NCBI GenBank assembly: GCA_009889625.1
Contig: WTZU01000008.1
Span: 1-48,286 of the forward strand
Direction of reading: 5' to 3'
Source: Candidatus Hikarchaeia archaeon HikBin5
GTDB lineage: Archaea; Halobacteriota; Halobacteria; Halobacteriales; Hikarchaeaceae
DNA length: 48,286 nt
Positions 1 to 48,286 of the stretch are shown here, one piece after another. A program made the translations under genes and the position numbers. The notes beneath the pieces were generated by a model, which was not told the origin of the DNA, did no database searches, and was given only the letters and a program-made list of their open reading frames with translations. Position 1 is the first letter of the stretch, and the number at the start of each line of letters is the position of its first letter.

Positions 1-75
1 CCAAGCCAGGCCAAAGGCGTCGGACTTAAGATCCGATCTCGTAGGAGTCCGCGGGTTCAAATCCTGCTCCTCCCA
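1..75 (+). tRNA. tRNA-Leu(UAA), 5' end cut by the window edge
   Basis: Anticodon stem 20-24/32-36 closes a seven-base loop with anticodon TAA at 27-29. A long class II variable arm follows (CTC 38-40 pairs with GAG 45-47). The T stem is 51-55/63-67 with loop TTCAAAT. The 3' acceptor strand is 68-74 and the discriminator A is at 75. About the first 10 nt (acceptor 5' strand and first D-stem base) lie before the window. CCA is not encoded. The long variable arm plus TAA gives leucine, reading UUA. No intron is seen in the visible part. Confidence 0.95.
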
Positions 76-99
76 CTTAATGGAAAAGGTAGAAACTAG

Positions 100-1560
100 T
101 CACAAAAATTGATCGAATAAGCCAGGGAATTTTTTAGAAACTTTCTGTCGTAGTTCAGGGCTAACCCGGACTACTTCGGGATATTCATCTCTGGCTTCAT
201 AAAGTTTTGTTGCGTCAATAACAACACGGGCATTATAATATCCTTTTTCAGGAGATCCCCTCCCTCCAGGGTAAATATAATCATATGGAATGGGATCATA
301 ACTTGCGCCCAGGGTATAATCTTCAATATGGATATCACGAGGGGGGTGGACGCGAGTGCCAAGTGCCCAGATAACGTCTGATTGGTCAAATACATCGACA
401 TCTTCGTCGACAACTATTATGTATTTTCCCAAGAATACATTTTGAGGCATTTGACTGACTAATTGACCTACTTGTTTTGCATGGCCTGCGTACTCTTGTT
501 TTATTGAAACCACTACCCATAGTCGAGTTGCTCCAGCAGGATCGCACCACACATCTTTGATTCCAGGGACGCCCAATTCCTCAAGAGCATTTGCTATATT
601 TGCAGCCCGGATGGGGCATCTAAAATAAGTTTCTTCTGCAGGTGGTTTTGCAGAGGGCGACCCTGTCAAAATCGGATTATTTCGATAGTAAATTCGTTCT
701 ACGTCGACTACCATTTCTTCTTTTTCACCGCCAGCGTAATAACCAAGGAACTCCCCATAGGGCCCCTCTAATCTAGTTTTGTTGGGAGGGATATAACCCT
801 CAAGTACTATTTCAGCATTTGCAGGGAGTGGAAGTCCAGTTAATGAACTTTGTATAACTTCAACTGGTTTTTCGCGCCACCAACCTACAAAATCATACTC
901 ACAAACTCCATGGGGTATTTCAACAGAAGATGCCCAATATAATTCGGGGTTGATACCACATACTATTGCGATGGGACAGGGTTCGCCGCGATCGTGATAT
1001 TTTTCCATGTGTTCCCTACCGTGTTTTCCACGAGAGGCCAACATTCCTACTTCGTTAGTGGTGTGGATCATGGAACGGTAGGTACCCACATTGACCCATC
1101 CATTGTCAGGATCTTGTGTAATTACGAGATCTGCAGTTCCAATATAGTTCCCACCATCTTTTTCGTGCCACAAGGGAGACGGGAAGGTGGTTACGTCGAC
1201 ATCTTTTCCTTCTTGAATATTTTCCAAAATAGGACCATTTTTGACTATTTTTGGAGGAATTCCACTTCGATTTTTGAGTTTGTGTTGAATCCCTTTTGTA
1301 GTCTCTTTCAAAGTGTATTTTGGATCAAATCCAAATGTCAATGCTATTCGAGAGGGCGAACTAAGTATACAAGAAAGTACGCGGAACCCAGAGGGGTACC
1401 CAGGTATATCATCAAAAAGTACGGCTTCGGATCCAGGGTTGCTCTGATATACATCACTAATAGCACCGATATCCTCTTCGATGTTTGCACCGGAAATCTT
1501 TTTTAAATCATTTAAGTCATCTACTGCTTCAATCCAATCTCGCAGATCTGAGAATGCCAT
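100..1560 (-). CDS. UbiD-family (prenylated-FMN) decarboxylase
   Basis: A 486-residue UbiD/Fdc-type protein, the usual length for the family, which reversibly (de)carboxylates aromatic or alpha,beta-unsaturated acids using prenylated FMN. The expected E-R-E catalytic set is visible: an Arg in GTYR near residue 162, and Glu 265 and Glu 270 in EGPYGE. The N-terminal half holds the GTADLVITQDPDNGWVN cofactor-binding stretch. I start at the ATG at 1560 (MAFSDLRDW) because the longer reading frame up to 1686 would overlap the divergent gene and is low complexity. The substrate cannot be told from sequence: UbiD proper, a menaquinone-type enzyme, or an aromatic acid decarboxylase are all possible. 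No UbiX-type prenyltransferase is in the window. It is divergent from the OCD-family gene. Confidence 0.9.
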   Translation of the reverse strand: MAFSDLRDWIEAVDDLNDLKKISGANIEEDIGAISDVYQSNPGSEAVLFDDIPGYPSGFRVLSCILSSPSRIALTFGFDPKYTLKETTKGIQHKLKNRSGIPPKIVKNGPILENIQEGKDVDVTTFPSPLWHEKDGGNYIGTADLVITQDPDNGWVNVGTYRSMIHTTNEVGMLASRGKHGREHMEKYHDRGEPCPIAIVCGINPELYWASSVEIPHGVCEYDFVGWWREKPVEVIQSSLTGLPLPANAEIVLEGYIPPNKTRLEGPYGEFLGYYAGGEKEEMVVDVERIYYRNNPILTGSPSAKPPAEETYFRCPIRAANIANALEELGVPGIKDVWCDPAGATRLWVVVSIKQEYAGHAKQVGQLVSQMPQNVFLGKYIIVVDEDVDVFDQSDVIWALGTRVHPPRDIHIEDYTLGASYDPIPYDYIYPGGRGSPEKGYYNARVVIDATKLYEARDEYPEVVRVSPELRQKVSKKFPGLFDQFL

Positions 1561-1568
1561 GGTGATTT

Positions 1569-1656
1569 GGAGGTGATGTGAGAAAATATGGATTTTGATT
1601 TTCATTGTGGAGAAGTCAAAAGGTCTTTTTCTGTGCATTTGATAAATAGTTTGTAA
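1569..1656 (+). promoter_or_regulatory. Perfect Shine-Dalgarno and 22-codon upstream ORF before the OCD-family gene
   Basis: GGAGGTGAT at 1569-1577 is a full complement of the usual archaeal 16S 3' tail. Ten nt later an ATG at 1588 opens a 22-codon frame (begins MDFDFHCGEV) that stops with TAA at 1654-1656, one base before the ATG of the next gene at 1658. That gene has no Shine-Dalgarno of its own, so termination-reinitiation coupling is possible. A transcript carrying it would have to start within or at the edge of the divergent UbiD-family gene, which weakens the case. It may be chance. Confidence 0.35.
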
Positions 1657-1657
1657 A

Positions 1658-2743
1658 ATGGCACTTCTTATAGACAATGAGACCACTGAAAAAGTGTTGA
1701 ATATTCCGGATGCCGTAGAGGCAATGGAAAATGCATTTGTCCAACTGAGTAAAGGGAATGCAGCATTTCAGCCTAGAACAGATGTTCTTTCTCCGGTGGA
1801 GGGAAAAGGGGAATTGGATTATTATTGGTGGCACTCCCTTATTGGAGCGACTTTGGACCCTCCAAGACTCGCTTTTCGTTTTGTATCAGATGTGTATAGC
1901 TGGAGGAGAGATACTGAAGGAAAATTGAGAGAAGTGCAATACAATGTAGAAGAGGGAAAATCAATGGGTTTTGTGTTACTTTTTGATTCGGCCAATGGGG
2001 AGATAATAGGATTGCTGAACGACGAATCACTTCAGCACGCAAGGGTTGGTGCCACGGCAGGTGTGGCTTGTAAATATCTCTCTAGGGAAGATTCAAACAC
2101 TGTTGGAATAATTGGATCGGGTGGCATGGCGAAAGTGTATCTAGAATCATTTTTTTCGGTTAGGGAATTGGATCAAGTAAAGGTATATTCACCCACGATT
2201 AGTCACAGGGAGGCATTTGCGGAAGAAATGAGTACGTCATTGGGAATAGATGTTAAAGCGGTTTCTTCAGCCGAGAAGGCCGTGAGTGGTGCAGACATAG
2301 TAGCAACATGTACAAATGCTAGTTCTCCTGTGTTTACTGAAGAATATGTTTCAGAGGGCATGTTTGTGGTGGATACCAAAAGTAGTGAGATCTCCCCTAA
2401 AGCAGAAACCATGTTCGATCAAATTGTAGGGACGACAAGAGAAGCATATCTTGCATCTGAGGATTATGTAGTGGGGCAAAAGAACCTACTTGATAAGCAT
2501 AAACAACTCCATGGAAAGAGAGGATTCGAGATGAAAGAGTATGCTACTTTGAGCGATATAATTCAAGACCCATCAAAAGGGAGAGGAGGAGATGAGGAAT
2601 CTATTTACTGTAATAATCGGTCGACAGGAATTCAATTTGCGGCCATTTGTGATCTAGTCCATAGACGTAGTGTAGAAGAAGGGCTGGGGAAGGAGATTCC
2701 TAGTGAGTGGTTCCAGCAAGATTTACATCGGTCGTATTCGTGA
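1658..2743 (+). CDS. Ornithine cyclodeaminase/mu-crystallin family NAD(P)-dependent protein
   Basis: A 361-residue protein with the OCD/mu-crystallin layout: a dimerisation half, a conserved QHARVGATAG turn near residues 126-135, and a Rossmann domain starting with GIIGSGGMA (about 150-158). It continues to the conserved SGADIVATCTNASSPVF stretch. Family members include ornithine cyclodeaminase, alanine dehydrogenase and ketimine reductases. The segment around residues 70-80 reads LAFRFVSDVYSW, where many amino-acid-specific members have a Lys, so true ornithine cyclodeaminase activity is doubtful. It is divergent from the UbiD-family gene with about 97 bp between starts, suggesting shared control. 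The substrate is unknown. Confidence 0.85.
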   Translation: MALLIDNETTEKVLNIPDAVEAMENAFVQLSKGNAAFQPRTDVLSPVEGKGELDYYWWHSLIGATLDPPRLAFRFVSDVYSWRRDTEGKLREVQYNVEEGKSMGFVLLFDSANGEIIGLLNDESLQHARVGATAGVACKYLSREDSNTVGIIGSGGMAKVYLESFFSVRELDQVKVYSPTISHREAFAEEMSTSLGIDVKAVSSAEKAVSGADIVATCTNASSPVFTEEYVSEGMFVVDTKSSEISPKAETMFDQIVGTTREAYLASEDYVVGQKNLLDKHKQLHGKRGFEMKEYATLSDIIQDPSKGRGGDEESIYCNNRSTGIQFAAICDLVHRRSVEEGLGKEIPSEWFQQDLHRSYS

Positions 2744-2783
2744 GGCGGTTTTATGGGAAGAATGTTGGGCCTATTTGACGAGT

Positions 2784-3206
2784 TCAAGGGCGTTCGACCA
2801 ATTCAATTATATTCCCATCTGGATCGTGTAAATTCGCAATTTTTGCCCCACTTGCAACAGGAAGAGGAGGACTTATGAATTCGATATCTGTGGATAATTT
2901 AGAATACCAATCATCTATGTTTTCTATTTGAAAACATAAATGGGCTAGTCCCACATCGTGTATAGCAGAAGAAGAATTTACATTAGTATTAGGAGGACTA
3001 GAATACTCTTTCAATTCCAATGAGATTCCATCGTTTTCTAGGAATGCTATTTGTGCATTGACGCCATCTAGACCAAGAAGACCATCTTGCGAATCGCTAG
3101 CCTTGAATCGTTTTCGTTCGGAAAAGCCAAAATGAGTACAGTAAAAATTGAGAGATGTTTCTAAGTCAGATACGTTTAATCCAATATGATCAAGAATTGC
3201 GGTCAT
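2784..3206 (-). CDS. VOC (glyoxalase/dioxygenase superfamily) protein
   Basis: A 140-residue protein with two beta-alpha-beta-beta-beta VOC modules. It starts with ILDHIGLNVSDLETSLNFY, whose His is the usual first metal ligand, and ends with HDPDGNIIELVE, whose Glu is the usual last one. ISLELKEY and AHLCF supply the expected middle ligands. The ligand pattern fits glyoxalase I or methylmalonyl-CoA epimerase-type enzymes. No cobalamin mutase or other partner is nearby, so the substrate is left open. It shares strand with the thymidylate kinase upstream (36 bp gap), so the two could be cotranscribed. Confidence 0.85.
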   Translation of the reverse strand: MTAILDHIGLNVSDLETSLNFYCTHFGFSERKRFKASDSQDGLLGLDGVNAQIAFLENDGISLELKEYSSPPNTNVNSSSAIHDVGLAHLCFQIENIDDWYSKLSTDIEFISPPLPVASGAKIANLHDPDGNIIELVERP

Positions 3207-3242
3207 AAAGTAAGAGAGAAGATGTTAGATTTTAAACTTATC

Positions 3243-3821
3243 TTATAGTAAATTGGAGATGGTTTTGATTGCTATTTTTGCGATCTTATCAGGAGGAAGA
3301 GAGGCATCGATTCGGACAAATCTGCCAGGATCGTTAGAGATAATTTTTTCGTAGTTTTCATGGACTCGTTCTAGGAAAGAAAGTTGTTCAAATTTATTAG
3401 TAGATCCACTTCTCATAGCGCCAAGCGAAGGAGAGAGGTCGAAATAAAGAGTAAGTTCGGGGAGTACAGTCCATGGTTGGTGTATTTTCTGTATATAAGA
3501 GAGAGGGTCTTCAACGATGCCATCCAAAGAAGTAGATTGATAAGCATATCTGGAATCGATATATCGATCAGATATAACTAGTTTTTTATTGGATAAAGCT
3601 GGCAATATAGTGGTCTGTAGATGATACGCATGGTCTGCCATATAGAGGAATAATTCAGACAAGGGGTCGGCGTCGTCGGTGTTAATAGATTTCCGAACGG
3701 CTTCGCCATACCAAGAATCAGTTGGTTCTAGTGTATATACTGCATCGGGATAGGCTTCTTGAAGGGCGGAAATTATAGTGGTTTTACCGCTCCCATCTAT
3801 TCCCTCAAGTGTGACTAACAT
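3243..3821 (-). CDS. tmk: Thymidylate kinase (dTMP kinase)
   Basis: A 192-residue P-loop kinase converting dTMP to dTDP for DNA synthesis. The P-loop GIDGSGKT is at residues 7-14 (LEGIDGSGKTT is typical of Tmk). The DR(Y/H) motif appears in VISDRYIDSRYAYQ, and a helical lid follows. The length is slightly below the usual 200-215, mainly from a compact C-terminus. The ATG at 3821 is the only sensible start, directly before the P-loop strand. It stands alone, with the VOC gene downstream on the same strand and an SDR gene diverging on the other side. Confidence 0.95.
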   Translation of the reverse strand: MLVTLEGIDGSGKTTIISALQEAYPDAVYTLEPTDSWYGEAVRKSINTDDADPLSELFLYMADHAYHLQTTILPALSNKKLVISDRYIDSRYAYQSTSLDGIVEDPLSYIQKIHQPWTVLPELTLYFDLSPSLGAMRSGSTNKFEQLSFLERVHENYEKIISNDPGRFVRIDASLPPDKIAKIAIKTISNLL

Positions 3822-3900
3822 GAGATTGATTGATTCTGAAAAAAGTTAAATTTTGGGAATGTGAGGAACGAGTTGGAAAGATATTAATTGTATCGGAATA

Positions 3901-3922
3901 GGAGGTATAAGTGAATAAATAA
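3901..3922 (+). promoter_or_regulatory. Shine-Dalgarno with a 3-codon GTG mini-ORF overlapping the SDR start
   Basis: GGAGG at 3901-3905 is too far (16 nt) from the SDR start at 3922 for normal use. It is well placed for GTG at 3911, which opens GTG-AAT-AAA-TAA. The TAA (3920-3922) overlaps the ATG of the SDR gene (TAATG), so ribosomes could terminate and restart. A similar arrangement is seen before thiL. Confidence 0.3.
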
Positions 3923-4848
3923 TGAAAATTGTAGTTTTTGGGGGAACTGGGTTCATTGGTAGAGTATTATGTCAAGAATTATCAAGTGATAATCGAGAAA
4001 TTATTTCTGTGGGAAAGAGAAAAAATGGCCACGAGTTTACAGAGGGATGGGGATTCACAAGGATTCCGTCTACTCGGGGCATATTACATCGTCAAGGAGA
4101 CATTGAAGATTATGAATTTGTTGAAGAATGTTTGACAGGGGCAGACATGGTGTACAATCTTGTGGCATTGTCTCCGCTTTATCAGCCGAGGGGAGGGAAT
4201 AAAAAACACGATGGAGTACACAGGAAAGGAACAGAAAACATAGTCAGTGCAGCTAAAAAATGCGGGGTGAAGAAATTAATCCAAATGAGTGCTGTAGGAG
4301 CTAGTTCGAATGCAGAAACTGCATATCTACGTGCGAAGGGTGATGCGGAAAAAATAGTTAAAAAATCTGGTATTGATTGGTGTATTTTTCGTCCGTCGGT
4401 TGTATTTGGAGAAGGTGGAGAGTTCATATCATTCATAAAGAAGATAGCGCCCCCATACATCACTCCTCTCCCAGGGGGTGGGAAAATGAGATTTGATCCT
4501 ATTTGGGTAAATGACCTAGTCAAGATTATAGTTGGAATTACAGAAGGGGATTTCGAGAGTGGACAAATTTTGGAAATTGGAGGTCCGGAGATCATGAGTA
4601 TGGCAGAGATAACCAAGGCGATTCATGCCTCCAAGGGTAGGTCGTGTTTGATAGTTCCAATACCGATGGTGATGCAAAAGTATCTAATGGCAATTGCAGA
4701 AGTGATTCCCAGTATTTTGCTTCCATTTGGTAACGACCAATACAAATCTCTAAAACTCGATCCGGTAGCAAAGGGAAATGACATGGAAAAAATAGGGATG
4801 TCGAGGGGAGAATTGGTGAAAATGCAAGAATATTTGAGAAAATTGTAA
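3922..4848 (+). CDS. NDUFA9-like atypical short-chain dehydrogenase (NAD(P)-binding epimerase family)
   Basis: A 308-residue extended/atypical SDR. The Rossmann fingerprint GGTGFIG is at residues 7-13, and a YxxxK pair (Tyr135, Lys139, in AYLRAKGDAEKIV) occupies the catalytic position. The FRPSVVFGEGGEFI stretch resembles complex I NDUFA9-like and NmrA-type proteins widespread in haloarchaea. Such proteins bind NAD(P)H and are annotated as NADH dehydrogenase-associated or sugar-nucleotide epimerase-like, but their reaction is mostly untested. No respiratory genes are adjacent, so I do not assign a complex I role. Confidence 0.85.
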   Translation: MKIVVFGGTGFIGRVLCQELSSDNREIISVGKRKNGHEFTEGWGFTRIPSTRGILHRQGDIEDYEFVEECLTGADMVYNLVALSPLYQPRGGNKKHDGVHRKGTENIVSAAKKCGVKKLIQMSAVGASSNAETAYLRAKGDAEKIVKKSGIDWCIFRPSVVFGEGGEFISFIKKIAPPYITPLPGGGKMRFDPIWVNDLVKIIVGITEGDFESGQILEIGGPEIMSMAEITKAIHASKGRSCLIVPIPMVMQKYLMAIAEVIPSILLPFGNDQYKSLKLDPVAKGNDMEKIGMSRGELVKMQEYLRKL

Positions 4849-4876
4849 GCTTGAAGAAAAATAAAAAATGATATAC

Positions 4877-4977
4877 ATGGGCGTCAGACATCTGGCGCTC
4901 GAGATGAAATTTGGAAGATACTTCGTGGAATGAAGATCATATCGCTGCAACTCGTTTTTGGGGAAAGAACGGCATAA
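4877..4977 (+). other. GC-rich intergenic island: possible small structured RNA or two overlapping micro-ORFs
   Basis: Within the 207-bp gap before cetZ, this stretch is richer in G+C than its surroundings. It holds a hairpin at 4881-4898 (GCGTCAG / CTGGCGC, one G-T pair, ACAT loop) and a smaller GAAG-ATA-CTTC hairpin. Read as protein, ATG 4877 gives 18 codons ending TGA at 4931-4933, overlapped by ATG 4930, which gives 15 codons ending at 4977. Neither peptide is recognised. It is followed by the cetZ promoter. I see no T-run or box C/D pair that would decide it. Confidence 0.3.
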
Positions 4978-5012
4978 AATGGGGTTATGAAGGCCTTTCA
5001 AAAGGTTTATTC

Positions 5013-5024
5013 AGATATATAAAG
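5013..5024 (+). promoter_or_regulatory. TATA box of cetZ
   Basis: AGATATATAAAG is an archaeal TATA-type element centred near 5019. Transcription would begin near 5045, leaving a leader of about 10 nt before ATG 5056 and no room for a Shine-Dalgarno, so the start is nearly leaderless. This supports using 5056 rather than the upstream TTG at 5029. Confidence 0.6.
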
Positions 5025-5055
5025 TGATTTGTTGTCACGGATACTAAGACTAGAT

Positions 5056-6243
5056 ATGAAACTCGCTCTAATTGGATTTGGACAGGCCGGAGGAAAGATA
5101 GTTGACAAATTTCTTTTGTACGATAAACAGACTAAAAGTAACATCGTAAGAGAGGCTATCGCGATAAATACTGCCAAAGCTGATTTAATGGGGTTATCCA
5201 ACGTTGCAGGTGATAAAAGAATACTAATAGGACAGGACCGAGTGAAAGGTCATGGTGTGGGTGCGGATAATTCATTGGGCGCCGAAATTGCAGAAGAAGG
5301 CCTAGATGTTATGCAAAATATTGTCGATCAAATACCAACTCATGAAGTGGATGCTTTTCTCATTGTTGCAGGGTTAGGGGGAGGAACAGGTTCGGGGGGA
5401 GGACCAATACTAGCTAGGCATTTGAAAAAATTATATACACAAGAGCCAATTTATGGTCTTGGAATAATACCTTCTCTTGATGAGGGAGGAATATATACGC
5501 TGAATGCCGCAAAATCATTTCAGGCATTTGTGAGAGAAACGGATAATTTGCTGGCATTTGACAATGATGCATGGAGAGTGGGTGGTGAATCGGTAGAGGG
5601 GAGTTACGACACAATAAATGAAGAGATAGTGAGGAGATTTGGAGTATTATTTGGAGCGGGGGAAATTCAGGAAGACAATGATATTGCCGAATCTGTTGTT
5701 GATTCTTCAGAGATCATCAATACTTTAGCAGGAGGTGGAGTGACCACAGTTGGTTATGCTGCAGAAACGGTTCCCGTTCAAACCAAACGTAGTGGGATAC
5801 TATCACGATTTCCAGGAGGAAGGAAGAAAGAAGAATATCAAGATAGTTCAGATACAACAAATCGGATTACCAGCCTAATTAGGAAGGCGACATTGGGAAG
5901 ACTGACCCTTCCATGTGAAATAAAGGGTGCAGAGAGGGCACTTGTTGTTGTGTCAGGGCCACCAAATTATCTTAACAGGAAAGGAATAGAAAAAGGTAGA
6001 AGGTGGATAGAAGAACAAACGGGAAGTATGGAAGTCAGAGGAGGAGACTATCCTATACATGGAGAGGACAAAGTAGGAGCAGCAGTGATGCTTTCTGGAG
6101 TTGTTAATATCCCTAGAATAAAAGATCTACAACGGATTGCTATTGAAGCCCAGGAGAACATGGCAGAAATTCGATCCCAAAGTGAAGAGAAATTAAGGGA
6201 ATTAATTGAGGAGGGTACCGATGAGCTTGAACCATTATTCTAA
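5056..6243 (+). CDS. cetZ: CetZ: tubulin/FtsZ-superfamily cell-shape GTPase
   Basis: A 395-residue tubulin-superfamily protein. The N-terminal GTP-binding glycine turn is LIGFGQAGGKIVDKF, and the tubulin signature GLGGGTGSGGG spans about residues 107-117. YGLGIIPSLDEGGIYTLNA is the CetZ version of the following segment rather than the FtsZ one. In haloarchaea CetZ forms cytoskeletal polymers that control cell shape and motility rather than the division ring. A variable C-terminal tail (acidic, ending near TDELEPLF) fits the family. The start is set by the TATA spacing. The downstream membrane-protein gene overlaps its end by 23 bp, so it is the first gene of an operon running through cofC and cofG. 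Confidence 0.95.
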   Translation: MKLALIGFGQAGGKIVDKFLLYDKQTKSNIVREAIAINTAKADLMGLSNVAGDKRILIGQDRVKGHGVGADNSLGAEIAEEGLDVMQNIVDQIPTHEVDAFLIVAGLGGGTGSGGGPILARHLKKLYTQEPIYGLGIIPSLDEGGIYTLNAAKSFQAFVRETDNLLAFDNDAWRVGGESVEGSYDTINEEIVRRFGVLFGAGEIQEDNDIAESVVDSSEIINTLAGGGVTTVGYAAETVPVQTKRSGILSRFPGGRKKEEYQDSSDTTNRITSLIRKATLGRLTLPCEIKGAERALVVVSGPPNYLNRKGIEKGRRWIEEQTGSMEVRGGDYPIHGEDKVGAAVMLSGVVNIPRIKDLQRIAIEAQENMAEIRSQSEEKLRELIEEGTDELEPLF

Positions 6244-6997
6244 ACTGGTTGCAATAATAATAGGATTGGTATTGATAGGGGGAATGGCCGGAGCGACGTC
6301 CATGGAACAAACTGGAGTTGATCCAGCAGAAATAGGAAGTGACGTCGTAGTTGAAACAATGGTGACCGAATTATACATAACAGACACAGGTCCCATAGAT
6401 GTTTGGACTCTTAGAGGGGAGTCGCTTCTAGAAAGTGTAACCTGGACAGTGACAGAAATCAATGCTGCAGATCGTCCAGTGGAAGAAACAAGAAAGGTGC
6501 ACACGGGGAAAGTGTTTCAACAAGGGGTCAGTTTGGATGATTCGGTTGTAAAAATAAAGGTAGAAGTATCAGGAACAATTCCAGAAGTGGCAGAATGGAC
6601 TTATGAGCCTAGGCAGAGTGTCTTGGTGATGGAACTATCTCAGATGCGACTAGGAGGGACAAGAGAGGTTATCGGGTCGATAGGAATATCACCATATACT
6701 ACAGAAAGTAAGGCTGCAAGAGAAGCGATAGATATTGCTAGTGTTGAAATAGAACAAGGGGGCGGGAACACAGATGCCATAAAAACACTGGCAAATTCTA
6801 TTTCAGCATACAATGTGGGAAATTTTGATAATGCAAGAGATTTAGCAAAACAAGCTAAAGAGACGGCTGTTGCAAATAAGGAGAGTACCGAGAGGAAAGG
6901 ATTAATATTAAATATAGTTGGTTTGGTGATTGCTGTGGCACTTATTGGTGGGATAATAATGTGGTATCAGTCTACGCGTCACAGAAGTAGACTTTAA
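6221..6997 (+). CDS. Exported, C-terminally anchored protein of unknown function (CetZ operon)
   Basis: A 258-residue protein I cannot name. An N-terminal hydrophobic segment (about residues 9-24) ends in GATS, so it is likely a signal peptide. The middle is a beta-rich extracytoplasmic domain of about 150 residues, then a helical region rich in Ala/Lys (about 160-225). A transmembrane helix (about 230-250) is followed by a short basic tail. The start at 6221 has a strong Shine-Dalgarno (AGGAGGG ending 4-5 nt before ATG) inside the end of cetZ. The stop overlaps the cofC start (TAATG). A similar membrane protein sits between cetZ and cofC in haloarchaea as I recall, so a role linked to CetZ is inferred. 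Confidence 0.85.
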   Translation: MSLNHYSKLVAIIIGLVLIGGMAGATSMEQTGVDPAEIGSDVVVETMVTELYITDTGPIDVWTLRGESLLESVTWTVTEINAADRPVEETRKVHTGKVFQQGVSLDDSVVKIKVEVSGTIPEVAEWTYEPRQSVLVMELSQMRLGGTREVIGSIGISPYTTESKAAREAIDIASVEIEQGGGNTDAIKTLANSISAYNVGNFDNARDLAKQAKETAVANKESTERKGLILNIVGLVIAVALIGGIIMWYQSTRHRSRL

Positions 6998-7626
6998 TGC
7001 AAATTATAATCCCGTTTTCATCGCGGGAGCCAAAAACTAGATTGGATAGTGTTCTAACTTCAGAAGAGCGCAGAGCGTTTGCAGGAGTTATGTTGGAAGA
7101 TGTTGCTAGAGCGGTAGAGCTGGCGGGATCGGCCCCGATAATACTATCTACAGAACCCATAGAAGTCCCGTGGGAAGTCATAGTAGATGAAAGGCCCCTA
7201 TCATTGGCAGTAAATGGTTTATTAGAGAACTCAAAAGGCCCAATTGCCATTGTAATGAGTGATTTGGCGATTGTGACCGCAGAAAATATAAAGCAATTGA
7301 CAGAAGCAAGAGGAGATATTATAATTGCCCCAGGTAACTTGGGAGGGACCAATGCTTTTGTAACATATAGTCCCGAATTTAGGGTGGACTATCATGGGGC
7401 TTCATATCTAGATCACATTAAGATGGCAAAGAAAATTGGGAGAGATGTGGTAGTAGTAGATTCATTTAGATTGGCTACAGATATTGATGTGAAAGAAGAT
7501 TTAATTGAAATACTAATTCATGGGGAGGGAAAATCAAAAGAGTGGTTATCAGAGCGTGGATTTTACTTAGAAATACAGGGCGAAAACCGTGTTGGAATTT
7601 CAAGGAGGGGTAGCAGATGGCAATAG
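6997..7626 (+). CDS. cofC: CofC: 2-phospholactate (or phosphoenolpyruvate) guanylyltransferase
   Basis: A 209-residue nucleotidyltransferase of coenzyme F420 biosynthesis that makes the GDP-activated three-carbon unit later joined to FO by CofD. The N-terminus PFSSREPKTRLDSVLTSEER carries the CofC version of the nucleotidyltransferase loop (KTRL, then SEERRAFA). GDIIIAPGNLGGTNAF and FRVDYHGASYLDH are highly characteristic of archaeal CofC. It overlaps its upstream neighbour by one base and cofG by 10 bp, so cotranslation with cofG, its pathway partner, is likely. No CofD or CofE gene is in the window. Confidence 0.93.
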   Translation: MQIIIPFSSREPKTRLDSVLTSEERRAFAGVMLEDVARAVELAGSAPIILSTEPIEVPWEVIVDERPLSLAVNGLLENSKGPIAIVMSDLAIVTAENIKQLTEARGDIIIAPGNLGGTNAFVTYSPEFRVDYHGASYLDHIKMAKKIGRDVVVVDSFRLATDIDVKEDLIEILIHGEGKSKEWLSERGFYLEIQGENRVGISRRGSRWQ

Positions 7627-8702
7627 GTCAAAAAGAGTATGATATTGACATAGAATTTAGACCAAATGAAGTGAGAGAATTACTCTCCGTGACGCCGGAG
7701 GAAGTAGAAACTAACTCGGAGTTGACATATGTTAAAAATGTATTCATACCTCTGACAACTGCCTGCAGGTACACATGTACTTATTGTACATATTTTGATC
7801 CACCAGGGAAGGCTTCTTTACTGACCCCAGAAGAGATTAGAATAATTATCAGAAAGGGTATCGAATTGGGGTGTACAGAGGCCCTGTTTACTTTTGGAGA
7901 TGATCCAGATGAAAGATATGTGGAAATTTATAGGAGACTAAAAGAATTAGGCCATTCGACGATACATACATACCTCGAAGAAATGTGCGAAATGTGTCTT
8001 GAAGAGGGGATGTTGCCTCACTCCAACCCAGGTGATCAAACAAGAGATCAGATGGAGAGAGTTGCAAGAGTAAATGCTAGTATGGGAGTTATGTTGGAAA
8101 CGGTGGCGAAAGTTAAAGCGCATTCCGGAGCACGAAAAAAAGATCCGGGTCGGCGAATCAATACATTAAAAATTGCAGGAGAACTTGGAGTTCCATTTAC
8201 AACTGGGATATTAGTAGGCATTGGAGAAACAGAAGAGGACAGGGCTAAAAGTATCCTTGCAATTCGGGATATAAATGAGAGATATGGGCACATACAAGAA
8301 GTAATTATTCAGCCAGTGGTTGAAAATGAACGGTGGAAAGGGGGGATGCCTTCATTGGAATCTATGCGAAAAGCAGTGAGCATGGCGAGATACTGCTTAC
8401 CCCCAGAGGTATCAATTCAAGTGCCACCAAACCTCGCTTCAATTAAGAATTTTTTAGATTGTGGAATCGATGATTTGGGAGGAATTTCTCCAGTCACAAT
8501 AGATCACATAAACCCAGAATACGCATGGCCGGCCCTTAGAGATTTGGAATCAATTGCTGCAGACAAAGGAGTTTCTCTCAAAGAAAGGCTGCCCGTATAC
8601 AACCGTTTTATAGAAGCTGGATGGATATCAAGAGACATCAGACAAGTTATAGAAGCAAAAAACGATATAGGAAAAAAATATCGAAAAATACTATTAGATT
8701 AA
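7617..8702 (+). CDS. cofG: CofG: FO synthase subunit 1 (7,8-didemethyl-8-hydroxy-5-deazariboflavin synthase)
   Basis: A 361-residue radical SAM enzyme. Cys50, Cys54 and Cys57 (CRYTCTYC) bind the 4Fe-4S cluster. TFGDDPDERY and the EEMCEMCLEEGMLPHSNPG region match CofG. With CofH it makes the deazaflavin FO from tyrosine and a flavin precursor. The ATG at 7617 lies 10 bp inside cofC and has a strong internal Shine-Dalgarno (GGAGGGG, 6 nt spacing), confirming the start. It runs convergently into cofH with only 6 bp between stops. Confidence 0.95.
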   Translation: MAIGQKEYDIDIEFRPNEVRELLSVTPEEVETNSELTYVKNVFIPLTTACRYTCTYCTYFDPPGKASLLTPEEIRIIIRKGIELGCTEALFTFGDDPDERYVEIYRRLKELGHSTIHTYLEEMCEMCLEEGMLPHSNPGDQTRDQMERVARVNASMGVMLETVAKVKAHSGARKKDPGRRINTLKIAGELGVPFTTGILVGIGETEEDRAKSILAIRDINERYGHIQEVIIQPVVENERWKGGMPSLESMRKAVSMARYCLPPEVSIQVPPNLASIKNFLDCGIDDLGGISPVTIDHINPEYAWPALRDLESIAADKGVSLKERLPVYNRFIEAGWISRDIRQVIEAKNDIGKKYRKILLD

Positions 8703-8708
8703 AAGAAA

Positions 8709-10091
8709 TTAATAAGAGATTGGTGGGGTGGGTGATTTGGAAAGCATGGGGGATCCATTGGCTCGTGGGCCAAGAGTAGGTCCGAATGGTGGTTGGTCCA
8801 AATCTAGCTCTACAATTCGCTCATAGGTGGTATTTCTTTCTGCAGGAATCCTACCGATAGTAGTGATCAAATCCACATACTCATTGAAACTTCTAAACTG
8901 CCCGAAATTGCCCCCTGCTCGAGTAGTGATTTCTTCACTTAAAAGAGTCCCCATAAAGTCATTTGCGCCACAAGATAGCATCTTAAGACCTTGTGAATCA
9001 CCGAATTTGACCCAAGATGATTGAATATTAGAAATATTATCCAAGAAGAGTCGTGAAACTGCCATCATGAGTTCATCTTCGGAGGGTGTGGCACCCCCAG
9101 ATACCATACCACGTTTGTGCAAGGGCGTATTGGGATATACAAAAGAAAGTGGGACGAATTCCTTTATCATCTTAGTTCTGTCTTGAAGGTCTCGGATGAC
9201 TTGTAGGTGCATTGCACGGTGCATTTCATTTTCTACATGGCCATACATGATTGTTGCAGTTAAGGGGAGATTTTCAGCTGCTGCACCCTCCATTGCATTG
9301 ACCCAATCTGTAGAAGAAATTTTTCCAGGACAAATAATGTCTCGTACTTCTTCCACTAAGATCTCAGCTGCAGTTCCAGGTACAGAATTCAATCCCGATT
9401 TTTTTAATTCACGGTATACTTTACGATAATTCCAATCTGTCCCGCGTTTTGCATGATCTGCTTCTTCGGGGGTCATAGAATGAACATGTACATTTTCTAC
9501 ATTCATGGCATGGATTTGGTCACAATAAGTCCCAGGATCGGTATGGTAATATTTAGCGGGTTTGTACTGGAGTTGATTATGGTTTTCTGGTGAAGAATCT
9601 AGAATTTCTCGGTGTTCGGAGTTTAGGACGAGAGAGGGATGAAGACCAGAAACGGAGCAGACCTCAGAAATGCCCAGATCCAATGCATCTTCGACTGTTT
9701 TTCGGGAAGTTTCGGGGGTTTTAGTAAATCCATTATGAGCCCCAGTATAATTTTTTTCGAACAAGTATGCAGAATCTTTAAAGTTGCAAAATAAACAGCC
9801 AGTATTGCAGGCAGTAGTAATGTTATTGTTGAGATTTGCGACAAAGGTTACAACCTCCCCTACTACTTCTGACCTTCTCTGGTCTGCAGCTTCTAGTACC
9901 TGTTCTTTCCTATGTAAATCAATTCCAGAGGTATCAGTTCCAGTTGTAAGTAATTCCACAGCATCATCTACTGTCAAACGCTCGCCGTTTCTAGCTTTTT
10001 CCAATGCATTTTCAAATGGTTGATCGGTGACAGGGAGATGATCAAAATCAAAAGATGTACGGGGAGTAGCTGCCATTCTGTTTGTGTTCAT
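8709..10091 (-). CDS. cofH: CofH: FO synthase subunit 2 (5-amino-6-(D-ribitylamino)uracil-tyrosine transferase)
   Basis: A 460-residue radical SAM enzyme. Cys95, Cys99 and Cys102 (CNTGCLFC) are the cluster ligands, followed by NFKDSAYLFEKNY typical of CofH. The first ~90 residues (DHLPVTDQPFENALEKAR, then VTFVANLNNNIT) match haloarchaeal CofH. It joins a tyrosine-derived radical to the pyrimidine substrate, and CofG finishes FO. The start may be 10091 or the second Met at 10076; both keep the family N-terminus. It lies 20 bp after the RaSEA gene on the same strand, so it may share that transcript rather than the cofC-cofG one. Confidence 0.94.
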   Translation of the reverse strand: MNTNRMAATPRTSFDFDHLPVTDQPFENALEKARNGERLTVDDAVELLTTGTDTSGIDLHRKEQVLEAADQRRSEVVGEVVTFVANLNNNITTACNTGCLFCNFKDSAYLFEKNYTGAHNGFTKTPETSRKTVEDALDLGISEVCSVSGLHPSLVLNSEHREILDSSPENHNQLQYKPAKYYHTDPGTYCDQIHAMNVENVHVHSMTPEEADHAKRGTDWNYRKVYRELKKSGLNSVPGTAAEILVEEVRDIICPGKISSTDWVNAMEGAAAENLPLTATIMYGHVENEMHRAMHLQVIRDLQDRTKMIKEFVPLSFVYPNTPLHKRGMVSGGATPSEDELMMAVSRLFLDNISNIQSSWVKFGDSQGLKMLSCGANDFMGTLLSEEITTRAGGNFGQFRSFNEYVDLITTIGRIPAERNTTYERIVELDLDQPPFGPTLGPRANGSPMLSKSPTPPISY

Positions 10092-10111
10092 GCACTGCGA
10101 AGAATAAAAGA

Positions 10112-11179
10112 TTAATGAAGAAGGGGCAAATTGTACCCTGTCTCATTTTCCAATATAAATTTCCATGTTTCTTGACAATCGCAGGATGGTTCTGATAAAA
10201 CAGATGGGTCTTGTCGAAGGTTAAAATCCTTTATGGATCGGAATACAATGTCATCACAAGAGCCACAATTATGAGGACCGCGATCAGATCCGGCGCCTAC
10301 AGGATCTGAAACGACTATGATATTTGTTTTTGCTGTTTCACGTAAAATACTAGAAATTGACCATAGCCAAGGTGGCCTATATCCATGGGAAAAATAGAGT
10401 TGTTCCACTAATGTATGTCGTTGGACATTGGATGGATTCATTGAAATGGTGTGTGCATAAGGACTTACCTGATCAATTGAATCGATCATATCAGTTATGG
10501 CTTCTACTTCGGATAAGAAGGGTGGTTTTAATAACAAATATGCTTTTATCCCAGCCCCAGCTTGATTTGCTATTGTACTCGCTGCGATGAAATCTTCGAA
10601 AGTGAAATACTTATTAATACAATCGTGTCTGATTCGGTCCGATGCGGTCTCGAGTCCTATTGCTATATCCACAGATAGATCCATATTTGTAAAATCTGAG
10701 ATTTTCTGTTCGGTGACAAAATCAGGTAGGCTTTCAATGACAATTCTATCACGGTTAGAAAATATTTTTGCTATTTCTTCCCGGGTGGTAGGAGGAATTT
10801 CTCTCTCATCGAAAAAAGATCCAGAGGTGTATATTTTTATTTGGCCACAGTGGATGTTTTTCTGTTTTTCGTAATCCAATGCCACTTGAATTTGGGCCAG
10901 TAGATCTTCATGAGATACAGATCCTCCCGCGACAGATTCTGCAACGTATCCACACATAGTACATCCTCCAGCTCTAGCCCACCTACAACCCCCGGTATTT
11001 AGAATTATAGTGAGAGATTTGTAGATTCCAGAAGGCGTGTTGTCTTCATCTATCCAAATGCGAGTTGGAGATTTTGAATCGTAGGTTCTCTGATTATGAG
11101 AACGTATCTCCCTCATGGTAAGGTTGTGTGCGTCCATGCCTTTTTCAAGTTCATACACATCGTACGAGGGTTGATCCAT
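10112..11179 (-). CDS. RaSEA: radical SAM partner of ArcS in archaeosine synthesis
   Basis: A 355-residue protein of the TIGR01210 family, now known as RaSEA. ArcS attaches lysine to preQ0 in tRNA, and RaSEA then cleaves it by radical chemistry to leave the formamidine of archaeosine at position 15. The cluster ligands are in the unusual spacing C65-x7-C73-x2-C76 (GGCRWARAGGCTMCGYVAES). FFDEREIPP and VGLETASDRIRHDCINKYF also fit. I start at 11179 (MDQPSYDVYE) because the 20 extra upstream residues are hydrophobic and unlike the family. ArcS and ArcTGT lie 1.6-3.4 kb away on the same strand, which supports the role. Confidence 0.9.
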   Translation of the reverse strand: MDQPSYDVYELEKGMDAHNLTMREIRSHNQRTYDSKSPTRIWIDEDNTPSGIYKSLTIILNTGGCRWARAGGCTMCGYVAESVAGGSVSHEDLLAQIQVALDYEKQKNIHCGQIKIYTSGSFFDEREIPPTTREEIAKIFSNRDRIVIESLPDFVTEQKISDFTNMDLSVDIAIGLETASDRIRHDCINKYFTFEDFIAASTIANQAGAGIKAYLLLKPPFLSEVEAITDMIDSIDQVSPYAHTISMNPSNVQRHTLVEQLYFSHGYRPPWLWSISSILRETAKTNIIVVSDPVGAGSDRGPHNCGSCDDIVFRSIKDFNLRQDPSVLSEPSCDCQETWKFILENETGYNLPLLH

Positions 11180-11259
11180 AAGAGAGATGAGAAGTGGAGA
11201 TGTAAAACAGAAGCGAAAAGGAGAATATAGAAATGACAAATAGTAGATTTACCGGAAAA

Positions 11260-11273
11260 TACTATTTATAGTA
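11260..11273 (+). promoter_or_regulatory. TATA box within a dyad, promoter of the amidohydrolase-Rieske pair
   Basis: TACTATTTATAGTA is a dyad (arms TACTAT/ATAGTA, 2-nt centre) overlapping a TATA element centred about 23 bp before the ATG at 11289, so the transcript is probably leaderless. A TAGTAGAT element is repeated at 11241 and 11269, flanking the box on both sides. Symmetry over the TATA box would suit a repressor, which is inference. Confidence 0.45.
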
Positions 11274-11288
11274 GATCTAGGTAACGCC

Positions 11289-12425
11289 ATGGGAGAAGGA
11301 AAACCAGAAAAAAGTAAACGGAGGAATGTTCCGGAAGATGCATGGGATGAGTGGATAGTTGATGCTGATTTCCACCTTAATCTATTTGACTCTAAATCCT
11401 ATTTAGAATATATTGATGACCCTCGTTTGAGGAAAAAAATAGAAGTTGGAGGCATTCCAAAGGGAGTTACTGGGGGTTGGGTGTTCCCGTATGCACATCA
11501 CATTGCAGATTCACTTAATACACAAGGTACGGCGTTGGTTTCAGAAGAAATAGATGGATTAAAAAAGCAGTATGCTATTGATGAAGTGATTGTTGGCCCA
11601 GGAATGATTAACTTACCTACAGCCAGATATCCTGTGATTAAAAATGCAATAGCAAGGGCTTACAATGATTACATAGTGGACAAAGTTATCGATGAAAAAA
11701 GAGGCATTTATGGACTGGCCATCATACCTCAATGGGATCCAGCGGCGTGTGTTGAAGAGATAGAGAGGATGAAAGTTGAAAAGGGGATCGTGGGAGTTCA
11801 AGGTTGGTATAGTCCTCAGACATTGTTTGGAGCCATGGAGTACGAAGATATGTATGAAGAATTGATAAAAGAAAAATTGCCACTAGTGTTACATGGTAGT
11901 GGTTTTACATCTAGATTTGATTTATTGGGAAATTCTATGAAATCGGTTGTAGAGGCGTTAACATTATCTTGGACATATAATGCAATGGCCAACATATTGA
12001 ATCTAATTTTTACAGGGACGTTTGATCGGCACGAGGATCTAAAGGTGGTGATACAAGAAGCAGGGACAAACTGGATTCCATTCGCATCTCTGAGGGCCGA
12101 TGAATGTTACTACGCATTGCCAGAAGATGTGATGCTCTCTCACAGAATGTTTGAAGATGAGAATCAATACTTAAACCATATGCCGAGTGAATATTTTTAT
12201 AAGAATATGTATTACACTACTCAACCGATCGCATTGCCAAGAGATCCAAATCATGTTAAATCCATGTTTGAGATGTGTCGGGCTGCAGAGACGTTCCTAT
12301 ATTCAAGTGACTGGCCACATAACACATTCGACCCCCCGAATTGGTTATTTAATAACAGAGGTATAGACGAAGAGACGAGGACTAGAATTTGTAGTGGGAA
12401 TGCAAAAGAGGTATTTGGGATATAA
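11289..12425 (+). CDS. Amidohydrolase_2 family (ACMSD-like) metal-dependent hydrolase/decarboxylase
   Basis: A 378-residue TIM-barrel protein of the amidohydrolase-related (ACMSD, gamma-resorcylate decarboxylase) family. The N-terminal metal site reads IVDADFHLN (Asp25, Asp27, His29) rather than a full HxH. His202 in PLVLHGSGF and Asp341 in YSSDWPHNTFDPP match the later ligands. A Glu (IQEAGTNW, about 257) sits where many members have His. Such enzymes hydrolyse or decarboxylate ring-derived acids. The Rieske protein gene begins one base after its stop, so the two form an operon. The substrate is unknown. Confidence 0.85.
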   Translation: MGEGKPEKSKRRNVPEDAWDEWIVDADFHLNLFDSKSYLEYIDDPRLRKKIEVGGIPKGVTGGWVFPYAHHIADSLNTQGTALVSEEIDGLKKQYAIDEVIVGPGMINLPTARYPVIKNAIARAYNDYIVDKVIDEKRGIYGLAIIPQWDPAACVEEIERMKVEKGIVGVQGWYSPQTLFGAMEYEDMYEELIKEKLPLVLHGSGFTSRFDLLGNSMKSVVEALTLSWTYNAMANILNLIFTGTFDRHEDLKVVIQEAGTNWIPFASLRADECYYALPEDVMLSHRMFEDENQYLNHMPSEYFYKNMYYTTQPIALPRDPNHVKSMFEMCRAAETFLYSSDWPHNTFDPPNWLFNNRGIDEETRTRICSGNAKEVFGI

Positions 12426-12426
12426 T

Positions 12427-12783
12427 ATGCGAGAAAAGGTTATTGGGAAAATAGAGGATTTCCCAGAAGGAGAAGGAACTGAAATTCGTTTAGGGGGATT
12501 GAAGATAGCCGTTTTTAATCTAGAGGGGAAATTGTATGCTATTCATGATAGTTGCCCTCACAAACATGCCCCATTGCACGAATCAGGATCAAATAGATAT
12601 AATAGTGAAAAGTGCGGAGGATCATTTCTCGGTGGGATAGACTTGGAATTGAAAATGGTCAAATGCCCTTGGCATGGTTTGCGATTTAATCTTGAGACTG
12701 GAGAAAGTCCGGTACTGAAGCGAAAAATACCAGTATACAATGTATTAATCAGAGAGGATGGAGAAGTGGCAGTGGTGGTTTAA
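12427..12783 (+). CDS. Rieske [2Fe-2S] ferredoxin-like protein with an enlarged cluster loop
   Basis: A 118-residue soluble single-domain Rieske protein. The cluster ligands are Cys43/His45 (SCPHKHAPL) and Cys80/His83 (KCPWHGLRF). The spacing between the two ligand boxes is about 34 residues, roughly twice the usual 15-17. The insert contains NSEKCGGSFLGG with an extra Cys. No transmembrane or Tat segment is present, so it is a ferredoxin-type electron carrier rather than a bc1 subunit. The start at 12427 follows the amidohydrolase stop (TAATATG). It overlaps the convergent arcS stop by 4 bp. No oxygenase alpha subunit is in the window. Confidence 0.88.
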   Translation: MREKVIGKIEDFPEGEGTEIRLGGLKIAVFNLEGKLYAIHDSCPHKHAPLHESGSNRYNSEKCGGSFLGGIDLELKMVKCPWHGLRFNLETGESPVLKRKIPVYNVLIREDGEVAVVV

Positions 12784-14534
12784 AATTTTTGTACGTGTCG
12801 GATATCAATAGCGACTCCACGGGAGCTTTGTTCCATCTCAGGTCCACTCATAATTGCCCGCCCAACAGCTAACGCCAACGGGCCTTGAACAAAAACCTCG
12901 TCTCCAGGTCGTATTGTATCAGATGCACTAACAATTCCAGGAGCTAGTACGCTTCCGCGGGGGACGAAGTCATTGATCATGACAGTAGGCATCCCAAATT
13001 TTGAATTTTGTAATTTATTCGCGCCTTGCAATGTGAGAGAGAAAATTCCATATTCGGGCAATAAAGTTGCGATCTGATCATTGTTATGGTCAAATATTCT
13101 TCGCGCAAAGAATTTTCCTTTCAAGGTACAATTTTCAAATAATAAATTCCCAACTCCTTTTCCGAATTGATAGTCTGCAATTGCTTGGGCCTGGTAAAGC
13201 ATTCTTTCATGTCGAGAATAAGGAGATTCTTCGGAAAGGGCCCCATCTAAATTTTTTAATGAATCGGGAGACAAAGCATGGTCTTTAACGGTATATTCAA
13301 TTGGATTTCCATAATCAGTGGTGGCCAATTTAACAATGTCCATATACCCCCCCGGAGGGACGTGTGCAATAATTTTTGAGTAATTATTCAATTTAAGAAA
13401 TTGAGATAATAAATTGGAAATTCGTTGGATTTCAGTGGGACTCCAATCTCCTGTCAATGCGGTGTCGTAGTGTTGCGCAGGATATGTTAATTCCAATTCC
13501 TGAGGGACGATTCCAAGGGGGGATGAAATGGAAACTTTGTGTCCACGAAAACGAATAGATTGGTGGAGAAATCGATGACTTTTTGATTTTGAATATGGTT
13601 TTTTTGCAGAACAGGGAACCAATATCAAAGGCAATTTAAAACGTGTCTCGTATCGTTTAATGAGGCGTTGTTGGAAACGGTGGATTTCGGGCCTATTGAG
13701 GGAATCATCAGTGGTGGAGATGAATCCCTCTTTGCGTGCGATTGGAGTTCTTTGTTCTAAATAATCGTTTTGAGAATCTAAATAGCGAAGGGCAGAAGTT
13801 AGCCAGGTATTGTGGCGGACTCGTCCTTCGAGATGGTCTCGGAGGTTATTTGATTTAATGATATGGACAATTAGAGATAATTCATTCTGAAGAATTCCCA
13901 CATTATGGGCAGCACAAAGTTCATTTGTGAAGTCATCTATAGAAACAGAACAGGTAGAACAATTGCAAGGTAGATCCTCCAAATTTTCTAAGAGATATTC
14001 ACCAGTGGGCAATAGATATTTTCCTTGCAATCCTAACAGAAATGCCCGGGTCGTGTCAAAAAGATCAATTCCCATGTAGATCAAGAATGATAAATTTTGA
14101 GGCGTTGCGAATCCTGGTAGGTAAAGTGCAGAATCAGGAGGTGTTGAGCTCCTAGTTTTGATTATGTCATTACAGAATTTCTGAGGAGATCCAGTAGAAT
14201 ATGGAGCGGTAGATAGTATGTAGGCATCAGTGGATAAATCTGAAGCCATTTTTGGAGAGATTACGGCAGCAGTTGGGCAATCGACATCGGGAGGTTTTAC
14301 GAAAAATGCTTCTTCAAGTAGATTCCCAGCCCCAGGGGGAACTCCCCTATGTGGTAAAATGAGGAGGTTATCGAGAGGAGGGGGAGAAGGGATTTCTTGT
14401 TCGTTTGCCCATAAACTGCCAGAGTTATGGATGAAATCATCACAAAAACTTGGAGTCATACGAGGAGTAGGGAATCTTAGTTTCCCTAAACGTGCGGCCC
14501 CATTCCTGTGTGTAACTTCGAAATATTTGGTCAT
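12780..14534 (-). CDS. arcS: ArcS: archaeosine synthase (TgtA2-type)
   Basis: A 584-residue TGT paralogue that modifies preQ0 already placed at G15 of tRNA. The N-terminal TGT-like barrel keeps a zinc set (Cys190, Cys192, Cys195, His210 in LPCNCSTC and AAHN) but lacks the TGT nucleophile motif. The ArcS-specific core motif PCSAKKPYSKSKSH is at about 307-320. A C-terminal PUA domain (about 505-584, GDEVFVQGPLALAVGRAIMS) binds tRNA. It follows tgtA after 24 bp on the same strand, a natural operon. Its product is the substrate of RaSEA. Confidence 0.93.
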   Translation of the reverse strand: MTKYFEVTHRNGAARLGKLRFPTPRMTPSFCDDFIHNSGSLWANEQEIPSPPPLDNLLILPHRGVPPGAGNLLEEAFFVKPPDVDCPTAAVISPKMASDLSTDAYILSTAPYSTGSPQKFCNDIIKTRSSTPPDSALYLPGFATPQNLSFLIYMGIDLFDTTRAFLLGLQGKYLLPTGEYLLENLEDLPCNCSTCSVSIDDFTNELCAAHNVGILQNELSLIVHIIKSNNLRDHLEGRVRHNTWLTSALRYLDSQNDYLEQRTPIARKEGFISTTDDSLNRPEIHRFQQRLIKRYETRFKLPLILVPCSAKKPYSKSKSHRFLHQSIRFRGHKVSISSPLGIVPQELELTYPAQHYDTALTGDWSPTEIQRISNLLSQFLKLNNYSKIIAHVPPGGYMDIVKLATTDYGNPIEYTVKDHALSPDSLKNLDGALSEESPYSRHERMLYQAQAIADYQFGKGVGNLLFENCTLKGKFFARRIFDHNNDQIATLLPEYGIFSLTLQGANKLQNSKFGMPTVMINDFVPRGSVLAPGIVSASDTIRPGDEVFVQGPLALAVGRAIMSGPEMEQSSRGVAIDIRHVQKF

Positions 14535-14558
14535 TGTGAAAATTATAATTAGATTATA

Positions 14559-16037
14559 TTAGGAGGATAAGTTGATAAGTTTTACAGCATCTGGCAATGT
14601 TTCTAAAATGAGTTGGGGCCAATTTTCATGTGCAAATGTGAAAGTGGTTTGTGGGTGTAGAGACACCAGAGTTGAAATCCCAGCTACTGCTTGTTGAAGG
14701 GCATTTATGTCAATATGATTAGGAATTTCTGCAGTGAGGGGGTAGGTATGAGAGAGACCAATTGGGAAAGGTCCAAATGGTGGTTTTACATACCAAACCT
14801 CACCATAGTTAGAAAGAATTGAAGAAGAAGTATTGGTTGTCAATAATACATTTTTTCCTATGCGAAATCTAGATAAATTTTTATGGTGCCTGATTATCTC
14901 CGGTCTATAGTGGCTTAGGTCAGAAGTGTGAAAAAAGGTTCCTTTGACGGCTGGATCTTGTTTTTCTAATTGAATCGAATGTCGAAATAGAGCTTTGCAC
15001 CCGTCGAGCATGGCGGGATGAGATCTAGATCTAAGTTCGACTAATTCTAGCAGGCTACCCTCTTTAATTGCAACCTTGATTTTATTTATTTCACTAAGAC
15101 TAACGTAGAGATTGTGCTCTGCAAGCAGAGACTCGCATTTATTTGGTGAAAGATCTCTGAGTTCAGATGGAGTATAAGTGGAGCATATGGGACAGTGGCA
15201 AGGAAAATGATCCATTTCTAAAAGTTGTTTGGTACCTTCAGTAGTAAGATAAGACCCACGTCTAGCATATAGCGCATAGGCTGCTGAATCGAATAGATCA
15301 CACCCAGCGGCTACGGCTAGGGCGAACATCATTGGGTGTCCGGCCCCAAAAAGATGAACTATGGCATCGAGGCCGAGGCCACGTTTAGTGGCCATAATAA
15401 TATTTACTACATCCTGGAACCTGTATTGCGTGAGTAGAGGTACAGCCGCCCCAACTGGGAATACATCAAATCCAAGGGCATATGCATCCGAGGCAGCTTT
15501 TTCACGTAAATCGATATGAGTAGATCCTTGGATTGGAGCAGAGATTAGCATGTCATTTTCGACTAATGTTTTAGACAATTCTAAGCGTTCGGAGGTGGTT
15601 TGTAAATCTAGTTTGGCAACCTCATAAGAGACATCGGGAGGAGTAGGGATATCTAGAGGCGTGGCTATATCAGACCCAATGGCATTTTGGAAATGTATGA
15701 TTTCAGAAGTTGTTACATCCACACTCCCATACTCTGCAAGTTGGAAAGATCCAGAATCGGTCATAATTGCACCAGGGAAATCTAAAAGTTTATGCAATCC
15801 ATTCTCAATTGCTGCATGGTGTAAGTGATCAGTTTGGCGGATAATATAAGAGTTAGTTATGAGTATTTGAACATTGAATTTAGAGGCAAGTTCAGATGGA
15901 GAAATAGTTTGTAATTTTGGATTAATAACAGGGAGAAATGCAGGCGTCTCGACTATTACATTAGACCTAGGAACTCTAAAATTCCCAATCCTACCATTAG
16001 CATCAGAATCTTTGATATCAAAAAGTCCCTGTGTCAT
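14559..16037 (-). CDS. tgtA: ArcTGT: tRNA-guanine(15) transglycosylase (archaeosine pathway)
   Basis: A 492-residue enzyme that swaps G15 of tRNA for preQ0, the first step of archaeosine formation. The nucleophile Asp94 lies in IMTDSGSFQL and a second Asp in LDIPTPPD (about 129). HLFGAGHP is conserved. The zinc ligands are Cys280, Cys282, Cys285 and His308. No C-terminal PUA domain is evident, matching the haloarchaeal split where the PUA is carried by ArcS. It is the first gene of the tgtA-arcS operon. The divergent HyuA-type gene starts about 130 bp away. Confidence 0.95.
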   Translation of the reverse strand: MTQGLFDIKDSDANGRIGNFRVPRSNVIVETPAFLPVINPKLQTISPSELASKFNVQILITNSYIIRQTDHLHHAAIENGLHKLLDFPGAIMTDSGSFQLAEYGSVDVTTSEIIHFQNAIGSDIATPLDIPTPPDVSYEVAKLDLQTTSERLELSKTLVENDMLISAPIQGSTHIDLREKAASDAYALGFDVFPVGAAVPLLTQYRFQDVVNIIMATKRGLGLDAIVHLFGAGHPMMFALAVAAGCDLFDSAAYALYARRGSYLTTEGTKQLLEMDHFPCHCPICSTYTPSELRDLSPNKCESLLAEHNLYVSLSEINKIKVAIKEGSLLELVELRSRSHPAMLDGCKALFRHSIQLEKQDPAVKGTFFHTSDLSHYRPEIIRHHKNLSRFRIGKNVLLTTNTSSSILSNYGEVWYVKPPFGPFPIGLSHTYPLTAEIPNHIDINALQQAVAGISTLVSLHPQTTFTFAHENWPQLILETLPDAVKLINLSS

Positions 16038-16130
16038 TTGATCAATCTAAGTTGTTATGGGTGAAAAATGGTTCGTAAATCATACGAGAGGAGATCGCAT
16101 GATAGAGAAAAATTCAAGTGCGGAAGGGAT

Positions 16131-16141
16131 TTGTATAATTA
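16131..16141 (+). promoter_or_regulatory. TATA-like element of the HyuA-type gene
   Basis: TTGTATAATTA lies about 30 bp before ATG 16168 and 18-20 bp before ATG 16156. Spacing therefore favours 16168 as a leaderless start. It is inside a longer open frame that begins at 16057, and that extension is Lys-rich and unlike HyuA. Confidence 0.45.
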
Positions 16142-16167
16142 AAAAAAAGAAATACATGAGAATAAAG

Positions 16168-18114
16168 ATGGGGAAAAATTTCATTACATTAAATATTGAT
16201 GTAGGAGGAACATTTACAGATGGTTTTTTTGTAAGGGGAAAAGAATCCTCTTCGGCCAAAGTCCCAACCACTGGACATGATTTAACAATTGGTTTTATGG
16301 AATGTATTGAAAATGGGGCTAAAAAAATGGGAATGGAATTATCTGAATTTTTAGCAGAAGCAGATATGGTTAGATTTTCTACTACCATGGGGACGAATGC
16401 CATTATAGAAAAAAAGGGAATGAAGATTGGATTATTGGTTACGTCTGGAGAAGAAGAAAGACTCTACTCTGTGAAAGATGAACTTAAAGTTAGTGATTAT
16501 TTTATTGGGCCGGGGATGATAGAGGAGATAGAAGAGGAAATTAATATAAAAGGGGATATTGTCAAAATTCCGGATAGTGATCAGACCATAGGTGCTGTGA
16601 AAAAATTGCAGGAATCCGGTGCAAGGATGATCGTTATTTCATTGAAGAATAGTTATTGGAATGATGCTAACGAAAGAGAAGTGAAAAGATTAATTCAAGA
16701 AGAATATCCTCGGCATTATTTAGGATCCATTCCCACATTAGCTTCGTATGAGGTATCTTCACGGCCAGATGATTATCGCCGATTGAATACAGTGGTCGGA
16801 AATGCCTATATACATCGTCCGATGAAGGTTTCATTATACAGAGCTGAAGATAAAATAAGATCTCACTCATACAATAGGCCCCTATTCATTGGTCACTCTA
16901 GTGGTGGCGTTGCGGGAGTGGCCAAAACTAGGGCGATAGATACCTTGAATTCGGGCCCTGTCGCAGGTGTATTTGGGGTTAAATCCATTTCTGATGAATA
17001 TCAAACTAGTATCATGGGGGCAGACATGGGAGGTACCAGTTTAGATCTTAGTATTGTACATGATGGAAACCTCCCATTTGAATTAAGCCACAGAATAGAA
17101 GGATTGCCGACACACATTCCAGCGATAGAAGTCAAGACCGTGGGGATAGGAGGAGGATCTATTGCAAAAGTGACGCAAGAGGGGCTGCAGATAGGTCCTG
17201 AGTCTGCTGGAGCAAATCCAGGTCCAGCCTGTTTTGGAAAAGGAGGCAAGATGGCAACTGTGACTGATGCAGATGTGGTCCTGGGTCGGATAGATTCAGA
17301 GTTTTTCCTAGGGGGGAAATTAGAACTATCAAAGGAGAAAGCTCAGATTGCAATTGAAAAACACGTAGCGTCTGAGAAAGGAATTTCGATAGAGATGGCT
17401 GCGGATGAAATAATTAATAAAGTTGAACAAGATATCAAAGAATCTATATTAAAATTAGGATTGAATGGAATTGATACTATTGTGGCATATGGAGGGGCAG
17501 GTCCCATGCATATGACAGGTTTGGTCAAAGAAGAATACATAAAGAAATTAATAATTACGCCATATTCAGCTGTTTTTTCAGCGTTTGGCGAATCTATGAT
17601 GGGAGTTCTACACACATACACGCGACCTTTATTAAGAGGATCGCGTGTGGAGGATTTGATTTCTCAGATGGAAATGGAGGCGAAAAAAGATATGAAATCA
17701 GAAGGATTTGTCGCAAAGGATATAAAATTCGAGGTAGATGCGATAAGTTATGATTCGAAGGGGCGCATTGATAAATTCGTATCTGCACAGGGAGAGGAAG
17801 AAGAGGGATCAGTGACACTGAGACTTCATGCTAGAGGAAAAACTCCGATATCCACATTTACTCGGGAAGTGTGCGGGGAATCAGATCCATCATCTGCCAT
17901 GATTGGAAATAGAGAAGTTATATGGGGAAATGAGATAATCGATACCCCTATATTCGAATTGGAAAAATTAAATAAAGGTGCAATTGTAGAGGGTCCGGCA
18001 ATAATTGAATCGACAGACACGACAATACCGATATTGGAAAAAACATTCTTGTGGGTAGATGGGATCGGGAATGGAATCATAGGATCAAAGCGATCCGATG
18101 TGATTAAATCTTAG
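16168..18114 (+). CDS. HyuA-type hydantoinase/oxoprolinase/acetone carboxylase-family ATPase subunit
   Basis: A 648-residue ASKHA-fold protein of the HyuA family, which activates carbonyl or lactam substrates with ATP. Nucleotide-binding motifs are NIDVGGTFTDG near the N-terminus, ADMGGTSLDLSIV, and GIGGGSIAKV followed by ESAGANPGPACFG. FSTTMGTNAIIE is also diagnostic. Family members pair with a HyuB subunit of about 550-600 residues. None is next to it or elsewhere in the window, and no oxoprolinase-type fusion is present. ATG 16156 is an alternative start. It converges on the URO-D-like gene with a 24-bp gap. The substrate is unknown. Confidence 0.88.
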   Translation: MGKNFITLNIDVGGTFTDGFFVRGKESSSAKVPTTGHDLTIGFMECIENGAKKMGMELSEFLAEADMVRFSTTMGTNAIIEKKGMKIGLLVTSGEEERLYSVKDELKVSDYFIGPGMIEEIEEEINIKGDIVKIPDSDQTIGAVKKLQESGARMIVISLKNSYWNDANEREVKRLIQEEYPRHYLGSIPTLASYEVSSRPDDYRRLNTVVGNAYIHRPMKVSLYRAEDKIRSHSYNRPLFIGHSSGGVAGVAKTRAIDTLNSGPVAGVFGVKSISDEYQTSIMGADMGGTSLDLSIVHDGNLPFELSHRIEGLPTHIPAIEVKTVGIGGGSIAKVTQEGLQIGPESAGANPGPACFGKGGKMATVTDADVVLGRIDSEFFLGGKLELSKEKAQIAIEKHVASEKGISIEMAADEIINKVEQDIKESILKLGLNGIDTIVAYGGAGPMHMTGLVKEEYIKKLIITPYSAVFSAFGESMMGVLHTYTRPLLRGSRVEDLISQMEMEAKKDMKSEGFVAKDIKFEVDAISYDSKGRIDKFVSAQGEEEEGSVTLRLHARGKTPISTFTREVCGESDPSSAMIGNREVIWGNEIIDTPIFELEKLNKGAIVEGPAIIESTDTTIPILEKTFLWVDGIGNGIIGSKRSDVIKS

Positions 18115-18138
18115 ACCATATATCAAAGGGAAGAGGGA

Positions 18139-19035
18139 CTAAAGAGACCCCATCAATTCATGAATTGTTTCAGGTTGGGCGGATGGAGAAATAGTCCATT
18201 CACTAGATAGAAGTGCATCACTGGGGAGTGTATTAAGGAATTTTTGGAAAGGTTCAGATCCAGAACATAAGATGGAATTGGGGATTCCAAATCCAAAATA
18301 GATATCAGAAAGGGATGCAGATTCCATGCATTCTTGAAGGGAATCGGTTGATCCAGTTATCAAATCAAATCCCAAATCTGCGGCAATTTTAATTTGGTGA
18401 GAAGAAGTTCGCTTGGTTATTACTATTCCAATGGCTTCGTAATGAGAAAGGATATTGGGCAAGGGAGAGACTGTTTGGGTATAAAGTGAATCTTGGACAG
18501 GTAGCCCATTTGGTGCAAGAATTGCAACCCCATCGGCTCCAGATTCTAAATAAGAGTTAGTAAGTAGAGATAGCGTTTCTTCTATGACGAAGAGGACCTC
18601 CTCATGGATAGATGGATCATTTTTAGCAGAAGTAGAAAGTAGAGAATTTGAGATAATTTCAGGACTGCAAATTCCAGCTATAATAGGACAATTGAGAGAA
18701 TTTTTTAATCTGGATATTACAGATAAAATTTGGGGGATTCTACCGCTAGTTAAGATAGAATCTATATTGATATCTAAAGCGTCTTCGATAGTTTTTATGG
18801 GACCGTCTTCTTGAGAAGGAGAATATCCCATCGCAGTTGCCTCTAGTGTTGTGTCAAAAGAGGTACAAATGACAGGGAGATTAAACAGATCTGCGGCATT
18901 ATATAGAGATTCATAAAGATTATTTTCACTATATTCCATTTCGATCGTGTTAAAAGAAGAGAGTTTTGCAGCGAGCTCATAGGTCCAGATTAGAGGAGAG
19001 GGGTTGTTTCCAAAAAGAGATATGAATGAGTCCAT
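18139..19035 (-). CDS. URO-D/MtaA-superfamily-like protein with degenerate metal site
   Basis: A 298-residue protein with the uroporphyrinogen decarboxylase/corrinoid methyltransferase fold pattern. TTLEATAMG fits the EAEALG box, then GRIPQILSVISRL, CPIIAGICSPEIIS, GADGVAIL and a C-terminal barrel. The MtaA/MtbA zinc ligands are not visible: the H-x-C strand reads GIVITKRTSS, and the final G-C box reads SSEWTISPSA. It lacks the N-terminal arginine loop of HemE. It is therefore a divergent member of unknown function. It sits 14 bp after an OFA-type transporter gene and is probably cotranscribed with it. Confidence 0.7.
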   Translation of the reverse strand: MDSFISLFGNNPSPLIWTYELAAKLSSFNTIEMEYSENNLYESLYNAADLFNLPVICTSFDTTLEATAMGYSPSQEDGPIKTIEDALDINIDSILTSGRIPQILSVISRLKNSLNCPIIAGICSPEIISNSLLSTSAKNDPSIHEEVLFVIEETLSLLTNSYLESGADGVAILAPNGLPVQDSLYTQTVSPLPNILSHYEAIGIVITKRTSSHQIKIAADLGFDLITGSTDSLQECMESASLSDIYFGFGIPNSILCSGSEPFQKFLNTLPSDALLSSEWTISPSAQPETIHELMGSL

Positions 19036-19049
19036 AATCTATATTGATT

Positions 19050-20360
19050 TTAAGAGGTTGAAGGTGGGCGAAGAAGCAATGCGAATCCACCTGCAACCAA
19101 AGCCAATCCGGCACCGATTAAGAAAGTTGCAGTCCAACCAGCAGAGACAACAAGCCATCCCGCGACGGCTCCGCCAAATATGCCCCCCCATACTTTTCCC
19201 GAGTAGAGAAGTGCATAGTTTGCAGAGGAATTTTTTGAACCATAATAATCTGCTACGACACTAGGGAAAAGTGTATATTGAGGACTCCAGAAAAATGTTG
19301 CTATGAAAACTGAGAAAATAAACCCAATACTAAAACTCATGTAGCCAAAAAAGAGAGTCCCGAGGAGACCCAATCCACAGAGAGAAAATGAAATTGCCAT
19401 TGCACGTTCACGGCTGAAACCAAGTGAGATTCCAGGGATGCGATCGTCGGATATGTATCCCACAACTAATCTTCCGACTCCGCCCGCGATGGGAAGTATA
19501 GTTGCAGATGCAGTTACTGCGGCAAATGTCAAGCCTAGATTTTCAGCTAGTAAGACTACTTTTGCCGTTAAGGTCAGGCCGGCGCCGCTTACTGCAACAA
19601 ACATGAAATACATTAACCAGAATTGCCATGTTTTGATCATTTGTCCGGATGTGAACTCACCAGGAGTGGATGGAGAGGGACTAGATTTTGTTTCGGGGGG
19701 AGAGCTAGTAGTTTTTGTTTTGAGCCAATTTTCAGGAGGGTCACGGAGGATCAATGCCCCTACCATAACCCCAATTAGTATCAATAGACCCATGTTTTGG
19801 AGAACGTCTGGATAGCCAGCTGCTGTTGCATTTACCCTGACATAGGGTATGAAAAGTGCACTTCCACCGGCGAATGCCATTGTTCCAATGCCCGTGGTGA
19901 GTCCTCTTCGGTCTGGAAACCATTTTAAGGCCGTGTTTACAGCGATGGTATAGATGATACCTACGCCTATTGCACCTATAGAATATAGGATATATATCTG
20001 CCATACTTCAGTTGCTTGAGAAATTCCAATATAACCTCCACCAGCTAGAATACCTGAAAGAAGAGTCAATTTCTGCGGGCCATATCTATCTCTCCACCAT
20101 CCAACGGGGAATTGAGATCCTGCTTGAAATATAACAAAAAGAGTGAATACTACGCCTAACACGCTTAGAGGAACACCCAAGCTAGATGCCATGGGACCTT
20201 CAATAGAAGACCAAACATATTGATAAGGACTTACCAAGCCCATCATTACTGCTGCGGCTATAATTTGCCACCATCGAGAAGACAAATATCTTCGTCCGAA
20301 TATAGTGAAACCTAATATTTCACTAGCCATGGCTGAATAATTGGGAGGAGAACTGTTCAT
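19050..20360 (-). CDS. MFS transporter, oxalate/formate antiporter (OFA)-like
   Basis: A 436-residue membrane protein with about 12 hydrophobic segments. The MFS loop 2-3 signature appears as VGWWRDRYGPQKL (about residues 88-100). A long polar central loop near 215-240 (KTKTTSSPPETKSSPSPS) separates the two halves. SSRWWQIIAAAVMMG at the start, and the general pattern, fit the OFA family of carboxylate carriers, but specificity cannot be assigned. A second Met at 20330 is an alternative start. It leads the URO-D-like gene in a probable two-gene operon and follows trmY by 55 bp. Confidence 0.88.
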   Translation of the reverse strand: MNSSPPNYSAMASEILGFTIFGRRYLSSRWWQIIAAAVMMGLVSPYQYVWSSIEGPMASSLGVPLSVLGVVFTLFVIFQAGSQFPVGWWRDRYGPQKLTLLSGILAGGGYIGISQATEVWQIYILYSIGAIGVGIIYTIAVNTALKWFPDRRGLTTGIGTMAFAGGSALFIPYVRVNATAAGYPDVLQNMGLLILIGVMVGALILRDPPENWLKTKTTSSPPETKSSPSPSTPGEFTSGQMIKTWQFWLMYFMFVAVSGAGLTLTAKVVLLAENLGLTFAAVTASATILPIAGGVGRLVVGYISDDRIPGISLGFSRERAMAISFSLCGLGLLGTLFFGYMSFSIGFIFSVFIATFFWSPQYTLFPSVVADYYGSKNSSANYALLYSGKVWGGIFGGAVAGWLVVSAGWTATFLIGAGLALVAGGFALLLRPPSTS

Positions 20361-20415
20361 AATATAGAGAAACGGTCCAGATGCATTATAGTTACGAGTT
20401 GTGAAATACCAGGAT

Positions 20416-21003
20416 TTAGATTGTTTTGTTGTCCAATAGATTGTGGATAATGGTGATAGAATGGTCAGCGTGGAGAGAAATAGGACCCAAACTCATGGTT
20501 TTTTCAACATATTCTGTTAATATATCAGTCTCGAGAGGGGAGAAATTTTGATGGTCTGAAAGAATGAATATGGGTTCTTGAGGGAGGGAGAATGTATGAG
20601 AAGAGGATCCTTCTTCATCTAGATGAATGAAAGTTCCACTTGATTCTATAGAAGTTAGGAGAGATCGAAAGTTACGTTTGGAAATATAAATCCCAGGAGT
20701 GCTCTCTACTTCGATTTGACCAATTGTGTCCGGTATTTTTTCTAATGCTTTTTTTATCAAAGCTGCAATGCATCTCTCGTCAGGGTGTAGATAGCGTATT
20801 TCAGAGCCCTCGATTCGAATAGTAATTTGGTTTTGTAGCAAAAGATAGATGCGGGCATTGGATCGTGAAGCGTGTGAAATTAAGAGAGAACTTCCAACAC
20901 ACCTACAAAGTAGATCCATCCGCCCTCCGCTTCCGGGCAGATCGTTAAGGGAAAAGCCAGGGTCTATTGTTGCGGTGTGGCTTACTACTATAAATTGCCG
21001 CAT
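20416..21003 (-). CDS. trmY: TrmY: tRNA (pseudouridine(54)-N1)-methyltransferase
   Basis: A 195-residue SPOUT-class methyltransferase that converts pseudouridine 54 of tRNA to N1-methylpseudouridine using SAM. MRQFIVVSHTATIDPGFSLN, GSGGRMDLLCRC, and RYLHPDERCIAALIKKA are the TrmY core. FILSDHQNFSPLE is in the knotted SAM site. Length matches the family. It is transcribed divergently from pus10, whose product makes the pseudouridine that TrmY methylates. The ATG at 21003 is the natural start. Confidence 0.93.
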   Translation of the reverse strand: MRQFIVVSHTATIDPGFSLNDLPGSGGRMDLLCRCVGSSLLISHASRSNARIYLLLQNQITIRIEGSEIRYLHPDERCIAALIKKALEKIPDTIGQIEVESTPGIYISKRNFRSLLTSIESSGTFIHLDEEGSSSHTFSLPQEPIFILSDHQNFSPLETDILTEYVEKTMSLGPISLHADHSITIIHNLLDNKTI

Positions 21004-21093
21004 AAAAATAATTTCATTACAAGGGGTAAATCTTCATCGGTGTAAATACAAGAGGTTGTAGAAAGATACCGGGTCGAATGCAGAATTACTTAA

Positions 21094-21104
21094 GTTTTAT
21101 CAAT
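21094..21104 (+). promoter_or_regulatory. TATA-like element of pus10
   Basis: GTTTTATCAAT lies about 25 bp before ATG 21123, the spacing for a leaderless transcript, with no Shine-Dalgarno between. It lies in the 119-bp divergent region shared with trmY. Confidence 0.45.
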
Positions 21105-21122
21105 AATAGTGGTATATAGGAA

Positions 21123-22406
21123 ATGGATTTATTTGAAGAAGCTAGGAGGATAATAAATCAAGGGGAGATCTGTGATTCGTGTTTAGGACAAATATTTGCA
21201 GATAGGGGACATGGCTTAACTAATAGGGAGAGAGGGAATGCTTGGAGAACTATATTCGCGATGGAAAATGGTGAGATGGTGGATAGAGAAATGGATTGTT
21301 GGGTTTGTTTAGGGGAGGCTTATCGATTTGACGAATGGGCTGAGTTGGCAATAGAAGAGGCGGAGGAAATTGAATTTGAAACATATAAAATTGGTACTAG
21401 AATGTCCCCATTACTTGAGGAGAATAGTAAATTATTGAGGGAAGTTGTGGGCATCCCTATGGATTCTGGAGAATTCCTCAAAACAGAAATGAATCGGGAA
21501 GTTGGGAAGATAATAGGAGACAAAACAGGGAAAAATTTTGCAGCAGAAAATCCAGATGTGACAATATTGTTAGATGTTTCTAGCAGGGCAGTTGAAATCC
21601 AAGTGAACCCAATACTCATATATGGAAGGTATAAAAAATTAATTAGAGGAATCCCTCAAACTAGATGGCCATGTAGAAGATGTAAGGGAAGTGGTAGGAA
21701 TGCAGAGGGAGTATGTGAGAGATGTAAGGGGTCGGGGAAACAATATGAAGAGAGTGTGCAAGAATTAATAGATGTAAGTATAAATGAGATTTTAGAAGGA
21801 AATAGTTCTGCATTTCATGGAGCAGGTAGAGAAGATATTGATGCAAAAATGTTGGGCACGGGGAGGCCATTTGTAGTGGAGATTAAAAATCCCAAGAAGA
21901 GATCTGCAGATCTCCAGATACTGGAAAATAGAATAAATAAAATGGCAGTTGGAAAGATAGAAGTGGAACTAGAAGGGATTGTGAATAGAAAAATGGTATC
22001 ACATATAAAAGAACTATCTGCATCAAAAACCTACACAGTTGGAGTTAAATTTGAAGAGGTAGTCGAGGAGGAGATATTGCGAGATGCCCTTGGGATATTG
22101 GAAGGAGTTGAAGTTGAACAAGAAACCCCTACAAGAGTGGTCCATCGAAGGGCGGATAAAACGAGGGTGAGGAAAGTGTATTCTGCAAAGGGCAAGTCAA
22201 TGGGCGGTACAGGAGCAGAATTGGAAATTCACGGTGAAAAAGGATTATATATAAAAGAATTAGTGAGCGGAGACGGGGGTAGGACAAAACCTAATTTGGC
22301 AGAATTAGTGAAAGTAGGAGCCATGGTAGAAACATTAGATGTGATCTCAGTAGTGGCAGAGGAAGGTAGTTTTGATGTTCCAGAATATATAATCAGAAAG
22401 AAATGA
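21123..22406 (+). CDS. pus10: Pus10: tRNA pseudouridine(54/55) synthase
   Basis: A 427-residue pseudouridine synthase acting on U54 and U55 in the T loop. The N-terminal region carries zinc pairs Cys17/Cys20 (CDSCLGQIF) and Cys59/Cys62. A second CxxC-x10-CxxC unit (Cys184-Cys201) with GSG turns, resembling a DnaJ zinc finger, is also seen in archaeal Pus10 as I recall. The catalytic segment is HGAGREDIDAKMLGTGRPF (Asp238 or 240). It works upstream of TrmY, encoded divergently. rnhB follows after 21 bp on the same strand and may be cotranscribed. Confidence 0.94.
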   Translation: MDLFEEARRIINQGEICDSCLGQIFADRGHGLTNRERGNAWRTIFAMENGEMVDREMDCWVCLGEAYRFDEWAELAIEEAEEIEFETYKIGTRMSPLLEENSKLLREVVGIPMDSGEFLKTEMNREVGKIIGDKTGKNFAAENPDVTILLDVSSRAVEIQVNPILIYGRYKKLIRGIPQTRWPCRRCKGSGRNAEGVCERCKGSGKQYEESVQELIDVSINEILEGNSSAFHGAGREDIDAKMLGTGRPFVVEIKNPKKRSADLQILENRINKMAVGKIEVELEGIVNRKMVSHIKELSASKTYTVGVKFEEVVEEEILRDALGILEGVEVEQETPTRVVHRRADKTRVRKVYSAKGKSMGGTGAELEIHGEKGLYIKELVSGDGGRTKPNLAELVKVGAMVETLDVISVVAEEGSFDVPEYIIRKK

Positions 22407-22427
22407 AATGGGGGATTTAGAAAGATA

Positions 22428-23075
22428 ATGGCAATAATTGGTGTTGACGAAGCAGGAAAGGGACCGGTGATAGGATCAATGTTTGTTGTGGCTGCCCGAG
22501 TCAGAGCGCAAGAAGATATACCAGATCATGTACTAGATTCCAAAAAACTAACGCCTGAACGCCGAGAGTATATCGCGCAAGAGCTAATGGGGTTGGAATT
22601 TTTTTCGAGAGGTGTAGAAGAGGTGGGAATTGAAGAAATCGACCTCCCGAGCTCTAATATGAACGTACTAACTGCAGAAGCTCATGCGAGGGCCATATCA
22701 AGAGTTGTTGAAGAGGGAGATTGCATATATTTGGATGCGGCTGACGTCAATCCAGAGCGCTTTGCTGAGAGAGTTTTAAAAGGAATAGATGTGGAAGTTG
22801 AAATAATATCGGAGCACAAGGCAGACATGAATTATCCCATTGTAAGTGCGGCGAGCATACTTGCAAAGGTGATAAGAGATGCCCATATTATAGACTTGAC
22901 AGAAACCTATGGGAACGTGGGGAGTGGGTATCCTTCAGACGCCATAACTAGACAATTTTTGGAGAAATACATCAATGATAACGGGAGTTTGCCCGATTGT
23001 GCACGTAGATCGTGGAAAACGAGTAAAGATTTATTAGCAAAAACGGGACAAAAATCAATTGAAGATTGGAGATGA
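22428..23075 (+). CDS. rnhB: Ribonuclease HII
   Basis: A 215-residue RNase HII that cuts RNA in RNA-DNA hybrids and at single ribonucleotides. The Asp-Glu pair is in GVDEAGKGPVIGS (Asp7, Glu8). A further acidic residue lies in CIYLDAADVNPERF, and HKADMNYPIVSAASILAKVIRD carries the remaining catalytic Asp region. Length matches archaeal RnhB. It converges on secD with a 9-bp gap. Confidence 0.95.
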   Translation: MAIIGVDEAGKGPVIGSMFVVAARVRAQEDIPDHVLDSKKLTPERREYIAQELMGLEFFSRGVEEVGIEEIDLPSSNMNVLTAEAHARAISRVVEEGDCIYLDAADVNPERFAERVLKGIDVEVEIISEHKADMNYPIVSAASILAKVIRDAHIIDLTETYGNVGSGYPSDAITRQFLEKYINDNGSLPDCARRSWKTSKDLLAKTGQKSIEDWR

Positions 23076-23084
23076 CGGATGACC

Positions 23085-24620
23085 TTATTGTAGTTTAAGT
23101 AAAAATTTCAAGATATCGCCATATGCAGGACGTGTTACGAGGACCCCTATGAGTACGCCCAAGATAGTCACTATTGCAAATCCACGTAGATCCCCAAGTG
23201 AAAGTACGGCTAGGGGACTAAGCGCTACTATCGTTGTGATAGCTGCAGCCCCTATAATCCAAAAAGCTGCTCTGAAACGGTTTTGGAAGATTCTAGCAGA
23301 AGAAACAGAACCTTCTGCCATGACTTCGTCTGCAATGATTATTAGATCATCCACCCCAGTTCCAATGACAGCGATAAATCCTGCAATGTGAGAGAGATCC
23401 AATGCCAATCCAATCCCAGATGAAAATCCCAATAAGATGATAACTTCGGATAAGGCAGTTACCACCATGGGTAAAGCCACTTTTATATCACCATAACGAA
23501 TGAAAACGACTATGGCCACGGCTAAAATGGCAGTTAGCCCGATAAGGAATGAATAAATTTTGAAATTTTCGGCTAAGCTAGGAGATACGAAATTAATAGT
23601 CCCCGAATCTAAATCTAGTGGTGCGGGTAATGCCCCAGCCCGGAGATTGAGACGAAGGGAATCTGCATTGGTTCGGTTGTGGGAAGTCATAACGAAATTC
23701 TTGCTATTAACGAACTCCCCCTTTTCCATGGTGTTTGCAAGCCCAGAGGAGATTGATGCTGAATGAACTATCTCACCATCGAGAACTGTGTGGATACAAT
23801 ATCTGGAAGATATAGGAATTGAAGATATACATGAATTTGAGTTGCTTTGAGAAGAAAATCCATATTGTTGCAGATATGTCTGGAAATTATAAGCGCCATC
23901 TTCTGTCAGAGTTACAGGGACATGGGGCGAAGAAATAGCAACAGTAGGATCCTGAACAGTTCCAACTGTTGCTATGTCTTTCTGCGTCAATACAACTGCA
24001 ATTTTTGATTCTCCTGATTCGATGGGGAATTGAACTGCTATTTCAACTGACCCACGTTTTTCAACTAGTTTTTTTACTTCAGAGCTGCTGTAATTTGGAA
24101 CCTCGATTATGATAAAATTTTGACCAGATGGTGTCGTTGATTGTTGCACAGTTGCGCCAGTAAGGCCCGACTCATCAAATTTTTTATTTAGCACTTCAAT
24201 AGTGGTTTGACGAGTTTGTGGGGTGACACCAGGACGGATGTCACCAAAAGATAGATTGGCACTATCAAGGGAAGTTTCGAAATCTGCCGAGGGGATGTTT
24301 GCAAATATTTCAAATGTTCCAATTCCATTTGGTCCTATCTTAGCGTCGACGTCGCTTCGAGATAGAGAGGGAAATTGACTTAAAATAGTTTCTTCTACAG
24401 TAGACTCTTGATGCCCAACAAACGATACATCTTCGGCAGTCCAACCAACTATGGGTGCGCGTAGGCGAGTGCCACCAGAAAGGTCCAATCCATAACTTAA
24501 ATTTAGATCTAAACTATCAGAATTAGAAGAAGTGCCAGACCCTATCGGCGAGATGAGAAACACACTAGCCATAAGGAGGATTACTAGGGCGATAATACGC
24601 CAATTTGATCGAATATTCAT
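23085..24620 (-). CDS. secD: SecD: protein-export membrane protein
   Basis: A 511-residue RND-type protein with one N-terminal helix (about 10-25), a large extracytoplasmic P1-type domain opening with YGLDLSGGTRLR (the SecD D1 box), and five C-terminal helices (about 350-505). It works with SecF to drive late steps of protein export, a role inferred from the family. Its ATG overlaps the secF stop by 4 bp (ATGA), so the two are translationally coupled, with secF first as in other archaea. Confidence 0.95.
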   Translation of the reverse strand: MNIRSNWRIIALVILLMASVFLISPIGSGTSSNSDSLDLNLSYGLDLSGGTRLRAPIVGWTAEDVSFVGHQESTVEETILSQFPSLSRSDVDAKIGPNGIGTFEIFANIPSADFETSLDSANLSFGDIRPGVTPQTRQTTIEVLNKKFDESGLTGATVQQSTTPSGQNFIIIEVPNYSSSEVKKLVEKRGSVEIAVQFPIESGESKIAVVLTQKDIATVGTVQDPTVAISSPHVPVTLTEDGAYNFQTYLQQYGFSSQSNSNSCISSIPISSRYCIHTVLDGEIVHSASISSGLANTMEKGEFVNSKNFVMTSHNRTNADSLRLNLRAGALPAPLDLDSGTINFVSPSLAENFKIYSFLIGLTAILAVAIVVFIRYGDIKVALPMVVTALSEVIILLGFSSGIGLALDLSHIAGFIAVIGTGVDDLIIIADEVMAEGSVSSARIFQNRFRAAFWIIGAAAITTIVALSPLAVLSLGDLRGFAIVTILGVLIGVLVTRPAYGDILKFLLKLQ

Positions 24621-25477
24621 GGAGATCCCTCGACATACCAGCGTAAGAGGCTGAAGTTTAATAGATATGTGTTGAGTAAATCTACAATTAGGCCAAAAAT
24701 CAATACGATGCCAATAGAAGTCAAAAGGTCGACTCCGAATAAAAAGGAGGCAATGGTCATTACAGTGATTGCAGAGAGAGAAGTAAAGGTCATAGTGAGC
24801 CCGGTCCTCATAGCGTTGTAAGTTGCTTCATAGAAATTTCCTTTGCGTTTTAATATATGATTTGTGAGTAAAATGTCAGAATCTACGCTGTATCCGACTA
24901 GCATTAGAAGTGCCGCAACAGTACCTAAAGATAATTGAATCCCAATCACATTCATAATTGCAAGAGGGATTAGGATATCGCCTGTAGCAGAAAGTACTAC
25001 CGCTATAGAGGGGATTATTTTTCTGAATAAAAAGAAAACTACAATAGCCATGCCAGAAAATGCAATGGCGAGGCCAAAGAGGGCTAATTTTTGAGATTCT
25101 GCTCCAAAACTAGGAGAAGTGCTCTGAACGGCTAAAACATCGAAACCGGCATTGGTTGAAATGAGTTCTAATTGATCTGGTTCTATTTCTGATGCTTGGA
25201 ATGTGACTATATACGCATTGTTTTGACTAGCTATGGGGCGGATTGAATCGATAGGCCAGTTGAATGTTGAATAAATAGGATCAACACCTCCATCTGAAAT
25301 TATGGTAATTTCAGTTCCACCGGTGAATTCAATTCCGGGGTTGACGGGGGATCCAGTTACTGCATACCAACTACCTATTATTAAAATTGAAACTAACAGA
25401 AGAGTCAACGGTAGAGTGATGAGTTGCTTGTTCGAATATTTTCTGAGATTAAAAGATTCGACTTTGAACTCAAACAT
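24617..25477 (-). CDS. secF: SecF: protein-export membrane protein
   Basis: A 286-residue RND-type protein. One N-terminal helix is followed by the SecF box NPGIEFTGGTEITI, a short outer domain, and five C-terminal helices (about 125-280). GYSVDSDILLTNHILKRKG is a conserved SecF/SecD transmembrane motif. It forms a heterodimer with SecD next to the Sec translocon. It is the promoter-proximal gene of the pair and is divergent from pepF across 108 bp. Confidence 0.95.
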   Translation of the reverse strand: MFEFKVESFNLRKYSNKQLITLPLTLLLVSILIIGSWYAVTGSPVNPGIEFTGGTEITIISDGGVDPIYSTFNWPIDSIRPIASQNNAYIVTFQASEIEPDQLELISTNAGFDVLAVQSTSPSFGAESQKLALFGLAIAFSGMAIVVFFLFRKIIPSIAVVLSATGDILIPLAIMNVIGIQLSLGTVAALLMLVGYSVDSDILLTNHILKRKGNFYEATYNAMRTGLTMTFTSLSAITVMTIASFLFGVDLLTSIGIVLIFGLIVDLLNTYLLNFSLLRWYVEGSP

Positions 25478-25585
25478 ACGAATTAGCGGTGTTAGTTAGA
25501 GCTCATAAAGCTTCCTACAACGAATTTATAAAATATTGGTGAAAAGAATGGCAAGAATTACGGTTGATCGATACCAAGTAGTGTT

Positions 25586-27385
25586 ATGGAAAAAATCCCA
25601 GAAAGATCAGAAATTGAGCAAAAATACAAATGGGATTTGGAAAGTATCTATTCAGAGGATGAGGAATGGAGACATTCACTAGAAAACGTAAGGAATCGTT
25701 TAGGTGAATTTGAGCCATATAAAGGAAAAGTCTGCAATAATGGAGAAACATTACTAGAGATACTAGGATTGGTAGAAGTGGTAGCGAGAGAAATGAGATT
25801 AGTAGGTTCGTATGCAAAGATGCATTCTGATGTGGATAAAAGAGACCAGAAATTTCAATCTATGTTGATTGAAGCTAGGTCCGTGGCAACAGAATTGGGT
25901 GGATTGACTAGCTTCATTGAACCAGAAATTCAAGAATTGGGTAACAAGGGGCTGGAATTGTTGCTAAAATCGAATGGAGAACTTGAAATATATCGTCATT
26001 ATCTATCAGAAATAATACGGGTGAAGGATCATGTTCGTTCGGCAGAGGTAGAAACGTTATTGGCAGATATGGGAGAGATATTTTCAGCACCAAACGAGAT
26101 TTATGGATTATTGATGCATGCAGATATGTCATTTCCAAAGGTGAGGGGAAATGATCAAGAATTAATCGAGATCACTCACGTGAATTTTACAAAATTCATG
26201 AGAGAAGGAGATAGGGAAACTAGAAAGAAAGTGTATCAAAAATTCTATCGAGAAATTGGGAAGTTTAGAAATACCATAGGTGCCATGTTGAAAAATAATA
26301 TCATCGTGGATGTTAAGAGTTCTCGTGCGCATAATTATGAAAATTCTAGGTCGGCTGCTATGAACGATTCAAATATACCAACGGAAGTATATGATGGGTT
26401 GGTAGAAACAGTTAGAGAGAATCTTGATGTTTTACACCGACATATAGAGTTAAAGAAGAAAAGTCAAGCTATAGAAAAATTAAAAATGTGGGATTTGTAT
26501 GTGCCAATGGTTAGTGGAGATAGTCCCGTAATAAAGTACGATCAAGCTATAGATCACGTAATCGAATCAGTTTCTCCACTGGGGGAAGAATATGGAGAGG
26601 TCCTCAAAGAGGGTCTTAATTCGAGATGGATTGATGTATATGAAAACCGTGGAAAATATTCGGGAGCATATAGTGGAGGGACTTATGATACAAAACCATT
26701 CATACTCATGAATTATCAGAATGACATTCAATCGATGTTTACTTTGGCCCATGAACTAGGGCACTCGATGCATTCTAAATTGACCAATACTGCTCAACCA
26801 TATATATATTCAGGATATGACATATTTGTGGCAGAGGTTGCGTCTCTTGTGAATGAAGCATTATTGACTGAATACCTCCTGGAAAATACAGAAGAAGAAT
26901 CATTTAGAGCTTATATTCTTGATGAAGCCATAGAGAGATTTAGAAGCACATTGTATAGGCAAACGTTGTTTGCTGATTTTGAACACCAAATTCATCAAGT
27001 TGTAGAATCGGGTGGTGCATTAGTTCCGGATAGGCTCGATGAAATATACAAAAATATAAAAAATGAATTTTACAAACCAATTGAGATGGATAAATACATA
27101 CAAAGGGAATGGATGAGAATACCACATTTTTATTATAATTATTATGTGTATCAATATGCAACGGGGATTTCAGCTGCAGTGAGTCTTGCTCGAGATATAC
27201 TAGACGGTAAAAAAAATCAAAGAGAGAAGTATATTTCATTTCTCAAATCGGGGTCGAGTAAATACCCTATAGACTTACTTAAAGAAACAGGAGTAGATAT
27301 GACCTCGAAAAAACCGATTGAAAATTCCATATCGGTTTATAAAAAATACCTTACAGAGATGGAATCAATTATAGAAAGTGAATAA
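25586..27385 (+). CDS. pepF: Oligoendopeptidase F (M3 family)
   Basis: A 599-residue zinc metallopeptidase of about typical length that cleaves oligopeptides in the cytoplasm. The active-site HELGH is at residues 389-393 (TLAHELGHSMHS), with the third zinc ligand expected in the EVASLVNEALL segment downstream. No signal peptide is seen. A TATA-like AATTTATAAAATAT is at about 25521-25534, some 55 bp upstream, leaving a short leader. The pyruvoyl arginine decarboxylase gene follows 3 bp later, so the two are probably cotranscribed. Confidence 0.94.
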   Translation: MEKIPERSEIEQKYKWDLESIYSEDEEWRHSLENVRNRLGEFEPYKGKVCNNGETLLEILGLVEVVAREMRLVGSYAKMHSDVDKRDQKFQSMLIEARSVATELGGLTSFIEPEIQELGNKGLELLLKSNGELEIYRHYLSEIIRVKDHVRSAEVETLLADMGEIFSAPNEIYGLLMHADMSFPKVRGNDQELIEITHVNFTKFMREGDRETRKKVYQKFYREIGKFRNTIGAMLKNNIIVDVKSSRAHNYENSRSAAMNDSNIPTEVYDGLVETVRENLDVLHRHIELKKKSQAIEKLKMWDLYVPMVSGDSPVIKYDQAIDHVIESVSPLGEEYGEVLKEGLNSRWIDVYENRGKYSGAYSGGTYDTKPFILMNYQNDIQSMFTLAHELGHSMHSKLTNTAQPYIYSGYDIFVAEVASLVNEALLTEYLLENTEEESFRAYILDEAIERFRSTLYRQTLFADFEHQIHQVVESGGALVPDRLDEIYKNIKNEFYKPIEMDKYIQREWMRIPHFYYNYYVYQYATGISAAVSLARDILDGKKNQREKYISFLKSGSSKYPIDLLKETGVDMTSKKPIENSISVYKKYLTEMESIIESE

Positions 27386-27388
27386 AAT

Positions 27389-27883
27389 ATGTCAAAAGAG
27401 AAATTGATAATAAGAATTACATGTGGATCAGGGGTTGGGCCGACAGAAATCGCATCGTATGATGCTGCCCTTCATGATGCAGGGATAAGTAATTATAACT
27501 TAGTGCAAGTTTCGTCGGTCATTCCAAAAAATGCCAAAATAGAAGTAGTCAACGAAATGCCAAATTTAGGACCGTTTGGTAATAGATTATGGGTAGTTCA
27601 AGCGAAAACTACTAGGAGAAAAAATGAGGGCGACGCTGTGGCTGGCTTGGCGTGGGTAGAGAGTGAGAATGCCGGCATATTCTATGAATCTTCAGGAGGG
27701 GGGAATGAAGACGAAGTGAGGGAAGAGTTAATTCAAGGAATAGAATCCTGTAAAGAGCTCAGAAAATGGAAATTTGGAGAAACGAACATGGAGATAAAAT
27801 GTTCAAATAAAAATAAAAATGAATTTGTTACGTCAGTAGTAATAGGAATATATGGAGAAAGTGAGAGTATGTTTCGGAAATAA
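27389..27883 (+). CDS. pdaD: Pyruvoyl-dependent arginine decarboxylase
   Basis: A 164-residue proenzyme that self-cleaves between Ser42 and Ser43 (LVQVSSVIPKNA); the second Ser becomes the pyruvoyl group. GSGVGPTEIASYDAALHDAG and GPFGNRLWVVQA are typical. It makes agmatine, which archaea need for polyamines and for agmatidine in the tRNA-Ile2 anticodon. No agmatinase or aminopropyltransferase is in the window. It follows pepF after 3 bp and converges on infB with a 3-bp gap. Confidence 0.94.
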   Translation: MSKEKLIIRITCGSGVGPTEIASYDAALHDAGISNYNLVQVSSVIPKNAKIEVVNEMPNLGPFGNRLWVVQAKTTRRKNEGDAVAGLAWVESENAGIFYESSGGGNEDEVREELIQGIESCKELRKWKFGETNMEIKCSNKNKNEFVTSVVIGIYGESESMFRK

Positions 27884-27886
27884 AAA

Positions 27887-29686
27887 TTATTTTCCCCAAA
27901 AGGGATCGTTGATACGCTTGGTTTGAGCGAACATAGAGAGTGCTTCACGTTCGTCGTTTCTCAATTCATCAGAGAATGTGTCCTCTAGGGCTTTGACATG
28001 TTTCTCGTGTACATCTATCCAGAGTTCAGATTTTTCATTGATTTGGCGCCCTACAGTGGGCCCATCAAGAGAAACGCTCACTTGGTCTCCAATCTGTGCT
28101 TTTTCAATTGATTCTCCTTGATAATGGATGTCTTTGACAAAGCCAATTCGTTTGAATTCATCTTGAGAAAGGGTTGCAACCGGAGAACCTTTCTGTAGTG
28201 TTCCAGATAGTACTTCCACTCCAACGATTGCGGGGTTTGACTGTCGAAAAATATGATTTTCTAGGATTTGAAAGTGAGCAGGCCTTGTTAATTTATCGAA
28301 GAGATTCTTCCTCCTGTTGGACGATAATTCTTCAACATAAGATTCGTAGTTTTCAAGTAAATGGTAGATGACATCGTCTATAAGAATTTTCACGTCTTTC
28401 TCTCTTGATTGGCGCTCTGAATCTTCTATTAAATTAACATTGAAACCCAGAATTATTCGGTGCTGTTTTTCATTTGTTGTGCTAGCCAGGGAGATATCAC
28501 GGGGGGCTATGTCGCCCACTGATGCCCGCATTACAGGGACGTCTATGTCAGAAAGGGCCTTTGCCAAGGCTTCAAGACTGCCAAGCGTATCCGCGCGAAT
28601 TATAACTCCTGAATCTTTCGTGTCTATCTTGGCTTTTTCTAATTCGGATTCAACTTCGGCGAGGGTGGCATCGAGATCTAAATCACTAGTGGAACGAATG
28701 GGAGATCCTACCAGGACATTAGAAAGATTTGGTGCTGCCACTCGAATTCCAGAGGCTGCGGTGACAGATGAAGATCGACTGAAGCGATTACTAGAATTGG
28801 ACTCGGATAAAGGCAAGAGATTGAAAAGGGCCCTAACGTTTGTGGCAATGGGACCATTCACCCCACCAACGACTATTTTATCGTCTTCAGAAAGACGACC
28901 ATCATATAGGATTGCATCGATGACAGTTCCTAGTCCCCGTTCTTCTTTTACTTCGAGTACCATACCCTTCCCAGGTCCATCTATATTCACTGAAATTGAT
29001 TCTCGCATATATTTCTGCGTCAATCCCATAAGTACGGCCAATAGGTCAGGGATACCCTCACAAGTTCGTGCACTGGTTGGAATTATACCTAAAGTTTTAC
29101 TGAAATCTGAAATTTTCCAATAATAATCGGAAGTAAATCCAAAATGGGAAAGCTCACCTACTAATTCATAGAATTTTTGATCCATACTTGATCGAACACG
29201 TTCTGGTTGAGATGCATAACTGGTCGCAGAGGCCATGTTGGGTTGTGAATTCCACCCAGGAATGGTATCTATTTTATTGGCACAAATAATAAATGGTGTT
29301 TTGGAATTTCGGAGGATGTTTAATGCCTCTTTTGTTTGGGGTTGAAACCCATCATTTATATCCACAACTAGAATTGCTATGTCGGCTAGAGATCCCCCTC
29401 TAGAACGAAGAGTGGTAAATAATTGATGTCCGGGCGTATCTATAAAAAGTAAACCAGGTAATTCTAGACTTTGTGAATTAACAAGCGAACCGGCTATATT
29501 TGAAACTATATCAATTGGGACGGTCGTGATGCCGATATGTTGAGTGATTGCCCCAGCTTCAGTATCTGTTATAGAAGAACCACGAATGCTATCAAGAAGA
29601 GTGGTTTTTCCATGGTCTACATGCCCAAGGACAGAGATGATAGGAGTTCTCAATGTATTTTGATTATTGGTGATCTTTTTTGACAT
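27887..29686 (-). CDS. infB: Translation initiation factor aIF5B (IF-2)
   Basis: A 599-residue GTPase that promotes ribosomal subunit joining. G1 is GHVDHGKTT (residues 21-29), G3 is DTPGHQLF and G4 is CANKID. Domains II to IV follow, and the C-terminal helix ends KRINDPFWGK, as in haloarchaeal aIF5B. The length is normal and there is no intein. The leader on this strand contains TGAGGAGCC close to the start and an inverted repeat further up. The PRC-barrel gene diverges from it. Confidence 0.96.
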   Translation of the reverse strand: MSKKITNNQNTLRTPIISVLGHVDHGKTTLLDSIRGSSITDTEAGAITQHIGITTVPIDIVSNIAGSLVNSQSLELPGLLFIDTPGHQLFTTLRSRGGSLADIAILVVDINDGFQPQTKEALNILRNSKTPFIICANKIDTIPGWNSQPNMASATSYASQPERVRSSMDQKFYELVGELSHFGFTSDYYWKISDFSKTLGIIPTSARTCEGIPDLLAVLMGLTQKYMRESISVNIDGPGKGMVLEVKEERGLGTVIDAILYDGRLSEDDKIVVGGVNGPIATNVRALFNLLPLSESNSSNRFSRSSSVTAASGIRVAAPNLSNVLVGSPIRSTSDLDLDATLAEVESELEKAKIDTKDSGVIIRADTLGSLEALAKALSDIDVPVMRASVGDIAPRDISLASTTNEKQHRIILGFNVNLIEDSERQSREKDVKILIDDVIYHLLENYESYVEELSSNRRKNLFDKLTRPAHFQILENHIFRQSNPAIVGVEVLSGTLQKGSPVATLSQDEFKRIGFVKDIHYQGESIEKAQIGDQVSVSLDGPTVGRQINEKSELWIDVHEKHVKALEDTFSDELRNDEREALSMFAQTKRINDPFWGK

Positions 29687-29703
29687 CCGTGGCTCCTCAG
29701 ACT

Positions 29704-29734
29704 ATGTTTAGTAGTATCTGCATGTTCTAAACAT
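29704..29734. promoter_or_regulatory. Inverted repeat between infB and the PRC-barrel gene
   Basis: ATGTTTAG (29704-29711) and CTAAACAT (29727-29734) are perfect inverted arms 15 nt apart. Within it ATGTT-CTA-AACAT (29722-29734) is itself a dyad, so the half-site occurs three times. A TATA-like ATATATTAAAC lies just beyond at about 29742-29752. Facing infB it would sit in the mRNA leader, as a hairpin or operator. Confidence 0.35.
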
Positions 29735-29799
29735 TAGAGTCATATATTAAACTGGTATTTCTCCGTGAGTATTATGCTTGTGGAAAAGATATAGGGAGT

Positions 29800-30066
29800 A
29801 TGACAGACATACTAGCACAGAATTTAATTGAGAAGGGAGTTATGAGAAATGATGGAAAAGAGATGGGAAGTTTAGAGAACATAACTGTGGATCTTAAAAC
29901 AGGAAAACTCGAATCCATTGTAGTAAAACCAAAACCTGATATTGTTCTTAGTGATTTTGAAGGATATAGCAAAGATGCTGAGGGAAACTTTCTAGTCCCA
30001 GTGAATTTGGTAGAATCGGTTACAGATAATATCATGGTTAAAGATATCAAAGATTTAATGATTTAG
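29800..30066 (+). CDS. PRC-barrel domain protein
   Basis: An 88-residue single PRC-barrel protein, a small beta-barrel fold related to the ribosome-maturation factor RimM C-terminal domain. MGSLENITVDLKTGKLESIVV is the core of the barrel, followed by FLVPVNLVESVTDNIMV. Archaeal members are small standalone proteins thought to bind rRNA or ribosomal proteins, but no activity is proven. Its place beside aIF5B and 11 bp before nob1 agrees with a ribosome-related role. Confidence 0.85.
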   Translation: MTDILAQNLIEKGVMRNDGKEMGSLENITVDLKTGKLESIVVKPKPDIVLSDFEGYSKDAEGNFLVPVNLVESVTDNIMVKDIKDLMI

Positions 30067-30077
30067 ACATCGAGTGC

Positions 30078-30539
30078 ATGTATATTTTGGATTCTTCGGT
30101 TTTCATTAGAGGACATATAAAAGAAGGAGATACTGCTACTGTTCCAGGAGTATCGAGCGAATTGGTTGGGGACTCCAAATTACGTTTTGAAGTTATGAGG
30201 GGAGAGGGAATGAAAATACAAATTCCACAAGAAAAAACGATTAAACAAGTGTCACATGTGGCGGAGAGAACAGGAGATAGTGGTGTTCTTTCTATGACAG
30301 ATGTTTGTTTGATTGCCGCTGCGATAGAACTAGATGGAGTATTAGTAACAGATGATTATGCGATACAAAATACGGCTACTGAATTGGGGTTGGACATAGA
30401 AGGAATTGTGATGGATGGCATCAAACAAAGGAGAAAGTGGATATTCCAATGTGAAAGTTGTGGCAAAGTGAGCAAAACTATTCAAGAAAGATGTAGAGTA
30501 TGTGGAGGGGCGATGAGTAGAAAAAATCCTTTAGGATAG
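30078..30539 (+). CDS. NOB1 family endoribonuclease (16S rRNA 3'-end maturation)
   Basis: A 153-residue protein with an N-terminal PIN domain (MYILDSSVFIRG, Asp5 active site; further acids in MTDVCLIAAAIELDG and VTDDYA) and a C-terminal zinc ribbon (CESCGKV then CRVCGGAM). NOB1 trims the 3' end of small-subunit rRNA in archaea and eukaryotes. It follows the PRC-barrel gene by 11 bp. Its 3' end overlaps the convergent CPBP gene by 9 bp. Confidence 0.93.
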   Translation: MYILDSSVFIRGHIKEGDTATVPGVSSELVGDSKLRFEVMRGEGMKIQIPQEKTIKQVSHVAERTGDSGVLSMTDVCLIAAAIELDGVLVTDDYAIQNTATELGLDIEGIVMDGIKQRRKWIFQCESCGKVSKTIQERCRVCGGAMSRKNPLG

Positions 30540-31355
30540 GAAATGAAGATATAGAGATGGTGTGGCATAAGAGAGGACATTGATATAAAATATTGAGAAA
30601 ATAATTGAATCATAGATACCATGTAATAATGCGGCTGCGACTAGATTTTTAGTTTGGTGATATACAATACCAATAATGAATGATAGAATGAAAATTATAA
30701 AGAGAGTATTGAGCGCAGGGAGGGGGTTTTGAAATAAAGATTCTCCAGAATAAGCGGGCATGTGAACGGCTGCGAAGATGACACTTGATAAAAAAATAGA
30801 ACCAAATGGAGAAAATGATCGATAGAGGGATTTCTGAATAATATTTCGATATAGGAGTTCCTCGAGTGGGCCAATAATTAAAATAGAAACGGGGACGAGT
30901 AAGAGTATCAATTCGGGTGTGGAAGAAACTATGCTTTCAACAGAATGGGAAGTGGTTTCTACACCGAAATATTGGAATGTGAAACCAACAATCAGGAGTA
31001 TTGAAAAGAGGGAGATCAAACCAGCAAAAATGTATAAAATATCATTCCGTGTAGGGAGATTAATATCAAGGAAAGTGAGAGGTGTTTTTGTTCGGCGCAT
31101 GTAGAATACAAAGATTGTCAATATCCCCATGGAAAAGGCGAGTAAGCCTATGAAGATATTAAGGAGAGAACTAGTGGGTGAGAAATCCAAACCAATGATA
31201 GGTAAAATAAACAAAGTGGTTCCGTGTAGTACCACAGTCCAAAATGCTATCGCAATTAAAGTGGATACGCCGATGAATGCGGCAGATATGAATTCCATTA
31301 ATCGTTGTTTTTGGTCTGTCGAGGGAGAGGTTAGAAATGGAGAATTAGATAACAT
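30531..31355 (-). CDS. CPBP-family intramembrane metalloprotease (Abi/CAAX-type)
   Basis: A 274-residue membrane protein with about seven to eight helices. The CPBP motifs are EELLYRN (motif 1, paired Glu and Arg) and HMPAY (motif 2 His). The last helical segment carries AAALLHGIYD, with the third His. Members act as prenyl-protein proteases or anti-sigma/bacteriocin processing enzymes, and archaeal roles are unclear. I place the start at ATG 31355 (MLSNSPF); the longer frame would use a TTG at 31370 inside pgi. It follows pgi by 4 bp on the same strand. Confidence 0.85.
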   Translation of the reverse strand: MLSNSPFLTSPSTDQKQRLMEFISAAFIGVSTLIAIAFWTVVLHGTTLFILPIIGLDFSPTSSLLNIFIGLLAFSMGILTIFVFYMRRTKTPLTFLDINLPTRNDILYIFAGLISLFSILLIVGFTFQYFGVETTSHSVESIVSSTPELILLLVPVSILIIGPLEELLYRNIIQKSLYRSFSPFGSIFLSSVIFAAVHMPAYSGESLFQNPLPALNTLFIIFILSFIIGIVYHQTKNLVAAALLHGIYDSIIFSIFYINVLSYATPSLYLHFLS

Positions 31356-31359
31356 TGTT

Positions 31360-32655
31360 TTATTTTTCAATCCAATGTGAATTTTTATTTTGAGTAGAGC
31401 TAGATTCAGAACTAGATTTCCCAGTTAGGATGTCTTTTAAGGCTGTTTTTCCCCATTCAACTGCGGGTTGATCAAATCCATTTATTCCTTGTAACTCTGC
31501 AGAAATAATGCAAGATGCCATACACCCATGTAAAAGCTGCCCAAGTTGGAAAGAATCTATTTCAGTCAGTTCTATTTTAACAGAGGGGCATCCGACATCT
31601 GCCAAACTCGCTTCTGTCGTTTTTAATTCAGTTCTCAAAAGGTCGTCCATATTGAGATTAGAAAGATAATCGAAGGTGTTGAAATCAGGAGGAGGTATAG
31701 TTAACTTTGTTTTGTGATCAATAACATCGAGGAAAGTGACCATTAAATTTCGTTTTCCAGCTCGGTAAAGTTGGAGTTGTGAATGTTGATCTGTGGCGCC
31801 CATGGCCCTGAGAGGAATTTGGCCAGTGCCATCTTTGCCTAGGCTTTCAGACCAAAGTTGTGCAAACCATTCCGTGAAGGTTTCTAGGCGTTCAGAATAT
31901 GGCATGATAGAATTGGAAGTGATACCTAGGTTGAATAGCTCAGTGGTAAGGGCGCCATAGGCATACCCAGGAGAGTTGTGGAGAGATCTGGAAAGTGATT
32001 CCAATCCACTTCTTGCTCCTTTAATTATTTCTTCGACATCGCCCCCCAAGATTAGGAGGGGGGCTAGGCTCACTGTAGACAGTGCAGAAAATCGCCCAGG
32101 GATAGACTCGGGGAAGGGAACGATAGGGAGTGAGTATTTATCAGAAAGATCACTGAGATAGCCCTTACTTGCAGTGGTTACAAATGTCTGAGAAGTCCAA
32201 TCTATATTTTGTTTTTCCATAATATCCCTTACTATTAAAAAATTGGATATGGTTTCAATAGTGGTGCCAGAAAGTGAAACTACATTTACAACAGTGTCAC
32301 TTAAATCAAGGTTATTGAGCACATCTAGATTTGCAAAGGGGTCGACATTATCAAGTACATGATGACCAGAAATTCCAAGTGCTGTTGAAAGTGTTTTTGA
32401 GCCCAATGCACTCCCACCAATTCCAATTGTAAGTACGTTGGAGAAATTAAAAAAAGAATCAGATATTGTGAACAATTGTTTCATTTCCTCGGGGGAGGGG
32501 GGGTTGAGAGCAGCATACCCAAAAGTGTTATTGGTAATTTTTGGTCCTATATCCATATGAATCTCTGAGACTTGAATTGCCAGGGAATCCAGGGATTCTG
32601 AAGATATGCCAGGGGATGCAACTGTATCCATGCAATTGCCAATATCTATCCGCAT
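31360..32655 (-). CDS. pgi: Glucose-6-phosphate isomerase
   Basis: A 431-residue PGI of the bacterial/haloarchaeal SIS type, unlike the cupin PGI of Thermococcales. LTIGIGGSALGSKTL (first SIS, phosphate loop), NVVSLSGTTIETI, and SIPGRFSALSTVS are signature stretches. It interconverts glucose 6-phosphate and fructose 6-phosphate. The start at 32655 (MRIDIGN) matches the family N-terminus better than 32682. The CPBP gene follows almost immediately. An SIS-type PGI is another haloarchaeal trait. Confidence 0.94.
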   Translation of the reverse strand: MRIDIGNCMDTVASPGISSESLDSLAIQVSEIHMDIGPKITNNTFGYAALNPPSPEEMKQLFTISDSFFNFSNVLTIGIGGSALGSKTLSTALGISGHHVLDNVDPFANLDVLNNLDLSDTVVNVVSLSGTTIETISNFLIVRDIMEKQNIDWTSQTFVTTASKGYLSDLSDKYSLPIVPFPESIPGRFSALSTVSLAPLLILGGDVEEIIKGARSGLESLSRSLHNSPGYAYGALTTELFNLGITSNSIMPYSERLETFTEWFAQLWSESLGKDGTGQIPLRAMGATDQHSQLQLYRAGKRNLMVTFLDVIDHKTKLTIPPPDFNTFDYLSNLNMDDLLRTELKTTEASLADVGCPSVKIELTEIDSFQLGQLLHGCMASCIISAELQGINGFDQPAVEWGKTALKDILTGKSSSESSSTQNKNSHWIEK

Positions 32656-32783
32656 ATATTCTTCTGTGGCTTTCAGGGTCAAATCTGCTTTGGTTCAAGG
32701 ACGGATGATTTAGAATAGTAGAAGCATAAAAAATGTGAAAACAGATAGTATAATTCAATCGAAGAAATAGATACAAATCAAAG

Positions 32784-33299
32784 ATGGTTAAAAATGGAGT
32801 AGGAATAGTTGAGAAATACAAGTATACCTTCAATGAAAGTTCTTCGTGGGTGTTTAAATCCTATGCTATAATCAGCACAATAGTAGGCATATTCATTGTC
32901 TTTTTGATAACCATGGCAGTGATTACATGGACTGCAAATCCGATAGGAGAAGGACCATTAGGAACGGGGACTTCGGTGTTTAGAGAACAAGTACTTTTAG
33001 GGGCGATATTGTTAGCCATAATAATTCCATTATTTGGACCGACATTTGTCGTTTCGAATAGGCATCAAAGGGGGATCAATTCCCGCAGGGGTGATTTCAT
33101 GATGGCATGTGCAGGATATGGATTCATGGTTGCTCTTTTTGTGGGTTTAATTATATTAGATCCAAATAGTCACCAAGGGAATTCTTCACTTGGAGGAATG
33201 GCCATCTGGATAGATTCATTTTCTGGATTCTATGGTGTAATTCTAATAATAGTTTCAATGATGTTATTAGTGATCGTAGAGAGAAAAACACGAGGATGA
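32784..33299 (+). CDS. Unknown four-helix membrane protein
   Basis: A 171-residue protein I cannot name. Four hydrophobic segments lie at about residues 26-48, 68-87, 106-124 and 148-166, with short loops. The loop between helices 2 and 3 is basic (NRHQRGINSRRGD), suggesting it is cytoplasmic and that both termini are inside. The longest outer loop after helix 1 is GPLGTGTSVF. It stands alone between divergent pgi and convergent hisS. A hairpin plus T-run follows its stop. Confidence 0.7.
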   Translation: MVKNGVGIVEKYKYTFNESSSWVFKSYAIISTIVGIFIVFLITMAVITWTANPIGEGPLGTGTSVFREQVLLGAILLAIIIPLFGPTFVVSNRHQRGINSRRGDFMMACAGYGFMVALFVGLIILDPNSHQGNSSLGGMAIWIDSFSGFYGVILIIVSMMLLVIVERKTRG

Positions 33300-33327
33300 A
33301 TCAAATTTGAGAGATTAGATCAAATAT

Positions 33328-33351
33328 ATTCGAAATCTTCGAATGTTTTTT
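33328..33351 (+). terminator. Possible terminator after the four-helix membrane protein gene
   Basis: ATTCGA-AATCT-TCGAAT forms a six-base-pair hairpin (33328-33344) followed by six Ts at 33346-33351. It lies 28 bp past the stop. The stem is weak, but in archaea the T-run alone may suffice. The rest of the gap up to hisS (33352-33471) shows no feature I can support. Confidence 0.35.
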
Positions 33352-33471
33352 AGAGAGATGAGAAGATATTTCGTGTTCGGCTGTTTTGACATGTAATTGT
33401 CTTTGAAAACCGTGAAAATTCCTGCCATCATAAGCGACTCGAAAGGCTTGCTTCATTCACCATACCTGAAA

Positions 33472-34779
33472 TTATTTGGTTGCGTAATCTTCGTATTTTG
33501 GACTAGTATTAGTTCCGGGGAAATGATCTAGTGAGACTTGAATTTCTTCTCCTGTGGACATTTTTTTGATAGTTATCTTATTTTCTTTTAAGTCACGTTC
33601 TCCAACTATTATCACGGTTTCGGCATTGATTGAATTGGAATAATCTAGCTGTGCCTTGAATTTCTTTCCAGAAACATCAGTTTCTACCGTGTTTCCGCGG
33701 TCTCGAAGAGTATGGGCCAATTGAATAGCCGATTCGTGGGTATTATCCCCAACTTGAATTATATAATAATCAGTGAGGAGATTACTAGAGGGCCAGGTCC
33801 CTGTTCGAAGAAGTAATTTTTCCAGAGTAGCATCGCCAAAAGCGAATCCCACTGCAGGAATAGAAGGACCACCTAGATCTTGGATCAGATTGTCATAACG
33901 CCCGCCGCCGAATATAGAACGGCTTACCTCACCGGATGCATCGAAACATTCGAAAATGAATCCGGTGTAGTAATCAAGACCTCGTGCTGTTTTAAGAGAG
34001 ATAGAACAATGTTTTTCCGCAGATGTATTAGATATGATATCGAATATATTTTCTAAGTTTTGGATAGCAGACTGAATAGAGTCTCCATGTGATAATTCGG
34101 CTATTTCGGACAGATCGGTGAGTGAGAGTATATCATCTAAATCGTCTATAGAAGAAAGTGGAAAGCCGGCTTCAGATAGTAATGTTTCATATAGTTGATT
34201 CTCTATTTTTTCTTTTTTGTCTATTGCACGAATTGCTGCAATGAAATCGACTGTGGGTGAAAATGACTTCAAAATATCAGATAAAAGGCTCCGATGAGAA
34301 ACTAGGAAAGTAAAATCTCCTTTTTCCAATCCTAGATTTGATAGCATGTGTGCAGCACATACAATGATTTCTGCGTCTGCGGCAGGAGAAGATGATCCAA
34401 AAATATCAACGTTTGTTTGGTAAAATTCTCGGAATCTACCTTGTTGGACTTGTTCGTATCTCCAGAAAGGCCTTGTTGAAAACCATTTTATGGGTTTTGG
34501 GAGAGACTTCCCGCGTAAGGCTACCATTCTAGCAACTGTAGGGGTGAGTTCAGGTGTTAGGGTGATATCCCTCCCACCTTGATCTGTGAACGAGTACAGA
34601 TGATCTACAATTTCGCTTCCGCTTTTGTCTATATATAGTTGAGTGTGCTCGAGAGAGGGAGTCCCAATTTCTTTGAATCCATAACTACGTACAGTGTTTT
34701 CAATTGAATTGAACACACGTCTTCGACTTGCCATCTCTTCAGGATAGAATTCTCGAAAACCTTTGAGACGGTCGTGCAT
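33472..34779 (-). CDS. hisS: Histidyl-tRNA synthetase
   Basis: A 435-residue class II synthetase. The N-terminus RLKGFREFYPEEM, motif 2 region WRYEQVQQGRFREFYQ, the histidine-binding ARGLDYYTGFIFE and motif 3-like GGGRYDNLI are present. A C-terminal anticodon-binding domain (about 330-425, VIIVGERDL) completes it. The length is normal. The upstream 130-bp region to the PDCD5 gene contains an inverted repeat at 34822-34838 and no gene. Confidence 0.96.
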   Translation of the reverse strand: MHDRLKGFREFYPEEMASRRRVFNSIENTVRSYGFKEIGTPSLEHTQLYIDKSGSEIVDHLYSFTDQGGRDITLTPELTPTVARMVALRGKSLPKPIKWFSTRPFWRYEQVQQGRFREFYQTNVDIFGSSSPAADAEIIVCAAHMLSNLGLEKGDFTFLVSHRSLLSDILKSFSPTVDFIAAIRAIDKKEKIENQLYETLLSEAGFPLSSIDDLDDILSLTDLSEIAELSHGDSIQSAIQNLENIFDIISNTSAEKHCSISLKTARGLDYYTGFIFECFDASGEVSRSIFGGGRYDNLIQDLGGPSIPAVGFAFGDATLEKLLLRTGTWPSSNLLTDYYIIQVGDNTHESAIQLAHTLRDRGNTVETDVSGKKFKAQLDYSNSINAETVIIVGERDLKENKITIKKMSTGEEIQVSLDHFPGTNTSPKYEDYATK

Positions 34780-34821
34780 AGACCTATTTGTTTCTGAATG
34801 CGCTTGAATTCTTCCGTTTTG

Positions 34822-34838
34822 TCAAGATGACGTCTTGA
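34822..34838. promoter_or_regulatory. Inverted repeat upstream of hisS
   Basis: TCAAGA-TGACG-TCTTGA is a perfect six-base dyad, 43 bp before the hisS ATG on the minus strand and past the PDCD5-homologue stop. It could be an operator or a weak terminator hairpin, and may be chance. Confidence 0.2.
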
Positions 34839-34909
34839 AAAGGGATTTCTCCATAGGGTAGATTGGTAGTTTGATAGGAATAAATAAAAATTTACTGTCC
34901 AATATACCA

Positions 34910-35257
34910 TCAACGTCGCTTGATGTCGAAGCTTTTTCGTGCGGGTGGGGAGAGTTTTTGGAGTAGGTCCTTCATTTGTGATTCACTTATCTTATCACCC
35001 AACCTTCCGCTTTGTGCCAAGGCGATTATCTGTTGTTCTACTTGAGATGCGAAGTCAGGTTTACTCATTCTGACGGAATTTAATCGAGTCCTAGCCCCAT
35101 CTGTTAGAAATTGCCGCAAAATAGCCTGTTTCTGCATTTCTGCTTGCTGTATTGCTTGTTCTTGGGCCGCATCTTGTGCTGTTGCTTGTTGGCGCGCTTG
35201 GAGTTCTGCCATTCGCTGTTGCCGGATAGCATCGAGATCGCCATCATTGCCACTCAT
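34910..35257 (-). CDS. PDCD5-family DNA-binding protein
   Basis: A 115-residue helical protein of the archaeal PDCD5 family. [16 protein letters not shown] is the conserved N-terminal helix, followed by a Gln/Ala-rich helical stretch. [19 protein letters not shown] and the C-terminal [14 protein letters not shown] form the three-helix core. The family's role in archaea is unknown, with DNA or nascent-chain binding suggested. I start at 35257 ([10 protein letters not shown]). It follows rps19e by 73 bp on the same strand, the usual pairing in haloarchaea. Confidence 0.9.
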
Positions 35258-35330
35258 ATAAATAGGATTCAACGCCACATAGCAAAACGATTGCGGAGAG
35301 TGATTTGAAAAATAAGATTACAAAAATTGT

Positions 35331-35789
35331 TTATATATATCGATTAAGATCGTCTCTATTGAGTTTCTTAAGGACCTCGCCGGCGGTTTTATCTAAGAGA
35401 CTCTGGCCTTGGGGGCTAATAACTCTGCCAACCGAATTGGGTGGTTTTTCCAATAATCCTGCAGTTTCTAGTTGTTGCAATATTGTTCGAATGATTTTTC
35501 CGCCTGCACTAGCGTGGTGAACAGGTCCTACTCGATAACGATTGGATCCTGCTTTTCCGCCCCCATACATGGTTGATAATCGATCGACTCCAACGGGGCC
35601 GTCGATAGAAATAGTTCGGAGGATACTAGCCGCCCTTACGAACCAGAAATCATCTTGTTCAGGAGGGAGTTCCCTATCAGGTCCGGATTTGGCGAACTCA
35701 GACCATTCAGGTGGTTCTATTTGGTTTGAAAGTTTCTCCGCAAGAGCGCTCAAGAACGCATCCACGGGAACGTCATAGTGAGTTACCAT
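35331..35789 (-). CDS. rps19e: Small-subunit ribosomal protein S19e (eS19)
   Basis: A 152-residue eS19 protein of the archaeal/eukaryotic 30S head. TVYDVPVDAFL-type N-terminus (here THYDVPVDAFLSALAEKL), DDFWFVRAASILRTI, and GVDRLSTMYGGGKAGSNRY are diagnostic, as is IIRTILQQLETAGLLEK near the end. Length matches. It is the first gene of the rps19e-PDCD5 pair and is divergent from thiL across 82 bp. Confidence 0.96.
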   Translation of the reverse strand: MVTHYDVPVDAFLSALAEKLSNQIEPPEWSEFAKSGPDRELPPEQDDFWFVRAASILRTISIDGPVGVDRLSTMYGGGKAGSNRYRVGPVHHASAGGKIIRTILQQLETAGLLEKPPNSVGRVISPQGQSLLDKTAGEVLKKLNRDDLNRYI

Positions 35790-35849
35790 TGGTGTAGAAG
35801 TTTCCTTCCTCGGTTTTTAAGTCCGTCGAAGTACTGTTCTCATACTGAA

Positions 35850-35879
35850 GGAGGATCAAGGGTGAAATTCAATGGATGA
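35850..35879 (+). promoter_or_regulatory. Shine-Dalgarno with a 5-codon GTG mini-ORF overlapping the thiL start
   Basis: GGAGG at 35850-35854 is 17 nt from the thiL ATG (35872) but 7 nt from GTG 35862. That GTG opens GTG-AAA-TTC-AAT-GGA-TGA, ending at 35879 just inside thiL. The spacing suits the mini-ORF better than thiL itself, like the arrangement before the SDR gene at 3922. Confidence 0.3.
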
Positions 35880-36750
35880 ACAAGATGCTCTCAGATTTAT
35901 AGAAAATGAAGTATCGTGGAGCGGAGATGATGCAGCAGTTATACAGAACTTATTAATCACTACAGATATGTTGCATGAAAAAACAGATTTTCCAAAAGGT
36001 ACGACGCATTATACTACGGGGTGGAGATCGGTAGGGGTTTCTCTTTCAGATATAGCAGCCATGGGAGGAAGTCCGATAGCAGTGGTTGCAGCATATTCTG
36101 CCCCTAATTTCAAAAGAGATGAGATAGGTGAATTTATCAGAGGGGCAAAGGAAATTTGTCGAGGTGTTGGAGCGGAGTACGTAGGGGGGGATCTAGATAC
36201 TTCTAATGAATTTAGCATAGTGACTACCGCAGTAGGGACATCTACCAGTCCAATATTTCGAGGGGGGGCAGAAATTGGAGAGGTGGTTTGTGTTACAGGG
36301 GATTTGGGCAGAAGTGCTACGGCAAAAAAGTTATTTGAGGTGGGGGAATCTGAAAAGGCAAATGAGATGTTTAGATTTGAACCTAGAATTTCGGATGGGA
36401 AAATAATAGCTAAGCATTCAACTTCTATGATGGATTCAAGTGACGGGCTTGTTAGGTCATTGTATGAAATGGGAAATGCGAGTAATTGTGGATTTAGCAT
36501 AAACTCAAATTTAATTCCGATAAATGAGACGCTCAGAGAAATGGTAGATGGAGATGCTCTTGGAATTGCGATGACGTATGGGGAAGATTTTGAACTAGTA
36601 TTTACAGCCGCGAAAGAAGAGATAGGAAAAATGAGAGACCATACCAAAACGGACATAACAATTATTGGAGAGGTTGTTGAAGAGAAAATAATGGTAGATG
36701 GGGAAGTGGTAAAAAATGAAGGATATACTCATGGAGGGGGCAAGATATGA
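35872..36750 (+). CDS. thiL: Thiamine-monophosphate kinase
   Basis: A 292-residue AIR synthase/PurM-fold kinase making thiamine diphosphate from the monophosphate. SGDDAAVI, LLITTDMLHEKTDFP and GWRSVGVSLSDIAAMGG form the N-terminal ATP/Mg site. VGGDLDTS, MMDSSDGLVRSL and YGEDFELVFT are further signature stretches. The N-terminus MDEQDALRFIE matches haloarchaeal ThiL. It converges on the M50 protease gene with a 7-bp gap. Other thiamine genes are not in the window. Confidence 0.95.
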   Translation: MDEQDALRFIENEVSWSGDDAAVIQNLLITTDMLHEKTDFPKGTTHYTTGWRSVGVSLSDIAAMGGSPIAVVAAYSAPNFKRDEIGEFIRGAKEICRGVGAEYVGGDLDTSNEFSIVTTAVGTSTSPIFRGGAEIGEVVCVTGDLGRSATAKKLFEVGESEKANEMFRFEPRISDGKIIAKHSTSMMDSSDGLVRSLYEMGNASNCGFSINSNLIPINETLREMVDGDALGIAMTYGEDFELVFTAAKEEIGKMRDHTKTDITIIGEVVEEKIMVDGEVVKNEGYTHGGGKI

Positions 36751-36757
36751 ATAGAAT

Positions 36758-37936
36758 TCATCCTAAGAACTGCAGAGGAATGGGAGTAAAACAGAGGAAT
36801 CCTATTATAAATATCAAAATGCCAAGGAGCTTTCTTTTTGTGTCGATTGGTGCATCCCTAATTGGACGGGCATACCCAGATTGAGCCAAAAATAGGGTTA
36901 AAATTCCCCAAAACAGCCACATCGAAACTGCACTCTCTACGTTAGCTGAAAAGATATTTTCTCCAAAGTAATATAGAAATGCAGCCAGCCCAAACAAAAG
37001 TCCGGGCACTATAGCGGAAATGGTTGCAGCTCGTTTCCCCATCAATCCCCGAAGTATGTGCCCCCCATCGAGTTGACCCACAGGAAGTAAATTAAGAAAT
37101 GTGACGAACATTCCAACCCAGCCACCAAAGACAACTGGATTGAACGCGAGAGAAGGGTCAGAATAACCTATTTTATGCGTCCCCATCAAAACTGCAAATG
37201 CATTTTCGGTGCCAGGCGATCCTACGGATATTGCAATTAATTTAAATAAGATAGGATAGCCAAATTCTACTTGGAATACACCTGGTTGGGATGGATCCAC
37301 CCAAGTTGGAATTGTAATAGGGGCAAGAGATAATCCAATTGCAGTTATGACAATAGTTGCTATAAGTCCAGCTATAGGCCCAGCAATTCCTATATCAAAA
37401 AGAGCAGTTCTAGTGGGAATATGACCTTTGATCCGGATGACTGCCCCTAACGTGCCGATGAAAGTTGGCATTGGTATAAAATAAGGCAAAGTTGCGTCTA
37501 CTTCGTAGTATTTACTTACAACATAGTGACCTAATTCATGGATCGCTAGGACCCCTATTACAGCTACAGCAAAAGGCCATGCTTGTAGAAGTGACAATGG
37601 GTTTGAGAGAGGATCGGGGATATAATACCACATAGATCCTGCGTAGAGGGTAGAGATAATAGTTGCAAAAAATAGCAATAGTTGCACCCAGGGAAATTCA
37701 GGAGAGGGGCTATGGATTGGTTTGGCGATGAGGACATATTCTCCGAGCTGTTGAGTTAGTTGTATTTCATATCCATACTCTCTAAAAATTGGCCATGTGA
37801 ATTCAATTACAGAATTGGGATGTTCAAGGGGTTCGCCATAATAGGCCACAGATCCATTTTCAAATCTGACTTCATAGACCTGGAAAACAGAAGAAAATGA
37901 GTCGATGGAGGGCCCAACAAAAGGAGGATTAGGCAT
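36758..37936 (-). CDS. Site-2 protease family (M50) membrane metalloprotease
   Basis: A 392-residue membrane protease. The zinc site HELGH is in AIHELGHYVVSKYYEVD (about residues 149-153), and the second motif is NLLPVGQLDGGHILRG (about 285-300), whose Asp is the third ligand. About 80 soluble residues precede the first helix, and there are roughly seven helices. No PDZ domain is seen. Members cleave transmembrane regulators, but the substrate is unknown. It sits between thiL and the DUF7123-like gene, as in haloarchaea as I recall. Confidence 0.9.
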   Translation of the reverse strand: MPNPPFVGPSIDSFSSVFQVYEVRFENGSVAYYGEPLEHPNSVIEFTWPIFREYGYEIQLTQQLGEYVLIAKPIHSPSPEFPWVQLLLFFATIISTLYAGSMWYYIPDPLSNPLSLLQAWPFAVAVIGVLAIHELGHYVVSKYYEVDATLPYFIPMPTFIGTLGAVIRIKGHIPTRTALFDIGIAGPIAGLIATIVITAIGLSLAPITIPTWVDPSQPGVFQVEFGYPILFKLIAISVGSPGTENAFAVLMGTHKIGYSDPSLAFNPVVFGGWVGMFVTFLNLLPVGQLDGGHILRGLMGKRAATISAIVPGLLFGLAAFLYYFGENIFSANVESAVSMWLFWGILTLFLAQSGYARPIRDAPIDTKRKLLGILIFIIGFLCFTPIPLQFLG

Positions 37937-38005
37937 CGAGCGTAGAATGGATATAGGAGAACATAAGCATTCTAATTGGAAAGGATAATTGAGGGGAAGA
38001 GAGAA

Positions 38006-38254
38006 TTATGCTTGAGCAGGTATTACACGCCAAGTTGTAGCACTGGTATACGCCCATTTTTCAAGTTGGAAATCATTGGTGGAATCAATCCTAATTTTAG
38101 CCAATAGCGCGCCTATTTCTTTAGGGGATAGGCCCACATCTGCTGCAATGAATTTGCTCTTGAAATAGAGATTTCCACTTTCTGCCCGGTTGCGGAGATA
38201 ATCTTTGAGTAACTCTGTTTTTGCTTCTGTTGTTAAAGAGGAATCTTGCTCCAT
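38006..38254 (-). CDS. DUF7123-like winged-helix protein (haloarchaeal family)
   Basis: An 82-residue protein. GNLYFKSKFIAADVGLSPKE followed by IGALLAKI, and the C-terminal WAYTSATTWRVIP, are near-identical in form to a small haloarchaeal family listed as DUF7123. The pattern suggests a winged helix-turn-helix, but no target is known. This family is a strong sign of haloarchaeal relatedness. A TATA box is positioned for a leaderless start. It precedes the M50 gene on the same strand. Confidence 0.88.
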   Translation of the reverse strand: MEQDSSLTTEAKTELLKDYLRNRAESGNLYFKSKFIAADVGLSPKEIGALLAKIRIDSTNDFQLEKWAYTSATTWRVIPAQA

Positions 38255-38277
38255 TGAGTAGGTAGAGGAGGGGAATT

Positions 38278-38289
38278 GGTATATATACT
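38278..38289 (-). promoter_or_regulatory. TATA box of the DUF7123-like gene
   Basis: On the minus strand AGTATATATACC is centred about 30 bp before the ATG at 38254, with no Shine-Dalgarno between. It is the clearest TATA box in the window. Confidence 0.6.
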
Positions 38290-38488
38290 AACGATCTCCC
38301 ATTCTTTTTTTGATTATTTTAGAAAAATGAATACTTTTTTGTTGTTTTCATAAAGTCCTTAAAATGCTTTATATCTTTCATAGAGCTCTAAAATAGATTA
38401 TTTCAAGTATCGATATATTGTATAAAAAGTCTGACGTTGTAAGACATTTGGCATATAAAAATTCATATTTTTTCCAAAAATCAACCCA
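38290..38488. other. AT-rich intergenic stretch with T-runs, no gene seen
   Basis: About 200 bp between the DUF7123-like promoter and the end of the MoaE gene. It has runs of six and seven Ts (about 38305-38311 and 38335-38340) and several TATA-like words (GCTTTATATC, CGATATATTG). A short open frame from 38418 runs antisense into moaE and is probably a shadow. No hairpin pair or conserved box stands out. It may hold the moaE terminator. Confidence 0.4.
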
Positions 38489-39280
38489 TTATGGGCGATC
38501 GTGTACCCAAAATGATCCATCGAGTTTTATTTCTTTTTTAAATATAGGGACTTCATCTTTGAGCCGGTTTATACCATCTTGGACTGCCTTGAAGGCTTCA
38601 CTTCTATGTGCGCCTAAAACGACTACAAAGACAACATTTTGTCCAGATTCAATATGTCCAATTTTATGATACATAATAACTTCAAAAATTCCATCCCTCT
38701 TGCGAAGATCAGAGCATATTTGTTCCATTCTATCTTCGGCGATTCCAGCATATTTCTCAAATTCAAGTCTTGTTGTGGGCGAATCGGAAGGGTGATCGAA
38801 CTCACGAACTCTCCCAGTGAAGGTTGCTATTGCCCCTGCCTCATTTGCTCTTGGAGAGGTGATCGCTTGATGGATAAGAGAATCTAGGGTTTCAAATGGT
38901 TCTGTCGTGTTTAATTTGAGAAATAGTTGATCTGTGTCGAGATTGTCGACAGAGGTCAATTCCATCAAAGAAGTGCCAGCATGAGAAGATCCTTTTATTG
39001 ATAAATAAGGCAAATTGGCATTTTCGAATCCGCTAATAATGGCGTAATCATGTGTTGTTGCTATCTTTTCAAAAAGGTGTGTAAGGGTTAACCCGCCCCC
39101 GGAAGCCGACCAATTGCCTTTTTCGTCTAATTGATAAGTGGAAAAAATTTGTTTTGGTGAATTCTCAATGGCCAAGGGAGAAATTATTGCTAACGACCCT
39201 TGAGTAGACAGGAAAGTAGCTACTTTGTCTACTAAAATCTGTAAATCGGATGGTGGAGCTGCAATGCCAATTAATCTCAT
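38489..39280 (-). CDS. moaE: MobB-like/MoaE fusion: molybdopterin synthase large subunit
   Basis: A 263-residue two-domain protein. The C-terminal half (about 125-263) is MoaE, which inserts sulfur into precursor Z to make molybdopterin: AGAIATFTGRVREFDH, YHKIGHIESGQNVVFVV, LGAHRSEAFKA and VPIFKKEIKLDGSFWV, with the catalytic Lys in FKKE. The N-terminal half resembles the MobB-type domain fused to MoaE in haloarchaea, but the P-loop is missing: the segment reads IAAPPSDLQILVDKV instead of a G-x-x-x-x-G-K-T loop. I start at 39280 (MRLIGI); a longer frame to 39370 would run into the pyrH promoter. No moaD or other moa gene is here. Confidence 0.88.
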   Translation of the reverse strand: MRLIGIAAPPSDLQILVDKVATFLSTQGSLAIISPLAIENSPKQIFSTYQLDEKGNWSASGGGLTLTHLFEKIATTHDYAIISGFENANLPYLSIKGSSHAGTSLMELTSVDNLDTDQLFLKLNTTEPFETLDSLIHQAITSPRANEAGAIATFTGRVREFDHPSDSPTTRLEFEKYAGIAEDRMEQICSDLRKRDGIFEVIMYHKIGHIESGQNVVFVVVLGAHRSEAFKAVQDGINRLKDEVPIFKKEIKLDGSFWVHDRP

Positions 39281-39355
39281 GCCCTTGGAAAGGCAAAGAA
39301 AGGGCTTGTATCCATCGACTATGGTACGGGAGATTGAATGCTTAGATAAAGGAAA

Positions 39356-39365
39356 GGATATATCC
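39356..39365 (+). promoter_or_regulatory. Palindromic TATA box of pyrH
   Basis: GGATATATCC is a perfect 10-bp palindrome centred 25-28 bp before the two candidate pyrH ATGs (39386, 39389), consistent with leaderless transcription. Symmetry means it could also fire the other way. Confidence 0.5.
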
Positions 39366-39385
39366 GTCAAGGGCTTTCAAATCGG

Positions 39386-40078
39386 ATGATGAGAATAGTA
39401 ATTTCAATTGGGGGGAGTGTTCTTGTTCCAGGGTTATCTAAAGACAGGATTGAAGAGTATGCGGGAGTGGTGGATCAAATCATAGAAAATGGACATTCGG
39501 TGGGAATAGTCGTAGGGGGCGGGAGAATTGCGAGAGATTATATTGAAATTGCAAGGGATTTTGGTTCTAATGAGAGTGAATTGGACCAGATGGGAATAGC
39601 AATTACACGTGTCAATTCCCAACTACTAATGTTAGGTATAAATCATAAATTTGGACAGTTACCACCTAAAGATTATGAATCTGCCAAACAGATACTTCAG
39701 CAAGAAGGAGTGGTGGTAATGGGGGGTGTTGCCCCGGGGCAAACGACAGATGCGGTTGGTGCAGCACTAGCAGAATATACTGATGCAGATCTGTTAATAT
39801 ATGCCACTAGTGTGGATGGGGTGTATGATGAAGACCCCAAATTGAATCCAAATGCGACTCGTTTTGATGAATTGACTCCGGGAGAATTGGTAGAGATTAT
39901 TTCTGGTATGGAAATGGTGGCAGGAAATCCGGCTCCAGTCGATCTGTTAGCTTCGAAACTTATTGAACGCTCAGGGATCAAAACAGTGGTAATTGATGGA
40001 TCCAATCCTACTAATGTTTTAAGTGCAGTCCTTGAGGGAGAATACAGTGGCACGGTGATTAATTCGGATGGTAAATAA
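39386..40078 (+). CDS. pyrH: UMP kinase (archaeal PyrH)
   Basis: A 230-residue amino-acid-kinase-fold enzyme phosphorylating UMP to UDP. ISIGGSVLVPGLS is the phosphate loop, VGIVVGGGRIARDYIEIA is the archaeal PyrH second motif, and TDADLLIYATSVDGVYDEDPKLNP is the nucleotide-site stretch. ATG 39386 or 39389 may be the start (MMRIV). It heads a probable run pyrH-lysS-M50 with gaps of 17 and 9 bp. Confidence 0.95.
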   Translation: MMRIVISIGGSVLVPGLSKDRIEEYAGVVDQIIENGHSVGIVVGGGRIARDYIEIARDFGSNESELDQMGIAITRVNSQLLMLGINHKFGQLPPKDYESAKQILQQEGVVVMGGVAPGQTTDAVGAALAEYTDADLLIYATSVDGVYDEDPKLNPNATRFDELTPGELVEIISGMEMVAGNPAPVDLLASKLIERSGIKTVVIDGSNPTNVLSAVLEGEYSGTVINSDGK

Positions 40079-40095
40079 TTATTTGATATTCAATT

Positions 40096-41748
40096 ATGAG
40101 TAAAGAGGCAGATCGAAGATTCTGGGCAGAAAAAATTTCGGATGAAATAGAAAATAGGAAACTGGAGGATCCGATAGTCATAAAGGGCGCAGTGTCCCCT
40201 TCTGGATCCCCGCATTTAGGTCATTTGAATGAAATTATGAGAGGGTATTATGTGGCAGAGGTGCTACGTGGGCGAGGATATAGTGTGAGGCAAATATTTA
40301 CGTCGGATGACAAAGATGCCCTAAGGAAAATTCCAAATATTCTGACTGATGAAAATTGGGATCTTGTAGGATTGGGAGATATAGATGCAAAGGTACTTGG
40401 TAAAAACCTAGGTGTCCCGTATTCAGAAATTCCAAATCCATTTAATAGTGAATATAAATCATATGGAGATCATTTTACAGCGTTATTAAAAGAAAGTGCA
40501 GAGATGGCAGGGGTCCCTATAGAATTCATTTCTACTACAGACATGTATAATGAAGGGGCATTTGATGAAACTGTGAGAGAGGCTTTACAAAACTTATCAA
40601 AAGTCCGTGAAATTCTTAGCAAATACCAAAGGAATGTGTCAGAAGATTATATTCCGTTCATACCCCAATGTGAAAAGTGTCGAAGATTGACAACTGGTGT
40701 AAAAAGAATAGATATGGAGTTGGAGGTAATAGAATATGAATGCGAAGGTTTTGCAGATGCAGAGGGATCACGAATGGGTGGTTGTGGGCACAGGGGAGTT
40801 GCTACATTTAGAGAAGGAAAACTTTCTTGGAGATTTGAGTGGCCTGCTGATTGGAAAGTATTAAAAATTGACTTCGAACCATTTGGGAAAGACCATGCAG
40901 AGGGTTCATGGCCGAGTGGTCAAGAAATTGCTAGAGAAATATTTGGAATAGAACCCCCAATTCCAATGGTATATGAATGGTTTACCATAGGTGGAAAGGC
41001 CCTTTCTTCTTCTAAAGGAAATATCGTTACAATTAGAGATCTGGTCGAACTAGTGGAACCAGAAATAGTGCGTTATTTTTTTGCCAAGAATCCGAATAAA
41101 CAAAGAGATCTCAATCTAGAGAAAATAGACATATTAGTGGATGAATTTGATGAATTTGAACGAGAATACTATGGCGAAAATAGTCAGAAGATATCACCAA
41201 ATGTGTCGATGAGTGCATATCCCATGGTAGTAAAAAATACCGTCGAAAAATGGGTAGGCGAGGGAGATCTAGGGGCATTTAAATCACGTCGAAGGATACC
41301 ATATAGGTTTGCTGCAGCATTAGGGATGAATGATGACAGAAACTTGCAAATTGAAATTGCAAATAGGAGGAAGATTATTGATAAAGATATGGAAGATTGG
41401 GTTACTTCTTTGGCTATTGGACGTGTGGAAAGGGGAAGACAATGGGCCGAAAATTATCAAAATGAATATAATTATCAGCTTTCAAGAAAAGTTCCAGAAA
41501 TAGAAATAGACGGGGAGATTGGACGGGCTTTGGAAGAGTTGGCTAGTTTTGTAGAAGAAGGCCATAATGAGGTTGAAATTCAAGAGGCAATTTATGAGAT
41601 TGCAAAAAATAATGAAATTGAAATAGGCCAATTCTTCGAGGTGAATTACAGATTATTGTTTGCTCAAGAGAGGGGACCACGGTTGGGACCATTACTAGCA
41701 GCTCTAGATCGGGAATTTGTAGTAATGCGTTTGCGGAGAGAGGGGTGA
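40096..41748 (+). CDS. lysS: Lysyl-tRNA synthetase, class I
   Basis: A 550-residue class I LysRS, the type found in most archaea and unrelated to the class II enzyme. The HIGH-type motif is in SPSGSPHLGHLNEI and the KMSKS-type motif is GKALSSSKGNIV. A zinc-binding pair CEKCRRL and a further Cys set (MGGCGH) lie between them, and a helical anticodon-binding domain fills the C-terminus. It follows pyrH by 17 bp and precedes the PDZ-M50 gene by 9 bp. Confidence 0.96.
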   Translation: MSKEADRRFWAEKISDEIENRKLEDPIVIKGAVSPSGSPHLGHLNEIMRGYYVAEVLRGRGYSVRQIFTSDDKDALRKIPNILTDENWDLVGLGDIDAKVLGKNLGVPYSEIPNPFNSEYKSYGDHFTALLKESAEMAGVPIEFISTTDMYNEGAFDETVREALQNLSKVREILSKYQRNVSEDYIPFIPQCEKCRRLTTGVKRIDMELEVIEYECEGFADAEGSRMGGCGHRGVATFREGKLSWRFEWPADWKVLKIDFEPFGKDHAEGSWPSGQEIAREIFGIEPPIPMVYEWFTIGGKALSSSKGNIVTIRDLVELVEPEIVRYFFAKNPNKQRDLNLEKIDILVDEFDEFEREYYGENSQKISPNVSMSAYPMVVKNTVEKWVGEGDLGAFKSRRRIPYRFAAALGMNDDRNLQIEIANRRKIIDKDMEDWVTSLAIGRVERGRQWAENYQNEYNYQLSRKVPEIEIDGEIGRALEELASFVEEGHNEVEIQEAIYEIAKNNEIEIGQFFEVNYRLLFAQERGPRLGPLLAALDREFVVMRLRREG

Positions 41749-41757
41749 ACAAGTTCT

Positions 41758-43545
41758 ATGGAATATTCAATTTGGACCATTTTATGGGGGGTTTTAATTT
41801 ATTCTATTTTAATAAGATGGTTGGAGCAGAAAGACATCATTCCAAAGTATATTAGATCACAAGGTCCGATACATACCATCCATACAGAGAAAGGTAGAAA
41901 GTTATTAGAAAAATTAGCAGCTGCAAAAGGTTTGTGGAGAGCGTGGGGGAACATAGGAGTGATTGTTGCTAGTTTGATGATGGTCGCCACATTCGTGTTA
42001 TTGATATCCTCTGCGTTTATGGTTATACAAAATCCAACTCCTACTGCGTTGAGCCAACCTAGGAATGTGCTCATAATCCCAGGTGTGAATGAATTTCTTC
42101 CGTGGAAAGTTGCTCTAGAGATATTTTTGGGACTGCTAATAGGGCTAGTCGTTCACGAAGGCGGACATGGAATAATGTGTAGAGTGGAGAAAATCAAAGT
42201 GAAAAGTATGGGGATTGCCCTATTTGCGGTTCTGCCAATAGGGGCATTTGTAGAACCTGATGAAAATAGTCGTAAGAGAGCAAGTCGGATAGGACAGATA
42301 AGAATGTTTTCAGGAGGAGTTGCAAATAATTTTTTAGTTGCCATAGTATGTTTTTTGTTACTATTTGGCCCAATTGCGGGAGGAATTGGGGTTGAGGAAG
42401 GGATAGCAGTTGGGGGCATATTGCCAGGGTCTCCGGCAGAACAAGCTGGCATTATAGAAGGTGACCGATTGATAGAAGTGGAGAAAGGAGAAAGGGCAGA
42501 ATCATGGTCAATTGAGAGAAAAAATTCTGATGAAGTTTTAAGGATAACTATGGATCGGGAGATTGGTATAATTGGCGTGGATGGAAATGGGCCATACAAA
42601 CACAGAGATTCGGTGACAGGGTATGGAAATGAGTTGTTAATTGAGGGAGAAAAAGTACAAACGATAAGTGGGTTAAAAGAATTAATTGGAGCCAATGACG
42701 TCGTGTTAGTTCAAATAGGAGATGAAGAGGCACAACACATTCCCATGGGGGCACTAGTGAATCTTGTGGAAGGGGGGCCATGGATGGAAGCAGATGAGAC
42801 TCAGTGGCCACCTTTCGGTCATATAGTGGTTACAGAGATTAATGGATTTAGGGTGATAGATAGCGAGGGCCTTACAGGTTTTTTAAGAGAGAGTACACCT
42901 GGAATGGTTGTGGAAATAAAATATTATGAATTTCTAGAAAGTGAAAATAGATGGGGGGAAGCGAAGCATAAAGTTCAACTAGGAAAGCGTCCAAATTCGG
43001 AAATCGGGTCGGGTTTTTTGGGAGTAATTTCATCTAGAGGAATAAGTGGAATTGAATTTGACGACATAGGAATAGTGGAATACCCAGCAGAAACGTACTT
43101 GCAAATTTTAGGAGGAGAGGATATAGAGACGCCGAATGGCGAACAAGTTTCTTTTGGTGCTAGATTGATGATTGCTTTGCAATTACCGATATTGGGTGCT
43201 ACTAGTGATAATATTTCGTTTAATTTTGCAGGTTTCACGGCAGATAATATTAATTTTTATTCAGTGGACAATTCGCTAGAAAATATAGATTGGATCGTGT
43301 TTAAATTGGCAAATATTCTTTTTTGGACGGGGTGGATAAATTTCAATTTGGGACTGTTTAATTGCATACCTACAGCTCCATTGGACGGAGGACATATTCT
43401 ACGGAAATATATAGAAATTGTGACCCATAGAATATCAAAGAAAGAAATTCCGCAAAGGGTTAATTTCGTGTGTAGAGGAATCAGTGGAATAATGGTTGTT
43501 TGCCTCTTTATTGCCATTTTTGGACCATCTATATTTTCAGGATGA
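41758..43545 (+). CDS. Site-2 protease family (M50) with PDZ-like domains
   Basis: A 595-residue membrane protease. The zinc site is HEGGH in VVHEGGHGIMCRVE (about residues 132-136), and the second motif is NCIPTAPLDGGHIL (about 538-551). Between them lies a soluble region of about 330 residues containing at least one PDZ-like unit (AVGGILPGSPAEQAGIIEGD, about 218-238) and probably another near 350-420 (ITEINGFRVIDSEGL). About six helices frame it. It is the larger, second M50 protein of the window. It follows lysS closely. Its substrate is unknown. Confidence 0.88.
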   Translation: MEYSIWTILWGVLIYSILIRWLEQKDIIPKYIRSQGPIHTIHTEKGRKLLEKLAAAKGLWRAWGNIGVIVASLMMVATFVLLISSAFMVIQNPTPTALSQPRNVLIIPGVNEFLPWKVALEIFLGLLIGLVVHEGGHGIMCRVEKIKVKSMGIALFAVLPIGAFVEPDENSRKRASRIGQIRMFSGGVANNFLVAIVCFLLLFGPIAGGIGVEEGIAVGGILPGSPAEQAGIIEGDRLIEVEKGERAESWSIERKNSDEVLRITMDREIGIIGVDGNGPYKHRDSVTGYGNELLIEGEKVQTISGLKELIGANDVVLVQIGDEEAQHIPMGALVNLVEGGPWMEADETQWPPFGHIVVTEINGFRVIDSEGLTGFLRESTPGMVVEIKYYEFLESENRWGEAKHKVQLGKRPNSEIGSGFLGVISSRGISGIEFDDIGIVEYPAETYLQILGGEDIETPNGEQVSFGARLMIALQLPILGATSDNISFNFAGFTADNINFYSVDNSLENIDWIVFKLANILFWTGWINFNLGLFNCIPTAPLDGGHILRKYIEIVTHRISKKEIPQRVNFVCRGISGIMVVCLFIAIFGPSIFSG

Positions 43546-43602
43546 AATTTAAAACACCAAGTGGATGAAATGGCGGAAAAAAGAGAAAGTGGTTAAAACA
43601 GA

Positions 43603-43615
43603 AATTTTATTTTAG
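43603..43615 (+). promoter_or_regulatory. TATA-like element of the ASST-like gene
   Basis: AATTTTATTTTAG is centred about 25-27 bp before ATG 43633/43636, again fitting a leaderless start. It is in the 90-bp gap after the PDZ-M50 gene, so the next gene has its own promoter. Confidence 0.4.
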
Positions 43616-43635
43616 TAGTTGAAGTACCTCGTATG

Positions 43636-44979
43636 ATGACTGATTTGGAGAACAAAGGGAAATGGGTCATAATATTTGGTATTGTTTTTTTTGTTTCGGC
43701 CATGGTATTGAGTTTTATGTTCGCCCCAGTGATGAGTGCAGATTCCAATCAAGAAAGAGTAACAATAATTGGGTCACAAGGGGGAGGACCTGGGTGGCAT
43801 GAATTGGGTAGTGTATATTTATTAGAAGGTGCCGAGCAAAGATGGAAAGAAGATAGTGCAGATAGTTATTTTGATGTAACAGTTTTAGAAGATGGTAGAA
43901 TATTAGTAGGATTTATGCATAGCGGATATTCTGATTGTGAATTGAAAGAAGGAGACTGCGTCCACACGGGGTTTAGAATCATAGAGGGTGGAGAAGATCC
44001 GAAAGTGGTTGAAGAATATAGCTTCGAGGTAAGGACGAGAAAGGATAGTGAAGTTCATGCCGTGAGTGTACTTTCTTCTGGAGAATTTCTAATATCTGAT
44101 ATGGACCTAGAACGTGTGTTTACTGTGAAAGATGAAGAGGTTACATGGAGTTGGGAGGCGAAGTCTATTTATGATGAACCGAAAGATCCTACAAGGCGAG
44201 ATTGGCTTCATATAAACGATGTAGATGTTATAGGAGAGGGGAGATATCTAGTTTCGGTGAGAAATGCCAATCAAATTCTAATAATCGAGAGAGACCAAGG
44301 AGTAATCGAGATTATAAATAAAGATTATGATGATGAAGACGATGATAGTTGTAAGAGAATGGGAGCACTAGAAGACACAAATGGTGATGGAAATATACGA
44401 TGTGGAGATCCAGATATACTTAATCACCAACATAATCCTCAGTGGTTGGGAGAAGGGAAGATATTGGTGGCAGATAGTGATAACGATCGAATTGTGGAAT
44501 TGAATAGAAATGAAGTGGGTAAGTGGGAGCCGGTGTGGGCCCTTTATGAAGCAGGAGGGATTGAATTAAATTGGCCTAGAGATGCAGATAAATTGCCGAA
44601 TGGTAATATACTGATTACAGACACATTAAACAAGAGGATTATAGAAGTAGATTCTGATGGAGAGATTGTGTGGGGAGTGTGGACTCAGCATATCCCATAT
44701 GAAGCGGATCGATTACCATATGGGGAAATAAGTGGGATAGACGAACTATGCGGAAATGGAGAATGTCAGGGATTTGAAATAAGAAATCATAGGAATTCAG
44801 AGGAGACCATAGAGATAGAATCAAGGGGCTCAAAAATTCCTTTAATTTCGGATTTGTTGTTCATAGTGAGAGTGGTATTCCCAGAAATTCCATATTGGTT
44901 CAAAGAACTGCAATTGATTGCCACAATGATATCAATATTCCTGATAGCAAGTGGGTGGAAAATGAAGAAGACGGGATGA
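43636..44979 (+). CDS. Arylsulfotransferase (ASST)-like membrane-anchored beta-propeller
   Basis: A 447-residue protein with an N-terminal helix (about 9-30), a large extracytoplasmic propeller, and a C-terminal pair of hydrophobic stretches (about 395-440). Blade repeats are seen in DVTVLEDGRILVGF, HAVSVLSSGEFLISD, NPQWLGEGKILVADSDNDRI and DADKLPNGNILITDTLNKRI, and His residues (HINDVDV, NHQHNPQW) are spaced as in ASST-like proteins. A DYDDEDDDSC segment may bind calcium. True arylsulfate sulfotransferase activity is doubtful; a lectin-like or NHL-type role is also possible. Paired Cys residues near 370 suggest disulfides outside the cell. Confidence 0.75.
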   Translation: MTDLENKGKWVIIFGIVFFVSAMVLSFMFAPVMSADSNQERVTIIGSQGGGPGWHELGSVYLLEGAEQRWKEDSADSYFDVTVLEDGRILVGFMHSGYSDCELKEGDCVHTGFRIIEGGEDPKVVEEYSFEVRTRKDSEVHAVSVLSSGEFLISDMDLERVFTVKDEEVTWSWEAKSIYDEPKDPTRRDWLHINDVDVIGEGRYLVSVRNANQILIIERDQGVIEIINKDYDDEDDDSCKRMGALEDTNGDGNIRCGDPDILNHQHNPQWLGEGKILVADSDNDRIVELNRNEVGKWEPVWALYEAGGIELNWPRDADKLPNGNILITDTLNKRIIEVDSDGEIVWGVWTQHIPYEADRLPYGEISGIDELCGNGECQGFEIRNHRNSEETIEIESRGSKIPLISDLLFIVRVVFPEIPYWFKELQLIATMISIFLIASGWKMKKTG

Positions 44980-44987
44980 GAAACTTT

Positions 44988-45749
44988 CTATTTTTTACCG
45001 CGTGCGGCAGAAATTGATCTTGCAATCATTCCTGCTTGGGCGCCTGCGATGAAACCGGCATCTATGTTTACAGTTGTAAGTACTGCGCACGATTGTAGCA
45101 TACTAGTCAGGGCCGCTTCTCCAGATCCGCCGAAACCATAACCAGTAGAAACGGGCAACCCAATTACGGGGGTATCTACAAGTCCTGCGACTAGTGATGG
45201 TAAAGTGCCCTCGCGTCCTGCGGCAACAATTGCTACATCTGCAGATCTAATGAGTTCAATTTGATCTAGTAATCTATGTAAACCTGCGACACCGACATCA
45301 TTTATTTGGACTATATTTGCACCCATTTCGGAGGCGATTATGGCGGCCTCTTCGGCGATAGGACGATCACTAGTTCCTGCAGTTACTATTGCGACAGTGG
45401 CATTGAGAGTGGGAGATTCAAATTCAGAGGTCTTTGCTATTATTGTCCGGGAGAGAGGATGGGACTTTACTTTGATTGATTGTGGGAAATGTTCTTGGAT
45501 TGCCTTTTGAATTTCAGGAGTTGTCCTAGTGACAATTGCCCGCCCAATTGTTTCTATCGCTATGGAAGCAAATGTTATTATTTCTTCCATAGTTTTACCG
45601 TCGCATAGAATACCTTCAGGTACGCCGTGCCTATGTTCTCTAGCTGTATCAAACCTACCAGCTTCGCTAGTGGCATATCCTAATAATTTTGCTTCGGCTT
45701 CGGCGATAGTAATTTTACCATCGGATAGGTCTTGAAGCACATCATGCAT
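44988..45749 (-). CDS. larB: LarB-family nickel-pincer cofactor synthase (AIR carboxylase-like)
   Basis: A 253-residue protein. The C-terminal domain has the PurE-like fold (VAIVTAGTSDRPIAEEAAI, VAIVAAGREGTLPSLVAGL, DTPVIGLPVSTGYG). The N-terminal part (ITIAEAEAKLLGYATSEAGRFDTAREHRHGVPEG) is the LarB-specific extension. LarB carboxylates and hydrolyses nicotinic acid adenine dinucleotide in the first step of the nickel-pincer cofactor of lactate racemase-type enzymes. LarC, LarE and a LarA-type enzyme are not in the window. The ATG at 45749 gives MHDVLQDL. Confidence 0.88.
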   Translation of the reverse strand: MHDVLQDLSDGKITIAEAEAKLLGYATSEAGRFDTAREHRHGVPEGILCDGKTMEEIITFASIAIETIGRAIVTRTTPEIQKAIQEHFPQSIKVKSHPLSRTIIAKTSEFESPTLNATVAIVTAGTSDRPIAEEAAIIASEMGANIVQINDVGVAGLHRLLDQIELIRSADVAIVAAGREGTLPSLVAGLVDTPVIGLPVSTGYGFGGSGEAALTSMLQSCAVLTTVNIDAGFIAGAQAGMIARSISAARGKK

Positions 45750-45811
45750 GCATAACTAAAAGTGCCCTTGATACTCGTAATTATCGCTTTGTGTTTTAGA
45801 TTATGAAGGGG

Positions 45812-47866
45812 TTAGTTTTCAGTCCTCATGAGCTCGATCTGAGTTACTACATCCAAGGGCGGATTATCGCCATTTAGTGCATTTATGAGTACATTCGACT
45901 CTTCTGGTGTGAAGAAATTTTGGCATATAATTTTACCGAGAGATGTTGCTTTTTGACCAGATACTAGACCAAATTTAATGAGGTTTTTCAATGCTAGTTC
46001 TGTTTGAATTTCTCCAATCATGGAAGAGTTGAGTTGAGCAAATTGGTCAGGTGCTACGACTATGTTGGCGAGGGTTTCACTCATTGCGGTTTGTTCGTCA
46101 TAGGAAATATATACATTGTCGACATCACTAGTAAGTAGTTCAAATGCCACTTGGTCTTCAGTTCGGCGCATGGTATTTGAATAAACCCTTCCTGGTTCCA
46201 CCAGTAGATAGATTAAGCCTTTGTCGTGATAGCTAGGACGTCCAGCTCTACCTTGCATTTGTTGGAATTCATGGGGAGTCAGCCAACTAGTTCCCATTGC
46301 TAGTGAATCAAAAATAACTTGGGATGCTGGGAAATCTACTCCAGCAGATAGAGCAGCAGTGGTGACTACTGCAGCTATTTTTCCTTCGCTGAATCTGTGT
46401 TCAATTGTTTTTCTTTGGTGGTGGTCCAAACCTGCATGGTAAGGCGCAGAAGAGGATGTTAATTTATTAGATATATCGTGACATCTTTGTCGAGAATTGG
46501 TGAATATTATTGTTTGTCCTAAGTATCCACTTGAAGATTTATTGATAAATTCACGTTCGATAAGTTCATTTATCAAGTGGGGTTTCTGACCAGGAAGAGA
46601 AAATGCTATATGGCGGTGGAGAGGAATTGTGCGAGTATTAAATTCAATGGTGGTTGCTTTCAAGGCAGACCCAAGGTGATTTGGGTTACCCACAGTTGCG
46701 GACAGATAGATCCATTGGGTTCCGCTGTTAAATTTGGTACAATGGTGTTTCAAACGTGTGATAAGTCCATCTATTCCATGCCCTCTAGATTGGTCCGCCA
46801 ACATATGGATTTCATCGATTACAATGGTTCCGACATTAGAGAGATCTTTATGAGTTCTAAGAGTGTGATCTATACCTTCATAGGTTCCTACGATGACATC
46901 TGCGTTGGGATTGAAAGGGTAAGAATCCCCTCGGACTCGGCTTGATCCCACTCTAAGAGAGATATTGAGCAGATGTCCATAATGTTTTTTGAAACTGTCG
47001 TATTTCTGATTGGCAAGTGCGACCAGGGGGACTAAAAATAAAAATTTCCCACCCCCATTGAGGGCCCTGTTGATGCCTGCTATTTCCCCAATTAAGGTTT
47101 TCCCAGTCCCGGTGGAACTAATTATCAATTGGTCGGATCCGGTCAATAGCCCATGCTGGAGAGAAAGATTTTGAATCGGTTGTAACTCCTCGAATCTCGC
47201 GAGAAGAGATTCCCTGAGATGTTCATGGATATCAAGATCCCCAATGTCAATAGAATCGATGGATGATATTTCAGATTGTATTTGATCAAAAGCTGTGAGG
47301 CCGGGGTCGAGTTCTCCAGAAAATGTTTTTTTTACATGATCTAGATCTTGTAAATCCATGAGTATTTTTTGAAGGTGGTTTTTAGTTGATTTAGACCAGT
47401 TTCCATTTGGAGAATAGTCAGATTCTAGCTCCGAAAGGGCGCATGATAAGCAGATTTCATGAAAATGAGAAACAATAACATTAGAAGCAACAAGTGGAGA
47501 AAAATGACCTTTTGAAGAGCAATGGTGACAGGTTCGAACGACCTCTGCCTGAAGTCCATAACTATGTAAAAGGGATTTAATCTCCGCCCTCATTTCCTTT
47601 TTTGTTTGACTCGATATTCTTATTTTTTTTGCTTTCCGTCCTATATCAATAAAATCCTCGGGTCGGCGTAGTTGTTCTTTGGTCCGTCCTTGTATTCTAA
47701 ATCTTAGAGGTCTTGGACCTGCCTTTGTTTCTTTGAGTTCTAGAACGGATTTGAATAGTACTTCCCCATTATGAAATCCAGATACCAGATAATCAGAATT
47801 TTTTGAATGCAAAAACAACGTGAAATCTTGGCGGCTAGGGGCCACAATAGTGGATAGGATGTCCAT
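45812..47866 (-). CDS. Ski2-like DEAD/DEAH superfamily 2 helicase with zinc motif
   Basis: A 684-residue helicase of a haloarchaeal type. An N-terminal domain (about 1-110) precedes a Cys pair CHHCSSKG and a CLSC pair (about 112-143), a likely zinc site. Helicase motifs are Q-like GLLTGSDQLI, I STGTGKTLIGE, II DEIHML, III SATVGNP, V-type AALSAGVDFPASQVI and VI QMQGRAGRPS. The C-terminal ~130 residues are helical. The arrangement fits RNA or DNA unwinding, with the substrate unproven. Start is ATG 47866. It stands alone; larB is 62 bp downstream on the same strand. Confidence 0.88.
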   Translation of the reverse strand: MDILSTIVAPSRQDFTLFLHSKNSDYLVSGFHNGEVLFKSVLELKETKAGPRPLRFRIQGRTKEQLRRPEDFIDIGRKAKKIRISSQTKKEMRAEIKSLLHSYGLQAEVVRTCHHCSSKGHFSPLVASNVIVSHFHEICLSCALSELESDYSPNGNWSKSTKNHLQKILMDLQDLDHVKKTFSGELDPGLTAFDQIQSEISSIDSIDIGDLDIHEHLRESLLARFEELQPIQNLSLQHGLLTGSDQLIISSTGTGKTLIGEIAGINRALNGGGKFLFLVPLVALANQKYDSFKKHYGHLLNISLRVGSSRVRGDSYPFNPNADVIVGTYEGIDHTLRTHKDLSNVGTIVIDEIHMLADQSRGHGIDGLITRLKHHCTKFNSGTQWIYLSATVGNPNHLGSALKATTIEFNTRTIPLHRHIAFSLPGQKPHLINELIEREFINKSSSGYLGQTIIFTNSRQRCHDISNKLTSSSAPYHAGLDHHQRKTIEHRFSEGKIAAVVTTAALSAGVDFPASQVIFDSLAMGTSWLTPHEFQQMQGRAGRPSYHDKGLIYLLVEPGRVYSNTMRRTEDQVAFELLTSDVDNVYISYDEQTAMSETLANIVVAPDQFAQLNSSMIGEIQTELALKNLIKFGLVSGQKATSLGKIICQNFFTPEESNVLINALNGDNPPLDVVTQIELMRTEN

Positions 47867-47981
47867 TTATATGAGAGTTTTCTATTTTCAAGATTGAGGC
47901 AGGTTTAATCGAGTGACAGCTTGGATCTGGGTATTCGGATTGATTCGTGTGAGTAATATTTTTTAAGTTGAGTATGGGGAG

Positions 47982-48023
47982 AAGCTTTATATTTTTTAGA
48001 TGCGTTACTTGAATCTATGCCCA
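47982..48023 (+). repeat. 42-bp direct repeat, copy 1 (promoter plus start codon)
   Basis: An exact match to 48073-48114, offset by 91 bp. It includes a TATA box (TTTATATT, 47986-47993) centred 27 bp before ATG 48017, so it contains a complete leaderless promoter and the first codons ATG-CCC. Confidence 0.9.
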
Positions 48024-48103
48024 GCTATTTGGGTAGTGGCCACCACAATCTGGGTATGGCTAAAAAGGGAGTAAGCTTTATATTTTTTAGATGCGTTACT
48101 TGA
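48017..48103 (+). CDS. 28-residue mini-ORF between the two promoter copies (uncertain)
   Basis: ATG 48017 from the first repeat opens a frame of 28 codons (begins MPSYLGSGHHNLG) that ends with TGA at 48101-48103 inside the second repeat, 4 nt before the oxidoreductase ATG. The 49-bp insert carries an imperfect internal repeat (TTTGGGTAGTGGC / TCTGGGTA-TGGC) and the palindrome GTGGCCAC. It is not recognised as a protein. It may be translated as a leader peptide, or be debris of a duplication. Confidence 0.3.
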   Translation: MPSYLGSGHHNLGMAKKGVSFIFFRCVT

Positions 48104-48114
48104 ATCTATGCCCA
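48073..48114 (+). repeat. 42-bp direct repeat, copy 2 (promoter plus start codon)
   Basis: The second exact copy, beginning at AAGCTTTATATTTTTT. Its ATG (48108) starts the FAD-dependent oxidoreductase. The TATA spacing is the same 27 bp as in copy 1. Confidence 0.9.
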
Positions 48115-48286
48115 AAATCGCAATTATAGGAGGCGGAATTGCAGGTGCCAGCATAGCATATCATCTATCGAAAAGGGGGAGTTTTTCAGTGGATGTTTAC
48201 GAACGGGGAGAATTACTTTCGGAAACCACTAGTAGATCCGCTGCGGTGTTTGGTCACTACGGAAATGCTACTGAAGTAAAAATGAA
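48108..48286 (+). CDS. FAD-dependent oxidoreductase (DAO family), 3' end outside the window
   Basis: The first 59 codons of a flavoprotein. MPKIAIIGGGIAGASIAYHL is the FAD-binding GxGxxG-type Rossmann start, followed by an acidic strand end (VDVYERG) and TTSRSAAVFGHYGN, a DAO/sarcosine oxidase-like loop. It probably deaminates or oxidises an amino acid or amine, with the substrate unknown from this piece. It is transcribed from the second copy of a duplicated promoter. Confidence 0.85.
   Translation, partial: MPKIAIIGGGIAGASIAYHLSKRGSFSVDVYERGELLSETTSRSAAVFGHYGNATEVKM

Follow-up and report, generated by a model that had tools for sequence, protein, structure and literature searches.

A HyuA-type ATPase and a degenerate URO-D-like protein as predicted alpha' and epsilon subunits of a divided Apc-type ketone carboxylase in Hikarchaeia

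Gene layout in the window and on a second contig

Three neighbouring genes are found in the window, as we call the whole stretch of 48,286 nucleotides that was analysed:

16168..18114, plus strand: HyuA-type ATPase, 648 aa; predicted alpha' (ApcA-like, bicarbonate-kinase) subunit of a ketone carboxylase
18139..19035, minus strand: degenerate protein of the URO-D/MtaA superfamily, 298 aa; predicted epsilon (ApcE-like) subunit
19050..20360, minus strand: OFA-type MFS carboxylate carrier, 436 aa; TIGR00890

All three genes have open frames and family matches. The HyuA-type protein matched the Pfam families Hydant_A_N, Hydantoinase_A and Hydant_A_C. Its frame is open from position 16057, and its two nearest homologues, 648 aa each, begin at the codon equal to 16168; the start at 16168, and with it the earlier coordinates, is therefore correct. 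The HyuA and URO-D-like genes converge with a gap of 24 bases, and the URO-D-like and OFA-type genes run in the same direction, 14 bases apart, and are likely co-transcribed. The third protein matched TIGR00890 (the oxalate/formate antiport family) at 1.5e-77 and 261 bits, below the curated cut-off of 374.85, and would be an MFS carrier of the OFA type that is not assignable as an oxalate/formate antiporter by this cut-off. No HyuB stands beside the window HyuA. The first-pass annotation had drawn attention to precisely this, a HyuA without HyuB next to OFA-type and URO-D-like genes, and the three open reading frames and their coordinates are confirmed. The layout recurs in another species of the genus. 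Within the limits of broken contigs, HyuA and URO-D are also adjacent in genome G002, and OFA and URO-D in G003; the OFA gene adjoins the URO-D-like gene in three congeneric genomes.

Hikarchaeia (Marine Group IV) are aerobic, streamlined marine archaea and possible users of aromatic compounds (PMC7599335). The recovered genome comprises 1.07 Mb on 36 contigs and is 70.5% complete, and all Hikarchaeal data come from incomplete MAGs; a scan of genome contigs found only two close relatives. Contig C7 of this genome carries its one recovered HyuB and another HyuA; the window genes lie on contig C35. Judging by the distances to the contig ends, the window pair is unlinked to the C7 genes and at least about 22 kb away. 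In order of transcription, C7 carries a double cupin, the HyuB, an SDR dehydrogenase, a 124-aa CxxC...CxxC protein and the HyuA. About 0.5 kb beyond the C7 HyuA, on the same strand and with one small opposite-strand gene between, lies a gene of the BKACE (beta-keto acid cleavage enzyme) family (PF05853, 3.6e-43). No CoA-ligase gene was seen beside the C7 cluster. Two paralogous double-cupin proteins (L036:12597-13766 and 16018-17196), which bear a distant likeness to gentisate 1,2-dioxygenase, are encoded on either side of an AAA-ATPase gene next to the C7 HyuB gene.

Two classes of HyuA

Against the NCBIfam models of the acetophenone carboxylase (Apc) subunits, the window HyuA scored higher with ApcA (4.4e-119, 399 bits) than with ApcC (345 bits). 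On C7, the HyuB matched ApcD with 577 bits, the HyuA matched ApcC with 759 bits and the small cysteine protein matched ApcB with 150 bits. In the PDB, the C7 HyuA and the small protein both come closest to chains of the Apc core 5L9W, the latter matching 5L9W_C at 1.4e-35. Both HyuA proteins were placed by a maximum-likelihood tree built from 63 HyuA sequences, among them the crystallised subunits of Apc and Acx; several of its branches are long and, as the program warned, letter composition varies. The window HyuA falls within an alpha' clade of 16 rows (support 100/100) that also contains 5L9W ApcA and, from each Apc-type cluster examined, the first HyuA. The C7 HyuA belongs to another clade (11 rows, support 100/99), together with 5L9W ApcC and the second HyuA of six haloarchaeal clusters, and hydantoinase-type and acetone-carboxylase HyuAs are placed outside both. 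In a quick HyuB tree, the C7 HyuB joins the HyuBs of the same six clusters (SH-aLRT 95).

The three ASKHA ATP motifs are intact in the window HyuA, and the ATP motifs are intact in the C7 HyuA as well. The R/KERiDsxG fingerprint distinguishes alpha from alpha' and adjoins the beta interface of alpha (PMC5214803); it is found in the C7 HyuA (RERINFKG) and is missing from the window HyuA (EEEINIKG). By our judgement, which is not a computed value, the window HyuA is very probably an alpha' subunit. In terms of the Apc structure (PMC5214803), sequence comparison would make the C7 proteins beta, alpha and gamma and the window protein alpha'. The alpha-gamma-beta stretch then spans about 15.1-20.5 kb of C7, with the SDR gene between gamma and beta. 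Acetone carboxylase (acxABC) and hydantoinase (hyuAB) have homologous alpha and beta subunits, but neither possesses an alpha' or an epsilon, and the window HyuA lies outside both of their clades. Orphan HyuA genes elsewhere may likewise be alpha' subunits rather than partnerless hydantoinases.

The URO-D-like protein and its haloarchaeal relatives

The window URO-D-like protein is the sole match to the URO-D family in the recovered genome, and it scored 16.1 bits against Pfam URO-D, for which the cut-off is 23.9. With NCBIfam it matched MtaA at 3.4e-10 and, weakly, ApcE (0.009, 15 bits); the ApcE match is 8.6e-4 for the copy in the sister species and 6e-8 for a copy in an operon of Haloterrigena. 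The superfamily is shared with MtaA (methylcobamide:CoM methyltransferase, 4AY7; profile comparison 1.8e-11), but the window protein is shorter, is linked to a carboxylase and does not have the zinc ligands: in the alignment, the His-x-Cys...Cys residues of MtaA are replaced by I, K and W, and methyltransferase chemistry is therefore not expected. An AlphaFold model built from three sequences reached a pLDDT of 37 and was discarded.

On plasmid NZ_CP084319.1 of Haloterrigena alkaliphila (150.6-158.3 kb) the genes follow the order IclR, alpha', URO-D, gamma, alpha, beta, and the run alpha'-URO-D-gamma-alpha-beta is contiguous in six halophilic archaea (Haloterrigena and five more genomes). Like the Hikarchaeal genome, the Haloterrigena cluster has all five predicted subunit types, with the same URO-D type beside alpha', and the window HyuA is about 41-44% identical to the haloarchaeal alpha' proteins. 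The cluster differs in being one operon-like run behind an IclR regulator, with no OFA carrier alongside. The operon URO-D copies adjoin alpha' in 6/6 of the haloarchaeal clusters, and the window protein matches them by profile at 2.8e-7 over 268 columns. There is one earlier mention of an Apc-type gene in halophilic archaea, on fosmids from the Dead Sea, where it was interpreted as laterally transferred (PMC3236060).

Could the URO-D-like protein instead be an enzyme in its own right that serves the OFA carrier, such as a C1 or demethylation protein, with only the HyuA belonging to a split carboxylase as its alpha'? MtaA is the curated model that it matches best, with ApcE behind, its gene converges with HyuA and has the same orientation as the carrier gene, and the Hikarchaeal sequences on their own do not match the bacterial epsilon-position proteins significantly (0.087). 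Against this stand the profile match to the operon copies, the replaced MtaA zinc ligands and the position of its nearest relatives outside the genus, which among 394 genomes are all located between alpha' and gamma in Apc-type clusters. We consider such a separate enzyme improbable, and in our judgement, again one that was not computed, the window protein is probably the epsilon subunit.

The epsilon subunit of Apc was called elusive and was without a structure in 2017 (PMC5214803). Matches to the ApcE model across the phylum are mostly in methanogen genomes, and since two that were checked are bona fide URO-D family proteins, ApcE can be placed in the URO-D superfamily, which is the only use of these methanogen matches. 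We found no convincing curated family match for the proteins at the epsilon position in Apc-type clusters of Halorientalis and bacteria (L072:18921-19808, L073:14085-14894, L074:14095-14904 and L075:13991-14818). With a merged archaeal URO-D profile, they gave an hhalign value of 8.6e-6, while seven unrelated control families all remained above 0.04, and most of them have an N-x3-HY motif in common with the window protein. Because the match is to the merged profile and not to the Hikarchaeal sequences alone, we regard this link, which is one of sequence, as suggestive. A search of mainly open-access literature, which does not prove absence, found no paper linking acetophenone carboxylase to a protein of the uroporphyrinogen decarboxylase family. 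The URO-D placement of epsilon, together with a single URO-D type that tracks the enzyme across archaea, makes the role, fold and partner set of epsilon testable.

The first-pass annotation had proposed looking for co-occurrence in relatives, and the outcome bears on its idea that HyuA, URO-D and OFA form a self-contained module for uptake and activation that needs no HyuB. A profile made of the window protein, the sister-species copy and the Haloterrigena copy matched in 10/394 Halobacteriales genomes, and a strong gamma (ApcB, below 1e-43) is present in the same 10/394. The window-type alpha' occurs in 9/10 of them; the exception is G003, a genome of 58% completeness in which the URO-D gene is cut off at a contig end. 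These counts have to be read with the caveat that 3/10 of the URO-D matches were built into the profile and that the haloarchaeal clusters are few and physically linked; the informative point is that Hikarchaea retain all parts despite their separate loci. Weaker gamma matches in other haloarchaea (1e-16 to 1e-4) were set apart, and the HyuAs of those loci that were placed in the tree (G508, G415, G693) fall outside the Apc alpha and alpha' clades.

The three genes are indeed adjacent in the genus and have no HyuB alongside. Nevertheless, in the sampled genomes the HyuA/URO-D pair is found only together with an Apc-type gamma, with alpha and beta adjoining it, no carrier was seen beside the haloarchaeal clusters examined, and the alpha' class is only known to partner an alpha that is bound to beta (PMC5214803). 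On phylogeny and co-occurrence we rejected the self-contained module, which is highly improbable; a biotin-free enzyme divided over two loci is most likely instead. The same grounds led us to reject as scarcely tenable an ordinary two-subunit hydantoinase or oxoprolinase made of the window HyuA and the C7 HyuB, which would fit the HyuA family membership and the single HyuB of the recovered genome, but C7 already supplies a HyuA of the alpha type that binds beta, and the window HyuA is outside all hydantoinase-type clades and without the beta-interface fingerprint.

That the HyuA works with a HyuB encoded elsewhere had been the other suggestion of the first-pass annotation, and it is now the most likely one, the HyuB being that of C7. 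The annotation had coupled a distant HyuB of matching phylogeny with a neighbourhood that is not conserved; such a HyuB was found, but the HyuA/URO-D neighbourhood is kept even in distant haloarchaea. Both observations fit once the two proteins are taken to be alpha' and epsilon.

A proposed divided carboxylase and its pathway

We propose, with a probability of roughly 0.82, that the window HyuA and URO-D-like proteins are the alpha' and epsilon subunits of an Apc-type ATP-dependent ketone carboxylase whose alpha and beta subunits and small zinc-protein gamma are encoded on C7. Phylogeny, co-occurrence and motifs define the subunit classes; from these we infer, and judge to be probable, that the five subunits assemble into one complex. 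The NCBIfam scores are all far under the equivalog cut-offs (399 of 1250 bits for ApcA, 150 of 250 for ApcB, 759 of 1500 for ApcC, 577 of 1500 for ApcD and 15 of 450 for ApcE), and we therefore speak of an Apc-type enzyme, not demonstrably an acetophenone carboxylase. Acetophenone carboxylase proper spends 2 ATP on the carboxylation of acetophenone. Here the substrate may be a compound other than acetophenone, and a methyl or aryl ketone is a candidate to which we would give slightly less than even odds. What began as a HyuA without HyuB has become a concrete prediction, namely that an uncultured marine archaeon with a streamlined genome, and with a possible use of aromatic compounds (PMC7599335), has a biotin-free carboxylase of five subunits.

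The Apc of Aromatoleum aromaticum (apcABCDE, PDB 5L9W) offers the closest comparison of parts. It too has HyuA-type alpha and alpha' subunits, a HyuB-type beta and a four-cysteine gamma; its epsilon, of which the URO-D-like protein is the probable counterpart, is placed in the URO-D superfamily by profile matches. Unlike in Aromatoleum, the Hikarchaeal genes are at two loci (C35 and C7) with no contiguous apcABCD(E) order, the URO-D gene adjoins alpha' and does not follow beta, an SDR gene separates gamma from beta, and a BKACE gene is nearby with no CoA-ligase gene seen. Contiguous gene order is a usual feature of Apc and not a mechanistic one. Genes of the AMP-binding family adjoin two of the haloarchaeal clusters and the Halorientalis cluster.

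If the enzyme works like the Apc of Aromatoleum, the ketone would be phosphorylated in its enol form by alpha, and bicarbonate by alpha' to give carboxyphosphate. Epsilon would close off or bridge the complex and thereby let both activated substrates meet and yield a beta-keto acid. The roles of alpha, alpha' and epsilon are proposals even for the Aromatoleum enzyme (PMC5214803). The SDR encoded on C7 could supply the ketone from a secondary alcohol. BKACE enzymes convert a free beta-keto acid and acetyl-CoA to acetoacetate and acyl-CoA, and the nearby BKACE could stand in for a CoA ligase. Together, the SDR within the C7 group and the BKACE close by suggest a route from secondary alcohol to ketone to beta-keto acid and finally to acyl-CoA and acetoacetate. 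The carrier is the weakest part of the proposal: it could import the substrate or move a carboxylate, and that it serves the carboxylase pathway at all is a tentative link, somewhat doubtful in our judgement.

Food for speculation is how the two activated intermediates would be brought together over the 50 A between the kinase sites. Apc epsilon might be a URO-D barrel turned to a new use: with its zinc site lost, it would now form a chamber or channel joining carboxyphosphate or CO2 with the phospho-enol ketone. The Hikarchaeal alpha' and epsilon would then be a separately encoded 'bicarbonate arm' coupled with an alpha-beta-gamma 'ketone arm', and BKACE would act next in place of a CoA ligase and thiolase. 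We regard this scenario, taken as a whole, as unlikely.

Other genes of the window deserve mention. At 44988-45749, a 253-aa protein has an AIR-carboxylase (PurE-like) domain in its C-terminal half; Pfam gave no match for the N-terminal half. At 11289-12783, the genes for an amidohydrolase-2 protein and a Rieske [2Fe-2S] ferredoxin overlap, an arrangement kept in the sister species; the alpha subunit of a ring-hydroxylating oxygenase (PF00848), sought in the recovered genome as a partner of this ferredoxin, was not found. Finally, the stretch at 100-3206 begins with a gene for a UbiD-family decarboxylase (100-1686, minus strand, with all three UbiD domains), which stands next to an ornithine-cyclodeaminase-like gene and a glyoxalase-fold gene and possibly belongs to further aromatic or quinone metabolism.
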